Shown piece by piece: positions 1 to 64,000 of a stretch of DNA of 64,000 nt. The notes under the pieces were generated by a model, which was not told the origin of the DNA, ran no database searches, and saw only the letters and a program-made list of their open reading frames with translations. The DNA comes from Bettongia penicillata ogilbyi (taxonomy: Eukaryota > Chordata > Mammalia > Diprotodontia > Potoroidae). The position numbers and the translations under genes are program-made. The stretch covers positions 12,119,070 through 12,183,069 of the forward strand of contig JAJHZJ010000496.1 of assembly GCA_023548195.1 (NCBI GenBank), in the 5' to 3' direction. Within the stretch, counting starts at the first letter, position 1; each line of letters begins with the position of its first letter.

Positions 1-186
1 AAATGAAAGGAGGGAAAGAAGGAAAAGAGGGAGGAAAACCTGAAGGGCACATTTTCATATCACTTGAAGTGTTACTGACTACTTTCTTCCCAGGACATTA
101 GTACCTGGGTAGGACCAGGATTCTATCATGGCCTAGCACAGTCTCTTGCTCAGGGTAGGCACTTAAATGCTTGTTAAATTAAACTA

Positions 187-335
187 AATTTACAGATGGA
201 GACACTGAGGCTCAGAAACATTGAGTCCATGATGATGTGCCTGCCATACTGTGGCGGAAAAACATGTTAGGTTTAGAAAGGACTTTGTTTCGGATCCCGG
301 CTTTGCCGCTTAGTATCTGTGTGACCTGCAGTAAT
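187..335. repeat. MIR fragments, opposing orientations
   Basis: Bases 190-250 carry the reverse MIR core ('GAGACACTGAGGCTCAGA'). Bases 282-335 carry the forward core ('CCCGGCTTTGCCGCTTAG' then 'CTGTGTGACC'). Both are short, old pieces of the tRNA-derived CORE-SINE MIR. An AT-rich spacer follows at 336-375. Confidence 0.55.
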
Positions 336-374
336 GATAATAATATATAAATAAATATATTATATAAATAATAA

Positions 375-560
375 TTACTAACATTTACATAGTGATTCCT
401 ATATACCAGGCACTGTGCTAAGTAAACACTTTTTCATTTGATACTCACAATGACTCTGGCAGGTAGGTGCTATTATCATTCCCATTTTACAGCTGAGGAA
501 ACTGAGGCAGAGGAAAGTGATTTGCCCACAGTCATAAAGCTAGTAAGCCTCTGGGGGCTT
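375..560 (-). repeat. MIR SINE, minus strand
   Basis: Nearly the whole MIR consensus is readable in reverse. It runs from the L2-like tail 'CCAGGCACTGTGCTAAGTA' through 'CATTTTACAGCTGAGGAAAC' to 'TTTGCCCACAGTCATAAAGC'. It is non-coding and old. Confidence 0.8.
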
Positions 561-779
561 CATGATTGCTTGTTGACTCTTCAACCCCTGGTTTTGAAGA
601 TGATGATACTATCTTGCAGAACAAAACTAATACTTTTTTTCCATGCTTTTCTTCTAAATTGAACCACCATTGCACCATTTTGCAGATGGGAGAACTTAGG
701 ATCAGAGAGGATAGAGGACTTGGCTAGAATGACACAGGTCCTGTGACTCCAAATGGAACACCTTTTCCTCTGTACTACT

Positions 780-895
780 CTGGTCCCCAGTTCACCTTGC
801 ATCCCCTCATTTTCTAGTCATCTTGTCAGTGTCCTTCCTAGAAGATGGTGCCCAGAACCAAACACAATATTTCATCTGTGGTCTGACCCAGTCAG
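780..895 (-). repeat. L3/CR1 LINE fragment
   Basis: The stretch 'GTCAGTGTCCTTCCTAGAAG' followed by 'TGGTGCCCAGAACCAAACAC' and 'GTGGTCTGACCCAG' is the reverse complement of the conserved region near the 3' end of CR1/L3 LINEs. It is a fragment without coding capacity. Confidence 0.5.
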
Positions 896-2095
896 GGCCC
901 AGTGGCCCTAAAGTCACTAAGGTAGAGAGGGCTGAGGACTCAGCAGAAGCAATTTCAATCATCACATAGTCATCATTTTGGAAAGAAAAGCTCCATCAGC
1001 ACAATTGATCTTTAAAATTGATCCCACTCTCTTTATGTGCAATAAACACTTTCAATACCTTGCACTGAAATCCCTCTTGGTTGCTGCCTGTGCCATAATG
1101 CAGCAGTATCTCAGATTCCTGAGTCATTGAGAAGTTGGCGCAGGCTGTGTTGGGGGGAGGGCGGCAAGGTAGGGGAGTCACCCACAGAGTTCCCTCTCTT
1201 GAGCTAGCTAGGACTGGTTCTTTGTTCTTCCTCATTCCCTGTGACTGAAGGGAGGGGCAGGTGGTAGGAAACATAGCCCCCTTCTCCCTTGGTGGCCTTC
1301 TGCCCAACAAGGAGGTAGAATGAGATTCCACAGACACTACATATTCTTGAGAATATTCAAAGAATGTTCAAATATTCTTATCCCTCCTCACTGGTTTTAA
1401 TGACAGCAACAAAGAATATATTTGTTTTCCCTCTTTCCAACAGAACAGCTGTTTCTGACATCTCTCTGTTAAAGCATGACATTTCTAAATTCCAAGATTT
1501 GTAAAGACAGCCTTTCAGATCCTCTGCCCTCAGAAGCTTAAAGGTAAATAAATAACTTTATAATTTAAATTCTGTAGATAAAATATATGGAGAAGAAACA
1601 GGAATGTTCAAATTATTCCCTGAGTGACACTTTCACTTCTCCCTTCTTCAAGTTTAAAGACTGTCATGAAAAGAAAATGTAACAAAAAGATTTGGCAAAA
1701 CAGTAAATGATCATCTATTATTCATAATGACAGGAAACTGAGCATGTGGTAACTTAAAACTCTGGGCTCTAGAAATCACCAGACATTAAGCAGAAACTGT
1801 CCGGTGGGGCTAGGAGAGGAGCTGGCAAGGTTCTTTATGTCCAACTTCCTGGAACTTCTAATTGTGTATTTATGCGGCATCAATCTCTGAGACAAAAACG
1901 TAGGACATTGGGATGAATCATCACAAGGTCCCTTGGTTGGATGGAAACCATTGTTTCTGTGTGGAGAAATTGACTGGAGGTAGTATGGTTAATTACAGTC
2001 GAAGCTTATGGATGCAGCCCTTGAAGGTAACAAAGGCATCCTCTCAACTCAGTTTCATGAAACCCAGTGAGATCAGTCCTGGTCTCACCCTGTTT
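896..2095. other. No gene or clear repeat
   Basis: I see no convincing coding region or classifiable repeat in this 1.2 kb. Bases 1110-1150 share an imperfect motif ('CTGAGTCATTGAGAAGTTGG') with 2770-2815, which hints at an unclassified short repeat. A MIR-like scrap lies near 2095-2160. Confidence 0.4.
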
Positions 2096-2192
2096 CTGCA
2101 GATAGGGAGTCTGAAGGTCAGAGAGGTTGTGGCTTGCCCCAACTCACAAAGATAGGAGTGTGTGAAAAATCATCGGTTCTGTGGACAGAATT

Positions 2193-2430
2193 TTTTGTTC
2201 AGTCTTTTTCAGTTGTGTCTCACTCTTTTTGACCCCATTTTGGGTTTTCTTGGCAGAGATACTGGAGGGGTTTGCCATTTCCTTCTCCATCTTATTTTAC
2301 AGATGAGGAAACTGAGACAAATAGGGTTAAATGACCTACCCAGGGTCACACAGTCAATGTTGGAGGCCAGAATTGATCTCAGAGAGATTAGAGTTCCTGA
2401 CTCCAGGCCTGGTGCCATCTAATTGCCCTG
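2193..2430 (-). repeat. MAR1-like CORE-SINE, minus
   Basis: The reverse of the marsupial MAR1 SINE is visible: tail module 'CAGTTGTGTCTCACTC', 'GACCCCATTTTGGGTTTTCT', the CORE 'CAGATGAGGAAACTGAGAC', then the tRNA-like head. It lies back to back with a plus-strand copy. Confidence 0.85.
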
Positions 2431-2640
2431 AAGTCAAAAAATCTAACTTCAAATCCTGCCTTAGATGCTTGTTGTTATCCCAGGGCCTCAGTTTCCTCCT
2501 CTCAAATAGAGGTGTTTAGGTTAGAGGTCCCTTCTACTGGAGAAGGAAATGGCAAACCTCTCAGGTATCTTTGCTAAGAAAACCCCGTCTGGGGGCACAA
2601 AGAGTCAGACCCGAATGAATGACTGAACCATAACATCAGA
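2431..2640 (+). repeat. MAR1-like CORE-SINE, plus
   Basis: It reads in forward orientation from 'CTTCAAATCCTGCCTTAGA' to the tail 'GAAGGAAATGGCAAACCTC' ... 'AAGAGTCAGACCCGAATGAA'. With the minus copy just upstream it forms an inverted SINE pair of about 450 bp. Confidence 0.8.
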
Positions 2641-2879
2641 GGCCCCTTCTAAGCCCAGATCTAGAATCCTGTGACTCCCGAATCAAGTCCTCTCTATACT
2701 CTGCAGTCCTGCTTCCTCATGCAGAGAAGGCTGAGCTAATCCCAGGGCAGCACTGCAGCCTCCCTGAAGACTGAGTCATTGAAAATTTGGCACAGGCTCT
2801 GTCAAGGGCAGAAGGGTGACCTTAGGAAAACCAAGTAATTTTCATCCAGCACTAATCTGGATATAGAAGTTATTGAGAA

Positions 2880-3045
2880 ACAGAATGGTTTACTGAATAA
2901 AGAACCCAACTTAGAGATAGGAAGACCTGGGGTCAAGTCCTATGTGTGTCCAGTCCTGTGACCTTGGGGAAGTCACTACACCTCAGTTTCCTCATTCATA
3001 GAATGGAAAAATAATAGCACTTACCTTACAGACCAATAAAGACAG
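2880..3045 (+). repeat. MIR-type SINE
   Basis: Forward CORE motifs are present: 'GACCTGGGGTCAAGTCC', 'CCTGTGACCTTGGGGAAGTC', 'CTCAGTTTCCTCATTCATA'. It is diverged and followed by another SINE of the same class. Confidence 0.7.
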
Positions 3046-3064
3046 AAAAAAATAATGTGGAAAG

Positions 3065-3235
3065 GTTAAAGAGTGAATCTCAAGTCAGGAAACCCTGGGT
3101 TCAAGTCTCACTTCTGATACATGCTTGCTGTGGGACTTGAGGCAAGTGATTTAATCTTGCAGAACTGCTCTAGAGACAATAAGAAGGAGGTATAACGCAT
3201 TTTGTAAGTCCTAAAGTGCTATATAAATGGAGTAT
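3065..3235 (+). repeat. MIR-type SINE
   Basis: A second forward copy: 'CCCTGGGTTCAAGTCTCAC' ... 'GTGGGACTTGAGGCAAGTGA' ... 'TAAAGTGCTATATAAATGG'. The 3' part resembles the MIR tail ending in 'AAAGTGCTTTGCAAA'-like sequence. Confidence 0.6.
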
Positions 3236-3589
3236 CCGAAGCCATCACAAGAATTACTACTGCCCTCTTCCTTCCTAGGTACACTGTACAAAAGGTACAT
3301 AGGTAGGTACCATGAGATTCCATGTTGCTGCATTTCCCCATACAGAGGGAAAAAGTTAGCCTGGGTAATAAGGATGTTACATAGTTATGGTCACCTGAAG
3401 AGAATTTCCTAACAATAATAACATCAACATTCTAGCTGGCGTTGTGAATTCTGCCTTGTGCAAATGGCCTTGATCAAATCTCACAATAGCAATGTAATAT
3501 TTCTTGAGGAAATGGTTCATGTAATCTTGTGAAAGGACCTTAACAGGCCCCTACTCCAATAAAGAAAGCTAGTTAATCTGGAGAAGAGA

Positions 3590-3735
3590 AGGTAGGCTCA
3601 CATCCCAGCTCTGCCACCTGTGAGACTTCCACCAACCTGGGCCCTAATTTCCTCATTGGTCAAATGAAGATGTTGAATTAAATGGTCTCTGATATCCCTA
3701 CCAGCTTGAAATCTATAACTCTGTGATCCTAACTG
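3590..3735 (+). repeat. MIR3-like SINE
   Basis: The CORE motif is recognisable ('CCTAATTTCCTCATTGGTCA'). It is followed by the tail 'TTAAATGGTCTCTGATATCC' ... 'CTATAACTCTGTGATCC', which recurs at 39555-39750 and 42185-42365. This is an old non-coding SINE. Confidence 0.6.
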
Positions 3736-4129
3736 ATTCATCCAATGTGTTTTTTTGCTTTTTCAAAAGTTTCTATAGCACATTCATCATCTTCCAACCA
3801 AGTGACCTTTCCCTTTTAACAAATATTATTTTAAAAGTTCATCAAGACCAATTGTCACATCCTTGACCTTATTCAATAGCATGTATTATTCTAAATCCAG
3901 AGTCCATTACCTTTCCAGTGAAAGGAGGGAGGTATTTTTACTTCACATTCATTTCCGAATATGCTCCTCCTCCTAGCCCAATGAGAATTCCTTTGAAGGT
4001 AAGATTTCTAAAAAAAAAGAAAAAGAAAAAAGACAGCTCAGCAAAACCAACTAATATAAAGGATCAGAGAGCTAAAATGAACTTTTGAGGGCTAATGCCT
4101 TCATTTTACAGATGAGAAAATGTCTCATC

Positions 4130-5190
4130 TATGTAGCGAACTGAGTCAAATTTATACAAATAAAAGCTATTCTCGAGTTGAGAAATGGTTAAAGGACAGG
4201 AACAGACAGTTTTTAGAAGAAACCAAAGCTTTCAATAGTCACATGAAAAAATGCTCTAAATGACTATTAGTTAAACATAAATTAAAACAAATCAGAGATA
4301 CTGCCTCATATCTATCAGAGTAGCAAACATTACAGAAAAGGAAAATAACAAATGTTAGAAGAAATGTAGAAAAATTACGACACTAATGCGTCATTGGTGG
4401 AATTGGTGAACAAATTCAATCCAGTCTAGAGAACAATTTGGAATTATGCCAACAGGGTTATAAAACTGTGTGTTTCCCTTTGACCCGGCAATAGCACTAC
4501 CAGGTCTATATTCCAAAGAGATCAAAGAAAAGGGAAAAGGATCTATATGTACAAAAATATTTATAGCAGCAAATTTTGTGGTGGCGAAAAATTAGAAAGC
4601 AAGAGCATGCCAGTCATTTGGGGAATGGCTGAACAAGCTGTGACCTATTATTGTAATGGACTATTATTGTGACTGTATATATATATATTATATATAAGCA
4701 GAATGGTTTCAGAAAAACCTGGAAAAACTTATTTGAACTCATACAATGCAAAGTGAACAGAATTAAGGGGATATTGTACACAGATAGTAAGAGCAATATT
4801 GTACAGATGATTAGCAATATTTTCAGCAATCCAATGATCAAAGATAGTCCCAAAGTATCCATGATGAAAAATGCTATCCACCTCCAGAGAGAAAATTAAT
4901 AAACTCTGAATGCAGGTTAAAGCATAGTTTTTAAAATGTTCCTTATTTATATAATTTTATTTTGTTTGTATTTTCTTTTGCAACAAGGCTAATATGGAAA
5001 TGTATTTTGTATGACCTCACATGTATAACCAAAACTGAATTACTTGCTTTCTTAAGGAGGGGGAAGGGGAGAGACAGAGGGAGAGAATTTGGAACTCAAA
5101 ATTTTTTTTAAATGACAGTTAAAAAATGTTTTGCAGGTAATTAGGAAATAGTTAACCAAATAAATAAAAGTAATTTTAAAAAGTAAAAAA
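4130..5190 (+). mobile_element. L1 3' end (ORF2 end plus 3' UTR)
   Basis: A 5'-truncated L1 in sense orientation. It contains the therian L1 signature 'CTTTGACCCGGCAATAGCAC' and 'TACAAAAATATTTATAGCAG', then 'GGGGAATGGCTGAACAAGC'. It ends with the 3'-terminal module, a G-rich stretch plus 'GAGAATTTGGAACTCAAAA' (5058-5105), and an A-rich tail. All frames carry stops. This 3'-terminal module recurs in the ORF1-only elements at 32.8-33.8 kb. Confidence 0.85.
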
Positions 5191-5209
5191 GTCTTCTCTC
5201 AGAATCAGG

Positions 5210-5450
5210 CTTTGTCTTTATGATCCCATAGAATTTAATTTGGGTTTTTTGTTGTATTCTTTGTTGTCTCCCTGTTTCTGCTTATTTCATTTGTATCAGT
5301 TTCAGTATCTCCCATGTTTTTCTGAACTCACATCCATTGTTTCTTACAGTGCAATCATGTTCTATTACCTTGATGTACCACAATTTGTTTATCCATTACC
5401 CAATCAATATTCCTATGTATTTTAGATTTTTTTTAATTAATTAGCCACCC
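5210..5450 (-). repeat. L1 3' UTR fragment, minus
   Basis: The reverse of the marsupial L1 3' region is seen around 'GTACCACAATTTGTTTATCC' and 'CCCATGTTTTTCTGAACTCA'. It is old and non-coding, directly downstream of a sense L1 end. Confidence 0.65.
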
Positions 5451-6140
5451 TGGGTTCTCAAATATGGTCCACCAAAGAGGTTTTTCCCCCTAAGAGAAAC
5501 TAGAGGAAATGTAGTGAAACACTGTTGAAGATGGTAGAATTCTGCCGCAGGTCATGAACAGCAGGATTTCAACATTAATAAGGGGCATTATGACCTCGCA
5601 ATATGAAACACATTGAGTGAAGAATGAACCAAGTGTTAGAAAGCGTAGTCTTATAAAAATGGGAAAGAACAAATCCGGGACTTGGGAAGAGAGCTGAATA
5701 AACGTTGGGGTCAGAGAGACTGAACAGTGCCTGTTCTGAGTTCAACTTGGCTCTTGAAAATCAAATACTCTTATTTCTTGAGCTGGACAATGAGCGTACG
5801 CTTCATGGGGCCAATTCCCTGAGTAATAATAGGGTCCTATCGGCATCCAGAACATACAGACTTCATTCTCCCATGGTTCCTCTCCAAGAGAATGGAAACA
5901 AAGTTCTGAAGGACCAGAGTGATTTAGCCTTGCTCACCGAAGGGCTGGTATCACTTCAGAGACTAGGCTGGTCCTGTTATGGCACAGAGACTACATGCTG
6001 GGACCCCGGGTCTAATCTGAAAGAAAATTGTTTTCATCTCTCCGGAGGGCATAGTCTCCCTCTAGATTCTGTCTATTTTCTTCTCATCTGGGCCTCACAT
6101 TTTGAAGCTTGAATCTGTTCAGTCTATCTCTGCATTGTCT
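5451..6140. other. Unclassified, probably unique
   Basis: No repeat is recognised. An open frame of 135 codons (5705-6112, plus) exists, but I see no family motif, splice context or codon signal that would support a gene. Confidence 0.35.
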
Positions 6141-6246
6141 ACCCTCTTCTTTGGTCCCATAATAGTTCTGTGCCTCTCCTGATTACTTCATAAGCTCCTT
6201 GAGCAGGGCAGATGAAATGTCTTTGGAAGTGGCAATGGGAGTGTAG

Positions 6247-6345
6247 AGAAAAGAGGTCTGCTTCTAGAAGCAGAAGAGTTTGAATCTTGGCTCAGCAGCT
6301 TATTCTCCATGTGACCTTGGGCAACTTACTTGCCCCATGCATAAG
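6247..6345 (+). repeat. MIR fragment
   Basis: The forward core is visible as 'GTTTGAATCTTGGCTCAGCA' and 'CATGTGACCTTGGGCAACTT'. An L2 3'-end-like scrap ('TAAGCTCCTTGAGCAGGGCA') lies just upstream at 6185-6230. Confidence 0.6.
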
Positions 6346-6469
6346 AAGGAGTTCGATTATATATACGATTTCTTCGAGCTCTTCCTCTGTGATTGGAAAT
6401 GCTTCCTGTATCTTTCTCAGCGCCTAGTGCAGAGAAAACTTGCTTAATCAATACTTGTGAAATTGAATT

Positions 6470-6735
6470 GAAGGTTTTGTTGTTCTTCAGGCCTCTGACT
6501 CTTGGTGACCCCATTTGGGTGACACCATGTCTTGGCAAAGATACTGGAGTGGTATGCCATTTCCTTCTCCAGTCTACTTTACAGATGAAGAAACTGAGGC
6601 AAACAGGATAAAGTGATTTACCCAAGGTCACACAGCTAGGAAGCATCTGCAGTCAGATTTGAACTCAAGGGATGAGTCTTCCTGACTCCACACCCAGCAC
6701 TCTATGCAATATGGTGCCGCCTGACTGCCCTGAAT
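6470..6735 (-). repeat. MAR1-like CORE-SINE, minus
   Basis: A nearly complete reverse copy: 'CTCTTGGTGACCCCATTTGG', 'CTTGGCAAAGATACTGGAGT', 'TGCCATTTCCTTCTCCAGT', 'AGGTCACACAGCTAGGAAGC', then the head 'CTTCCTGACTCCACACCCAG'. Confidence 0.9.
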
Positions 6736-6744
6736 TGAGGGTGG

Positions 6745-6990
6745 GGGATAGTAAGAGCTGGAAGACACTTCAGAAGCCTTCCGGTGGAAACCACTCATGT
6801 TTTCAGTTAAGCAGCCAGAGGCCCAGAGGGGTTAAGTCTGGGAAGAGGTTTAGTCACATAAGTGATTTACTCAAAGGTCTAGCACTCAGTAAGTTTCCGA
6901 GGTGGGATTTGAACCCACGTACTCTCATTCCAAATTCAGTTTACTGTTCACCTTGTCTTTGCATCCTCAACACCCCTAGGTATTGCTAGT
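6745..6990 (-). repeat. MIR SINE, minus
   Basis: The reverse MIR is marked by 'CCAGAGGCCCAGAGGGGTTA' and 'GGTGGGATTTGAACCCACGT'. It abuts the MAR1 copy. It is diverged. Confidence 0.65.
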
Positions 6991-6999
6991 GCCTAGAAC

Positions 7000-7669
7000 A
7001 CAGTGTTTCATTCATATTTAGTGCATGATTCTACATTATTAATGATTTTATCAAAATCCTTGATTCACTCTGAGTCTGAATATTTTCAAATGAAGGGTAT
7101 ATCTTATGAGATGTTTTTTAAAGTGAATTTCATTTTTTATAAGCAAAGGTTACACCCAAAATCCATGTCAGTTATGTTATCCAGACACATTCAGCATCAT
7201 GGCAAATTTAAGAAGCCCAGTTAGGGGATATTTTTGATGCAGGAACCAAATTGGGTTTTCTTCAAGACTCAGCAAAAATCCCATATCCTACATGCGTTGT
7301 TTCCTGACCACGATCACCTCTTCATGCTCGGGTCACCTGTGAAACCCCCTAATGGAACCCAAAATATCCTGATCTGGAATTCTACTTCACCAAAGATTAG
7401 GAAAGAATAAACACAAAAGAAATCATCATTAGATAAGCCAATAAGCAATTTAAAAGAATTTTTGGCTGGTCTTAACATTTAGCAGTTTTTTAAAAAACAA
7501 TAATTTGTTTCCCTGCTATACCCAAATGAAAAAAAAAAAACCTTGGAATAAACATGCATAGACGATCAAACAACAATGACAAAAAATCCCACGTTGGCCA
7601 CGTCCAAAAAGGTGTGTCTCATTCTACCTACATTCTATCTCTTTAGCAAATTTTTCTTGCCATCAGATC
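7000..7669. other. Unclassified AT-rich stretch
   Basis: No gene, and no repeat I can name. Only short open frames are present, without motifs. Confidence 0.35.
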
Positions 7670-7910
7670 AGCAGCTAGAATAGCATAGTGGACTTGGAGA
7701 CAGGAAGCCTTCAATTCAAATCCATCCTCAGACATTTGTTAGCTGTTTGACCCTGAGCAAGTCACGAGACCTCTGTCTGCCTCGTCTGTAAAACGGGGAT
7801 AATAACAGCACCTCTCTCAGAGATGTTATGAGGATCAAATGAGGAAATATTGTAAAGTGCTTTGCAAATCTCGTAGCACCACATAAATACTAGGCATGAT
7901 TGTCATCATA
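7670..7910 (+). repeat. MIR-type SINE (full length)
   Basis: Forward head 'AATAGCATAGTGGACTTGGA', core 'CAGACATTTGTTAGCTGTTT', 'CTGTAAAACGGGGATAATAA', and tail 'GTAAAGTGCTTTGCAAATCT'. It is a good full-length CORE-SINE of the MIR/Ther-1 class. Confidence 0.8.
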
Positions 7911-7954
7911 TCTAAATTCGTTCCTGTCATTTCTACCCGTTAATCACAATACCC

Positions 7955-8190
7955 TTTCAGAAAACATGTCGGATACTTGAAGTCATCTCTCATCACCACC
8001 TCAGCTTGATCTTCTCCAGACTAAACATCTCCATGAACTCCTGCATCTGATCTTCCTATAGTATATGGTACATAGCACTTAGTCCTTCATCATTTCTAGA
8101 TGATTTCATCTTACCATGGTCCTTTCTAAAATTTGGTTCCCAGAATTGAACACAACACACTGTGTCTCTGAGCAGAGTAGAACACAGAGA
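7955..8190 (-). repeat. L3/CR1 LINE fragment
   Basis: The reverse of the CR1/L3 3' region is inferred from 'CTTCTCCAGACTAAACATCT', 'TCATTTCTAGATGATTTCAT' and 'TTGGTTCCCAGAATTGAACA'. It is diverged and non-coding. Confidence 0.6.
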
Positions 8191-8499
8191 GATTATCACC
8201 TCCTTTCATGAAGCCTGGGCTAGCTTTCTGGTTTTTGACTGACCAAAATAAGTCCACTAAAATCCCTAGATTTTATCAATGAATAGATAACTAGCCTTTC
8301 CTTCCTTAAGCAGCACCTAGGAAGATGCTTTTTTGAACCTAAGTGTAACATTTATCCTTATCATATCTCAGGTGTGGAGTTTGAAGTGTGTCTCATAGGC
8401 ATAATACTCAAGTCGTAGCTAAAAGTATTGATGTTTGATGCCTCTTGAAGATTTGGCATTGTTAGCCCAAAAAAGCTCTAGTGGAAGGAGTTTCAGGCT

Positions 8500-8760
8500 C
8501 TGACTGGGGTTCTTAACCTGAAGCTGGTAAACTTTTTTAAAAAAAATTTTTGATTGTTTTTTAAAAATATTTTAATTAGTTCTTGAAATATTTTGATAAT
8601 TGTATTTCTGTATAATTGCTTTTCCTTATAATTCTATATTGTATTGAATATATTTAAAGACATTATTCTCTGTTGTATGCATTTAAAAACTTAATTCTGA
8701 GAAGGGCCAAAGGCTTCACCAGGAATGCCAAAGGGATGAAGACACCCCCACAACACACAC
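8500..8760 (-). mobile_element. hAT-like non-autonomous DNA transposon, copy 1
   Basis: The left end 'GGGGTTCTTAACCTG' is the terminal inverted repeat also seen at 16911-17121. The right end shares 'AAAGGCTTCACCAGGAATGC' with 'ATAGGCTTCACCAGACTACC' in that copy, but in the opposite sense relative to its TIR order. The final TIR bases are lost. The interior is AT-rich and non-coding. Assignment to the hAT superfamily is by TIR resemblance only. Confidence 0.5.
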
Positions 8761-8770
8761 CAGAACCAAG

Positions 8771-9280
8771 CAAATGAAAAAATGCAGGCAATGTAGATGA
8801 AGAGTGTAGACTCAGGATCGCTCCCTAGAGCAGGCTGCTCTGGGATCAGCTCCAGGAGGTTTTTCTTGCTTCTCATCTTTTCTTTCTCTGCTTGGGAACC
8901 CACTTGTCCTCTTAAAGTTACCTACTTCTTCCTCCAGGCAGCCTTTCCATATTTAATCACACTGGGCTCCCATGTCTCCAGATGTGATAGGAAAATAATC
9001 TTTCATGAATTCACTTTGATCTTATATAATACTTCTTAAAAGGTTGCTTGGTGATCATTATCAAGCTGATATGCCAGTGGGTGGGTTTCCTACCCCAGAG
9101 GGAATGAATCACAAACCTTTTCAGGCTGACACAGTAAAGTCATACCTTGCTCAGCTGGGCTCTCCCTACTTTCTGGTTAGCTAACACAGATATGTAAGGG
9201 TCATTGTAATGGACATGGAAGATCTGAGTTCAATTATCAATTATCAACTTATCAGCCCTATGACCAAAAGCAAGTCACTT
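8771..9280. other. Unclassified
   Basis: No gene, and no repeat I can name, in about 500 bases between the DNA transposon and the L1 ORF2 piece. Confidence 0.35.
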
Positions 9281-9283
9281 ACT

Positions 9284-9610
9284 TTATTTCCAATTAATTT
9301 TTTGCCTGTCTTTCCATGGCCCTTTATTACATATAATTGTTATGGCATCATGATCTGAAAAGAATGCCAGGAATATTTCTGCCTTTCTGTGTTGAATTGG
9401 GAGTTTTTTATGCCCTGGTATATGGTCAATTTTTGTGTATGTGCCATGTACCACTGAGAAAAAGATATATTCCTTTCTATTCCCATTCAATTTTCTCCAG
9501 AGGTCTACCATTTCTAAAATTCTATTCAGCTCCTTAACTTCTTTCTTATTTATTTTGAGGTTAAATTTATCAAGTTCAGAGAAGGGGAGGTTGAGTTCCC
9601 CCACCAGGAC
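9284..9610 (-). pseudogene. L1 ORF2 endonuclease-domain fragment
   Basis: The minus-strand translation shows the C-terminal part of the L1 ORF2 apurinic-like endonuclease. The residues 'YTKIDHI' and later 'SDHDAI' match the family's conserved YxKIDHI and SDH catalytic motifs, preceded by the typical acidic, Leu-rich 'ELNRILEMVDLWR' stretch. L1 ORF2p nicks the target DNA and reverse-transcribes L1 RNA. Here only about 107 codons survive, without start, reverse transcriptase or 3' UTR, so it is a dead fragment. It is the only endonuclease-coding trace in the window. Confidence 0.85.
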
Positions 9611-9634
9611 AGCTTTGCTACACTGGTAGCTTTA

Positions 9635-9835
9635 CAGTTTTCAGAGTATTTTATATATTATCTCCTTTGAGTCTTGTCACAATTATTGTTATTATGTTCA
9701 TTTTACAAGATGAGGAAACTGAGACTGAGAGACTTGTCCAATATCTCATAGCTAGTAAGTAAGTGGTTGGGGCAGGATCTGAAATCAGATATTTCTGACT
9801 CTAGTTCAGAACTCTATCCACTAGCAGGCTCTTCA
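9635..9835 (-). repeat. MIR SINE, minus
   Basis: The reverse core is 'TTTTACAAGATGAGGAAACT', then 'CTCATAGCTAGTAAGTAAGT' and 'CAGAACTCTATCCACTAGCA'. Confidence 0.75.
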
Positions 9836-10009
9836 CTTAACCATCTCAGTTTCCCCACATGACTAAATTATATATAATAGAGAAGGTGTTGACCTGCACT
9901 GGTAGAGGGGTCTCCTAACTAGCAACATCCTACACCAAGGAAATTCAAAAAGGTCACTGCCAGCAACTGGCTGATCGGAGGCCAGGCAGTTTTCAAAAAG
10001 AAAGAAACA

Positions 10010-10400
10010 ACAGCTGCGGGGGCTACGCGAGTCTGTACAATCTGTACATGATTAGTTTATTGTAGCTCAGCAAGTCTTCACATACTCAAACATATCAATA
10101 CATCTCACGTGAATTCAATAGTTCCCAGGGGAAAGTTAATGCCAAGACAAAACATTCTTCCAAGTTCCGTTATCCCAAGCCACAGAATGTACTTATCCTT
10201 TCCTAGTTAACACTGCAGTTGTCCTCAAGAAATAACCAGTAAGTAAACATGAAGATGCCCGGAACGGGGAGGCTCTGCCTATTCCCCCTCACCCTCTGGA
10301 TGATCTCACCCTGTTTCTGTCAATCCTTCTGGTTAACTTTGGTTCTTCACAGGTCACCTCTGCAATATTCAGGAAAGGTGTCATCTATTAGCTAGTCCTT
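10010..10400 (-). mobile_element. Putative solo LTR, minus
   Basis: The stretch begins with TG ('TGCGGGGGCTACGCGAGTCT') and has a minus-strand poly(A) signal ('TTTATTG' at about 10057). It has the pyrimidine/purine texture of an LTR read in reverse. I found no second copy or target duplication, so the call and borders are tentative. Confidence 0.35.
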
Positions 10401-10574
10401 ATCACTCAATTTCACAGATAACAAAAACTGCTAAGTTTTTTTTTTTAATTCTGTCGCGGAATTTAGTGGGGAGATTGGTTGAAATCACTTTAGCCACTTA
10501 TTCCTGCAAGAACTTTGGCAATTTACTTAACTTTCCAGGGACTCAGTTTCCTTATCTGTTTAAAAAAAGTGTTA

Positions 10575-11160
10575 AGGCACGTAAAGTCAACAAATATTTA
10601 TTAACACAAAAAAAAGGCAGAGTTCCTGCCGTCAAGGAGCTGATTATCTCCAATCTAAGGGCAACAACATGCAAACAATTCTGTACAAGCAAGAGACTGG
10701 GAGGACCAGTTGAAGGTTATCTCAGAGCAAAGGGACTAGTTTTAAGTGGGACTGGAAAGTGCTCAAAAAGATTTTAGATTTGATCCTGGAGATAATAGGG
10801 AGCCAAGTGAATTACTGAATGGGAGTGGGGATGGGGACAGTGACATGGTCAGATCTACACTACGAAAAATAATTTGGTAGCTGAATGGAGGGTGGACTGG
10901 AGTGAGGATAGGCTTGTGGCAGGCAGACTAACCAGAAGTCCAGGCAAGAGATAATGAGGGCTTACACCAGGGTGTGATAGTGTCAGAGGAGAGAAGGGAA
11001 GACAAATGCGAAATGTTAGAAAGGTAGAATGGACAGGTTTTGGCAATAGATTAGATATTGGAGATGAGAAAGAATGAGGAGTCTTGGACGACACCTAATT
11101 TGTGAGCCTGAGTGACTGGGAGCATGGTGGTACCTTGGATAGAAGTAAGGAAGTTAGGAA
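10575..11160 (-). mobile_element. L2 LINE fragment, minus
   Basis: The antisense L2 ORF2 and 3' end are readable: 'CTGCCGTCAAGGAGCTGATT', 'TTTGATCCTGGAGATAATAG', 'GACATGGTCAGATCTACACT', 'GGAGGGTGGACTGGAGTGAG' and 'CAGGGTGTGATAGTGTCAGA'. The reverse transcriptase frame is broken throughout. Confidence 0.85.
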
Positions 11161-11204
11161 GAGAGGAAGTGTTAAGGCTGTTATCTCTAAGGTTCCTACC
11201 TGCT

Positions 11205-11460
11205 CTAAATCTATGATCAAGTAGACAGTAATTTACTAAGCTCCTTCTTTGTCCCAAGGGCTTGATACATACTGGGGATTGAAAGACCAAAATGAAAAAA
11301 GTCCCTGCCTCAAGGAGTTTACACTCTGTAGAAGAGAAACAAATCCTATAGTCCTCCATTCTCTATGGACCTCTCTTTGATGGCTTAATCCAATATAGCT
11401 GATGCTGACATTTATTAAGTGCCTACTGTGTGTAGATATTGTAGAAGAGAGAAAAAAATG
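11205..11460 (-). repeat. L2/MIR-tail 3' end fragments
   Basis: Two antisense L2-type 3' ends in a row: 'CTCAAGGAGTTTACACTCTG' (about 11312) preceded by 'TTTACTAAGCTCCTTCTTTG', then 'ATTTATTAAGTGCCTACTGT' near 11410. Confidence 0.6.
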
Positions 11461-11930
11461 AATATAAAACTAGAAAGAACCTGAGAACATCAAGTCCCAA
11501 CACACTGATTTTATAAAGGAGGAAACCAAAATTCTAAGGAAATAAAGTTACATTTGCTTGACTCCAAAAAAGATGAATTAGGAGGAATTTAAACTTCCAG
11601 AAGAATAAAAAGCTTTATGAGGCTTAACAAGCCTCCTTAAATCAGAATGATAGGATTTTCCGACTACTCCCAGATTATCGACTTTACCATAGGAACTCCT
11701 CCTGTTCAATGTCAGGGAATAAACTGTGAGCATTGATGCAGTCTCTTCTCAAGGAGCATTATAAGCTTCATATTCAGTAAGAAATTAATTTGTAAGACAG
11801 AGAACATGTTGAGTGTTCTTTCCTAATCTGCAGATGTGTGACTCTGATGGGACTTGCAAGTGTATCAGGGATGCATCTATACCAATAGTATGCGTGTCTA
11901 TAATGCATTAAGAGGGTAGTAAAACTGTCA
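11461..11930. other. Unclassified
   Basis: A MIR-like scrap ('GATTTTATAAAGGAGGAAACC') lies near 11507-11530. The rest is not recognised and not coding. Confidence 0.35.
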
Positions 11931-11934
11931 GTCA

Positions 11935-12100
11935 AAGTAGGCAATGCATGGATTTTTAGCGTCATTTTACAGATGAAACAACTGAGGTTGTGAGAGATTC
12001 TATGACTTACTTTTCCATAGTTACATGGTTCTGGAGTCATTTGGACCCTGATTTCCTGTCTTCAAATGTGGTGCTGTTTCCCTTATGTTGTGCTGCCTCT
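11935..12100 (-). repeat. MIR SINE, minus
   Basis: 'CATTTTACAGATGAAACAAC' and 'GGTTCTGGAGTCATTTGGAC' mark a diverged reverse MIR. Confidence 0.6.
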
Positions 12101-12598
12101 GAGAAGGTAAAGCTAGAAGCATCAGAATTCTTAATGCAGGTCTACCTAGAAAAAGAAAGGTAATATTAGATTACTTCACCTTCTGGAGGTGCTTTAGCTG
12201 AGGATATTAATGTTCTTCATGGTCCCAATTTTGAAATTTACTCTGATCAAATCAATGACTTTTCAATAACTCCTAAAATAGTTATATTTATTAGACCAAT
12301 GACTCTTCCTCAGTTATTGACAAAATATCTGTTTTTAATCAGTCTAATAAAGACCACCATGGCATAGGGGTTGTTTTGATGGTAAATCATCTTGAAGAAG
12401 AAAAAAAAAAAGCAAAGGTAGATATTTGACAAGACTTGCTCATAAAACCAGAATGCAGGCTGGAAGAAACTGGGGTTAGATCAATAGCTTATGCCATATA
12501 CCACAATAAATTCAATAAACTAAATATGATCAAACCATAAAAACTTAGAAGAGAATAAATTAGTTACCTTTCACAGCTATGACTTGGGGCTTAATTCT

Positions 12599-13129
12599 TT
12601 ATTTTTGAATTTATTTAGTATTTTATTTTTCCCCAGTTACATGTAAAAACAATTTTTAACATTCATTTTTAAAACTTCAAATTCCAAATTCTCTCCCTTC
12701 CTCCCTCCCCATCCCCTTTCATTGAGAAGGCAAGCAATTCAATATAGGCTATACATGTGTAGTCATGGAAAATATTTCCATATTAATCATGCTGTGAAAC
12801 AAAACATAGACCAAAAGAAAAAAACTCAAGAAAAATAAAGATTTTTTTAAAAAAATATGCTTCAATCTGTATTCAGACACTCTCAGTTCTTTTTCTGGGG
12901 ATGGGCAGCATTTTTCATAAGTCCTTCAGAGTTGTCTTGAGAATAGCTGTCATTCACAGCTGATCATCTTACAATATTGCTTTTACTTTGTACACTGTAC
13001 ATTTCACTTTGCATCCGTTCATGTAAGTCTTTCCAGGTTTTTCTGAGAGCATCCTACTCCTCATTTCTTATAGTACAATAGTATTCCATCACAATCACAT
13101 ACCACAATTTGTTCAGCCATTTTGGGGAG
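12599..13129 (-). mobile_element. L1 3' UTR, minus, nested in L1
   Basis: The reverse of the marsupial L1 3' end runs from the poly(T)/A-rich end near 12600 ('CCCCAGTTACATGTAAAAAC') through 'GGCAAGCAATTCAATATAGG' to 'ACCACAATTTGTTCAGCCAT'. The 'GGCAAGCAATTCAATATAGG' block also occurs inside the ORF1-only element at 22260-22280, showing a shared 3' UTR. It splits a sense L1. Confidence 0.8.
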
Positions 13130-13464
13130 GTGAATTATTAAAACAAGGGATAACAAAAAGACTGTAAAAGATAGATAATTTCAACTACATGAAAATGAAA
13201 AGCTTTTGCACTAACAAAATTAATGTGACTAGAATAAGAAAAGAAGTGGTCTTATGGAGGAAAAACCTTCGCATTAAATATCTCTGATAAGGATCTGATA
13301 TATATGATGTAAAGGCAACAAATAAAATTTGTATGACCAAAGAGCGTCCCTCAATAAAAGATATGAACTCCTTATTTATTGGAGAATGCCTTGGTCATAC
13401 ACATTTCTGCAAACTATTAAAAACTATATTAAAAGAATATCCCTAATCACTAATAATTTTTATT

Positions 13465-13770
13465 GCTCAATCATTTTTCAGTTGTGTCTGACTCTTCGTG
13501 ACCCCATTTGGGGTTTTCTTGGCAAAGATACTTTGCCATTTCCTACCATAGTTCATTTTGCAGATGAGGAACTGGAGCAGATTGAGGAACTAAGCAGTTT
13601 GTCATTTCTCTCTCTAACTTGTTTTGCAGATGAGGAACTGAGAGGCAAACAGATGAGAAACTGAGGCCAACTGACATGCCCAGGGTCACACAGCTAGTAA
13701 GTATCTGAGGCTGGATTTGAATCCAGGTCTTCCTAACTCCAGACCTGCCACTATCTATTTCACCACCTAA
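13465..13770 (-). repeat. MAR1-like SINE with internal duplication
   Basis: A reverse copy with 'CAGTTGTGTCTGACTCTTCG', 'GACCCCATTTGGGGTTTTCT' and 'CAGGGTCACACAGCTAGTAA'. The CORE block 'TTTTGCAGATGAGGAACTG' occurs twice (about 13556 and 13621), so a local tandem duplication lengthened this copy. Confidence 0.85.
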
Positions 13771-14494
13771 TAATAAGAGAAAGCAAATCAGAAACTCAGA
13801 AGTTTAACTTCACACTCAACAAACTGACAAAAATGACAAAAGATGGAAATAGAGGATATTAGAAGAGTGGAATAAAGACAGGGAAAGGGATACACCTACA
13901 CTGTTAGTAGATCTGTGATGTGATCTGATCTTTGGGGAAGCAATTTGAAACTGTCTTAAGGAAATTACTGAAATGTTCATGCTCTTTGACCCAGAGATTT
14001 CACTCCTAGACAAATACCCCTAAAGAGGTCAATGATAAAAAGAAAAGCCCCTTTTACACACAACCCTTTCCAAAAGAGCAACATTTCTTGTGGTTGTAAG
14101 AAGTAGAAACAAAGTAACTTGGACAGAGCTAAGCAAGTGCTTTGTTATATTACTGTAAAATATGACAAGTTAAGAGAAGCATTAGAAGACACATATGAAC
14201 TGATATAATGTGAGGAAGCAAATCTAGGAAAACAATATACTGTGACTACAGCAATATAAGTGCAAAGAGCAACAAAACAATGTAAATTGAATGCTGCAAA
14301 ACTATAATGGGTTAAGGTCAGAGTTAGGGTTATGTGTGGCCCCAAAGAAGAGATAAGAGAAGGTACCTCCCTTCTACCTTTGTACAGCACTGTATGTGTG
14401 GATCACAGTAGATCATGTCAGAGTCTGGTGGGATGGTTAATTTTACAGAACTTTTTTTCTCATTTTTGTATTCTTAGAAAGGATGACTCTGGGA

Positions 14495-14635
14495 GGAACA
14501 ATTTTACAGATGGGAAATTTTACAGATGTGGCAACTGAGGTTTTGAGAGGAGGGACTTTCTCCTGGTTACACAGCCAGGAATTGTCTGATATAAATGATA
14601 TAAATTCTTATTTCGCCATCTAGCTGCCAATCACT
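14495..14635 (-). repeat. MIR/MAR1-type SINE fragment
   Basis: 'TTTTACAGATGGGAAATTTT' and 'CTGGTTACACAGCCAGGAAT' then 'CGCCATCTAGCTGCC' mark a reverse CORE-SINE. An L1-like scrap follows at 14636-14800 that partly repeats 13770-13800 ('TAATAATAAGAGAAAG'). Confidence 0.65.
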
Positions 14636-14819
14636 AATAATAAGAGAAAGTAAATCAAAACAACTCAGCAAATTGACAAAAGGAATCATATAAAATGATA
14701 GAAACTATAGAAATGATATAGAGGAATGATATAAAAATAAAGCATATTTGTAAGCATTTTTAAAGAAATTAACTCACAGTTGAGGGGAAAAAGCACAGGA
14801 AACATTCTTTGAGGTTAAT

Positions 14820-15960
14820 CACTCCTTCTCTGTTTCCTTTGCTGGATCCTCCTCTAGATCACACTCTCCATTTGTCCTGGGTCATCTTCTCTTCTCTCTC
14901 TATAATACTTTATTTGGTGATCTAATCAGCTCTCATGGATTTAATTACCATCTCTATGCTAGTGATCCTCAAATTTACATTTCATGCCCCAGTTCCTCTG
15001 CTGACCTCCAATCTTGCATCTCCAACTGCCTTTCAGACATCTCAAACTGAATGTCCAGGAGACACCTCAAAATCAACAGGCCCAGAACAGAGCTCATTAT
15101 CTTTCTCCCTAAATGCTCCTCCTACCTTCTCCCTTTCCTGTTACTATAAAGGGCAAAACTATACTCCCAACCCTCAGACTTAAGACCTCAGAGTCTTAAG
15201 ACTCCTCACATTCTCTCTTACCTCCTATATCCAAGTTGTTGCCAAGGCCTGGCAATCTCATCCCCTTCTCTCCTCTGACACTGCCACCACTCTAATGCAA
15301 GTCCATCACTTCTTGCCTATACTCCTTCAATAGCTTTCTGGTGGTTCTGCCTGTCTCAAGTTTCTTCCCAGGCCAATCCATTTTCCATTCAGTCACTAAA
15401 GTGATTTCCCTAAAATGCAAGTCCAATCGTATCAACTCTTTATTCAATAAATTCCAGTGGTTTCCTATTGTCTTCAAGAGAAAATACAAAATACTCTATT
15501 TGACATTCAAAGCCCTTCATAACTTAGCCCCATGCTACCTCTCCAGTCTTCTTACATCTTACTCCCCAACATGTACTCTCCTATTCAGTGACACCAGACT
15601 TCTGGCTGTTCTACAAACAAAAACCTCCATCTCTCACCTCCAGGCATTTTCTCTGGCTGTTTCCCATGCCTGGACTATTCTCCCTCTTCCACTCCAACTA
15701 TTGAAACCCCTGGCTTTCATTAAGGCCCAACTAAAATCCCACCTTCTACAGGAAGTCTTCCCCAACCCCTCTTAATTCCAGTGTTCTCTTTAATTATTTC
15801 CTATTTATCCTATATCTAGCTAGCTTTGTATATTTTTGTTTGCATGTTGTCTTTCCCATTACATTGTAAGATCCTTGAGATCAGGGACTGTCTTTGGCTT
15901 CTTGTTGTACCTCAAGGGCTTAGCACGGTGCCAGGCACACAGTCATTGGTAATCGGTGTC
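14820..15960 (+). mobile_element. L2 LINE 3' half, sense
   Basis: About 1.1 kb of L2 in sense orientation: after the YADD region 'CTCTCATGGATTTAATTACC', then 'GGAGACACCTCAAAATCAAC', 'CATTCAAAGCCCTTCATAAC', 'TTTTCTCTGGCTGTTTCCCA', and the 3' end 'CTTAGCACGGTGCCAGGCAC'. Open frames at 14935-15183 and 15341-15775 are decayed pieces of the L2 ORF2 C-terminus, not genes. L2 is an ancient LINE, inactive in therian mammals. Confidence 0.9.
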
Positions 15961-16290
15961 AGAAGGGAGAATCATTAACCATTGGGAAGATGGGAATTGG
16001 CTTCAAATAAGAGGTAACTTTGATATGAGTCTTGAAGGAAGCTAAGGATTCTAAGAGGCAGCCATGAAAAGGGAGTATAGGGATGGCCTGCAAAAGGTTA
16101 GCAATGGAATGTCATATTGCAGGCAGGCTGATTTGGCTAGAATGTGGAATGTGCCAAAAGAAACAATTCAAAGTAAGTTTGGCTTAAATGTAGGCTATAG
16201 CCACTTTATGTCTTTAAGTGCTCAGGTGAGGCATGTGGAGGAAGTGATGTGTAGAGGATGAATTGGAGAGGGAAGAGACAAGGCAGAGAC
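15961..16290 (-). repeat. Antisense L2 remnant
   Basis: 'TTTGATATGAGTCTTGAAGG' and 'GGAATGTGCCAAAAG'-type text resembles antisense L2 downstream of its 3' end. It is strongly diverged, so the call is tentative. Confidence 0.45.
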
Positions 16291-16619
16291 TAATAAAATA
16301 ACAGCCTCTGAGGCTCTTATCCATGTTCATCTAAGCTCAGCACATCTTCTAGCAAAGGCTCCTCGAAAGTTGCCCATGTATGCTGTAGAACATATGGTGA
16401 GTAGATGTGGGAAGTGAGCTGAGATACATGGCCCTTTGTCGAAGCATTTTTGAGCTTCTGATAGAGCTGGCTTCCTAAGCAGAACTCACTACTGACACTA
16501 CCGTTTCCCCAAGGACCAGGCTTACGCCTTTGACAAAAGTCCATACTCTCTGTGGCCTATTACTCCTCTTACCCTGGCACCACTCACATAAGGTTTCTTC
16601 TTAGAATCCATTTTTCTAT

Positions 16620-16768
16620 GACTTAGAATCATAGGATTTTGAACAGACAGAGACTCTTGGGATTGACTCACCCACAAAAGCTCTAACTGGGTACTGAAAC
16701 TGAGTGAGGAGGAGGTGATTTGCCCAAGATCCCAAAGCTGCTAAAAAGCAGCTGTCTGGACTCCCCAG
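16620..16768 (-). repeat. MIR SINE, minus
   Basis: 'GAAACTGAGTGAGGAGGAGG', 'TTGCCCAAGATCCCAAAGC' and 'CTGTCTGGACTCCCCAG' mark the reverse core and head. Confidence 0.6.
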
Positions 16769-16769
16769 T

Positions 16770-17870
16770 TTAATAAGCTTTTCAAGAGTGCTTCCTATGT
16801 TCAAGGCACAATGCTAAGTGCTGAAGATAAAGAGACAAAGTTAAAATAGTACCTGTCCTCAAAGAGCTTCCTGTCTAATTGAGGTGATATTATATAAAAG
16901 CTCTTGTCCAGAAGTTCTTACCCTTTATGTGAATAGGTTTCAGAGACTACCATGACTTTGGTTGGGGAAAGAATTGTCATCTTTATTTTCACTAAATCTA
17001 TAAGTGAAATTTAGCATTTTTTCAATTATTATTTTATTTAACAAATAAAACATTCTGATATGGGGTCCATAGGCTTCACCAGACTACCAAAGGGGACCAT
17101 GAAAAAAAAAGGTTAAGAATTCCTTTATTGGCTTCTGGAAGGTCCCAGGAAAGGACTTCTAATAGCAACTGGCATTTGCACTGAGTCTTAAAGAAAACCA
17201 GAAATTCCTATCAGAGGTTAAGTTGGAGAACATTCTAGATATGTGGATGAGGTACAATAGAAAGTCATGGCGAAAGGAAATGGAGGGCTATATAGGAGGA
17301 ACAACAAATAGGTCAGTATAGTTAGACCATAGACTGCATGGAGTGGGCCAAAGCGTAAGAAGACCGTAAGAGAGGAAGGAACCAAATTGTAAAGAACTTT
17401 AAATGCAAGCATTTATATTTGGTCTTAGAGATAATAGGGAGCCATTGGAATTTATTATATGATCAGACCTCTGCTTTAGGAAAAACACTTTGGCAATAGT
17501 GTGGATGCGTTTGAGAGGGGAAAAGACATGAGGCAAAGAGTCCAATTAGGAGACTATTTTAACAGCCTAGGAGAGAAAGATCTGAATTAGGGCAGTGGCT
17601 GTATGAATGAAAAGAAGGAAGGCCCTATATAAGAGATGTCATAAAGAAAGTAAAGACAAGATTAAGCAATAGATTAGATGTGGGGATGGGAGGAGTAAAG
17701 GATAACCTTGCATAACTAGGAGGATGGTGGTGGTCTCAGAAATTCAGAAGAAAAGGTGCGGGTAAAAAAAGAAATGCCTCTGGGACATCCAGTTTGAGAT
17801 TTCCACTAAGTAGTCCAAATCTAGATTGAGACATTTCTCACAGCAATGATGTCTAGAAATGCAGTTATCT
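16770..17870 (-). mobile_element. L2 LINE fragment, minus, interrupted
   Basis: The antisense L2 3' end starts at 'TGCTTCCTATGTTCAAGGCA' and continues after a DNA transposon with 'TTGCACTGAGTCTTAAAGAA', 'TAGAGATAATAGGGAGCCAT', 'TATGATCAGACCTCTGCTTT' and 'CTGGGACATCCAGTTTGAGA'. The reverse transcriptase frame is destroyed. Confidence 0.85.
16911..17121 (+). mobile_element. hAT-like non-autonomous DNA transposon, copy 2
   Basis: An element of about 211 bp with terminal inverted repeats: left 'GAAGTTCTTACCC', right 'GGTTAAGAATTC'. The interior holds 'CATCTTTATTTTCACTAAAT' and 'CCATAGGCTTCACCAGACTA'. It cleanly interrupts an antisense L2, which proves it was mobile after the L2 inserted. It has no transposase. 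Confidence 0.65.
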
Positions 17871-17879
17871 CAAAACCTG

Positions 17880-18350
17880 CTCAAAAGAAAAATGAAATAG
17901 AAAAATTGAGAGAAGAAATGAAGAGAAAGGAGGAGAGGAAAGAGAAAGGTTGAAGAAAAGAAAGGAAGTGAGTGGGGAGAAGGGAGGAAAAAGTGAAAGA
18001 GAAGAAGAGAGAAAAGGACGGTAGTGGAGAGAGAAAAAGAAAGGAGTTCAGAGGTGGAGAGAGAAGGATTGGAAGAGAGAGGGTAAAGAGATGGATAGAG
18101 AAAAGGACATTGATAGAGAAAGAAAAAATGAAAGTATGGAAGGAAAGAAGAAAGAAATGAAGGGAGATGAAGGGAGAAAAGAACAAAGATGAAGAGAGAG
18201 GACAGAGAGAAGAAAGAGATGAAAAGAGAAAAGGATAGAGAAAGAAAGAGAGGAGGACTGAGATGGAGAGGGGTGGAAGAGAGAAATGGACAAAAAAGAG
18301 AAAGAGAAAAAGAGAAATTAACAAAAAGGATGGAGAGGGGAGAGAGAGAG
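17880..18350. repeat. Purine-rich (A/G) tract
   Basis: About 470 bases are almost only A and G on the plus strand, in irregular GAGA/GAAA/GGAG runs, not a simple perfect microsatellite. The long frame on the minus strand (17881-18324) is only Leu/Ser/Phe/Pro from the pyrimidine composition and is not a gene. Such polypurine-polypyrimidine DNA can adopt triplex forms. Confidence 0.8.
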
Positions 18351-19424
18351 AACTTTTATTAAGAAATTCACAATAGCCTAGTGGTTGACATAGGCTCTTC
18401 GGTTTCGGTTACAGAAACACACACACACATACACACACATCAGCAACCAAAGTCCACAAGTCTTATCCTAATTTATCCAACTACTTCCTTAGAAAACATG
18501 CTTTTGAACTGTTCTTCCAAAAGGAGAACAAATGGTCAGGTTTCAATGCTTAATAAAGTTGAAAGCTTCTCCCTGGGGTAACTGAAATTTTTATCAAAGG
18601 GTGGAGAGACCTGGTTGCTGCTCTAACAAAGCAGCACCACACAAAGCCAAGTGGAAAGCAGGTGAACAGCCTTGGTGGTGTAGTGCCCTTGAACCTAGTC
18701 TGGTTAATTGGAATCCCTTGCATAGGCTGTTGGGAGGCATGCTGGGCCTGTGACCCTGAAAGCTTCAAGTCTATCTAGTGTATTAAAAAAAAAAAGTTCA
18801 GATATAAAAATAATCATACAGAGGATGGCTCCCCCATCCTTGAATGGGCAACAGCATTCTGAGGGCTAGGTACCCAGCAAATGGCTTTTTTAAATAATAT
18901 CCTTTGAGTAAATCCCCATATATGCATCTACTTTTACAACTATCTGAAGAACAAGGTTTTCTAATAATTTCACACAGAGCTTGCAGGGTGGAGGCGACCA
19001 AAAGCAGCAAAAGTAATGAAACGGCAAAGTTTTACAATTCTCGTATTGGGGTCTGGGAGAAAAAAAAAACGTGGATGAAAAGGATACAAGGCAGTTTAAA
19101 CTGAAATTTCTTTATGGCCTCACAAATGAGTAAGTTGTGATCTAACAGAGGAAAATTACCCAGATCAAAAAGCAAGATGTGAAGGGCTATGTTGGAGTTC
19201 CAGCAGGATGCAGGCTTGGTTACTTTGGGAAACCCAGTCTCCTTTACAGAGGGCTTATGTTGTTCCTGAGTTGATATTCTTTGGAAAAGGCATGTTGCTA
19301 GGTCATTGTTTTGGCGAGCAGTTAAAATCCCAACTTCCAGCTTCATGATGGGGCATTTATCTTACTCATGACTTTCTTTCATCTAAATATAAAAAGCCCC
19401 AAACTCAAGATATTAACCTTCCAC
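18351..19424. other. Unclassified stretch with small (CA)n
   Basis: A short (CA)n lies at 18417-18440. The remainder, including 18560-19380, gives no gene and no repeat I can name. An LTR of unknown family cannot be excluded. Confidence 0.35.
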
Positions 19425-19640
19425 AGTCTGATTTCACATGATTCACCTTTGTCACTCTCAATTCCCAGCCAAACTGGGGCGTGGAATTCCTTATTCCATC
19501 TTTTGCCTCTGTGCATTTGAACCAATTGTCACTCTTGCCCCCCCTCCCCTGCTTGGAATGTCCTCACTTCTTGTCAATCACCCACTCAACAAGCATTTAT
19601 TAAATACTTCCTATGCCTACTCCAGATCTAGGATTCTGTC
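19425..19640 (+). repeat. L2 3' fragments
   Basis: 'TTGCCTCTGTGCATTTGAAC' followed by 'CTGCTTGGAATGTCC' corresponds to sense L2 near its 3' end. The adjoining 'CAACAAGCATTTATTAAATA' is an antisense L2/MIR tail. Confidence 0.6.
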
Positions 19641-20109
19641 TTATTCTGCTTTCTTTAACCTGTGGTGGGGTGCCTGCCATATTCCCCAGTATGAGGTGAT
19701 GCATGTAGGCTCCTTCTGGGCTAGGCTCACTTCAACTACAACATTTGCTACTCAAGGCCCCCACATTCTTTTGAACAACATCAGTCCAATTACCTTCTAC
19801 CATATGCTAAAGGAGATTAGTTTATGTTACATTCTCTTTTCAGAGGGCTCGGCACATAATGCTGACTGATTTCCAATTAACACATTTATCCCAAGCACAG
19901 CACCAATGAAGAGTCCAAACTCAGAAATCAGCACATTTACAAACATCTTTCCTTAAACTAATTAAAACAAACAGTAGAACTGGGAGTTTTTTCTATCATA
20001 CCCAATTTGGAAGCTACCCCCCCCAAGGCATCCTTCTACCCACACTTTTACCAGCAGGTGGCACTAAGGACTTGGACCTTTCACAAAATGCCTTCCAGAA
20101 TCAGACTGG

Positions 20110-20265
20110 GACAAAAATAAGTCAATCCAATCCCCTCATTTCACAGAGAAGGAAACTGAGGCTCAGAGCAATGAAAAGACTTGTCCAAAATCAGATTAGT
20201 AGTAAGTAGCTGAGCCAGGATTTAAACCCAGACCTTTGGACTCCAAAGTTCAATTGACTTCTCAA
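20110..20265 (-). repeat. MIR SINE, minus
   Basis: 'GAAGGAAACTGAGGCTCAGA', 'AAGACTTGTCCAAAATCAG' and 'CCAGGATTTAAACCCAGACC' define a reverse MIR. Confidence 0.8.
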
Positions 20266-20324
20266 TAAACCCTGATTATGAAAGGCATTGGGGTAGAGTT
20301 GGGGGGAGGGCTGAGAAGAAAGTC

Positions 20325-20445
20325 GAATTTAATTAGTTAAACATTTATCAAGTGCTTACTATGGTGAGATGCTGTTCTAGGTTGTGGGGAAAGCTAAAAA
20401 GAAAAAAATTAGTAAATCTTGCCCTCAAGGAGCTTACAATTTAGC
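20325..20445 (-). repeat. L2 3' end, minus
   Basis: 'AACATTTATCAAGTGCTTAC' to 'GCCCTCAAGGAGCTTACAAT' is the antisense 3' end of L2. Confidence 0.75.
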
Positions 20446-20798
20446 CCATAATTGTTGTGATTTGGAGTGTTGGGAACCCCAAAATGGAAGGGTACAGGGT
20501 GAGTTTGCCCTTTAAAAAACTCATCCACTCAAGCCTTCTTTCAGTCAAGAGACAAGTCTTATTATGTCTCCAATAGGAGCAGGTAAGATTCTAAGAATCT
20601 GTTCAATTTTATAGGGGTAAGGTTGATACTTATATAAAAGACTATGAGAAGACCTGGATGGAATTAAGGAGTAGTCAATCTCCTGGGGTGGGCCAGGGTC
20701 AAACAATAAAAGGATTGATTTGGGCTATGTCAGAGAGCCACTGTGAAAAGACAGTTAAATGGATTATTGAATACGTGGACTGGGATGGACTAGATGCC
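20446..20798. other. Possible unassigned LTR remnant
   Basis: The stretch contains 'TGTTGGGAACCCCAAAATGG' and 'GGGTAAGGTTGATACTTATA', with LTR-like texture. There is no partner copy in the window, so I leave it unclassified. Confidence 0.25.
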
Positions 20799-21425
20799 TG
20801 TAATGGCAATTGAAAGCTCTTTCCCATTCATTAATAGGTCCATGAAGGGGCAACAGTGGATAGAGCACCAGTGCAGGAGTCAGGAGGACCTGAGTTCAAA
20901 TCTCACCTCAGACACTTGATACTCACTATCTGTGTGACCTTGGGCAAGTCACTTCACCCCAATTGCCTCATTCTGGGACATCTCCAGTCATCCTGATTAA
21001 TATCTGGTCACTGGATTCAGATGGCTCTGGAGGAGAAGTGAGGCTGGTCACCTGCACAGCCCTCCCTCACTCAAAACAAAGTCAAGTGCAAGTCATGTCA
21101 TGATTTCTCTGATGGCATGGTCTTCTTCAGCAATGAAGGATAAACACACACAGGTCCATGTGGCCTGGGTCACATGGAACTCTGAGTTACATGGAGTCTG
21201 TGGTAGAAAGAATTTGCTGAATGGGTGGAACAGGAAGAGGTGAAGCTACAACAGAGCTGAGAGGAAGTTAGTCATGAGAGCAGTGAGAGTTAGGAACCTG
21301 AGTTGAAAGGGCTTGTTTGTGATTTTGTATAAGGGAGCCTGCTTGGGATGTGTTTAATGGACCTGGTTTGTGGGAAGCCTAGCAGGGATAAGATGGGAAT
21401 GGTGATGTCCTCTGCATTGTCCCAT
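20799..21425 (+). mobile_element. LTR family C, truncated solo copy
   Basis: It starts with the family C terminus 'TGTAATGGCAATTGAAAG' and 'CCATTCATTAATAGG', is split by a SINE (20845-21151), and resumes with 'GAATGGGTGGAACAGGAAGA', 'GGGAGCCTGCTTGGGATGTG' and 'GACCTGGTTTGTGGGAAGCC'. It matches the LTRs at 52346, 55934 and 63009 but lacks the poly(A) signal and 3' terminus. Confidence 0.8.
20845..21151 (+). mobile_element. tRNA-head SINE with RTE-like tail
   Basis: A full-length SINE of 307 bp flanked by a perfect 9 bp target duplication 'AGGTCCATG' (20836-20844 and 21152-21160). The head carries the Pol III B-box-like 'GAGTTCAAATCTC'. The body has 'CTGGTCACTGGATTCAGATG'. The tail 'TTCTCTGATGGCATGGTCTT' + 'CTTCAGCAATGAAGGATAAA' resembles the 3' end of the RTE LINE at 60395-60443. 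It inserted into a family C LTR, so it is younger than that LTR. The class is known to me from Australian marsupials. Confidence 0.85.
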
Positions 21426-21640
21426 AGTCTGGAAGACAAAAATCTGACAAGCAAGTTCAATGTATAGGGCCCAAAAATTGAGAGAAAAGTAATGTCAGAA
21501 TGGGAGAAAGAAAGCAAGAAAGCAAGAGCCCCATTACAATCATTCACATTTGACATACAAGGAAAGGAGGAAACCCAGTTTCCTCCCACAATGAGGAAAC
21601 TGAGCCAGGGGGATCTCATCTTAGATTGAGGCTGAAATTA
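21426..21640 (+). repeat. Unnamed dispersed repeat, copy 1
   Basis: 'TGTCAGAATGGGAGAAAGAA', 'GAGCCCCATTACAATCATTC' and 'ACATTTGACATACAAGG' are matched at 47703-47772. 'AATGAGGAAACTGAGCCAGG' is matched at 48766-48806. It has the texture of a retroviral or LTR-related repeat, but the class is unknown. Confidence 0.4.
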
Positions 21641-21914
21641 TCCTCTCAGCTTTTCCAGATGCAGACCTCCTCTGAGTAACCTATGACATTTCTGACAGAT
21701 AGTAGGTTATTGACTATTGATTACAGATGGATTATTTTGATCCATCAGACAACTCAAAATAAAATCAGTTATAGTCTTATGAGTTTTACGTCAAATAGAA
21801 AATTTAACTAATCACAGCTTAGGGAAAAATTTACCTTGAGAGTTACATCTCAAATTTTTAAAAGCCAATCATTAGAGATCATTTCTCTTTTTTTTGGTTT
21901 AAAAATGGGATTCT

Positions 21915-24400
21915 TTTCTTTTTTTATTTTAAATGTTTATTTATTAATTTTTAGTTTTCAACATTCATTTCCACAAAATTTTGAGTTCCAAATTTTTTCC
22001 CCATCTCTCCCCTCTCCACCCCATAATGTCTTTCGTTCTGATTACCCCTTCCTTCAATATGCCCTCCCTTCTATCATACCCTTCCCTTTCCTTATCCCCA
22101 TCTTCTCTCTGTTCTTGTAGGGCAAGATAGATTTCTGTACCCTATTACCTGTATTTCTTATTTCCCAGTTGTATGTAAAAACATTTCTCAACATTTGTTC
22201 CTAATACTTTGAACTTCAACTTCTCTCCCTTCCTCCTTCCCCACTCATCTCCACTGAGAAGGCAAGCAATTCAATATAGGCTATATATGTGGAGTTTTGC
22301 AAAAGACTCCATAAAAGTCATGTTATGTAAGACTAATTATATTTCCCTCTATCCTATCCTGCCTCCCATTTATTCTATTCTCTCTTTTGACCTTGCCCCT
22401 CCCCAAAAGTGTTTACTTCTAATTACTCTGTTCTCCCATTTGCCCTCACTTCTATCATCCCCCTTAGCCCACTTGGCCCCTTCTCCCCCGCTTTCCTGTA
22501 GTGTAAGATAGATTTTCATGCCAAATTGAGTGTACATGTTATTCCCTCCTTAAGTCAAATGTGAAGAGAGTAAGCTTTACTTTTTCCCTCTCACCTCCTC
22601 CCTTTTCTCCTCCATTGAAAAAGCTTTTTCTTGCCTCTTTTATGGGAGATAATTTGCCCCATTCCATTTCTCCCTTTCTCCTCCCAATATATTCTTCTCT
22701 CACCCCTTAATTTTATTTTTTTAGATATCATCCCTTCTTAATCAAGTCATCTTGTGATCTCTGTCTATATGTGTGTGTGTATAATCCCTCCCATTACCCA
22801 AATACTGAGAAAAGTCTCAAGAGTTACAAATATTATCTTTCCATGTAGGAATGTAAACAGTTCAACTCTAGTAAGTCCCTTATGATTTGTCTTCCCTGTT
22901 TACCTTTTCATGCTTCTCTTGATTCTTGTGTTTGAAAGTCAAGTTTTCTTCTCAGCTCCGGTCTTTTCATCAAGAATGCTTGGAAGTCGTCTATATCACT
23001 GAATGACCATTTTCCCCCTGAAGTATTATACCCAGTTTTGCTGAGTAGGTGATTCTTGGTTTTAATTCTAGTTCCTTTGACTTCTGGAATATCATATTCC
23101 AAGTTCTTCAATTCCTTAATATAGAAGCTGCCAGATCCTGTGTTATCCTTAGTTTATTTCCACAATACTCAAATTGTTTCTTTCCAGGTGCTTGCAATAT
23201 TTTCTCCTTGACCTGGGAACTCTGAAATTTGACTATAATATTCCTAGGAGTTTCTCTTTTTGGATAGTCTTTTAGGAAGTGATTGGTGGATTCTTTCAAT
23301 ATTTATTTTATTCTCTGGTTCTAGAATATCAGGGCAGTTTTCCTTGATAATTTCATGGAAGATGATGTCTAGGCTCTTTTTTTGATCATGGCTTTCAGGT
23401 AGTCCCATAATTTTTAAATTGTCTCTCCTAGATCTATTCTCCAGGTCAGTTGTTTTTCCAATGAGATATTTCACATTATCTTCTATTGTTTCATTCTTTT
23501 GGTTTTGTTCTGTAATTTCTTAGTTTCTCATAAAGTCATTAGCTTTCATCTGTTCCATTCTAATTTTGAAAGAACTATTTTATTCAGTGAGCTTCTGAAC
23601 CTCCTTTTCCATTTGGTTAATTCTGCTCTTTAAAGCATTCTTCTCATTGGCTTTTTGGGCCTCTTTTGCCATTTGAGTTAGTCTATTTTTTAAGGTGTTA
23701 ATTTCTTCAGCATTTTTTGGGTCTCCTTTAGCAAGCTGTTGACTTGCTTTTCAAGGTTTTCTTGCATCGCTCTCATTTTTCTTCCCAATTTTTCCTCCAC
23801 CTCTCTTACTTGATTTTCAAAATCCTTTTTGAGCTCTTCCATGGTCTGAGACCATTATATATTTATTTTGGAGGTTTTGCCTGCAGAAGCCTTGACTTTT
23901 AGGTCTTCCTCTGAAGACCTAAATTGTTCCTCCTCATCCAAAAGGATGAAAGAAAATACCTGCTCACCAAGAAAGTAATCTTCTATTGTCTTATTCTTTT
24001 TCCCTTTTGGGGGAATTTTCCCAGCCAGTTACTTGACTTTTGAGTTCTTTGTCAGGACTGAGCTCAGGGCTGAGATTCAGATCAGTGGCTCAACTCCCCC
24101 AGGGGTTTTAGGCAGAGGTCTCCCAGGGCTCCCACTAGGGCTGAGATTTAGATCAGCTGCTCAATTCCCTCTAGGCAGATGGCTTCAAAAATGGAAGCTC
24201 CCACTGCTGGGGGTACAGACCAAGCTCCCCTCTCCTGGGTGAAGGGACCCTCCCACTGATATTTGAAGCTGTTTGTGGGTTGAGCAATCTTGGAACTGGT
24301 GCTGCCAGTGACTCCATGAAGTCTATTCAGGGTCTTGACCATGGCATGTCAGGCTGCACTCTGCTCCTGGGCTATGCTGCATGCACTCTGAGGTTCCTGG
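21915..24400 (-). mobile_element. ORF1-only L1 (HAL1-like), old copy, minus
   Basis: Read on the minus strand: a 5' UTR remnant with repeated 'GAGCAGCTGATCTAAATCTC'-type blocks (about 24400-23870), a decayed ORF1 (about 23860-22910), then directly a 3' UTR of about 1 kb (22905-21930) and an A-rich tail. The 3' UTR holds the (TG/CA)n island, two G-rich blocks and the 'GAATTTGGAACTCAAA'-like end motif. No ORF2 lies between ORF1 and the 3' UTR. The element is old, with several stops in ORF1. It has the same plan as the two elements at 29.5-35.5 kb. Confidence 0.85.
22908..23860 (-). pseudogene. ORF1 pseudogene of HAL1-like element
   Basis: Frames on the minus strand (22908-23111, 23108-23299, 23244-23474, and coiled-coil-like sequence up to about 23850) give ORF1p residues in order. 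These are the Lys/Glu-rich coiled coil, 'NLKIMGLPESHDQKK' in the RRM, 'RDFxKRETPRNIIVKFQSSQ'-like RNP1 strand, and 'FLMKRPELRRKLDFQTQE' at the C-terminus. Internal stops and frameshifts separate them. ORF1p is the trimeric RNA chaperone that coats L1 RNA. This copy cannot make it. Confidence 0.85.
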
Positions 24401-24494
24401 GTTGTGCTCAGAGATCATTTCTATGTACTTGAAAATTCTTAGCAAGCTAAGTTTATTGAATGTTTGCTCAGTTTGTGACCAACATTTACATCCA

Positions 24495-24785
24495 TATAAT
24501 GATAATAATATCAATGACAATAATAATAGATAGCATTTATGTAAGCTTTTAAGCTTTATAAAGTTTCATATATATATATATATTTTTATAAAGTTTTATA
24601 TTTATTATTTCATTTGATTTTCACCACCACCTGCTGAAGAAGGTGCCACTATGAGCCCCATTATACAAATGAGGAAATTAAAACTGAGAAAGGTGATATG
24701 ATTTGCCCAGTATCACCTGATTAGTAAGTGTATCTAACTGGGAGATTTTAACCCAGGTCTTCCTGACTCCAAGCCTAGAGCTCTA
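24495..24785 (-). repeat. MIR SINE, minus
   Basis: A long reverse MIR: 'AATAATAGATAGCATTTATG', 'CCCCATTATACAAATGAGGA', 'TTTGCCCAGTATCACCTGAT', 'AACCCAGGTCTTCCTGACTC'. An (AT)n insert lies at 24560-24590. Confidence 0.8.
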
Positions 24786-24789
24786 CCAT

Positions 24790-25010
24790 AATTTGTTTGG
24801 CCATTCTCCCTTTGATGAACATCTACCTAGTTTCAAATTCTTCGATGTCTGAAAAATGCTATCTGTGTTTTGATGTCTCAGGCACATTTCTCTTTGCTAT
24901 TGACCTTCTTGGGGGAGTAGGAGTAGCAATGGGGTCTCTGAGTCAGAGGGTTGGGACATTTTAGTTACTTTGAGGAACGTAATTCTGAATTTCAGTATCA
25001 TCTATGTAGG
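24790..25010 (-). repeat. L1 3' UTR fragment, minus
   Basis: 'ATAATTTGTTTGGCCATTCT' to 'GGTCTCTGAGTCAGAGGGTT' corresponds to the antisense L1 3' region seen also at 12.6-13.1 kb and 56.4-56.9 kb. Confidence 0.6.
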
Positions 25011-25089
25011 GACCTCCTAGAAAACTGCAATTTACAGAGTTGCTTAGGGGCATTAGAGGTTAAATGACTTCACATCATAAATTTAGAAT

Positions 25090-25250
25090 AAGAGGGGGAC
25101 TCATAAAGACTACATAGAGTCCAGCCCCTTCATTCTACATATGAGAAAACTGAGACCCAAAGGGTTGTGACTTACCCAAGATCCCACAGGTAGTAAATGG
25201 CAAAGCTAATACTTAAATTTGTGACTTCACAGTTCAATTTCAATGCTTTC
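25090..25250 (-). repeat. MIR SINE, minus
   Basis: 'TTCTACATATGAGAAAACTG', 'CTTACCCAAGATCCCACAGG' and 'AATTTCAATGCTTTCCCA' mark a reverse MIR. Confidence 0.65.
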
Positions 25251-25274
25251 CCAAATATACTAATGGATAATATA

Positions 25275-25405
25275 CCATATGGATGTATATATGTATGTAT
25301 ACACACATGTATATAAGTATAGACATAGATATAGACATAGACACAGAGACATACATATACACTCATACATACACACATACATATATATGTATGTATGTAT
25401 GCATT
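25275..25405. repeat. (TATG/ACAT)n microsatellite
   Basis: Imperfect runs of ATGT, ACAC, AGACAT and TATG alternate over about 130 bp. The frames across it encode only Tyr/Ile/His/Thr repeats and are not genes. Confidence 0.85.
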
Positions 25406-25539
25406 ATACTAAGCTGCTTCTTTTTCCAGAGTTACACGTGTCCAGAACCTGAATCCACATCTTCTGGATTGTAAAACGAGTTCTCTACTTACTTTTCCCC
25501 TATTTCATCTTCTCTTGAGGGGCATCATGCTATAATTGA

Positions 25540-25735
25540 GAGGCACTGGTCCTGAAGTTAGGAATTCCTGGGTTCAAATCCAGACTCAGACACTTGATAG
25601 CTATGTGACCATGAAAAAAACGCTTGACTGCTCTATACACTACCTCAGTTTCTTCTTCTGGAAAACGTGGGGGTTGCACTCTTACAAACCTTCTAGATTA
25701 GGTAGGATCCTAAGATCTTCTTCTCCCTGTTGCTA
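25540..25735 (+). repeat. MIR-type SINE
   Basis: 'GAGAGGCACTGGTCCTGAAG', 'CTGGGTTCAAATCCAGACTC' and 'CTACCTCAGTTTCTTCTTCT' mark a forward CORE-SINE. Confidence 0.75.
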
Positions 25736-26250
25736 GTGTTTCTTCCTTCCAAGTCTCTATCTCATTTTGTTTTTTCCTTCCCTGTCTTTGTGCATCCTGC
25801 CCCATCCCCCACCTCCTAGCAGTTAAATGGACCCTGATTACTATGTCTCTGAAACCAGACCATCTGTCTCCCACTGTCTAAATTCCCATTTCACAATCTT
25901 AGAGGAGGGCATCCCCCTAGAAGTGCCAATTCTGCTCAGCAGGGGAAAATGTGCTAATATGCAATCGAGACAGTCCGGAGCCTAGCGTGGAAAATTAGGG
26001 AGTATGGTCAAAGCAGCCATTTTTATCACCCACAAATTTTTAGGTCTCCTATAGCAACCTTGTCAAAAAGGTTGTCCTATAGCAACTCAGCATCCAGGGA
26101 ATGAGAAAATGCAATTTTGAATGTTTCCAACTGGGGATAGAAAGCAGTAGGCAGAAAGAAATAAGTCTCAGTCAGGGGAGCCTGGCTTTGGGGAGGCAGA
26201 TGTTCCAAGCTCACAGTAGAATTTTAATGACATTTAATGACATTAATGAT
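25736..26250. other. Unclassified, probably unique
   Basis: No gene and no repeat recognised. A short local duplication of 'CTCCTATAGCAACCTTGTC' / 'TTGTCCTATAGCAACTCAGC' occurs near 26047-26090. Confidence 0.35.
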
Positions 26251-26254
26251 ATTT

Positions 26255-26560
26255 AATGACAAAGATTTTAGATTCAGGGTTCCTAGATATAAGACTGGAA
26301 GGAGCCTCAAGGGCCACTTTGTACAAGTGAAGTCCAGGGAAGTCTCCAAACAGAGACTGTTGAAACACAGAACATCAGAGTTGGAAAGGTAAAACATGGG
26401 GCCATACATTGAGACAGAAGAAACCTCAGGGTGGTGAGCCTCATTTTGCAGATGAGGAAACCAGATAGGGTAGGTAGCTTATCTGAGGTCACAAAGCTTT
26501 GGAGGCAGGATTTGAACCCAGATTCTCTCACTTGGGAGCCAGGGAGTGGTTCTTCCATTG
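26255..26560 (-). repeat. MIR SINE pieces, minus
   Basis: 'CATTTTGCAGATGAGGAAAC', 'GAGGTCACAAAGCTTTGGAG' and 'CAGGATTTGAACCCAGATTC' define the reverse copy. An upstream second scrap lies at 26255-26345. Confidence 0.75.
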
Positions 26561-26619
26561 TATTTGGGATAGGGGTGTGTGTGTGGGGGGGGGAGGAATA
26601 TGCTGTACTTTTTACAAAT

Positions 26620-26715
26620 TATTTTATTCATTCAGGAAACCTTATTAAGCACATACTACAGGTAGGCATTGTGCTAGGCCCTATAGATACAGAGGCAAAA
26701 TCGAAACTTTGTTTT
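26620..26715 (-). repeat. L2 3' end, minus
   Basis: 'CCTTATTAAGCACATACTAC' and 'GCATTGTGCTAGGCCCTATA' are the antisense L2 3' end. Confidence 0.7.
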
Positions 26716-26734
26716 ATTTAAAACACCTCAAGCA

Positions 26735-26960
26735 AGATAGAGTAGAAAGAGAAGTGGAGCTGTAGTTAGGAGGACCTGAGTTCAAATGCTGCCTTACACA
26801 CTTACTAGCTGTGTGACCCTGGGCAAATCCCTTCATCTTTGTCTGTTTCTTCTTAAAATGTAAAATGGGAGTAATATTAGCACCTTCTAAAGATGTTGTG
26901 AGAATCAAATGAGATATTTGTAAAGTGCTTTGCCCATTTTAAAGCACCCTAAAAATGCTA
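26735..26960 (+). repeat. MIR-type SINE (full length)
   Basis: 'TTAGGAGGACCTGAGTTCAA', 'CTTACTAGCTGTGTGACCCT' and 'TTTGTAAAGTGCTTTGCCCA' define a nearly complete forward copy. Confidence 0.85.
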
Positions 26961-26964
26961 GTTA

Positions 26965-27195
26965 TGTTTATTTATGTTCAAGGACTGGCTTCTGCCAGAA
27001 GTCTTTGCAGGTCCTGCCAGTTCCTGGAACCTTCCCCTCCAAGGTGCTCTTGTATCCACTTAGTATTCTAACATACTAGATTGTGAGCTCCTTGCAGACT
27101 AGTATTGTTTTTTTTTTTTACTTTTTCTTTGAATCCCCAATGCTTAGTAGTGTCAGGCATAAAGCAAGAGGTCAATAAATGCCTGTTGATTAAGT
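26965..27195 (+). repeat. L2 3' end, sense
   Basis: 'GATTGTGAGCTCCTTGCAGA', 'GAATCCCCAATGCTTAGTAG' and 'GGTCAATAAATGCCTGTTGA' are the L2 3' UTR and terminus. Confidence 0.8.
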
Positions 27196-27935
27196 GATGG
27201 TGAAGGATTTTAAATGCCAAGTAAGAGTTTATATTTTGTCCTTGAGGTAGTAGGCAGCCATTGAAATTTCTTCAGAAGGGTAGTAATTTTAGAAACACTT
27301 TTAACAGTAAAATGGTATCAAGGGAAATTTATTACAGCAGAGTTCAGAGGAACTGAACACTTTGGCCAAAGCAGGCCCCCACCGTCTCTTCAGGAGGAAG
27401 AAGCACTGAAAACAGAAGCCAGATGAGCTATATACCATTACTCCAAGACAGATCCTCCCACCAGGAGATGGATTGGTCCATTTTCCATTAGGTCACCATC
27501 TTCTCTGCATGCATATTACATAACCATCCTTGATATGATCCCCCTCCCAAACATGCTTTAACACAGGGCCCATGATCAGGAAATGGAGGGATAATTTTAT
27601 GCAGGGTGTATCCGCTTATATGTATGAGGTTCATTAAGCAAGCCCAATGAAGAAAAGCCTTCTCTAGGTTATTCTAGGTCATTTTTTCCTGACTGGTTCA
27701 GGCCAGTTTCAGGTGTGGACATCTTATCAAAAATTTTGTGACTTTCTGAAGGCCACTGCCTGTCTCCTGATTGGTTGAGTCCACCTGCAGTCTGCTGGCT
27801 TTCTTATTATCTGACTTATTCTCAATGACTTCATCAGCTAATAACTTTTGTGGAAACTTAAGTTTTTGCTGTCTCTCACAGTAACTAGTCAGATCTATGT
27901 TTTAGCAATATTAAGATGGTGCCAGTGAATTCTGA
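27195..27935 (-). mobile_element. L2 fragment split by a solo LTR
   Basis: Antisense L2 text 'TTTAAATGCCAAGTAAGAGT' to 'GGCAGCCATTGAAATTTCTT' stops at 27286 and resumes at 27881 with 'CTAGTCAGATCTATGTTTTA'. This reconstructs the expected L2 order around the LTR at 27287-27880. Confidence 0.75.
27287..27880 (-). mobile_element. Solo LTR, family A
   Basis: A 594 bp LTR read on the minus strand, with a 4 bp target duplication 'GTAA' (27283-27286 and 27881-27884). Minus-strand AATAAA lies at 27328-27333, and CCAAT-like text at about 27770. It begins TGTGAGAG on the minus strand. The same LTR, interrupted, is at 53529-54571. As it sits inside an L2 whose halves join correctly, the boundaries are well supported. 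A 4 bp duplication fits class I (gamma-type) or class III integrases. Confidence 0.85.
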
Positions 27936-28249
27936 CAGTTATATTGATTCGAATCTCATCAATTACACAAGAGACAAACACAAAATTAATAAGATATAGA
28001 GAGGAACTAAAAATGGCCTGGGAGAGAGGGGAGGTCTAGTCCAAGGCGTATTCTGGTAAATGTTTAATAGCTGTCTCTCAAGAAAAAAATGTACTCATGA
28101 CACACTTATGAATATTTTCATCTTCCTAAGTCTAGACTATTAACAAAACAATTAATCAAGCCCTCACTTGTCAATTTCCAAGGTGTAAATGCTCACACTG
28201 AAAATTTAACACTCTAGTCTCTAGAGACCCTACTAATGCTGGGCCTAGC
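27936..28249. other. Unclassified
   Basis: No gene and no recognised repeat. Confidence 0.35.
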
Positions 28250-28490
28250 ATTTCCCTGGGTCTCAACATTTTCATTTTACAGACAAAGAAATTAAGGCCC
28301 TGAGAACACATATAATCATAGGATATTAGACTTTTAAAGTCATCTTGCCCAAACCCTTACCAGGAAAAGCATCTGTAGCTTAGAGAGGGTAACTGATTTG
28401 TCTCAGACTACCCAGATAGCAGATACAAAATTTGAACTTGGATCCCTTGATAGTTCATCAAAGACTCTTTCTACTTGTAACACATAACCT
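28250..28490 (-). repeat. MIR SINE, minus
   Basis: 'CATTTTACAGACAAAGAAAT', 'TGATTTGTCTCAGACTACCC' and 'TTTGAACTTGGATCCCTTGA' mark one or two overlapping reverse MIR pieces. Confidence 0.65.
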
Positions 28491-28619
28491 CTATAGAAAG
28501 TGAATCCCACAAGTAAGTGGAAGAGTCTCATTTACATCCAGGTCCTGCTCTGACTCCAGAGCACTTTCCATTCCAACATACTATTTACTCATGTATTCTC
28601 ATACATTATGAATTTATAG

Positions 28620-28790
28620 AATCAGATATTTATGGCTGGGAAAAAACCCTTAAAATTCATGTCCTTAAACCTTCACATTTTACAAATAAGGAAACTAAGA
28701 CTCTTAAGAAGTGCCAAGTGACTTACCCAAAGTCACATACATTGCAATAGGCAGAACAAGTTCCGACCCAGATCCTCTGACCCAAAGCCA
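28620..28790 (-). repeat. MIR SINE, minus
   Basis: 'CATTTTACAAATAAGGAAAC', 'GACTTACCCAAAGTCACATA' and 'CCGACCCAGATCCTCTGACC' mark a reverse MIR. Confidence 0.7.
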
Positions 28791-29029
28791 GAGCCACATA
28801 AGAGAATAATAAAATAGCAACACATTGCAACTGCTTATGTCCTCAGAGTGCATTTAACACATTTTTTAGAACAAATGCTTCAGGGAAAATAATTCAGTAG
28901 ACTCCAACTCAATTATTTTGATGATGTTTTTGTTATGGTTCAGTAAGTTTATAAAGTATATAGGTTTGGCTCCAAATTGAGCTGATTTATTGGGTGTTTT
29001 TTAAAGTTAAACAAAACCAGACAGCTCGT

Positions 29030-29260
29030 TGAAATGACAATGACCAGTTATTAATAATAATAACTAGCATTTATATAGTGCTTTAAGGTGTACAAACGGT
29101 TTTATAAACATTAGTTTATTTTATCTTCATGTCAATCCAGGAAATAGACACTATTGCTATCCCCTTTATATAGATGAGAAAACAGAGGCAAATTGAGGTC
29201 AAGTGACTTGCCCAGGGTCACAAAGGTAGTAAATATCTGAGGACATATTTGAACTCAGAT
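29030..29260 (-). repeat. MIR SINE, minus
   Basis: 'AATAACTAGCATTTATATAG', 'CTTTATATAGATGAGAAAAC', 'GTGACTTGCCCAGGGTCACA' and 'TATTTGAACTCAGATCTTTC' show a nearly complete reverse copy. Confidence 0.85.
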
Positions 29261-29264
29261 CTTT

Positions 29265-29470
29265 CTGCCTAGGAACAGCTAGGTGGTGCAATGCATTAAG
29301 TGCTAGCCCTGGAGTCAGGAAGATTCTTCTTCCTGAGTTGAAATCTGGTCTCAGACACTTCTTTGTAGTGTTTATTTCACCTCTATTTCCTAATTTAACC
29401 AGGCTCCCTACCATACCATGAGGGCTAGCCATGGCAATAAATTATAAAAAAGAAATTTAAAAAATAAATC
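29265..29470 (+). repeat. tRNA-derived SINE fragment, plus
   Basis: The head 'AACAGCTAGGTGGTGCAATG' and 'CTGGAGTCAGGAAGATTC' is the common marsupial tRNA-like SINE head. The body is truncated and runs into an A-rich end before 29486. Confidence 0.75.
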
Positions 29471-30791
29471 ATCAAAACCATCCAAGGAGGGGTAGAACCA
29501 AGATGGAAAAGTAGAAATACATTAGCTCTTCCCCCACAGCCCATAAAATACCTATAAAGAAAGACTCTCAACAAACTCTAGAGCAGCAGAAGCCACAGAA
29601 CAACAGAGTGGAGGAGATTTCCAGCCCAGGGTCACCTGAAAGGCCAATGGGAAAGGTCTGTCCCACAGGATGTGGAGCAGAGCCCAGCCCAGTCTTGGCC
29701 ATGGCACGGTGCTGGGAGGAGGACCCAAGCAGGTCTTGAGGGAAGAATTCCCAGCAGAAGTAGCCATGGTTTGCACATCCCTCAACCCACAGGTGCCAAA
29801 AGTAAGTAAGAGGGTTTTTTCAGCTGCCCTAGAAGGGAGCAGGGTCTTCCCATAGCTCCAGCCTCAGACAGCAGCAGAGGCCACATCAGGTAGCAGCAGC
29901 TCCCACAGCAGCCCTCATCCACTGTTGAATTGTAAAACCCCTGGGGGATCTGAGCAGCTGATCCTTACTTCAGCCCTGTGTGGTGGCCCTGTCCCTACCT
30001 AATGCTCCTGGGAGAATTGAGCAGCTGATCTTTATCTCACACTGAATGATGGCCCTGACCCTGCCCAAAGCCTCTGGGGGAATTGAGCAGCTTATCTGAA
30101 TCTCAGCCCCCAGTGCTAGCCTGATGGAACTGGAGGCCAGGTGGTTGTGGAGAGGAAACTCTACTACTCACAGATTCTGGGCACAAAAGTTTCTGGTTGC
30201 TCCCAGACCAGTGTACATGCTTGTGTGTGCCACCTTGCAAGTGTGCCACCTTGGAGGAACTGAGATCTTACAGATACCCAGAGTATACCCTACTCTTGAC
30301 AAAGGACCCAAAAGTAAAGTAACTGATTGGGAAAATGCCAAAAAAAAAAAAGGAAAAAAAGTAAAACTATAGAAGGTTACTTTCTTGGTGAACAGATATC
30401 TTCTCCCATACTTTCAGATGAGGAAGAACGATGCTTACCATCAGTAAAAGACATAAAAGTCAAGGCTTCTGCATCCCAAACAACCAAAATAATTATTCAG
30501 TGATCTCAGGCCATGGAAGAGCTCAAAAAGGATTTCGAAAATCAAGTAAGAGAGGTAGAGGAAAAACTGGGAAGAGAAATGAGAAAGATGCAAGAAAATC
30601 ATGAAAAGCAGGTCAACACCTTGCTAAAGGAGACCCAAAAAAATGCTGAAGAAAATAACACCTTTAAAAATAAGCTAACTCAATTGGCGAAAGAGGTTCA
30701 AAAAGCCAGTGAGGAGAAGAATACTTTAAAGAGTAGAATTAACTAAATGGAAAAGGATGTTCAAAAGCTCGCTGAAGAAAATAGTTCTTTC

Positions 30792-30809
30792 AAAATTAGA
30801 ATGAAACAG
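30792..30809 (+). repeat. Target site duplication, left
   Basis: 'AAAATTAGAATGAAACAG' precedes the young element and is repeated perfectly at 33809-33826. The duplicated bases belong to the older ORF1. Confidence 0.95.
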
Positions 30810-30820
30810 GGGGGCGGAGC

Positions 30821-30831
30821 CAAGATGGCGG
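30821..30831 (+). promoter_or_regulatory. YY1-like site at +12 of element
   Basis: 'CAAGATGGCGG' lies 11 bases after the first base of the element. The older copy keeps 'CAAGATGG' at the equivalent place (about 29499), then diverges. Human L1 has a YY1 site at the same relative position, which directs accurate 5' initiation. Confidence 0.7.
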
Positions 30832-31175
30832 AGTAGAAGGACGCACATTCACGAGCTCCGAACCCACAACCCATGGAATTGAGGTAAAAGGAGAGCCCCA
30901 TAAATTCTGAATCTCTGCAGGGGGTGCACAAACATAGGGGAAGAGATTTCCGTTCCACTGAACCCTGGAGAGCCGTCCCCGGGGTCCATCGCACTCCAGA
31001 AAGCGGACCCCACCCCCACCCCTGGCCGCGACCCAGAGAAGCTGACCTGAGCAGACTTCAGAGAGGAAAGCTCCGGGAGAATCTCCGGCAGCCGGGAAAG
31101 TCCCTCTGTCCACAGAAGCTAAAGGTCAGTTAAAAAGAAGCCTGCGCTAGGGGAGGGGAGCGGGCCCCCTCGGGA

Positions 31176-31260
31176 GGAAGCGGCGGCGGCAGAGACGGGG
31201 TCAGGAAGCGGCGGAGGCAGAGACGGGGGCAAGAAGCGGCGGAGGCAGAGGCGTGGGCGG
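31176..31260 (+). repeat. 28 bp tandem units in 5' UTR
   Basis: Three units starting about 31176, 31204 and 31232 share 'GAAGCGGCGGAGGCAGAG' with 'ACGGGG' or 'GCGTGGG' after it. They are GC-rich with two or more CpGs each. Confidence 0.85.
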
Positions 31261-31337
31261 GCGGCTGAGGCGGCAGCGGCCCGGGACTCAGGAATCCCCC
31301 AGCAGCAGGTAGGATCTTCAATACTGAAGGTCTTTCC

Positions 31338-31560
31338 AACCTGAGGGAGCCGAGCAGGGGAGACGGCCCTGCCCCCACCCCGCTCTACTGCTGAACGCCT
31401 CTGAATAAAACCCCCAAGGGAGCTGAGCACAGCAGGCGGGGCCCCCCACCCCACCCCCACCCGCTCTGTTCCTGAAAGTCGCTTCAGAAAGCCCCTGAGG
31501 GCCCAAGCTAGGAAGCGGCCCTGCCCCCACCCTGCGCCAGAACTAAAGCTTGCTGCGGGA
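31338..31560 (+). repeat. 75-85 bp monomers in 5' UTR
   Basis: Three diverged units share a 'GAGGGAGCCGAGC' / 'AAGGGAGCTGAGC' / 'GAGGGCCCAAGCT' start and a 'GGCCCTGCCCCCACCC'-like core (31366, 31438 and 31518 region). They end with 'GAACGCCTCTG'/'GAAAGTCGCTTC'-like text. Older copies have their own monomers at 29937-30115. Confidence 0.7.
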
Positions 31561-31653
31561 AAGCGCATTTGAATCTCAGAGGTCAAGTACTGGCTGGGCG
31601 GATCCAGGCGGAGGTGGAAGGGAATCTCAGGGGTCGGGTAACTGGCTGGGAAA

Positions 31654-32760
31654 ATGCCTAGAAAGGGAAAGAAAAATAAGACTTTAGAGAGTTTTTTCCA
31701 ACAAATGCAAATGATCCCGACCTTCGGATCTGATGGGGACGACGAGGACTTATTTTTCCCATCAGGGAAAGATGTGGAGGGCGGGGCCTCAGTACCCCAG
31801 ACACCCCAGGGGGGTGTTGGGTGGGCTCAGGCCTTGGAAGAGCTTAAAAAGGATTTTGAAAAGCAAGTTAGACAGGTGGAGGAAAGACTGGGAAGAGAAA
31901 TGACAAAGATGCAAGAAGAGTATGAAAAAAAGGTCAATATCTTGGTAAAGGAGTCCCAAAAAAATGCTGAGGAAATTAACACCTTGAAAAATAGGCTCAC
32001 TCAATTGGCAAAAGAGGTTCAAAAAGCCAATGAGGAGAAGAATGCATTCAAAAGCAGAATGAGCCAAATGGAAAAAGAGGCTCAAAAGCTCACTGAATTT
32101 AATAGTTCTCTCAAAATTAGAATGGAACAGATGGAGTCTAATGACTTTATGAGAAACCAAGAAATCACCAAACAAAACCAAAAGAACGATAAAATGGAAG
32201 AGAATGTGAAATATCTCATGGGAAAAACAACTGACCTGGAAAATAGATCAAGGAGAGACAACTTAAAAATTATGGGACTACCTGAAAGCCATGATCAAAA
32301 AAAGAGCCTAGACATCGTCTTGCATGAAATTATCAAGGAAAACTGCCCTGACATTCTAGGACCAGAGGGCAAAATAAGTATTGAAAGAATCCATCGATCA
32401 CCACCTGAAAGAGATCCAAAAAGAGAAACTCCTAGGAACATTGTGGCCAAATTCCAGAACTCCCAGCTCAAGGAAAAAATCTTGCAAGCAGCCAGAAACA
32501 AACAATTCCAGTACTGTGGAAATATAATCAGGATAACCCAAGATCTAGCAGCTTCTACATTAAGGGATCGAAGGGCGTGGAATAGGATATTCCAGAAGGC
32601 AAAGGAACTAGGACTGAAACCAAGAATCACCTACCCAGCTAAACTGAGTATAATACTTCAAGGGAAAATATGGTCTTTCAATGAAATAGAGGACTTTCAA
32701 TCATTCTTAATGAAAAGACCAGAGCTGAAAAGAAAATTTGACTTTCAAACACAAGAATGA
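31654..32760 (+). CDS. LINE-1 ORF1 protein (ORF1p), intact
   Basis: This frame encodes a 368-residue L1 ORF1p, an RNA-binding trimeric chaperone that packages the element's RNA in cytoplasmic particles. In order: a basic N-terminus (1-9, 'MPRKGKKNK'), a short acidic linker (26-32), a long heptad coiled coil (about 58-195) rich in Lys/Glu, an RRM (about 203-283) with RNP2-like 'LKIMGL' (204-209) and RNP1-like 'RNIVAKF' (261-267), and a C-terminal domain (about 284-360) with 'RRAWNRIF' and 'PRITYPAKLSII' (323-334). It is slightly longer than the roughly 340 residues usual in human. The ATG has A at -3 (GGGAAAATGC), and no earlier in-frame start is plausible. No ORF2 follows; a non-coding 3' UTR begins at the stop. 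Unlike its two relatives in this window it has no stops, so it is recent or kept by cis-preference. Confidence 0.95.
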   Translation: MPRKGKKNKTLESFFQQMQMIPTFGSDGDDEDLFFPSGKDVEGGASVPQTPQGGVGWAQALEELKKDFEKQVRQVEERLGREMTKMQEEYEKKVNILVKESQKNAEEINTLKNRLTQLAKEVQKANEEKNAFKSRMSQMEKEAQKLTEFNSSLKIRMEQMESNDFMRNQEITKQNQKNDKMEENVKYLMGKTTDLENRSRRDNLKIMGLPESHDQKKSLDIVLHEIIKENCPDILGPEGKISIERIHRSPPERDPKRETPRNIVAKFQNSQLKEKILQAARNKQFQYCGNIIRITQDLAASTLRDRRAWNRIFQKAKELGLKPRITYPAKLSIILQGKIWSFNEIEDFQSFLMKRPELKRKFDFQTQE

Positions 32761-33774
32761 GAGGAAGCATGCAAAAGTAAACAGCAAGGAGAAGTATTAA
32801 GGGACTTACCAGAAATGAACTGTTTGCATTCATACAGGGAAGGACAATATTTCTAACTCTTAAAACTTTTCAGTATCTGGGTGGTTGGTGGGATCACACA
32901 TACACATGTACACGCATGCACACACATACACACATGCATTCACATGCAGAGACAGAGATCACAGATTGAACTGAATAGGATGGGACCATACCTTAAAAGA
33001 AATTAAGGTAAATGGTGAGAGAGAAATGTAGTGAGAGGAAAGAGGGGGAAATGGAAGGGGGTAACTATATGTCATTTAAGAGGCAAGTAGGAGATGTTTT
33101 TAGTGGAGGGAAAAAGAGGAGAGCTGAGGGAAAAAAAAAACAAACAAACAAACAAAAGTTTACCCTCATCACATTTGACTAAACGAAGGAGTGAAATGCA
33201 CACTCATTTTGGTATGAAAACCTATCTTACAGTATAAGAAAGCGGGGGAGAAGGAGATATTGGGGGGGGGATGATGGAAGGGAGGGCAAAGGGGGGAGGG
33301 AGAAATTGAAAGTCAACACTTGGGGAGGGACAGGATCAAAGGACAGAAGAGAAACAATGAGGGGCAGGTTAAGAGGGATGGCAATTCAGTTAGTCTTACA
33401 CAACACGACTATCAGGAAGGTCACTTGCAAAGCTACACAGATATGGCCTATAATAAATTGCCTGCCGTACCAAAGGGAATGGATGGGGAGGGAGGGATGG
33501 GGAGAATTTGGAACTCAAAGTTTCAGGAACAATTGTTTAGTATTGTTGTTGCAACTAGGAAAGAAGACATACAGTTAATGAGGAATAGAAAGTCATCTGG
33601 CCCTACAGGAGAAAAGAGAAGATAGAGACAAGGGAAGGGAGGGATGACAGAAGAGAGGACAGATTGAAGATAGGGAAAATTAGATTGCTTGGGGTATTGG
33701 GGTGGGGGGAGGGGAGAAAAGGGGAGAAAATTTTGAACCCAAAAATTTGTGAAAATGAATGTAAAAAGCTAAAT

Positions 33775-33787
<13 letters not shown>
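32761..33787 (+). other. 3' UTR of young element
   Basis: A non-coding end of about 1 kb: imperfect (CA)n at 32896-32950, (AAAC)n at 33130-33156, a G-run block at 33242-33302 (GGGGGAG, G9, GGGAGGG, GGGGGGAGGG), then 'GAGAATTTGGAACTCAAAG' at about 33503. A second set follows: G-runs at 33690-33725 and 'TTTTGAACCCAAAAATTTGT' at 33732-33751. The terminal motif appears in the autonomous L1 at 5058-5105. All three ORF1-only copies in the window share this order. Confidence 0.8.
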
Positions 33788-33808
<21 letters not shown>

Positions 33809-33812
<4 letters not shown>

Positions 33813-33826
33813 TTAGAATGAAACAG
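33809..33826 (+). repeat. Target site duplication, right
   Basis: 'AAAATTAGAATGAAACAG' after the poly(A), identical to 30792-30809. The first A bases are ambiguous with the tail. Confidence 0.93.
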
Positions 33827-35479
33827 ATGGAGGCTAATGATTTTATAAGAAACCAAGAAATCACAAAACAAAATGAAAAGAATGAAAAAATGGAAGATAA
33901 TATGAAATATCTCATTGGAAAAACAACTGACCTGGAAAATAGACCCAGGAGAGACAATTTAAAAATTATGAGACTACATGAAAGCCATGACCAAAAAAAG
34001 AGGCTAGACATCATCGTTCTTGAAATTATCAAGGACTGCCCTGATATTCTAGAACCAGAGGGTAAAATAAATATTGAAAGAATCCACCAATCACCTCCTG
34101 AAAGAGATCCAAAAAGAGAAACTCCTAGGAATATTATAGCCAAATTCCAGAGTTCCCAGGTCAAGGAAAAAATATTGCAAGCAGCTAGAAAGAAACAATT
34201 TGAGTATTGTGGAAATACAATCAGGATAACACAAGATCTAGCAGCTTCTACATTAAGGGATTGAAGGATTTGGAATGTGATATCCCAGAAGTCAAAGGAA
34301 CTAGGACTAAAACCAAGAATCACCTACCCAGCAAAGCTGAGTATAATACTTCAGGGGAAAAATGGTCTTCAATGAAACAGATGACTTTCAAGCATTCTTG
34401 ATGACAAGACCAGAGATGAGAAGAAAATTTGACTTTCAAACATAAGAATCAAGAGAAGTATCAAGAATCAAGAAGTAAACAGGAAAGAGAAATAATAAGG
34501 GACTTGCTAAAGTTGAGCTATTTACATTCCTACATGGAAAGATAATATTTGTAACTCTTGAAACATTTTTCAGTATCGGGGTAGTTGGTGGGATTATACA
34601 TGCATGCACACACACAAACACACACACATAGAGAGAGAGAGAGACAGAGAGCACAGGGTGAGTTGAATAGGAAGGGATCATATCTTAAAAAATAAAACTA
34701 AGGGGTGAGAGAGGAATATAATGGGAGGAGAAAGGGAAAAATGGAATAGGGCAAATTATCTCTCATAAAAGAGGCAAGAAAAAGATTTTTCATTGGAGGG
34801 AAAAAGGGGGGAGGTGAGAGGGAAAATGTAAAGCTTACTCTCATCATATTTGACTGAAGGAAGGAATAAAATGCACACTCATTTTGGTGTGAAAACCTAT
34901 CTTACAATACAGAAAAGTGGGGGAGAAGGGGATAAGCAGGGTTGGGGGGAAGGGAGGGCAATGGGAGGAGGGAGCAATTATAAGTCAACATCTTGGGGAA
35001 GGACAAGGTCAAAAGAGAGAATAGAAGAAATGGGGGGCAAGAGGAAAATATAGTTAGTCTTATACAACATGAGTATTAATGAAATCATTTGCAAAGCTAC
35101 ACATATATAGTCTATATTGAATTACTTGCCTTCCCAGTGGGGATGGGTGGGGAGGGAGGAAGAAAGAGAAGTTGGAACTCAAAGTTTTAGTAATAACCGT
35201 TGAGTATTTTTCCTGCTTACAACTGAAAAATAAGAAATACAGGTAATAGGATATAGAAATTTATCTTGCCCTACAGGACAAAAAAGAAGATGGGAATAAT
35301 GGAAGGGAGAGATGTTAGAAGGGAGGGCAGATTGGTGGTAGGGGTAATTAGAATGCTCAGCATTTTGGGGTAGGGGAGGGGAGAGATGGGGAGAAAATTT
35401 GGAATTCAAAATTTTGTGGAAATGATTGTCGAAAACTTAAAATAAAGACATTTTTAAAAATTAAAAAACTCTTTTATAG

Positions 35480-35900
35480 GAGAAAAAAATCTGAAATACC
35501 CACAGTTTAACAGCTTATGCAGTGTTCTGTACTCAGTTCTCTACATCTCTAACAAGGAGTGCATTTTCTCATCTCCCCTTTGAGGACAAACTTTGTTATT
35601 ATAATTCCGTAGGTTGCTTCATAGTTTATTGTTCTTTCTATTTACAAAGCTGTAATTAGGCATACTACTTTCCCAGTTATTCTTACTTCTTTTCATTTCC
35701 AACACTTCCTCCAAGTCTTCCCAAGTTTTTGTGTATTCATTCTACTTTTTAGCACAGTATATTCATTCATGTACCATAATTTTTTTCCATACCCCTGTTC
35801 ACAAGAGTCTACTTTGTTCCTAATTCTTTGCTGCCACAAATAGGGTTGCTAAGTCTATCTTGGAGTATATGGGGATTTTTCTTTCTGTTTTTAACTTCCC
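35480..35900 (-). repeat. L1 3' UTR fragment, minus
   Basis: 'TCCAAGTCTTCCCAAGTTTT', 'GTACCATAATTTTTTTCCAT' and 'TGCCACAAATAGGGTTGC' are diverged antisense L1 3' sequence. Confidence 0.6.
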
Positions 35901-36105
35901 AATATACATTTTTAAGGTTTAAGATAGAAAAGATGTAAATTCAATTATAAATGTTGCTTGACTTGCAATATAACATTTCCTAAATAACAATATAAATTTC
36001 TTAGCCATAATAAAAATGGATTTCAAAATAATTCAAACTAGAGATTTCTTTGGAAAAACTGACATAAAAACATATATGGAAAGAAAGATAGTTCCAGGAT
36101 ATTTA
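35901..36105. other. Unclassified AT-rich
   Basis: No gene and no repeat recognised. Confidence 0.35.
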
Positions 36106-36475
36106 AGGCACTGATAGATTGTAAGCCCCTTGAGGACAGGAATTGCTCATTTTTAAGATTGTCTATAATTTATACAGCACATAACTTGCCTGTACAAAGT
36201 TGTTTATTCACTGTCTTCTCCATTAGATTATGGCCCCTTGAGAGCACAGACTGTTTTTACCTTTCTTTGTATCTCCAAAAGTACTAGACACACAGTGAAC
36301 TCTCAAAAAATGCTTCTTGTTTGTTGACTTTTGCCTTTTTCTCAACAATAAGGGCCTTCCCTCTGAGATTATTATCTCCAATTTATCTTGTATATACTTG
36401 TTCGTACATAGTTGTTTGCCTCTTGTCTCCCTTATTAGACTTATGAGCTCCTTGAGGGGAGAGAGACAGAAAGAG
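36106..36475 (+). repeat. Three L2-type 3' ends in series
   Basis: 'GATTGTAAGCCCCTTGAGGA' (36117), 'GATTATGGCCCCTTGAGAGC' (36226) and 'GACTTATGAGCTCCTTGAGG' (36438) are three successive sense L2 3'-UTR motifs about 110-210 bp apart. They are either serial insertions or a local tandem duplication. Confidence 0.65.
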
Positions 36476-36689
36476 AGAAACAAAAAACATCAACTGTCTT
36501 GATAGAGGATGAGTGAAGAGTGAAAACTGCTACATGCTCATTTTAAGTGACAACTGATCCTTTTACAAAAGAGGGGGAAGTTGGAGGATTCACCAACCAA
36601 AAATGAGAATTTTTCATATGTTAAAGACTCTCAGCAGTTAGTGAATAATGACGGCTTCCTATCCTCATTCCTCTACTCAAGTTCCTCTC

Positions 36690-36860
36690 TTAAGAGCAAA
36701 GCTCTAGAGCTGAGAGGAACTTCAGAGGTCACATGGTCCAACCCTTTGTTTTGAAGATAAAGAAACTGAGAGAAGTTACTTTCTTAAGATTACCCTGGTA
36801 GATAGTAGCCCAGATGAGATTTGAAACACAAGTCCTCTGCCTCCAAAGCCAATGTATTTT
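36690..36860 (-). repeat. MIR SINE, minus
   Basis: 'TGAAGATAAAGAAACTGAGA' and 'GAGATTTGAAACACAAGTCC' mark a diverged reverse MIR. Confidence 0.65.
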
Positions 36861-37495
36861 CCACTGTACCCAACCGTCTTCTCCAAGGGAAACAGACCTT
36901 ATGCTCTACATTTCAGTACATCCCAAAAGGAAACAAAGGAGGGAAAATAAGACAAAGTCATTCTTTCCTTTCAATTTACCCCCTCATCCCCCAAAAAAAT
37001 CCTGAACATTTCTCCTTGTTGTTCCTCCATCATTGGAACCCAAAAAAGGAAAGAAAGAAAAAAGGCAAAAACTCACACACACATGATAAAATACAGGACT
37101 AGGAAACAGAGGATGACTAGAAAATTAGATTTCACTCGAGAATCCTTCCTTTCCTCTTCCATAAAATGAGGTGATTTTGAATGGCAGAAGGATGGATTGA
37201 ACAAGCTGACAATGTCTTGTTTCAAACTAACCTCACTCACTTCTCCCTTCCATTTCATATTTGACTCTTCCTTTGTTTTCCTTTCCTGAGTCCACTCCTA
37301 TTTCTTCTGTTCCCCTTGTAGGCATTTTGTAGGGTGAATTTTGAGAGGGATACTAAAGAGGGGGATAATCTTTCTGTCTGAGATATGTTCAGTGGTCATT
37401 GGAGGAAATCCTTGGAGGAAAAGTACAATATACTATATAAGAAAGATTATTTCTTTGTTAATGCTAATAAGTGATTTTTTAAAGCATCGAGATTG
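36861..37495. other. Unclassified
   Basis: No gene is supported. Pyrimidine- and purine-rich patches (37020-37070) are present, and no repeat family is recognised. Confidence 0.35.
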
Positions 37496-37499
37496 TAAA

Positions 37500-37675
37500 A
37501 TTTGCTGACATTTATCCAATGTGTTACCTTTATAACAACCCTATTAGAAAGATACTAACCACCAATATCATTATTTTCATTTTATAGATAGGAAACTGAG
37601 TCTCTGAGAGATTACGTAATTTGCCCACTGTCACACAGCTAGTCAATATCAGATCCAGAATTCCAACCTGACTGT
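37500..37675 (-). repeat. MIR SINE, minus
   Basis: 'TTTGCTGACATTTATCCAAT', 'CATTTTATAGATAGGAAACT' and 'CCCACTGTCACACAGCTAGT' mark a nearly complete reverse copy. Confidence 0.8.
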
Positions 37676-39554
37676 CAAGGACTGATCAGAGGAGCTGATA
37701 TTTTAGGAAAGTCCCTGGGGCTGAACATGGTCCAATAAAACCAGGGCTAAGGAAGCCCTGGGTCACAGTTTACATAGGTCTCTACTGTGTCCAGTTCCAG
37801 GATTCTTTTCCTATGCCAAGGACACATTTAAAAATTCTGTCTCTTAATAGCCATTTTAAAAAGCCATTAAAATTCAGATGATATTACCAGATTACAGTTT
37901 CATTGTGCTTCTGAAGTTAGGCAAATTGCTACTGCAATCTGTCATATTAAAAAAAAATCAGGACTAGAAACCAACTAAACCATGAGCCCCTAAACTGGAA
38001 ATCACAACATTTATTTGCCAAATCCTGAAACAAATGAAATCAAAATACTATTTTTGTACTCAACTGCAAACCAACCAATATCCACCTTTCAAAGACTTCA
38101 TCAACATTCTGAACTAAAACTGGACATCTATAGTTTTTTTCTTTTTAATGATTCCACCAAAACATCAAAGCATTCTCTGAATCAAACTCCTATTTCAATT
38201 CGTTCAAGCCCCCTTCTTAAACACACAGAAATGAAAACTAGCTGAGGTTGAGAATGCCAGCTGTTATTAGCTGTAGAAGCCTGTTGAAATAGAACCCTTC
38301 AATATATGCATAGAGTTTACCAAAAATGGTATGCTTGAGATCATTTGCCTTCTATCTCAAAATGGAACAGCAATAATACTGAGTATACTGACTGACTAAT
38401 CAGAATGGAAATGTAGGCACAAGGCCAGGACCTACTGTTGGCTCAGATCTCTCTTTCATGGGCACGACTTATTTCAATCATAACACCTGTGGATGCCATT
38501 AGCCACGGATTATCATCTTAGACTTTAGCTCTCAAGCCTGGTGCTTATGTTACCCATGTACTATCCACTTTTTGCATAATTACTACAAACTTTAAACTTC
38601 ACTGAGTAAATATTCCTCTATGTCAGGATCTATTAGAATAATAAGGCTAAAAAGTTTTTTAAATTAATTCATTTTGAAGTGAAAGACAGACTGCTCATTT
38701 TTCATTCTAAAGCCAAACTTACCTTACATTTTTAATAACATAAAATCAAATAAGATGCTTTTTGGTGGTATCCCCTAGCTTTATAAACAGACTTTTTCAT
38801 TCATCAAAAAGCGTAAGCCTTTATATAATATAATATATTACACATTGGAATATTCTTGATTTTTCATGAGTCAACAAAACCAGTGACAACTTAGGTGCAT
38901 ACCCTTTTGACCATCACCCTTCATAATGCCAGTTGCTCTTGGCTCAGCACAAGATGAAGAATGTTGTAACAAAACCAACCTTCAGAGGCATAAGAAAATA
39001 TTTTTAGAAAGATATGTAATCATGATCTGTTCTTCCTAGGTATGAATTTCATGCATGAAATTTAGCAACTGTCTTTTCCAAATCCTTCACGTACAACATG
39101 CCTTAAGTGTACAATCCAGAGTGCCCCAGGAGCGCTTCTCTGTGATAAAGGACAAGGATTTATTTTAATCATGAAATGGTTTTCAGAAATGCTTAGGACA
39201 ACTTGTTTCAATGGTGTCCTGTAGCAGGTGGTTAGAAAAAAAAAATCTATAAATTGGCACCATCTGGGCATGCTAAGGAATGAAGACTGAGTTGTGCTTT
39301 TTTAGGAAGTAAAAGGGCCAAATTGGATGTCAGCAGCAAGTGACAACTGGATGCCATTCCTAGTATGTGTCTGTCATGCTATTTACTACAAAACTTGCTA
39401 CCAGATTGGAGTTGTTAACTACTAGGAATCAAGATTTGTTGGGCACTTGAGAAATAAATGAATTTCCTGGATATAGTCTATGACTAATTCTACTGCCTTC
39501 ATCTTTAACAGCTAATATCTAGTTCTATAAAAGTTCTAATATCTAGAACAGCTC
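37676..39554. other. Longest stretch without recognised repeats
   Basis: Nearly 1.9 kb of AT-rich sequence in which I recognise neither genes nor dispersed repeats. Open frames are short (76 codons at most) and without motifs. It is a candidate for unique, possibly conserved, non-coding DNA. Confidence 0.4.
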
Positions 39555-39750
39555 TAAGAGCAGCAGGCTACATTGGAAAGACTGCTAAATTTGGAGCCCA
39601 CAGATCTGAGTTCAAATCACAACTTTGCCATTTATTACTTGTGTGATACCAGATAAGTCACTAGAGCCTCAATTTCCTCATGTGTAAAATCAGTAAGCTG
39701 GATTACATGCCCTGAAAAGTCCCTTCAAGCTCTAAGTCTATGATCTGATG
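39555..39750 (+). repeat. MIR3-like SINE
   Basis: 'GATCTGAGTTCAAATCACAA', 'TCAATTTCCTCATGTGTAAA' and the tail 'AAAAGTCCCTTCAAGCTCTA' mark a full forward copy, the same tail type as at 3590-3735 and 42185-42365. Confidence 0.8.
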
Positions 39751-40229
39751 ATTGAAGGATCTTTGGCCATTTGAATGATAGAACCAGGTTTGATTTGACA
39801 ACCTCAGAGTCACTTGAAAAATTAAGGAGAATGAAAAGTGAATTAGCAAAACTCAAAGTTATACTTTGAATCTATTCCAATAATCCTGAAGTATCCTGGA
39901 GTAACAGGTACAAGTGCTTTATCTAGACTCATTTTTAAAACTGCAAATGCTTCTAAAACTCCTTGGGTATAGTCAATTTGTACTTGTTTTCAACAGCTCA
40001 TGAACTAGAATTCCAGTCCTGAATATTCATATCTTTGAAATGTGACCTTGTAATGAATGTGCCTGTCATCATAGCAAAAATAACTCGGTCCTCCTCACTT
40101 TTCAGCTCTGGAAATGATTTGATTCCTGCTCCTCAGCAACCATGCAAGGATAAGAAAAGGAAATTCTGCTTACCATTCCATTCCTGTAGCAAAGATTCCC
40201 CAGATATGCCAGCCCAATCTCTTGGCCCT
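39751..40229. other. Unclassified
   Basis: No gene and no recognised repeat. Confidence 0.35.
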
Positions 40230-40370
40230 TTTTCAAAAAATAGAAATCTGAGGCATGGAGGAGCTGAGAAACTTGACCACACTCACATAGCAATTTGACA
40301 ACAGGTTCAAGCGGAATTGAAATTCACAACTCCAGAGGGATTTGACTTAGTCTAGGGCATCATTTTTATG
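40230..40370 (-). repeat. MIR SINE, minus
   Basis: 'AATCTGAGGCATGGAGGAGC', 'CACACTCACATAGCAATTTG' and 'AAATTCACAACTCCAGAGGG' mark a diverged reverse copy. Confidence 0.55.
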
Positions 40371-40564
40371 AAAGGGCACCAACAGGAGTAGGACATGCCA
40401 TTGCAAACCCAACACCTGCTATGTAAAAAATTATATAAAGGTTTTTTACATTCGGCATTTTAAAAATACTTGAGCATATCCTCTGGCCCAGGCTTGCTTG
40501 AGAAATGATGTCTTTTTTTTTCTTTTTTAGGAAGATAGGCATGTCTGTAAATACATTTGGCTAT

Positions 40565-40696
40565 CTATTTGAACACCGTAGCCTTGATGTACTTTCCGTC
40601 AAGTATCATTTCACAGCATTCTAACGCTTGTTCTTGAGGCACTTCAGCCTGACGGGACTCCACTGTAGATGAGTTTCTCTTTTGGATGCCTACCAT
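40565..40696 (-). other. Short ORF of 43 codons followed by A-rich run
   Basis: On the minus strand an ATG at 40694-40696 in good context (A at -3, G at +4) opens a frame of 43 codons containing 'EQALECCEMILDGKYIKATV'. It ends at 40565-40567. A downstream A-rich run (minus strand, 40513-40530) follows within about 40 bases. The residues look protein-like (balanced charge, amphipathic), but I recognise no family. Stops lie immediately upstream in frame. It may be the end of a decayed retrocopy or simply chance. Confidence 0.25.
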
Positions 40697-41214
40697 TTTT
40701 CAGAAACACTATAGATGGTGTATTTTGTCAGTCGGTCATGCTTCAGTAATCACTAATTTGTGGGTGCTCATCCACAACAACTCTAAGTGAACTACAGAAT
40801 TAATAAATGAGGCCATGGATATAAATATCATGCCAACTGTCCAGGTTGCATCTTTATTTTCTCTCTAGGAAGAGGATTTTTGTGTCATGTATCAGTGCTG
40901 TCTGCACTATTAATCTTGGATTCCAATAATTGTGTAAATATTGAAACTGCAGTCCAGTAAAAAACATCTGCCACACTGGTACTGATATTTCTCATTTTAT
41001 TCAAACTGTTCTGGTGATTCTTCTCTCTTCATCCTGACTTCACATAGTCAGTTTTCCTACTTGAATAATCAAAAACCTTTAGATAAAGAAGTCCCTGCCT
41101 AATAATTTTAGCCTAGTGGGTAATTTACAGCTATGGTCAGCTAAGAATCCTTTGTGCCTGAGGTGCATATCCATTTCCCCTTTAGACTTTATTGACAATT
41201 GTCATATTACATAC
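40697..41214. other. Unclassified
   Basis: No recognised repeat or gene. It may be the upstream part of a decayed retrocopy on the minus strand, but I cannot show it. Confidence 0.3.
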
Positions 41215-41287
41215 TTTATACATATATTATATATAACTATAATATAATATTATATATTACATATAATATACAATACATATTACATAT
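41215..41287. repeat. AT-rich (TATA) low-complexity tract
   Basis: TATAT/ATAAT alternations over about 70 bp directly before a possible LTR. Confidence 0.75.
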
Positions 41288-41640
41288 TGTGAGGTCCAAA
41301 ATTATCCAGTCTATAACACAAGAAACCAAAGGAGGCAGAGCTCTGAGTTGATAACCATTAATTAAGTGAATTGGACCTCAGATCTTCCTTATGATATGAG
41401 GTGCCCCCTTGCCCTAGGGTCTTACTTTTATGGAATGTGGCACCCAGACACACAGAAGAGGCAAAGTAAAATACAAAGTCTCATTGGTTGATAGATCTTG
41501 ATTTTGATCCTACAAGAGGGCTGTAAATGATGCATCAGCATGAGTGGTCAAGAAGTGATCATTAGATGATCCCCTCCCCATGTTGGGCAAGAGAGGGTGG
41601 TCCAGAGATACAAAAATAAGTTAGGGAACTTTCCCTCACA
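41288..41640. mobile_element. Putative solo LTR
   Basis: The stretch begins 'TGTGAGGTCC' and ends 'CCCTCACA', giving 7 bp inverted termini of the TG...CA type, as in LTRs. It is 353 bp long. No target duplication and no second copy are visible, so orientation and class are open. Confidence 0.4.
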
Positions 41641-42184
41641 CATCAAAACATCCCACTCACACTGAGTATGGTCATTACTCATCAGTCAAAAGGGTGGAGG
41701 TCCTCCAGTCAACATTCTTGGAGTTGGACAAATGAACTTTAAAATAACATCTAGTGGACTTATAGCTCGTAGTTTACAATTTGAAGCCTATAATAATCTA
41801 TCTTATCTAATTATCCCTAAATATATGTAAAATATTAATTTAAATGTAGTTGACTAGACCATATTAATTTATATGTAATTCCTATACTAATACCAACTGA
41901 CAGACTAAACTAAATGTATATTACTATTACTAAGTAAATAAAATACTAATATCATTTACTCATGGAATCACTAAACTGATTAATATTGATTGGAGCAAAA
42001 TAGAGGTCTAATTAAAATCATTTATCTCAATACAATATCTATATTATTATATTACAATGTTACATGCAGGCAGTTACATATAATATCTATAACTCTTATA
42101 TATTTAAAAAATGAGTTGCAGTGATACCAGATACTATTGCCCTAAATATCTGTACGTAAGAAATCAATGTAATACAATAAAAAA
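41641..42184. other. Unclassified AT-rich
   Basis: No gene and no repeat recognised. It is strongly AT-rich from 41800. Confidence 0.35.
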
Positions 42185-42365
42185 ACACAGACTTTCACGT
42201 CAGAGGACCTCTGTTCAAATACCATTTCTGACATGTTAGACCCAGTGACCTTAGAAAGTCACTTACCATCCTTAGGCCTTAGTTTCCTCAACTGTAAAAT
42301 GAAAGGTTGTACTAGATGTTCTTTGAGATTTCTTCCATCTCTTGATCTATCATTCTACAACTTAG
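42185..42365 (+). repeat. MIR3-like SINE
   Basis: 'GACCTCTGTTCAAATACCAT', 'TTAGTTTCCTCAACTGTAAA' and the tail 'TTTCTTCCATCTCTTGATCT'. Confidence 0.75.
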
Positions 42366-42384
42366 ATTCCTCAGAAAAACTGTA

Positions 42385-42600
42385 GAATGCTTTCCAGAAT
42401 TCATCTTTCTCATAACAAACAACAGCTATTACAGCCCAAGGTCAGCCCTTCCTCACCTCAATCTTTTCTCCAGTTTCTCCAAATGATCCTTCAATAGTGT
42501 GGTTTTATCCTTTCACCATTTTGGTTACTCTATTTTGGAAGCTCTCCAGCTTGTCAATGACATTCCTGGAGGAATAATCAGTTCTCATGCCTGGGTTAAG
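42385..42600 (-). repeat. L3/CR1 LINE fragment
   Basis: 'TTTTCTCCAGTTTCTCCAAA' and 'AGCTCTCCAGCTTGTCAATG' are the reverse of the conserved CR1/L3 3' region. Confidence 0.7.
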
Positions 42601-43135
42601 CCAAAAAAAAAAAATAATAACAATACTACCAAAATTAATTTACAGTTTTATTGATATACCAATTAAACTACCAAAGATATAATTTACAAAACTCAATAAA
42701 ATAATAACAAAATTCATTTGGAAGAACAAAAGATCTAGAATATCAAGGAAAATAAAGAAAAAATAGGAAATAACATCCAGATCTCATATTCTATTAGAAA
42801 GTAGCAATTATCAAAACAATTTGGAACTAACTAGTACCAAAAAATAGAAAAGTAGGCCAGTAGAACAGATCTGGCAAAGTAGGCTTAGACCAATACTTGA
42901 CAATAAATTCAAAATGGATATGTGACCTGAATATTAGAGATTTAATTAATTTTTTAAAAACAGAAGAGAAGCAGATCATATATCTTTCATAGCTACATGT
43001 AGAAGATCTATTCTTAATCAAATGAGGGACAGAGGAAATTGCAAAAGATAAAACAGAATTTTGACCACATGAAATTAAAAAGTCATTGCCTTAACAAAAT
43101 CAGTGCAACCAAAATAAAGGAAGAGGATTTTTTTT
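42601..43135 (+). mobile_element. L1 ORF2 C-terminal fragment
   Basis: Sense L1 text: 'TTCATTTGGAAGAACAAAAG', 'TACCAAAAAATAGAAAAGTA', 'AAATTCAAAATGGATATGTG', 'AAATTGCAAAAGATAAAACA'. The frame is broken, and there is no 3' UTR. Confidence 0.8.
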
Positions 43136-43234
43136 ATATTCTTAAATGTTAAGGCTTATAATTGTATTTTTCAAAAATCTACAAATAGGTCAATTAATTT
43201 TTCTTCTTTCAGTCACCATCTAGAGATGACTTTG

Positions 43235-43500
43235 TGCACAAAGACCTCAACTCAATTAACATTTATTTAATATCTATTGCCTGCAAGGCACTGGGGATAC
43301 AGTGATAAACACAAAGCTGTCCCTGGCTACCAGCAGCTAAAATTCTATTCCAGGGACAAAGAGAAACAACATGGGACAAAGCTAAGGAGAAACAACATTA
43401 TTTCAAGAGACACCATTAACTACAGAGGAGAGTAGGTGTTGGTGGAGACATTCCAACATCCCTGCCAAGGAAAGTATTACAGATGTAATGGGGAACTGGT
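43235..43500 (-). repeat. L2 3' end, minus
   Basis: 'CATTTATTTAATATCTATTG' to 'AAGGCACTGGGGATACAGTG' is the antisense L2 end. Confidence 0.7.
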
Positions 43501-43574
43501 CAATGAGTCCAGTCCTTATGAACATGTGGAGTGTATTCATCTGATGCAATTTCCACTTGAACTTTGAAGAATGT

Positions 43575-43832
43575 GTTGCTGCTATTGTTTAGTTGTTTCA
43601 GTTATTCTGATACTTCTTGACCCCATATGGGGTCTTCTAGGCAAAGATAATAGAGTGATTTGTCATTTCCTTCTCTAGTTAATTTTACAGATGAGGAACT
43701 GGGGAAAACAGGATTGAGTTACTTGCCCAGGGTCACACAGCCAGTAAGTGTCGAATGTCAGATTTGAACTCAGGTCTTCCTGACTCCAAGCACAGCACTT
43801 TCTATCTACTGAGACACTTAGCTACCCTGGAG
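43575..43832 (-). repeat. MAR1-like CORE-SINE, minus
   Basis: 'CTTGACCCCATATGGGGTCT', 'TTGCCCAGGGTCACACAGCC' and 'AGGTCTTCCTGACTCCAAGC' define a full reverse copy. Confidence 0.9.
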
Positions 43833-44350
43833 AATGTGTAGATATTCTCTAATTCATTCTAGTTTACTAACCCTGTGGTAGAAAGGAGCCTCTCTGATTG
43901 GCTGTATAGCTAGAAATATTGATCCATTTTAAAAGTCACTGATTAACTAGTAACTCTTCCTTCTCAGATGACATCTTTAGGTCTAATGGCATCCAAAAAA
44001 AAAAAAAGACAATATTTTAAGGGAAGAGGTCTTGGATGCTCTTCATCTGAAGCCTCCAGATGAATATAGGACTCATTTCTTTGCTTTGAATTTTTTTCTT
44101 TTGTTTTAGGTGAAAGGATTGGAGGGTACAGTCTCAAAATTTTCAAAAAATTAGTTGGGTGAAGACACCTCTAGGAGGAAAAAGACCCTCTTGGAGATAG
44201 TCCAGGAGTAGAGTCTGTACTTTGTTTGCCGTGACATGGTCCAGTTTTGAGACCCAGAGGAGAGAGGAGAAAACTTTGAGACCCAGCCCAGTGGTAGATA
44301 TGATTAGGGCTCATCCAGCAATGTTGTTATATTTGGATATGAATTTGGTG
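43833..44350. other. Unclassified
   Basis: No gene. A short A-run lies at 43995-44008, and no repeat I can name. Confidence 0.35.
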
Positions 44351-44354
44351 GGGT

Positions 44355-44610
44355 CAGTACTAAGTTTCTAAGTTGTGTCCAACTCTTTGTGCCCCCTTTT
44401 GGGTTTTCTTGGCAAAGATAATGGAGTGGTTGACCATTTCCTTCTCCAGTTGACTTAGCAGATGAGGAAACTGAAGCAAACAGGGTTATTGATTTGCCAA
44501 GGGTCACAAAGACAGGAAGTATTTGAGGGCATATTTGAACTTAGGAAGATGAGTCTTTCTGACTCCAGACCTAATGCTCTATCCACTGTGCCAACTAGCT
44601 TCCCTAATAC
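44355..44610 (-). repeat. MAR1-like CORE-SINE, minus
   Basis: 'TAAGTTGTGTCCAACTCTTT', 'TTTTGGGTTTTCTTGGCAAA', 'CAGATGAGGAAACTGAAGCA' and 'CTGACTCCAGACCTAATGCT'. Confidence 0.9.
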
Positions 44611-44699
44611 AAGGTAGAAACTGTTAAATTTGAGCCCATACTCTCAATACACTGTAACAATATAGGGAAGAGTATGACCCCAAAATGTTGTGGACTTTG

Positions 44700-44935
44700 C
44701 TATAGCTTTCAATCACTCAATAAAAATTTACTAAGTATCTACTATGTACCTGGCACTGTGCTAAGGGCCGGAGACACAAAAAGAGGCAAAAGATTGTCCC
44801 TACCCTCAAGGAGCTTAAAATCTAATGGTGGATACTACATGCAAATATATACAAAGCCAACAATATACAGTATGAAATAATTAACAGAGGGAAGAGGGGT
44901 TGAGAAGAGGACTAAAAGCTAATTGAGGTTAATTA
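44700..44935 (-). repeat. L2 3' end, minus
   Basis: 'TACTAAGTATCTACTATGTA', 'CTGGCACTGTGCTAAGGGCC' and 'CCTCAAGGAGCTTAAAATCT' mark the antisense L2 terminus. Confidence 0.85.
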
Positions 44936-45089
44936 GTTAAATGGAACTTGGGGGACTTGCTACTGGTGGCTAACAATGGAGGGAACCCCACCTGAATGGG
45001 AATTTTAGCCAACAGCACTCAAAAAAAAGAGAGCCACTTCATCAAAGTTGCCCCTAGAATCCTGAGATGTTCCTGGCCTTGTTTTGAAA

Positions 45090-45250
45090 GACTGAGATCA
45101 GAATCCTCATTATACAGATAGAATCCCCATCTTCTGAGTCACAGGGAAGTTAAGTGAATTGCCCAAGGTCATACAAGAGAAACACTGGAGACAAGATTTA
45201 ATCCTGACTCCCTTCTGACTCCAAGTCCAGCATATTCTTATGACTACATT
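45090..45250 (-). repeat. MIR SINE, minus
   Basis: 'AATTGCCCAAGGTCATACAA' and 'CTTCTGACTCCAAGTCCAGC' mark a diverged reverse copy. Confidence 0.65.
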
Positions 45251-45344
45251 ATGATGCCTCTTTTAATCAGGTTTCTGATCAGCATGAGTCTGTGCAACGG
45301 ACTGGCCTGGACAACGTCAAGGTCTTCAGATTTCTAGGGGCAAA

Positions 45345-45601
45345 AGAAAGAGGGGAAGAAAGGAAGGAAGGAAAGAAGGAAGGAAGGGAGGGAGGGAGGG
45401 AGGGAGGGAGGGAGGAAGGAAGGAAGGAAGGAAGGGAGGAAGGAAGGGAGGGAGGAAGGAAGGGAGGGAGGGAGGGAGGGAGGAAGGGAGGGAGGAAGGG
45501 AGGAAGGAAGGAAGGAAGGAAGGAAGGAAGGAAGGAAGGAAGGAAGGAAGGAAGGAAGGAAGGAAGGAAGGAAGGAAGGAAGGAAGGAAGGAAGGAAGGA
45601 T
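45345..45601 (+). repeat. (GGAA)n/(GGGA)n tract
   Basis: About 257 bp of tetranucleotides: a mixed GGGA/GGAA zone (45345-45505), then a nearly pure GGAA run (about 45500-45600). Both strands stay open in several frames (Lys-Glu-Gly-Arg on plus, Leu-Pro-Ser-Phe on minus) only because of the repeat. These are not genes. Confidence 0.97.
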
Positions 45602-46344
45602 GGATCAAATTCTCCCTCTACATTTTCTCTCTGGGCTGTCTACCTGGGTAGATGCCTCCCTTCCTATTTTTACTCAGCTGCCTCCATTTGTCTTGATGTT
45701 CTCAGAGAAGATGCTGCTTCTTTTAAACAGATGCCTCTTCCTCTAAACACCTCTAAAGAAAAACAATTTTGATCAAATTCACATGCAGATTATATGGGAG
45801 CTGGCCAACCGTTCTTATCATAATTGACCAGAACTGTAACATTCCAAGGCTTTATACACAGTTTTAGAATGATTTTCTTTGGTGCATATTTCATATCTTT
45901 ATGAAATGTTACAGTTTGTCTAGAAAAAAAATTTCCCCTAAAAGTAAAACACTTTCCTGTCTTTTTATTAACACTTGGGAGTGTTTGATGGAGTACAAAG
46001 GAGAGATTCAGAATTTTTATATGTTTTCAGACTTTTACATACACTATTTGCTTTCTTAAATTCAGTCATCTCAGACAAAAGAGAAAGTGATTACTGGCTT
46101 GCATGCTTTTTTTGAGATAGTTTCCTTTCCTTAATCACATTTATAAGACAAAATGTTACATTGTCTGAGAAATTCATTAGACTGCTTTGAAAGGACATGT
46201 AAAAATGATGGATACTGCTTCTAGAACTCTGTGTTCTGTCTGATATGGCAAGTTTCACATTATCATGCCAAGAATCATGCCTCCACATCAATTCCCAGTC
46301 ATTTACAAACCATGAGTGAAACTTTTGGGACAAGAATTCACTAT
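45602..46344. other. Unclassified
   Basis: No gene and no repeat recognised. Confidence 0.35.
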
Positions 46345-47440
46345 TTGACAAAAACTGCTGGGAAAACTGGTAAATAGTTTGGTTGTAACTAGGTATAGAC
46401 CAAACATCTCACACCACATACTAAGATATGGTCAAAATGGATACATGATTTAGATACAAAGCATAACATCACAAACAAATAAGAGGAACATGATATAGTT
46501 TACATGTCAGATCTATGGATAGGGGAAAAATTTATGACTAAACAAGAGACAGAAAGCATTACAAGATATAAAATAGATACTTTTATTATATTAAATTTGA
46601 AAGGTTTTGCACAAACAAAACTAATGCAGCTAAGATAAGAAGGAAAGCAGAAAGTTAGATGGGGTTGGGGAATTTTCAGCAGGTGTCTATGATTAAAGCT
46701 TCATTTCACAAATATATAGAGAACTGAGTCAAATTTATAAGAATGCAAGTCATTCTTCAATTGACAAATGGACAAAAAATCTGAAAGGCAATTTTTAGAT
46801 AAAGAAATCAAAGCTATCTACAATGATGAAAAAGTTCTCTAAATCACTTTATTAGAGAAAGGAAATTAAAACAACTCTGAAGTACCACCTCACCCTATAA
46901 GACTGACTAATCTGACAGAAAAGAAAAAATGATAAATTCTGGAGAAGATGTGGGAAAAATGGGATTCTAATATGCTGTTGGTGGCATTGTGAACTGACCC
47001 AGTGATTCTGGAGGACAATTTGGAACTATGCCCAAAGAACTATAAGACCACATATACCCTTTGACCCAATAATATCCCTACTAGGTCTGTATTCCAAAGA
47101 ATCAGAAAAAAAGGGGAAAGGACCTATTTGTACAAAAATATTTATAGCAGCTCTTTTTGTGGTGACAAAGAATTGGAAATTGAGGAGATGTCCATCAATT
47201 GGGGAATGGCTGAACAAGTTGTATAGGATTGCAATGAAATATTATTGTGCTATAAGAAGTGGAAAGCAGGACGATTTCAGAAAAACCTAGAAAGTCTTAC
47301 ATGAATTGATGCAAAGTGAAGTGAACCAAACCAGGAGAACACTGTATACAGGAACAGCAATATCATAAGAATGATCAACTGTGAATGACAGCTAGTCTCA
47401 GCAATACAGTGATACAAGACAATTCCAAAGGACTCATGTT
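46345..47440 (+). mobile_element. L1 3' end (ORF2 end plus 3' UTR)
   Basis: Sense L1 from 'GACAAAAACTGCTGGGAAAA' through 'CATGATTTAGATACAAAGCA', 'CTTTGACCCAATAATATCCC', 'TACAAAAATATTTATAGCAG' and 'GGGGAATGGCTGAACAAGTT' to 'CTCAGCAATACAGTGATACA'. The ORF2 frame is broken. The end is cut off before the G-rich module. Confidence 0.9.
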
Positions 47441-47780
47441 AAAAATGTTAATCTCATCATCCCCAGAAAGGCTTCAGCTAATCTTATCATCTCTTCCCTC
47501 AAGAAGTAGGTACCCACATTCATTTGGGACAATGGGATGGAAGTCTCATCTTCTGGAGCTCTTTCAAGCTGACAAGGGTTGTAGAAATATTCTTGCCTCA
47601 CTGGGTCCATGTTGGGAGTTCTGGAGGGGGGCACAAGGGAGGGGTTTAAGTGAAGTCAACCAGAAGTGATCTTAGGCAACATCCAAAGAATGGAGGGCAG
47701 TGGGTCAGAATGGCAGAAAACGAAAAGAAACCAAGAACCCCATTAGAATAATTTACATTTGACATATAGGATTATCTGAT
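47441..47780 (+). repeat. Unnamed dispersed repeat, copy 2
   Basis: Bases 47703-47772 match 21488-21560 ('GGGTCAGAATGGCAGAAAAC', 'AGAACCCCATTAGAATAATT', 'TACATTTGACATATAGG'). The matching continues at 48766-48806 after about 990 bp of other sequence, so this copy appears interrupted. It starts exactly where the L1 end is cut off. Confidence 0.4.
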
Positions 47781-48765
47781 CTTGTTACTTTCTCAGAAGT
47801 TTCCATTCTGATTCCAATTCCTTTAGGAGGATCAGATGCTATTGGGAATTAAATCCTATACATGAAAATATAAGTGACAATACTCTTGAAGGTAGAGGTT
47901 TCCTACCCCAGGGTTCAATAGTCATACAAATGAATTTCCTTACAAGAGGTTGACTTTACTCCAATTATATTAAAAGACTTGGGAGAATATTTAACGAATT
48001 AATTCCAAAACAGTGCACATCAATAAGCTATTTATAATAATAAAACATGCTTGTACTACAGCGCACATAGTACAAACAGGTGTTATTTGCACATAAGTAA
48101 TAAACTTGAATGAAATTGACTTTTCCATTAATGTAACACAAAATATTCTACTACTTCCCTCTAAGAAAATTGATTGCACTGAAATTCTCTTCTCCAAACC
48201 AAACTGAAAATGTTTCTGATTTAATTTTATTAACTGACAGAATAACAGGTAGGTCCTTCAGTCAGTTGTACCAATACCCAATTGTTCTTACATCATTTTG
48301 AAACATTTAAGAACCTTATTTTATCTTTGCCTAATTATTCCCATATTATTCTGAAAAAAATGTTCTGTTTCAGGGATTTGATCTTTCACATGACTATGCA
48401 GGCAGGCAGATGACAAGCCCAAGTACAAATTTACCCAGTTATTTGGGATATGGAATGACTACACATTTAGATTGAAAACAGTAAGATCTCACATACTTGC
48501 AATGAGTTCATATTTTTTATTGACCACTTGCTCTGATTATAGAAATTTTCTGTGAAAGGGACAAACATGGGCATGATTATGCAAGCATCAAACTTGACCT
48601 TCAGTCTTAAGCCTAAGGGCACATATATGACAGGATAAAGCATCCTTAGCTTATTTGATTTCAGGTAAGAGTCACAGTTTAGCAACCAATCATGTAGTAA
48701 CAAGTCCACCTCATAGCCAAGCTCAGGACTAGCCAGATGGGAAACATTCCTTTTCAAAGAAACAG
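47781..48765. other. Unclassified AT-rich
   Basis: No gene or recognised repeat in about 985 bp. It may be an insertion into the unnamed repeat on either side. Confidence 0.35.
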
Positions 48766-49074
48766 AATGGGGAAACTAAGCCAGGAGAATCACACCTTAA
48801 GCTGCCATCATGGTCTTTCCTACAAGTATCCAAAGAAATGGGTGTCGCCCCAACCAGAGAGGGTCCCTTTACAATTCCCTTCCTTTTGCTCATAAACTGG
48901 GAAGAACCCTAGGACCAAGATTACCTGTTTGTAGTCTAACCTATCTAGACAGGCATGGCACATGCAGATGGTATATCCTTCGGCAGAAAGCAAAGGCAGA
49001 CAAAGAAATTCCAGGCCTCTTCCCTCCATAAGGGACCTCCTCATTATTGGATCATAGTATACTAATTAATAATT
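48766..49074. other. Continuation of unnamed repeat, then unclassified
   Basis: 'AATGGGGAAACTAAGCCAGG' to about 48806 resembles 21588-21628. The rest is unclassified, and the ORFs at 48810-49044 show no motif. Confidence 0.35.
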
Positions 49075-49465
49075 CAGCATATCACTCAAGGATTGTTTGA
49101 AGGAATTAGATTGTTTAGCCTAGAGAAGAGAAGATTCAGAGGAAAACTGATGGCTAACTTTAAATATTTGAAGGTCTGACATAGAAGAGGGATTAGATTT
49201 GTTCTTTCTGGATTCACAATGCAGCTTCAAAAGTCATAGGGAAGCTGTAAAGAAGTCAATTTAGGTTTGGTGTCAAGAAAAACTTCCTAATAATTAGAGC
49301 TGTCCAAAAGTAGAATTCAATACTTAAAGAAGTGGTAGGTTTCCCTTCTTTAGAGATCCTTAAGAAGAATGACCACTTGTTAGATATGTTATAGTGAGAA
49401 TTCCTTTCATGTATTGGACTAGATAGCTGCTAAGGTCCCTTGCAACTCTAAAATTCTAGGATCCT

Positions 49466-49470
<5 letters not shown>
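49075..49470 (+). repeat. L3/CR1 LINE 3' end, sense
   Basis: 'TTGTTTAGCCTAGAGAAGAG', 'GTCAAGAAAAACTTCCTAAT', 'AATTAGAGCTGTCCAAAAGT' and 'CTAAGGTCCCTTGCAACTCT' are in the order expected at the 3' end of L3/CR1 LINEs. Confidence 0.85.

Positions 49471-49519
<49 letters not shown>
49471..49519. repeat. (TA)n microsatellite
   Basis: A pure TA run of about 24 units directly at the L3 3' end. Confidence 0.97.
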
Positions 49520-49521
<2 letters not shown>

Positions 49522-49589
49522 TCATTTCAAACTGTAAAAGAGACAATAGTGCTGGAATCATAAAAAAATTAAGAGATATCATCTCTAAA

Positions 49590-49720
49590 TCAATCAATCA
49601 CTGAGGCTCAGAGTCATTAAATGATTTGTCCATGGACCCACTGCAATTAAGTTTCAGAGCTGGGATTTGAACCCAGGGCTTTCTGATTGGAAGTCCAGCA
49701 TTCTAGAGACTGACATCATG
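49590..49720 (-). repeat. MIR SINE, minus
   Basis: 'AATCACTGAGGCTCAGAGTC', 'GGGATTTGAACCCAGGGCTT' and 'TCTGATTGGAAGTCCAGCAT'. Confidence 0.75.
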
Positions 49721-49799
49721 CTTCAAAGGGAAGCAAATAACTAGGGACAATCAGAAAATTCTCACTCTAAAGTGAAATAAGTCTTCTAAGAGGCAGATG

Positions 49800-50455
49800 T
49801 GAGAAGACCTTTCCCAGGCATGGGATGTAGTCCATGCAGAGTTGTTCAGGAAATTGTAATGTCCTTTACAAGGAACAGCAAGTAAACAAACCAGGCCATG
49901 ATTTAAGAGAGTGACAATGGTGTAATATGAAGTAAGTCTAAAAAAGAGACTAGAGTCAGACTGTGAAAAGATCTCAACACCAAAGAAGTTCCTACTTTAT
50001 CCTAAAGTCAGTCAGGAATCAAAAAAGCTTTTCAAACAGAGTGACATGGTTAGATATGCTTTAAGAATATCACTTTGGTGACTGTATGGAGGAGAGATTA
50101 TAGAGGAAGAGTCTAGATCTGAAGGGATTAATTAGGAGGCTATTGAAAGAGATGATAAAGAAGTAGAATGCACAAGACTTGGCCACTGTCTGGATATGGT
50201 GGAGCAAGGGAGAGAAAAGAATGGAAGATGACTCCAAAACAGTGAACATGACTTCCTAGAAAGATGGTGATGTCTTGGAGTCAGGCAAAGTTGGAGAAAG
50301 AGTGTGTTTTGAGGGAGATGAATAATGAATTATTTTGGGTATGCTGAGTCTAAAATTCTTATAAAGCATTCAGGAGGCGAAGTCTGGCAAGCAGATTGAG
50401 AGACAGGACTGAGGCTCAGTAGAGAGATAAAGGGTGGCTATTTAGACCTGAAAGT
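49800..50455 (-). mobile_element. L2 LINE fragment, minus
   Basis: 'TGACATGGTTAGATATGCTT', 'ATCACTTTGGTGACTGTATG', 'GAAGATGACTCCAAAACAGT' and 'TTGGGTATGCTGAGTCTAAA' follow the antisense L2 order. It is non-coding. Confidence 0.75.
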
Positions 50456-50461
50456 CATCTA

Positions 50462-50493
<32 letters not shown>
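50456..50493 (+). repeat. (GTCT)n microsatellite
   Basis: About eight GTCT/ATCT units at the end of the L2 piece. Confidence 0.95.
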
Positions 50494-52345
50494 AACACAA
50501 TACTTTAATTCAAGGGAAACGACATTACCAAGAAAGGGAGTTTAGACAGCACAGAAAGAAGGACCTGGAAATAGCCTGGGGTATAACTGGAGGTGTGCTA
50601 GAGCCAGCTCAGACAGAGAGAGCTAATAATTAAATTTTCAGTGTAAGTATTTACACCACAGGAATTTGCAAACTACACATCAGGACTTGATTTATTGTTT
50701 TGCTGACTGTCTGGATTTATAAAAGTGATGGAGAAAATGCTAATGATGAAGATTAAATTTGAAAATGTGCTGTTGTTACATTTCTTTCCCCCTAAGAAGC
50801 CGGTTGTTAACATTTATCAGTATACATCTGTGTACACCCAGAGGATAAAGGGGCCTCTTTATTAAGATATTTAAGAGTTTAGAGAAGAGTGAACAATTGT
50901 TACAGTATATTTATGCAAAACCATTAAGGAAAGTGTTTTACTACTAAGGTAAGTACTAAAAAATGATGGATACCTTAAAGGTGTTATTAGCTGATTGTTA
51001 CCTCAATGTAATCATCCAAGGGGGATAACAAAAGAGAAGTAGCATTGTTTAAAAAGGGCAGACTCTGAGGCTATTTCCCCAACTTCTATTCACACTGAAC
51101 GACTGAGTCCCCAGAAGATGGTGAATACTTTTGTCCTCAAGGTTCTAGGGGTAACCTCAGGAGCTAAAAGGTGTTCTAGTATTGCTCATAAACCCCAATG
51201 GGTATACATTTCCCTTTGATTATCAATTAATTAGCTATAGTTTATTAGCTTTTAGAAATGAAATTTTACTTCAGTGAATTTAGGGTTAATGTCTGATTTA
51301 GGGTTAGGGTGAGAGCTAGAGCAAATGAGAATGGTTAATACAAAATAGTCTTCCCCAACCAAAAACATACACTCCCCTTGTGTTTCCAAGACCCTTGGGG
51401 AAAATAGCAAAGGGGTGACTCGCAGTTCCCTTTCTAGAAGACCTTTCTTCCTTTCTGTAGTCTTTATGAGGTTTTCCTTGGTTGTAGGTCTCTTCTGGAC
51501 TCTGAGGATTACTGTTGTCATGGAGTTCTGAAGCTTCCTTTCCTCATTGTGCAATTTGTCTGTAGTTCAATGCAGCCATTAAAGAGCAATCAGCCAGTAT
51601 GTTTCAGAGAACACTGCTCTCAAGTTCCCTGGGAAGTCTAGATCGTCTGCCCTGTTGGAGTTCATGAATTCATACTCTGATATGGGGAGAAGGAAGGAAA
51701 GACACAAAGGTTCTCTCCTTTCCCTCTGACCATCCCATCCCATGACTGATTCTCTTTCAAGGCTTAACTGGAACTGTTTCATCAAGTTGCCCTAATACTG
51801 GAATGTCAGATTCCAAAGTGTCAAGTCACAAGATTTGACTAATTATCTTTCACCATTTCCCAATATGGCTTCTATGGAGTGTCATCTTATTTCAACCAAT
51901 GGCTTAAAAAATTTCACTTCTTCCTAAATTGATTGACTAAGTTGTTTGTACCTATTTTATAATCATGAAGGAGTAGTCAACCAACAACAGTGGCCACCTG
52001 AAAAAGGTATCAGGGAATAAAGGTCAAACCATTAGACTACTTTAGGTCAGAGGGATGAAACACCCCCTCTTTCACTCAGATTAACAAATGATGTATATAA
52101 TTTGGGAGGGGGGAAAGGAGAAAAGGAACAAACTGATTAAATAATAAATATGAAGAAACAAAAGAGCAAGGGCTGGGCAAAGAGAATGGAATGAAAAGAG
52201 GAAGTAATCCTAAAGTGCCGGGAAATAACATTTCCATCTCAAAGAGAGGCAGAACAAGGAAGCTTATTTTTGCTTAGTTTTGCGGAAATGCTTTTTTTTC
52301 TTATTTAAATCTTTGTTACAGGAGAGGGCTCCCAGGTTAGGAGAG
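50494..52345. other. Unclassified, no gene
   Basis: About 1.85 kb with no recognised repeat. Bases 51284-51310 hold two to three TTAGGG-like units, too few for an interstitial telomere. Short minus frames (51252-51554, 51579-51785) have no motif. Confidence 0.4.
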
Positions 52346-52758
52346 TGTAATAGTCATTTGGATTGGAAAATCTTTCCTATTCATTAAATGCCCATTAAGT
52401 CACATGGAGCCTGTGATGGGAGGAGTTTGCTGAATGGGTGGAGCAGGAGAGGCAGAGCTGAGGGGAAGTTAGTCTTGAAATCACTCAGAGCTAAGAAGTG
52501 TGCAGGATCCTAGGTAGCATGAGTGATTTTGTGATGGTGATTTTGTCTAAGAGAGTCTGCTTGTGATGAGTGTAATAGACCTGGTTTGTGGGAAGCCTAG
52601 CAGGAGGAAGGCTTGGAGAGGGTGTTGTCCTCTGCGTTGTTGAATAAATGTTTTGGTTCTGCTTTCCATGTGGAGAGGCTGTGGTATTTAGTGATTCTGA
52701 ATTGCGCCATGATATTCATGGCTGCCATGGGTGCTGTGAATATTGCATTGGTGCTACA
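52346..52758 (+). mobile_element. 5' LTR, family C
   Basis: A 413 bp LTR from TG ('TGTAATAGTCATTTGG') to CA ('TTGGTGCTACA'), with AATAAA at 52643-52648. It matches the LTRs at 20799, 55934 and 63009 (minus). A primer-binding-site-like motif follows two bases after its end, so this copy is a 5' LTR, not a solo LTR. Confidence 0.85.
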
Positions 52759-52760
52759 AA

Positions 52761-52784
52761 TGGTGACAGGGATGGGATCACGAA
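52761..52784 (+). other. Retroviral primer-binding-site-like motif
   Basis: 'TGGTGACAGGGATGGGATCA' begins with TGG and resembles the complement of the 3' end of tRNA-Ser(GCU) as I remember it, with a few mismatches. Its location right after the LTR is where a reverse transcription primer binds. Confidence 0.5.
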
Positions 52785-53528
52785 ATATCAGACCTCTATT
52801 TGGAGACAGAAAGGCAGAGGAGACAGAGGAAGAGATGAACATCCCAGGGTGGGAGGATTTTTGTTCCTCCCTAGAAAGAGAATGGGCTAAAGGCAAAGTG
52901 AAAATGGAACCAAGGTTACATAAGGGAAAACCCAGAGACTTAGAAAGATGTTTTCAGGGAATAACAAGGGAACTAGGTAAAGAAATGGCAAGACTATGAA
53001 GGAGAGGCTGGGCCTTGCTAAACTCTGAATGGAAGGACTCGAGCCCCAGAAGATGGCTGGAGACTTGTGAGCCAGGGCAGAAAAAGCCATTTGTGTCTCG
53101 AATTGTATGTAAATATGGATATGGGCTGCAGAAGGAGAAGGCTCAGATGGAAAGGGAGCTGACTGCTTTGCAGGAGAGACTTTTTGTCCTGCAGCATTAG
53201 GGCTGTCAGGAGAGGAAGCTATAGAGTTTCAGGTAGAAGAGAGGTCTGTTGTTGGTTTGTCTCACAGGAGGCAAAAAGTTAATAATAGGAAAGTAAATGC
53301 AGTCCTTGCACAGGCTGGGCTTGATTCGGGAGCCTAAACACGGGCCAGGAGGTTGTGTGGCAGGAGAATGAAACAAGTGAGGAGGCTGAGGTTGGGCCAG
53401 TATTAAGAAGGAAGCATTGGAATCAGGGGACCCCACAGTGTTTAGGGAGATAATTAAGGATTTTGCTCAGCAGCAGGTCCCAGATGTTTTGAGTTAGTTC
53501 ACCCAGGAGATGGGAGAATCATTGGTTC
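52785..53528 (+). pseudogene. Decayed retroviral leader/gag region
   Basis: Downstream of the motif lies about 740 bp with purine-rich, Glu/Lys-rich broken frames. The 128-codon frame at 52613-52999 starts inside the LTR and is not a natural gene. A later piece (53015-53200) has charged, coiled-coil-like sequence before a stop, as in some gag N-termini. No major homology region, zinc knuckle, protease or polymerase motif is visible. Assignment to gag is by position only. Confidence 0.4.
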
Positions 53529-54571
53529 TGTTAGAAACACTCTTGACATTAAAAAGGTATCAAGGAAAATTTATTACAGCAGAGTTCAGGAGAATTGAAC
53601 ACTTTAGCCAAAGCAGGCCCCCACCCTCTTTTCAGGAGGAAGCACGGAGTACAGAAAAAGCCAGATGAGCCATATACCATTACTCCAAAACAGATCCTCC
53701 TACCAGGAGACAGATTTGTGTGGGGAAAACAACTTAAATTAATTACTCAGAGGCCTCTCAAAGTGATGACAGAAAGTTTATTTATTTGATTCTTGAGAAG
53801 TGGGACAATTCCTACACCAGTTCACCTGGAGCAGGAAAAGCCGAAGACAAAGAAAAAGCAGTGATTTATATAGACCCTAATTCAAGTCCCTCCTTCCCAA
53901 ATGACCATTATCCTCATTAGCTGAGAATATGATCTTACATTCTAGAGGTGAAATCTAACCAATTCCTTTTGAAATGAAGACATCGAAGAATTGTGTAAGT
54001 TTCATCCAATCATTGAGACCCTAATGTACTACACAGTTTTATATCCTTATATGGAATTATTCCACTCTAAAAATATTGTAACCTTGAGCCTCTTGGTCTT
54101 ACTTCACCCCTGGGAGAAGAATTACAATCTGAGAAGTCTTCACTAAATCTATTCCACTCAGATTGGTTCCTTTTCCATTAGGTCACCATCTTCTCTACAT
54201 GCCCATTATGTAACCAGCCTTGGTGTGATTCACCTCTCCCAAACATGCTTTAACATAGGACCCATGATCAAAAAATGAAGGGATAATTTTATGCAGGGTG
54301 TGTCTGCTTATATGCATGAGGTTCATTAAGCAAGCACAGTGAAGAAAAGCCTTCTCCAGGTTATTCTCGATCACTTTTTCTGACTGGTTCAGGTCAGTTT
54401 TAGGCCTGGACCTTCTTATCAAAAATTTTGTGACTTTTTGAAAGCCATTGCTGGTCTTCTGATTGGTTGAGTTCACATGTAGTCTGTTGGCTTTTTAAAT
54501 TATCTAGCTTATTCTCAATGACTTCATCAACTAGTAACTTCTGTGTAAACTTAACTTTTTGCTCTCACTCA
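53529..54571 (-). mobile_element. LTR family A copy, interrupted
   Basis: The halves 53529-53716 and 54165-54571 match the solo LTR at 27287-27880: 'AAATTTATTACAGCAGAGTT', 'CCAAAGCAGGCCCCCACC', 'CCATTAGGTCACCATCTTCT' and 'CATGAGGTTCATTAAGCAAG'. It is split by a family B LTR. Confidence 0.85.
53717..54160 (-). mobile_element. Solo LTR family B, nested in family A
   Basis: A 444 bp LTR starting TGTGTGGGG and ending CCACTCA, with a 4 bp target duplication 'GATT' (53713-53716 and 54161-54164). Its insertion splits the family A LTR at the exact place where the 27.3 kb copy reads through. Minus-strand AATAAA lies at about 53775. Confidence 0.9.
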
Positions 54572-54609
54572 TGGTAACTTGGATGGTGAGAATTAGTGAA
54601 AAAGAGAGG

Positions 54610-54612
<3 letters not shown>

Positions 54613-54662
<50 letters not shown>
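54613..54662. repeat. (GA)n microsatellite
   Basis: A pure GA run of about 50 bp inside the retroviral mosaic. Confidence 0.97.
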
Positions 54663-54665
<3 letters not shown>

Positions 54666-55353
54666 ATGGCCAGTGGATTCAGCATCACAGTCAATGGTCA
54701 AGAAAAGAGTTGTTTTCGAAGAATAGATGGCATTGCAACTAATGAACTATATAAAATGTATCAAGGAAAGAGGCTTGATTTTAGACTGAGTAGGGAGATA
54801 GGAGCCCCTCCTGTATCATTTTGAAACATTGTATCCAGGTTCATCACAGCTTCAGGGAGAATGGGGGGGTAGGCCAGGCCCCAGCTCAGATTAAAGGTGG
54901 AGTATTGCCAGCCAGAGTGATGACCCCAAAGATTTCAAATTGGAAAACAGTAAACAATAGTGAATGAGGCTATGATGATGGGTTCATTGACTCCAGAAAC
55001 ATGGCTGATTCTATTCCTCCCCTGCTTCTGGTGATTGTCTCCTTGTTTCTTTTTGGCTTTTTGTTTTTTCACCTTGTTTGTCAGATTTGTTTTCTGCAGG
55101 CTTAATACCATGCACCTGCAGATGCCTGATCACTTCAGCCAGATGTCACCCCCATCATCCATGACTGTGTTGTGTCATCTCTGGACCTGAAGTCAACCAA
55201 ACTACAGATGCCAACTAGAGAACTGATCTCTCAAATGGGACCTATTGGAGCAGGGACAGCTCTACATCCAATCTCAGCAGGAAGTAGCTATGGAAGAAGA
55301 GATCTTTACCTTTTACCCCAAGATTTTGGGCTCCATTTTTTGGAGGGGGGAAA
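54663..55353 (+). pseudogene. Retroviral 3' internal remnant with membrane segment and PPT
   Basis: A short frame at 55001-55105 encodes a strongly hydrophobic stretch of about 25 residues (Leu/Phe/Val-rich), as in the membrane anchor of retroviral envelope proteins. It is followed about 240 bp later by a polypurine tract at 55342-55353 directly before TG. This order (anchor, PPT, LTR start) is typical of the 3' end of a provirus. The rest of the frame is broken. No entry-competent gene exists here. Confidence 0.45.
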
Positions 55354-55933
55354 TGATGGAGTGCTTGTGCTCAAACCCCACTCTAAGATATTATTTTATG
55401 TGCTCATTTTATGTGATTTCTGTTATATTTGTGTGGGATGGCTTGGTTCTCTCAAAGTGATGACAGAAAGTTTATTTATTCAGTTCTTGAGAAGCGGGAC
55501 AATTCCTGTACCAGTTCACCTGGAGCAGAAAAAGCTGAAGACAAAGAAAAGGCTGTGATATATATAGACCCTAACTCAAGTCCCACCCCCCTTCCCCACT
55601 GACCATTATCCTCATTAGCTGAAAATATGATCTTACATTCTAGAGGTGAAATCTAACCAAGTCCTTTTGAAATGAAGACATCAAAGAATTATGTAAGTTT
55701 TATCCAATCTTTGAGACCCTAATGTGCTACACAGTTTTATATCCTTATATGGAATTATTCTACTCTAAAAATATTGTAACCTTGAGCCTCTCAGTCTTAC
55801 CTCACTCCTGGGAGAAGAATTACAATCTGAGAAGTCTTCACTAAACCTATTCCACTCATATTGTTGTAAAGTTCTGTTGACACCAGTTGCCCCACTGACC
55901 TATGTAATGAATATGAAAGACCTTGGGGTTGAG
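55354..55933 (+). mobile_element. Truncated 3' LTR remnant, split by family B LTR
   Basis: After the PPT an LTR-like start 'TGATGGAGTGCTTGTGCTC' runs to 55429. It is interrupted by a family B LTR (55430-55858) and continues at 55863-55933 until the family C LTR begins. Its sequence differs from families A-C. Confidence 0.4.
55430..55858 (-). mobile_element. Solo LTR family B, second copy
   Basis: A 429 bp LTR, TGTGTGGGA... to ...CCACTCA, with a 4 bp target duplication 'TATT' (55426-55429 and 55859-55862). It is strongly similar to 53717-54160 from 'TCTCAAAGTGATGACAGAAA' onward. Confidence 0.9.
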
Positions 55934-56400
55934 TGTAATGGTAATTGGAATTGGAAAATCTTTCCTATTCATTAATAGATCCATTAAGTCACATGAAGCC
56001 TATGGTAGGAGGAGTTTCCTGAATGGGTGGAGCAGGAAGAGGCAGAGCTAGGGCAGAGATGAAAGGAAGTTAGTCTTGAAAACAGTCAGAGCCAGGAAGA
56101 ATACAGCCTCCTGGGTAGCATGAATGATTTTGTGATTGTTTATGATTTTATTTAAGAGAGCCTGCTTGGGATGAGTGTAATGGATCTGGTTTGTGGGAAG
56201 TCTAGCAGGGGGAAAAGACTTGGGGATGCTCTTGTCCTCTCCATTGTTATTGTGTATAGATTTTTGTTGCTGTAATGGATGTGGGTCTGAATAAATGTTT
56301 TGGTTCTGCCTTCCATGAGTCTGTGGTATTTCATGATTCTGACTTGTGTCGTGATATTCATGGCTGCCATGGGCACTGTGGATATTGCATTGGCGCTGCA
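55934..56400 (+). mobile_element. LTR family C
   Basis: A 467 bp LTR from 'TGTAATGGTAATTGG' to 'TTGGCGCTGCA', with AATAAA at 56290-56295. It may be the 3' partner of 52346-52758. The flanks TGAG/TGGG, however, differ by only one base and would also fit a solo LTR with a 4 bp duplication. Confidence 0.85.
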
Positions 56401-56865
56401 TGGGGTTGTCTCGATCATTATATTGCTAATAGCTGTTATTCAGTTATTCATCATACAGTATTGCTGTAATTATATACAATGTTCTCCTGGTTCTACTCAC
56501 TTCACTTTGCATCCTTTCATGTAAGTTGTTCCAATTTTTTTTAATCATCCTGCTTATCATTTATTATAGCACAATAATATTCCCTTACAATCATGTATTG
56601 TACTTGTTCAACCATTCCCCATATGATAGGCATCCCTTTAATTTCCAATTCTTAGGCACCACAAAAAGAGCTGCTATAAACATTTTTGAACAAGTTCTTT
56701 TCCCATTCTTTTTTTTTGTCGCTTCAGGATACAGATCTATTAATGGTGTTGGTGGATCAAAGGGTATGCATAGTTTTATAGCCCTTTGGGTATAGTTCCT
56801 AATTGCTCTCCAGAACGTCTGGATCAGTTCACAACTCCAATAATGCATTAGGGTCCCTCAAACTA
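56401..56865 (-). mobile_element. L1 3' UTR, minus
   Basis: 'ATACAATGTTCTCCTGGTTC', 'TACTCACTTCACTTTGCATC', 'CAACCATTCCCCATATGATA' and 'AAAAGAGCTGCTATAAACAT' are the antisense marsupial L1 3' end. Confidence 0.85.
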
Positions 56866-57550
56866 GGACCTTTTCAGTGGGGTCTAGGGTGCCACAAAAT
56901 AGCTCAGTATTCAGCACTCACAATAGTCAACAAACACTCCGGCACCTGTATTGTATATGCCAGACACTGATAAATGCTAGAGATGCAAAAAGAGATAAAA
57001 GATAGTCTATAATCTCAGCAAGATAATAGCCTTATGGGGGAGACAGCAAGCAAACAATATGTAAAAATGCGGGAAGGCACTAGAATTAAAATGGATTAGG
57101 GAAGGCTTCCTGTAGAAGATAGGATTTTAGTTGGGACTTAAAGGAAGCCAGGTTGATCAGGAGTCAGAGATGAAGGATGGCATTCCAGGCATGTGGGATA
57201 GCCAGAGAAAATGCCAAGAGCCAACAAATGGAGGTCGATATCACAGGATCCAAGTGGCAGCATGCAGAATATGAGAAGACTGGAAAGGTAGGAGAGGGCT
57301 AAGTTATGGAGTGCTTTGAATGCCAAATAGAGCATTTTGTGTTTGATCCTGAAGGAAATAAGGAATCATTGCTGTTTAAACCAAAGAGTTTCCAGATGAG
57401 GGCTCCCCACATGGTAAAGTATATATGAAATGTATGAAAAATGGTTATAGGATTTGACAATGTTTAATGTAGAGCAAAGAAGACCAGGTTGGGGTGGGGA
57501 AAGGCATGACATGATTAGACCTGAATTTTAGGAAAATTACTTTGGTAGCA

Positions 57551-57996
57551 TGAGAAACAAATGAAAGAATTCTACTTCCACTGGGTTAACACTACTCCAG
57601 GGTGACTGGTTCTAACCAGAGCTGTGACCCAGCAGAACCAGGCTTCTGATCAAGTAAAAGGTCAAAAGCTTGTGTGCATGCTTAATGAGCTGTTTAATAG
57701 TACCCAATACACCCCAGGGCAGAGCAAACTAATTTAAATGCACATGCGATGGATGACAAGAAAGGGGGAACATGTCAAGGAAAAGAACATGGAAGAGGTA
57801 GTTCGGGAAGTTGTGCTTAGCCAATGGGAAACAAGGGGGGAAATTTAAATCAAGAACAGGAAATAGCTTTGTATTAGCTTTAGCAAGTGTGCTCCTTTAG
57901 GGAGTTACCCATTCACAAGGAATGTAAAATAAAATAAGAGCTTTTCTGGCTTCAACAACGAGTATTGTTCTTTCTGGAGCAAGCACACTCCTCACA
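57551..57996 (+). mobile_element. Solo LTR family F in L2
   Basis: A 446 bp LTR from 'TGAGAAACAAATG' to 'CTCCTCACA', with AATAAA near 57931 and U5-like 'GTATTGTTCTTTCTGG'. The flanks GTAGCA (57545-57550) and GTAGCT (57997-58002) are a 6 bp target duplication with one mismatch, and the L2 reads through without it. Six bases fits class II (beta-type) integrases. Confidence 0.85.
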
Positions 57997-58157
57997 GTAG
58001 CTGAATGGAGGATGGACTGGAGTGAGTAGAGACCCACCACTGGGCTGTTGCACTAATCCAGGTGTGAGATGCTGAAGGTTTGCACCAGGTGGTGACATTG
58101 TCAGAGGAGAGAAAGGGGTATGTTGGGAAAATGTGTCAGAGGTGAAATAGGCATACA

Positions 58158-58520
58158 TTAGCAGTGAATTGAATATAAGGGGTGAGAGGTGGTAAGGAGT
58201 CCAGGATAATTCCTAGATTGTAAACCTGAGAGATGGAGAGGAGTGTTGTCCTCCACACAATAGGAAGGTGGGGGAAAGATAAGGCATTCAGTTTTGGAGA
58301 TATTGGGTATAAAATATCTACTGGATACCAATGTTTGAAATATCTGAAAAGCAGCTGGAGATGGGTCAGAAGAGAGTTGGGGATAGAATAAGTAGATCTG
58401 AGAATTAGCAGCATAGAAATGGGGATTAAATCCATGGGAACTAATAAAATCACCAAGTGAAACAGCATAGAGAAAGCAGAGAACAAGGTCAAAGACAGAA
58501 CCCTGCAGGACACCAGTCAT
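58158..58520 (-). pseudogene. L2 reverse transcriptase remnant
   Basis: The minus-strand frame keeps the L2 RT palm order: 'QGSV' (fingers/palm), then 'SLGDFISSHGFNPHFYAANS', where the catalytic YADD has become YAAN, then 'KTECLIFPPPS'. Loss of both aspartates and the missing flanks show a dead copy. It is a vestige of an ancient LINE. Confidence 0.8.
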
Positions 58521-58689
58521 GTACCATCTGGAAGATCATCCAGCAAAGCAGATAGAGAAGGAGTGCTCATATAGGTAGGAGGAGAGCCAGGAGAAAGTAG
58601 TTACCTGCTGGATCTGCTTCCAACTTTTCTGGACTTCAACACCTTGACTCCCAGTGGGTGCATACCCTCCCCCCTATTGTCCTGCTCTT

Positions 58690-58815
58690 TTTTGGGTATT
58701 GTTTTCCCCATTTAGAATGTAAACTCCTTAAGGGAGCTTACTGGTTTCTTTATATTAGTATTTCCAGTACTCACTTAACAAGTACTTAATAAATGCTCAT
58801 TGCCTCCCCTTTATA
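58690..58815 (+). repeat. L2 3' end, sense
   Basis: 'TTAGAATGTAAACTCCTTAA' and 'CAAGTACTTAATAAATGCTC' mark the L2 terminus. Confidence 0.75.
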
Positions 58816-59455
58816 CTTCTCTTAGATCTTAAGTGAGTGCACAGTCAATCCAAGGGAAGCTTATATATCTTAATTCACCACCATAAGAGGCCAGTGTTTT
58901 AGGTCTTATTGTGTAACTCTTCTCATCAAATCTTTGACTATATTAAACATATGCGAACAAAACCTCTGTTAGTGAAGTTCATCGCAACATTATTCTTTGC
59001 AGCATTACTGATCAAATGTTCTGTGTTTTTGAAGGTAATGGAGCTTAAGATGATCCTGTTCTTTTGAACGTAAGCAATGAACTCTCTATGTTGGAAATCT
59101 TGCACACGGTAATAATGGCACCAAGATCAATGCCAACTATGAGTCCCTTGGATATAGTTGCTGGGTCCCAGTTGTTGCTAACCAATGCTGAGTTACCAGA
59201 ACTGCTGCTGCCAAGTAAGGAGCATATGGATTTACTAAGATTAGTTGGTACAGAGCACCCACCCTTCCAGGAAAACAAAAAAAAATAAAATAAAATAAAA
59301 CCCTGGGGTACACACATAGTATCAATGAGAAAAGCAAGTTCAAATTTTAGTGTAATGATAATAAGGGACAATGTAGGGAACATGTGTGACAAAAAGGTAT
59401 CCTAGTACTGTGTGTACTTTCTCACTTCAGAAAGCTCTTATGAAGCTTCCTTTGC
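58816..59455. other. Unclassified
   Basis: No gene and no named repeat. (AAAAT)n lies at 59277-59302. Confidence 0.35.
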
Positions 59456-60443
59456 ATTGATTGTGCACTCAGTGCAGCCTCTGAAGCTGAGATACAACAA
59501 AGTATGGATCAATTCTCTGCTACCTGTGCTAATTTTGGTCTAATAATTAACACCAAGAAAACACAGGTGCTCCATCAGCCACCACCACACCATCCATACG
59601 TGGAACCATCGGTTACAACAAATGGCGAAGTTTTGAATGCTGTGGGTAAGTTCACTTACCTTGGCAGTGTACTTTCCAGGGATGTACACATTGACAATGA
59701 GACTGATGCATGCATTGCCAGAGCTACCTCAGTGTTTGGGAGGCTCCAAAAAAAGGTTTGTGAAAAAAGAGGTATTAGACTGACTACCAAACTGAAGGCC
59801 TACAGAGCTGTTGTGCTGACCTCATTGTTGTATGCCTGTGAAACGTGGACAGTCTACCAGCACCATGCCAGGAAACGGAATCACTTCCATTTGAACTGTC
59901 TTAGGAAGATTCTGAAGATCACCTGGCAGGATAAGGTACCAGACACTGAAGTCCTTGCTTGAGCTGAACTGCCAAGCATTCAGATTCAGAGAGCACAACC
60001 CAGATGGGCTGGCCACATGGTTCGGAGGCAAACTATACACTTGCCAAAAAGACTATTTTATGGAGAACTCACATGGGGCAGGTGATCACATGATGGTCAG
60101 AAGATGCAATACAAGGACACTCTCAAGGTCTCTCACAAGAAATTTGGATTTGACTGTACTACATGGGAGACACTGGCACAGAACCGCTCAGCATGGCATG
60201 CCCACATCAGAAGGGGTGCTATACTCTATGAGTAAAGCAGAATTAAGGCAGCACAAAGTAAATGCAGGATGCGCAAATTAGTAGTATCCACCCCAAATAT
60301 ACATACGGACTATCTGTGCGCAACCTGTGGTAGAGCATTCTGAGCTCGTATTGGTCTGATCAGCCACAGTCATACACACTGAAACTTCATTTTGTCATTG
60401 TGATGTCATTTTGGTCCTCTTCAAAAATGAAGGACAACAACCC
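59456..60443 (+). mobile_element. RTE-clade LINE, 5'-truncated
   Basis: The sense 3' end of an RTE (BovB-like) LINE. It begins just after the catalytic FADD box ('DCALSAASEAEIQQSM') and ends 'ATGAAGGACAACAACCC' without poly(A), as usual for RTE. The final bases resemble the SINE tail at 21100-21145. RTE LINEs encode endonuclease and reverse transcriptase and mobilise tRNA-derived SINEs in trans. Confidence 0.85.
59504..60160 (+). pseudogene. RTE reverse transcriptase C-terminal pseudogene
   Basis: The frame 59504-59962 gives RT thumb/C-terminal residues in RTE order: 'NFGLIINTKKTQVL', 'FTYLGSVLSRDVHIDNETDA', 'TKLKAYRAVVLTSLLYACET' and 'LRKILKITWQDKVPDTEVLA'. After a stop the homology shifts frame ('RWAGHMV', 'PKRLFYGEL', about 60000-60085). 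Truncation before the catalytic site and the frameshifts make it non-functional. Confidence 0.88.
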
Positions 60444-61327
60444 TACACAGCTCTCACTCCTGCGGGGTTCACTCAGTTGGGATCTCAGGATCTGCTCCTT
60501 TCTTAAGTCTAGAGCTGACACTTTTCTCCACCAGGAAAGATCACGTTCCCTTAAGCTATCTCTTTCCTCTGGTGATTCTCTTTCCCTATTCATCCATCCT
60601 CCCTAGTATCTTTCTGTTCCCAACCGGATGTTGTTTCTACAACTGGACCATTCTCTCTGATGATATTATCAAATGGAAAGAGAGAAAATCCTTCTCATCT
60701 TGGCCCCTATGATTGATCCCTTCTCAGTCTCCTTGTTTTCCTTTCCAGAATCCTGGGTTTTGGCTACTTCTGGCTCCAGCTCCTGAAATGACAAACTCTG
60801 TCCCCTGTATTATTAATACTGTTGAGATTCCTATATAGTCCCCAGGGGCAAGGCCAAAACACCTGAATACTAAATTATATCTTTCTTTTAAGACCCCATC
60901 AGAGAACTTCACAGCTCATAAAGGAATAACAGGTTATAGACATATTTATTCATTAAAAGTTTCGCTGACTGACCATACTTGTACTTAACATCTTGTGATT
61001 ATATTCTGGGTCTTTTGTAACTACAATAATTGAAAGTAGGGAGTAGGGAATGATGGTAGAATTCTTTGCCTTGTGGTTTACTAAATTACTTCAATTCAAA
61101 AGAAGATTGGCAAAAAATTTCCAAAATATAGTTCATGATTAAGAAATTAGAGACCAAAGTCTTACTGATTCCTGAGAAACTTCATTCTTACACATCAGAA
61201 ATGTGTTCATCAAGAAGAGTCAGAAGGTACTACCTTTTATGAGCATGAAATAACAGGAGAATAAATGAAATTGACTCTATCTTAACAAGACAGTGTAGCT
61301 AGGTGTATAGTAAGCACCCCAACATAC
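60444..61327. other. Unclassified
   Basis: No gene and no named repeat. ORFs of 60-70 codons lack motifs. Confidence 0.35.
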
Positions 61328-61858
61328 ACAGGGGGGCTGCTATCAGAGGTTCTTAGACATGCATTCATAAAAGGAAAGCAATTTTCAAAGGGTTAACAAT
61401 CACTTTAATCAAGCACATGTATTATTCCTTTAACCAAGTACATATATCATTCAGTTAGTTCAGGGAGTAAGCACCCTGAATTTCAAAGAAAGTACAGAGA
61501 AATCAAAAGATCAATAGACATGGCTTCCTCTTCCTGATCGTAATTCAACAGGCACGTACTGCTGTCTGACCAGTTACCAGAGAGGGAAGCATGACATCTG
61601 GGTTCTCAAAACCAGGGGGCTCCTTACCAGCTTCCCAGGGTCCTCATCTGGCACTCAAATCTTCTTACCAAAACTAAGCCCCAAAGTAAAACCTCACCCT
61701 CAGAGTATTTATACTATTTTTAGAGCCAGAGGGCATCCCAACCCTTGAGAACCAGTATCTTATTAACAAAAGCTATGGATGTTCCTACAAATCTTCCCTA
61801 ATCAAGCTTCTCACAATGAGCAGGCCCATCAATGGGTGGGAAAGATCTTTAATCACAT
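61328..61858 (-). mobile_element. LTR family E, minus copy
   Basis: Read on the minus strand it shows 'GATTAAAGATCTTTCCC', a TATA-like 'AGTATAAATACTC', 'CCAGATGAGGACCCTG', 'CTCTCTGGTAACTGGTCAGA' and 'CAGCAGTACG'. The same ordered blocks occur on the plus strand at 63583-64000. Borders are approximate. Confidence 0.7.
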
Positions 61859-62039
61859 TAAAATAATTAACAATATAAATACATATATTGTTTCTAGTTA
61901 AATAAACTCTTGTTTCTGTACTTTAGTCTTGTAAAGACTCTTGATTAATAAAGAAAAGATTTAATTCCAGGCATTTGATTATACCAAAACAAAAACAGCA
62001 AAAGATTCTATTTCTATTGCCATCACTGTCACAGTGGGT

Positions 62040-62285
62040 AGAGAACACTACCCAGCCTAGAGTCAGGAAGACTCATCTTTCTAAGTTCAAATCCAGCCTC
62101 AGACACTTACTGGCTGTGTGACCCTGGGAAAGTCACTTGACCCTGTTTTCTTCAGTTTCCTCATCTGTAAAATGAGCTGGAGTAGGAAATGGCAAACCAG
62201 TGCAGTGTGTTTGCCAGGAAAATCAAATGGGGTCATGAAAAGTTGGACACGACTGAAAAATGACTGAACGACAAAAACAAATTAT
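62040..62285 (+). repeat. MAR1-like CORE-SINE, full length
   Basis: The best forward copy in the window: head 'GTGGGTAGAGAACACTACCC', B-box region 'AAGTTCAAATCCAGCCTC', core 'ACTGGCTGTGTGACCCTGGG', and tail 'GGACACGACTGAAAAATGAC' + 'TGAACGACAAAAACAAA'. Confidence 0.95.
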
Positions 62286-62559
62286 CTTAAGAAATGACTA
62301 ATCACTGAAATGAGAGTCATTTCAGAGTCAATAAGCTGGGTTCAGTTAAATTACTAACTGGTCAGAGAAAAATACAAATTCAAAAGTTAATTCGGAGAAT
62401 ATGTAAAGATTTTAAAAAAAGACATTGCATGTAACAATAATAGCTCTAACCTGGTATATTTGTTGCTATTAAAAATTGGAAATGGAAACAAAAAACAGAT
62501 ACTATCAAAATTTCTTAAAGGAGCTTAAGTGATGTAATTAAAATATAACAATAGCCAAT

Positions 62560-62720
62560 CTTTTCAAACTATTTTAAAATTTACAAAACACTTCATCTAC
62601 TTTCTCATGTGAGTTTTGGAACTTTATTGTGAGGTAGGTAATACAGGTATTGTTCCCCATTTTACAGATTAAGAAACTGAGTCTGGGAGGTTATGACCTG
62701 CCTACATTGAGTTCATTTCA
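62560..62720 (-). repeat. MIR SINE, minus
   Basis: 'CATTTTACAGATTAAGAAAC' and 'GTGAGGTAGGTAATACAGGT' mark the reverse core and tail. Confidence 0.75.
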
Positions 62721-62789
62721 ACAAGTGCTTTTTAAAACGCCTTTTGTTTTTGCATCACATTCATTTTCAAATATGTCCCTTCTGAAAGG

Positions 62790-62945
62790 CAATGTGTCAT
62801 AGTGAGCAAAAAACTGCCCTTGAAGTTAAAAAAACCTAACTCTGAATCCTGCCTCAGACTATGATGACTGTGATCCTAGGCAAGTCATTTCACTTCTCAA
62901 TGTCCCAGGTAACCCTCTAAGACTCTAAATTTTAAACCTACATTG
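62790..62945 (+). repeat. MIR3-like SINE
   Basis: 'GAATCCTGCCTCAGACTATG', 'CCTAGGCAAGTCATTTCACT' and the tail 'GTAACCCTCTAAGACTCTAA'. Confidence 0.7.
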
Positions 62946-63008
62946 GGTGAAAGGAGTCTCCCCATCTGGGAGTTGCCTACACAAGTCTAATAATTACATC
63001 TCCCTCTC

Positions 63009-63458
63009 TGTAGAGTCAATGCAATATTCACAGCACCCATGGTAGCCATGAATATCATGGTACAATTCAGAATCACTAAATACCACAAACTCTCCACATG
63101 GAAGGCAGAAGAAAAACATTTATTCAGACCTACATCCATCACAGCAACAAAAATCTATACACAATAACCGTGCAGAGGACAACAGCATCCCCAAGCCTTC
63201 CCCCTGCCAGGCTTCCCACAAACCAGGTCCATTACACTCATCACAAGCAGACTCACCTAAACAAACTCATAATCACAAATCACTCACACTACTTAGGGTC
63301 CTGCATGCTCCTACTCTGGCTGCTTTCAAGACTAACTTTCCCTAGCTCTGCCTCTTCCTGGTCCTCCCATTCAGCAAACTCCTCCCACCACAGGCTCTAT
63401 GTGACTTAATGGTCATTTAATGAATAGGAAAGATTTTCCAGTTCAAATTACCATTACT
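63009..63458 (-). mobile_element. LTR family C, minus, solo
   Basis: A 450 bp reverse copy: 'AATGCAATATTCACAGCACC', 'AAAACATTTATTCAGACC' (minus AATAAA at about 63118), 'GCTTCCCACAAACCAGGTCC' and 'AAAGATTTTCCAGTTCAAAT'. Possible TCTC flanks on both sides suggest a 4 bp duplication if the terminal A has been lost. Confidence 0.85.
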
Positions 63459-63582
63459 CTCCAAAGGACCTATGATAAAAATGCTATCCACATCCACAGA
63501 AAGAACTGATTGCACCTGAATACAGACCAAAGCATTCTTTCCTTCCTTCCTTTCTTTTTCTTCCACAAAATGACTAATATGG
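63459..63582 (+). repeat. L1 3' UTR fragment
   Basis: 'CAAAGGACCTATGATAAAAA' and 'TGCTATCCACATCCACAGAA' to 'TTCCACAAAATGACTAATAT' match the sense L1 3' UTR at 4838-5000 and 47420. It is bounded by LTRs on both sides. Confidence 0.8.
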
Positions 63583-64000
63583 TGTAATATGATTTAAAGA
63601 TCTTCCCCTGCCCATTAATAGGCCTCAGGTGAAGCGTATTAAGGGAAGCTTGTTTAGGGGAGGCTTGTTTTGTAGGAAGGCCCACACCTTTTATTAACTA
63701 ATGAGGCAATGGGTCATGAGGGTCATGATGCCTTCCAGCTCTGAAAAGTGTTTATATACTCCAAGATGAGGTGTTGCTTTGGGAGCTTAGAAGAAGGTTC
63801 GGGTGTCAGATGAGACAATGCTATTAAGGAATACCCTCCCCAACCCCACACTTTGAAAATCCAAATGTTGGTGCTTCTGTCTCTGGTAACTATGTATGTA
63901 TGTATGTATGTAATGGTCAGACAGCTGGATCTGTCTGTTGATTTCTGATGTATGTTTATGGTCAGACAGTTAAAAGCTTTGTCTGTTGGTCTTTATTTCT
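63583..64000 (+). mobile_element. LTR family E, plus copy, cut by window end
   Basis: It starts 'TGTAATATGATTTAAAGATC' at the break of an L1 3' UTR. It has the TATA-like 'GTTTATATACTCC' (63750-63762), 'GTGTCAGATGAGACAATGC' and 'TGTCTCTGGTAACTATG', then (TATG)n and two 'GGTCAGACAG' blocks. It continues beyond the window. Confidence 0.75.
63888..63985 (+). repeat. (TATG)n and duplicated GTCAGACAG hairpin blocks
   Basis: Two units of about 45 bp ('ATGGTCAGACAGCTGGATCT' + 'GTCTGTTG', and 'ATGGTCAGACAGTTAAAAGC' + 'TTTGTCTGTTG') each form an imperfect palindrome (CAGACAG...CTGTCTG). A (TATG)n run precedes them. Confidence 0.8.

Follow-up and report, generated by a model that had tools for sequence, protein, structure and literature searches.

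A young half-L1 (HAL1) family in Bettongia penicillata ogilbyi and signs of long amplification without ORF2

A retrotransposon that carries the first reading frame of an L1 element and lacks the second may be a single L1 that has lost ORF2, or a member of a lineage that amplifies without it. This question is raised by an element of about 3.0 kb in the window, meaning the whole 64,000-nucleotide stretch analysed here (GCA_023548195.1, contig JAJHZJ010000496.1, positions 12,119,070 to 12,183,069 of Bettongia penicillata ogilbyi). The element and its target-site duplications occupy the following positions.

30792-30809, plus strand: left target-site duplication, AAAATTAGAATGAAACAG, exact repeat of 33809-33826
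30810-31653, plus strand: 5' UTR of the young HAL1, presumed to hold a Pol II promoter; no blastn match to the L1 copy L048
31172-31283, plus strand: G+C-rich 28-bp tandem units within the 5' UTR, their number varying among copies
31654-32760, plus strand: intact ORF1 of 368 aa, encoding an L1 ORF1p
32761-33389, plus strand: initial portion of the 3' region, with homology to the L1 ORF1-ORF2 spacer; right boundary approximate, from alignment
33390-33787, plus strand: last part of the 3' region, with weak, tentative similarity to the end of an L1 3' UTR (E-values 0.0016 to 0.2; best score reached by 0 of 500 shuffles)
33788-33808, plus strand: poly(A) tail of 21 A
33809-33826, plus strand: right target-site duplication, exact repeat of 30792-30809

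The preliminary description of a complete ORF1-only element of about 3.0 kb holds for the 5' UTR, the 368-codon ORF1, the poly(A) tail, the exact 18-bp duplication and the lack of ORF2; what it called the 3' UTR is largely an old inter-ORF spacer. In the 18-bp direct repeat, 14 bp are unambiguous, the first AAAA being indistinguishable from the tail. ORF1 has no internal stops, its protein has an L1 RRM (E 4e-14) and a dsRBD-like domain (E 1e-11), and solved L1 ORF1p chains match it at E 1e-32. In tblastn, the L048 ORF2 has no match within 30810-33808; the element thus lacks the endonuclease- and reverse transcriptase-bearing ORF2 of an autonomous L1.

Close relatives are numerous. An ORF1 search of the genome assembly (3.39 Gb, 1116 contigs) gives 1396 candidates, of which the best 40, window copy included, were scored. 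Among these best 40, the 39 others are 99.55-99.82% identical in ORF1, and at all 39 loci (38 separate insertions) ORF1 runs directly into the HAL1 3' region without ORF2. Two loci, L013 and L019, are a single insertion on two contigs, so that later counts take 39 insertions including the window copy. The element begins within its first 24 bases at 37 of the 39 other loci, L026 and L032 being 5'-truncated; the 5' end of L034 matches as two overlapping pieces. By insertion, the start lies at base 1 or 2 in 35 of 39, or in 33 if two insertions without a duplication are left aside. Target duplications are common among the 38 further insertions: 34 of the 39, window included, have an A-rich tail and a duplication of at least 12 bp (median 16 bp) under a tolerance of up to one mismatch in ten, with one mismatch in L025, L030 and L032. 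The other five (L022, L029, L038, L039 and L045) have no clear duplication with an A-rich tail. Nick sites of the young insertions are T-rich on the bottom strand, a known trait of the L1 endonuclease.

The frame of ORF1 is intact in 39 of the 40 copies, window included (the exception, L022, has a frameshift), in a set picked by ORF1 similarity, a ranking biased toward intact frames. Among 35 near-full-length copies the mean difference is 0.85%, and private non-CpG changes average about 0.12% per copy, with 6 in the window copy. These two figures support the recent activity suggested beforehand. With a neutral rate near 2e-9 per site per year, most young copies would be about a million years old or less.

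These properties are those of the mammalian HAL1 (half-L1) families (Bao and Jurka 2010, Gene 465:9, as reported in PMC5322556, PMC5753468 and PMC8535693). HAL1s are L1 derivatives with ORF1 only, with tails and duplications (PMC5322556), and arose several times in mammals (PMC5753468). Every HAL1 feature looked for was found: an L1 ORF1p is encoded, ORF2 is lacking in the copies examined, the copies are many and have poly(A) and target duplications, and the sequence derives from L1. The element is therefore classed as a HAL1, an already known kind. The idea that half-L1s are usually known from decayed copies is contradicted by HAL1 families with less than 1% divergence in guinea pig and marmoset (Jurka et al. 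2011, PMC3183009). Table 2 of that report names no HAL1 of less than 1% divergence for opossum or wallaby, and leaves families under 5% unnamed. No young marsupial HAL1 family is named in the titles and abstract openings searched, a range outside which lie Repbase and most subscription journals, so a catalogued one may well exist.

The window also holds two older HAL1 copies, one of them interrupted by the young element.

29486-30809, plus strand: decayed older HAL1, the insertion target, with 5' UTR and first half of ORF1; start approximate
33827-35463, plus strand: remainder of this target, with the second half of ORF1 and the common HAL1 3' region, without ORF2; end approximate
21936-24170, minus strand: third HAL1, decayed, with ORF1 at about 24016-22922 followed by the common 3' region, without ORF2; 5' end approximate

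The young HAL1 is thus inserted within an older, decayed one, whose joined flanks align with it at 81% identity over 1,980 columns, gap-free at the insertion point. The ORF1/3' region junction is identical in all three copies, and alignment shows the 3' region to be co-linear. The old copies each have 3 stops, over 306 and 309 compared codons, as well as gaps. The stop codon of the young ORF1, TGA, is TCA at the same position in both; the frame of the third copy continues a few codons past it, and the host copy stops two codons earlier. No target duplication of the old host copy was found around it. The junction common to all three suggests that the ORF2-less lineage has amplified repeatedly.

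Searches across the junction with the two old copies as queries give 8739 and 8058 candidates, with the best 40 scored for each, query included. All 40 scored matches span the junction in both cases, under a ranking by the old copies that favours unbroken matches; the others are 85-90% and 87-89% identical to their queries. A search with the ORF1 of the third copy alone gives 15210 candidates, of which the best 40 were scored and the 261 bases downstream fetched for 20 of the 39 others. All 20 sampled older relatives match the HAL1 3' region and none matches ORF2; in L121 the match begins about 300 bases further in, and in L135 it covers 59 bases. Since genome searches return the best-scoring candidates, rare ORF2-bearing relatives could be missed.

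The abundance of HAL1 was estimated at 60 arbitrary points of 200 bases each, placed at round coordinates on contigs bearing young copies (a mild bias). HAL1 occurs at 8 of the 60, or about 13% of the genome (Wilson 95% interval 7-24%), after two of ten matches, L101 (26 bases) and L105 (nearer L1), were dropped. Matches to the L1 L048 also occur at 8 of 60 points, and at 6 of 60 once L050 and L100, nearer HAL1, are removed, a share that is underestimated because one L1 alone served as query. ORF1 passes into the 3' region without ORF2 in all seven informative HAL1s at these points; L068 is 5'-truncated and uninformative. The eight are about 72% to 94% identical to the nearest of the three window HAL1s, a spread that points to amplification over a long time. 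In the flanks of the fetched copies, HAL1 makes up 10.8% of 99,567 bases; against this background, the 6 of 39 young insertion points that lie in HAL1 indicate no bias of HAL1 insertion into HAL1 (p = 0.24).

The origin of the 3' region was traced by comparison with L048, the single L1 read here. It is co-linear with the L048 ORF1-ORF2 spacer (z about 11 for the old copies, 4.3 for the young one). A profile of three HAL1 copies matches this spacer at E 3e-11, the best of 200 shuffled spacers reaching 2.9, and a four-copy profile at E 4e-17. With blastn, the 3' region matches almost nothing of L048 (34 bp), the homology becoming visible by sensitive alignment and profile. As judged from these alignments, the HAL1 3' region is mostly former L1 ORF1-ORF2 spacer, possibly fused to the terminal part of an L1 3' UTR. 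On the right side, the pairwise score of the L048 3' UTR against HAL1 is near background (z 2.0 to 2.5), and the match has E-values from 0.0016 to 1.7 across models, its best score being reached in 0 of 500 shuffled 3' UTRs. A fourth copy added to the profile raises the spacer match from 35 to 54 bits and lowers the 3' end match from 9.6 to 2.4 bits, so that homology at the 3' end is kept as tentative.

Weak matches between HAL1 and L048 extend to about base 2581 of the latter, a little way into ORF2, and start again in its 3' UTR, at about 6622-6624. HAL1 thus resembles an L1 from which ORF2 was excised between these points, the left half of this picture being firm and the right tentative. 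The putative right edge, on the side where homology is weak, adjoins an AG at 6625-6626, the sole one of 22 AGs in the 3' UTR to pass a pyrimidine rule that was set after this place had been seen. Near the left edge at 2581-2582 lies a GT at 2587, one of 8 in that 160-base stretch. Loss of ORF2 via splicing is possible but unproven. Human spliced integrated L1s (SpIREs) lose 5' parts; they are not known to lose ORF2 or to form a lasting lineage. As spliced L1 RNAs that re-integrate, they illustrate a possible route to the loss of ORF2 (PMC5860796).

The ORF1 of the lineage bears marks of constraint. Pairwise dN/dS between the young copy and the two old ones is 0.35 and 0.28. Changes on the branch that sets the young copy apart from the old pair number 65 nonsynonymous, 45 synonymous and 1 stop-changing, with 17 three-way-different sites set aside and the first few codons outside the comparison; omega is about 0.37-0.54 for transition weights of 1 to 4 (p 7e-7 to 0.0015). 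Changes private to the two old copies give 0.62-0.92 and 0.45-0.67. These values lie below the expectation for pure decay, which means either that some of the changes arose in lineages still active or that the contrast is not sharp. The variants shared among young copies, 3 synonymous and 4 nonsynonymous, are insufficient in number for a separate test. By the branch comparison, HAL1 ORF1 evolved under purifying selection, part of which may go back to an ancestor with ORF2. Should the lineage have lacked ORF2 throughout, as the junction common to the three copies suggests, ORF1 would have been kept for the sake of HAL1 itself.

Autonomous L1s of the same genome are possible helpers. A reverse transcriptase search gives 40,006 candidates, and the best 150 were scored; 63 of these fall in 1298-aa open frames, with a TGA interrupting the match in one case. 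In L048, ORF1 (379 aa) and ORF2 (1283 aa) are both intact. L048 and HAL1 have in common a homologous ORF1, a G-rich 3' end and an A-tail, and the L048 spacer matches the first part of the HAL1 3' region; they differ in the ORF2 of L048, in an ORF1 identity of 74% over 751 nt, and in the HAL1 5' UTR, which has no blastn match in the fetched L048 stretch.

Several explanations of these data can be weighed. A lone internal deletion, by which the window copy lost an ORF2 that its close relatives retain, is practically excluded for the copies examined. The preliminary description had taken ORF2-bearing close relatives as the sign of such an accident; ORF2 is lacking after ORF1 in all 39 best relatives, as it is in 20 of 20 sampled older copies and 7 of 7 informative copies at arbitrary points, even though the origin of the whole family does resemble an ancient deletion of ORF2. 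A domesticated ORF1 gene kept by the host, or processed copies of one, is very improbable as well. The model for it is L1TD1, a domesticated L1 ORF1 gene of placentals that, like HAL1, has ORF1p domains without ORF2 and, unlike the dispersed window element, is a gene absent from marsupials (PMC4161310). Purifying selection on ORF1 would suit a gene of this kind. The window family is no single-copy gene at a conserved place; it consists of many dispersed insertions with their own separate duplications, tails and a retained 5' UTR, and its decayed copies are numerous.

More weight, at the level of an unlikely alternative, belongs to the repeated spinning-off of HAL1s from an L1 family that shares their ORF1 and still has ORF2; old and young copies would then not form one lineage. 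Independent origins of mammalian HAL1s are reported (PMC5753468), the copies examined are top-scoring or sampled ones, and the putative breakpoint has a pyrimidine-rich acceptor that could permit recurrence. Against it stand the junction and co-linear 3' region common to the young and two old copies, the failure to meet an ORF2-bearing relative among the copies examined, and the distance of the autonomous L048, with 74% ORF1 identity over 751 nt and no match to the 5' UTR.

The window element is very probably a young member of a HAL1 family, an ORF2-less L1 derivative with a long history of amplification that presumably uses its own promoter, its own ORF1p on its own RNA, and ORF2p in trans. 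HAL1 RNA would presumably be transcribed from the promoter in its 5' UTR and translated into ORF1p, which would coat its own messenger. The reverse transcriptase and endonuclease (ORF2p) would be supplied by autonomous L1s elsewhere in the genome and would use the poly(A) tail in target-primed reverse transcription; no other source of reverse transcriptase than ORF2p in trans appears plausible. The steps that we infer from the genomic sequence are promoter activity, action of ORF1p in cis, trans supply of ORF2p and unbroken ORF2-less descent.

A further-reaching account is offered tentatively, at rather less than an even chance. It holds that a single ORF2-less L1 parasite has persisted as a separate lineage, under selection on its ORF1, for a large part of marsupial history, that it now makes up about one eighth of the genome, roughly equal to L048-like sequence, and that it is still active. 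Splicing of an L1 RNA, joining the beginning of ORF2 to a 3' UTR acceptor, may have founded it. The survival of such a lineage would imply that each RNA has to supply its own ORF1p and that ORF2p can be stolen, the two proteins differing in cis preference.

Like the window element, known HAL1 families are L1-derived, have ORF1 only, poly(A) and target duplications, and depend on L1 enzymes, as the window element presumably does (PMC5322556, PMC5753468, PMC8535693). The window family is far commoner than human HAL1, with about 13% of the genome by the 60-point estimate against nearly 2,100 copies (PMC5322556), and may differ from other HAL1s in a 3' region that, as compared here with L048, is mostly former inter-ORF spacer. 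Its unusual traits are its share of the genome, a depth in time combined with present-day youth, selection on ORF1 and a 3' region derived from spacer.

HAL1 amounts to a natural separation-of-function experiment for L1, and this family may be used to probe the role of ORF1 for its RNA. If ORF1 is indeed intact and selected without ORF2, ORF1p must benefit its own RNA despite other ORF1p around. Near-identical intact HAL1s and L1s with full ORF2 frames occur in one genome, so that native pairs are at hand to test this role of ORF1p. Should the 60-point estimate be right, HAL1 would be a large component of this genome, hidden when L1 is counted as a single class.

Relatives of the window ORF1 protein number 62 among protein hits, nearly all of the named ones marsupial. 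The best, at 81% identity, is a tammar wallaby (Notamacropus eugenii) protein whose cluster has 20 members; this protein, P0001, has the same C-terminal residues as the window protein. A tree built from 29 of these hits, the window protein and L048 (31 proteins) places the window protein with those of wallaby and wombat, and in a looser grouping with some from devil, opossum and bilby (support 93/85 for the wider group). L048 and the wallaby protein P0012 lie apart from this group.

The 5' UTR of the young HAL1 (an ORF1-only L1 derivative) contains G+C-rich 28-bp tandem units, and their number differs from one young copy to another across the window copy and the 39 best other ORF1 matches in the same genome (L009–L047). 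Exact unit cores range from 0 to 5 per row, mostly 2 or 3 (n = 40 rows, including truncated copies). Promoter monomers are present in other L1s, and by analogy the HAL1 units may play a similar role. The same 5' UTR is overlapped by an antisense open frame of 149 aa, which is likely a chance product of G+C-rich sequence, although in primate L1 an antisense ORF is located in the 5' UTR.

Features in the window
31172–31283, 28-bp tandem units, G+C-rich, in the young HAL1 5' UTR
31119–31568, (-) strand, antisense open frame of 149 aa in the HAL1 5' UTR
4120–4658, L1 ORF2-like fragment
9287–9619, L1 ORF2-like fragment
13003–13431, L1 ORF2-like fragment
42617–43058, L1 ORF2-like fragment
46320–47359, L1 ORF2-like fragment
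56477–56857, L1 ORF2-like fragment
59504–59962, (+) strand, 152-aa open frame

Two of the 40 rows, L013 and L019, represent one HAL1 insertion with an identical duplication on two contigs, near contig ends; the pair is either a second haplotype that stayed in the assembly or a stretch duplicated there. Among the resulting 39 young insertions, six (L014, L021, L031, L035, L039 and the window copy) had an older HAL1 as their target, which is no excess over the expectation from the HAL1 background (p = 0.24).

The ORF2-like fragments were detected by tblastn with the ORF2 of L048, an autonomous L1 of the same genome in which both frames are intact. The 152-aa frame appears similar to the C-terminal end of a reverse transcriptase of the RTE/BovB type.

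The protein match P0013 is catalogued as part of a Bacteroidales metagenome bin. It is an L1 ORF1p and clusters with marsupial L1 in a tree of 31 proteins; its source is probably host DNA inside the bacterial bin.

In L048 (one copy), a run of about 33 A lies at 6440–6472 of its own coordinates, 37 bases past the ORF2 stop and additional to the terminal A-tail; this internal run could influence the choice of RNA ends by ORF2p.
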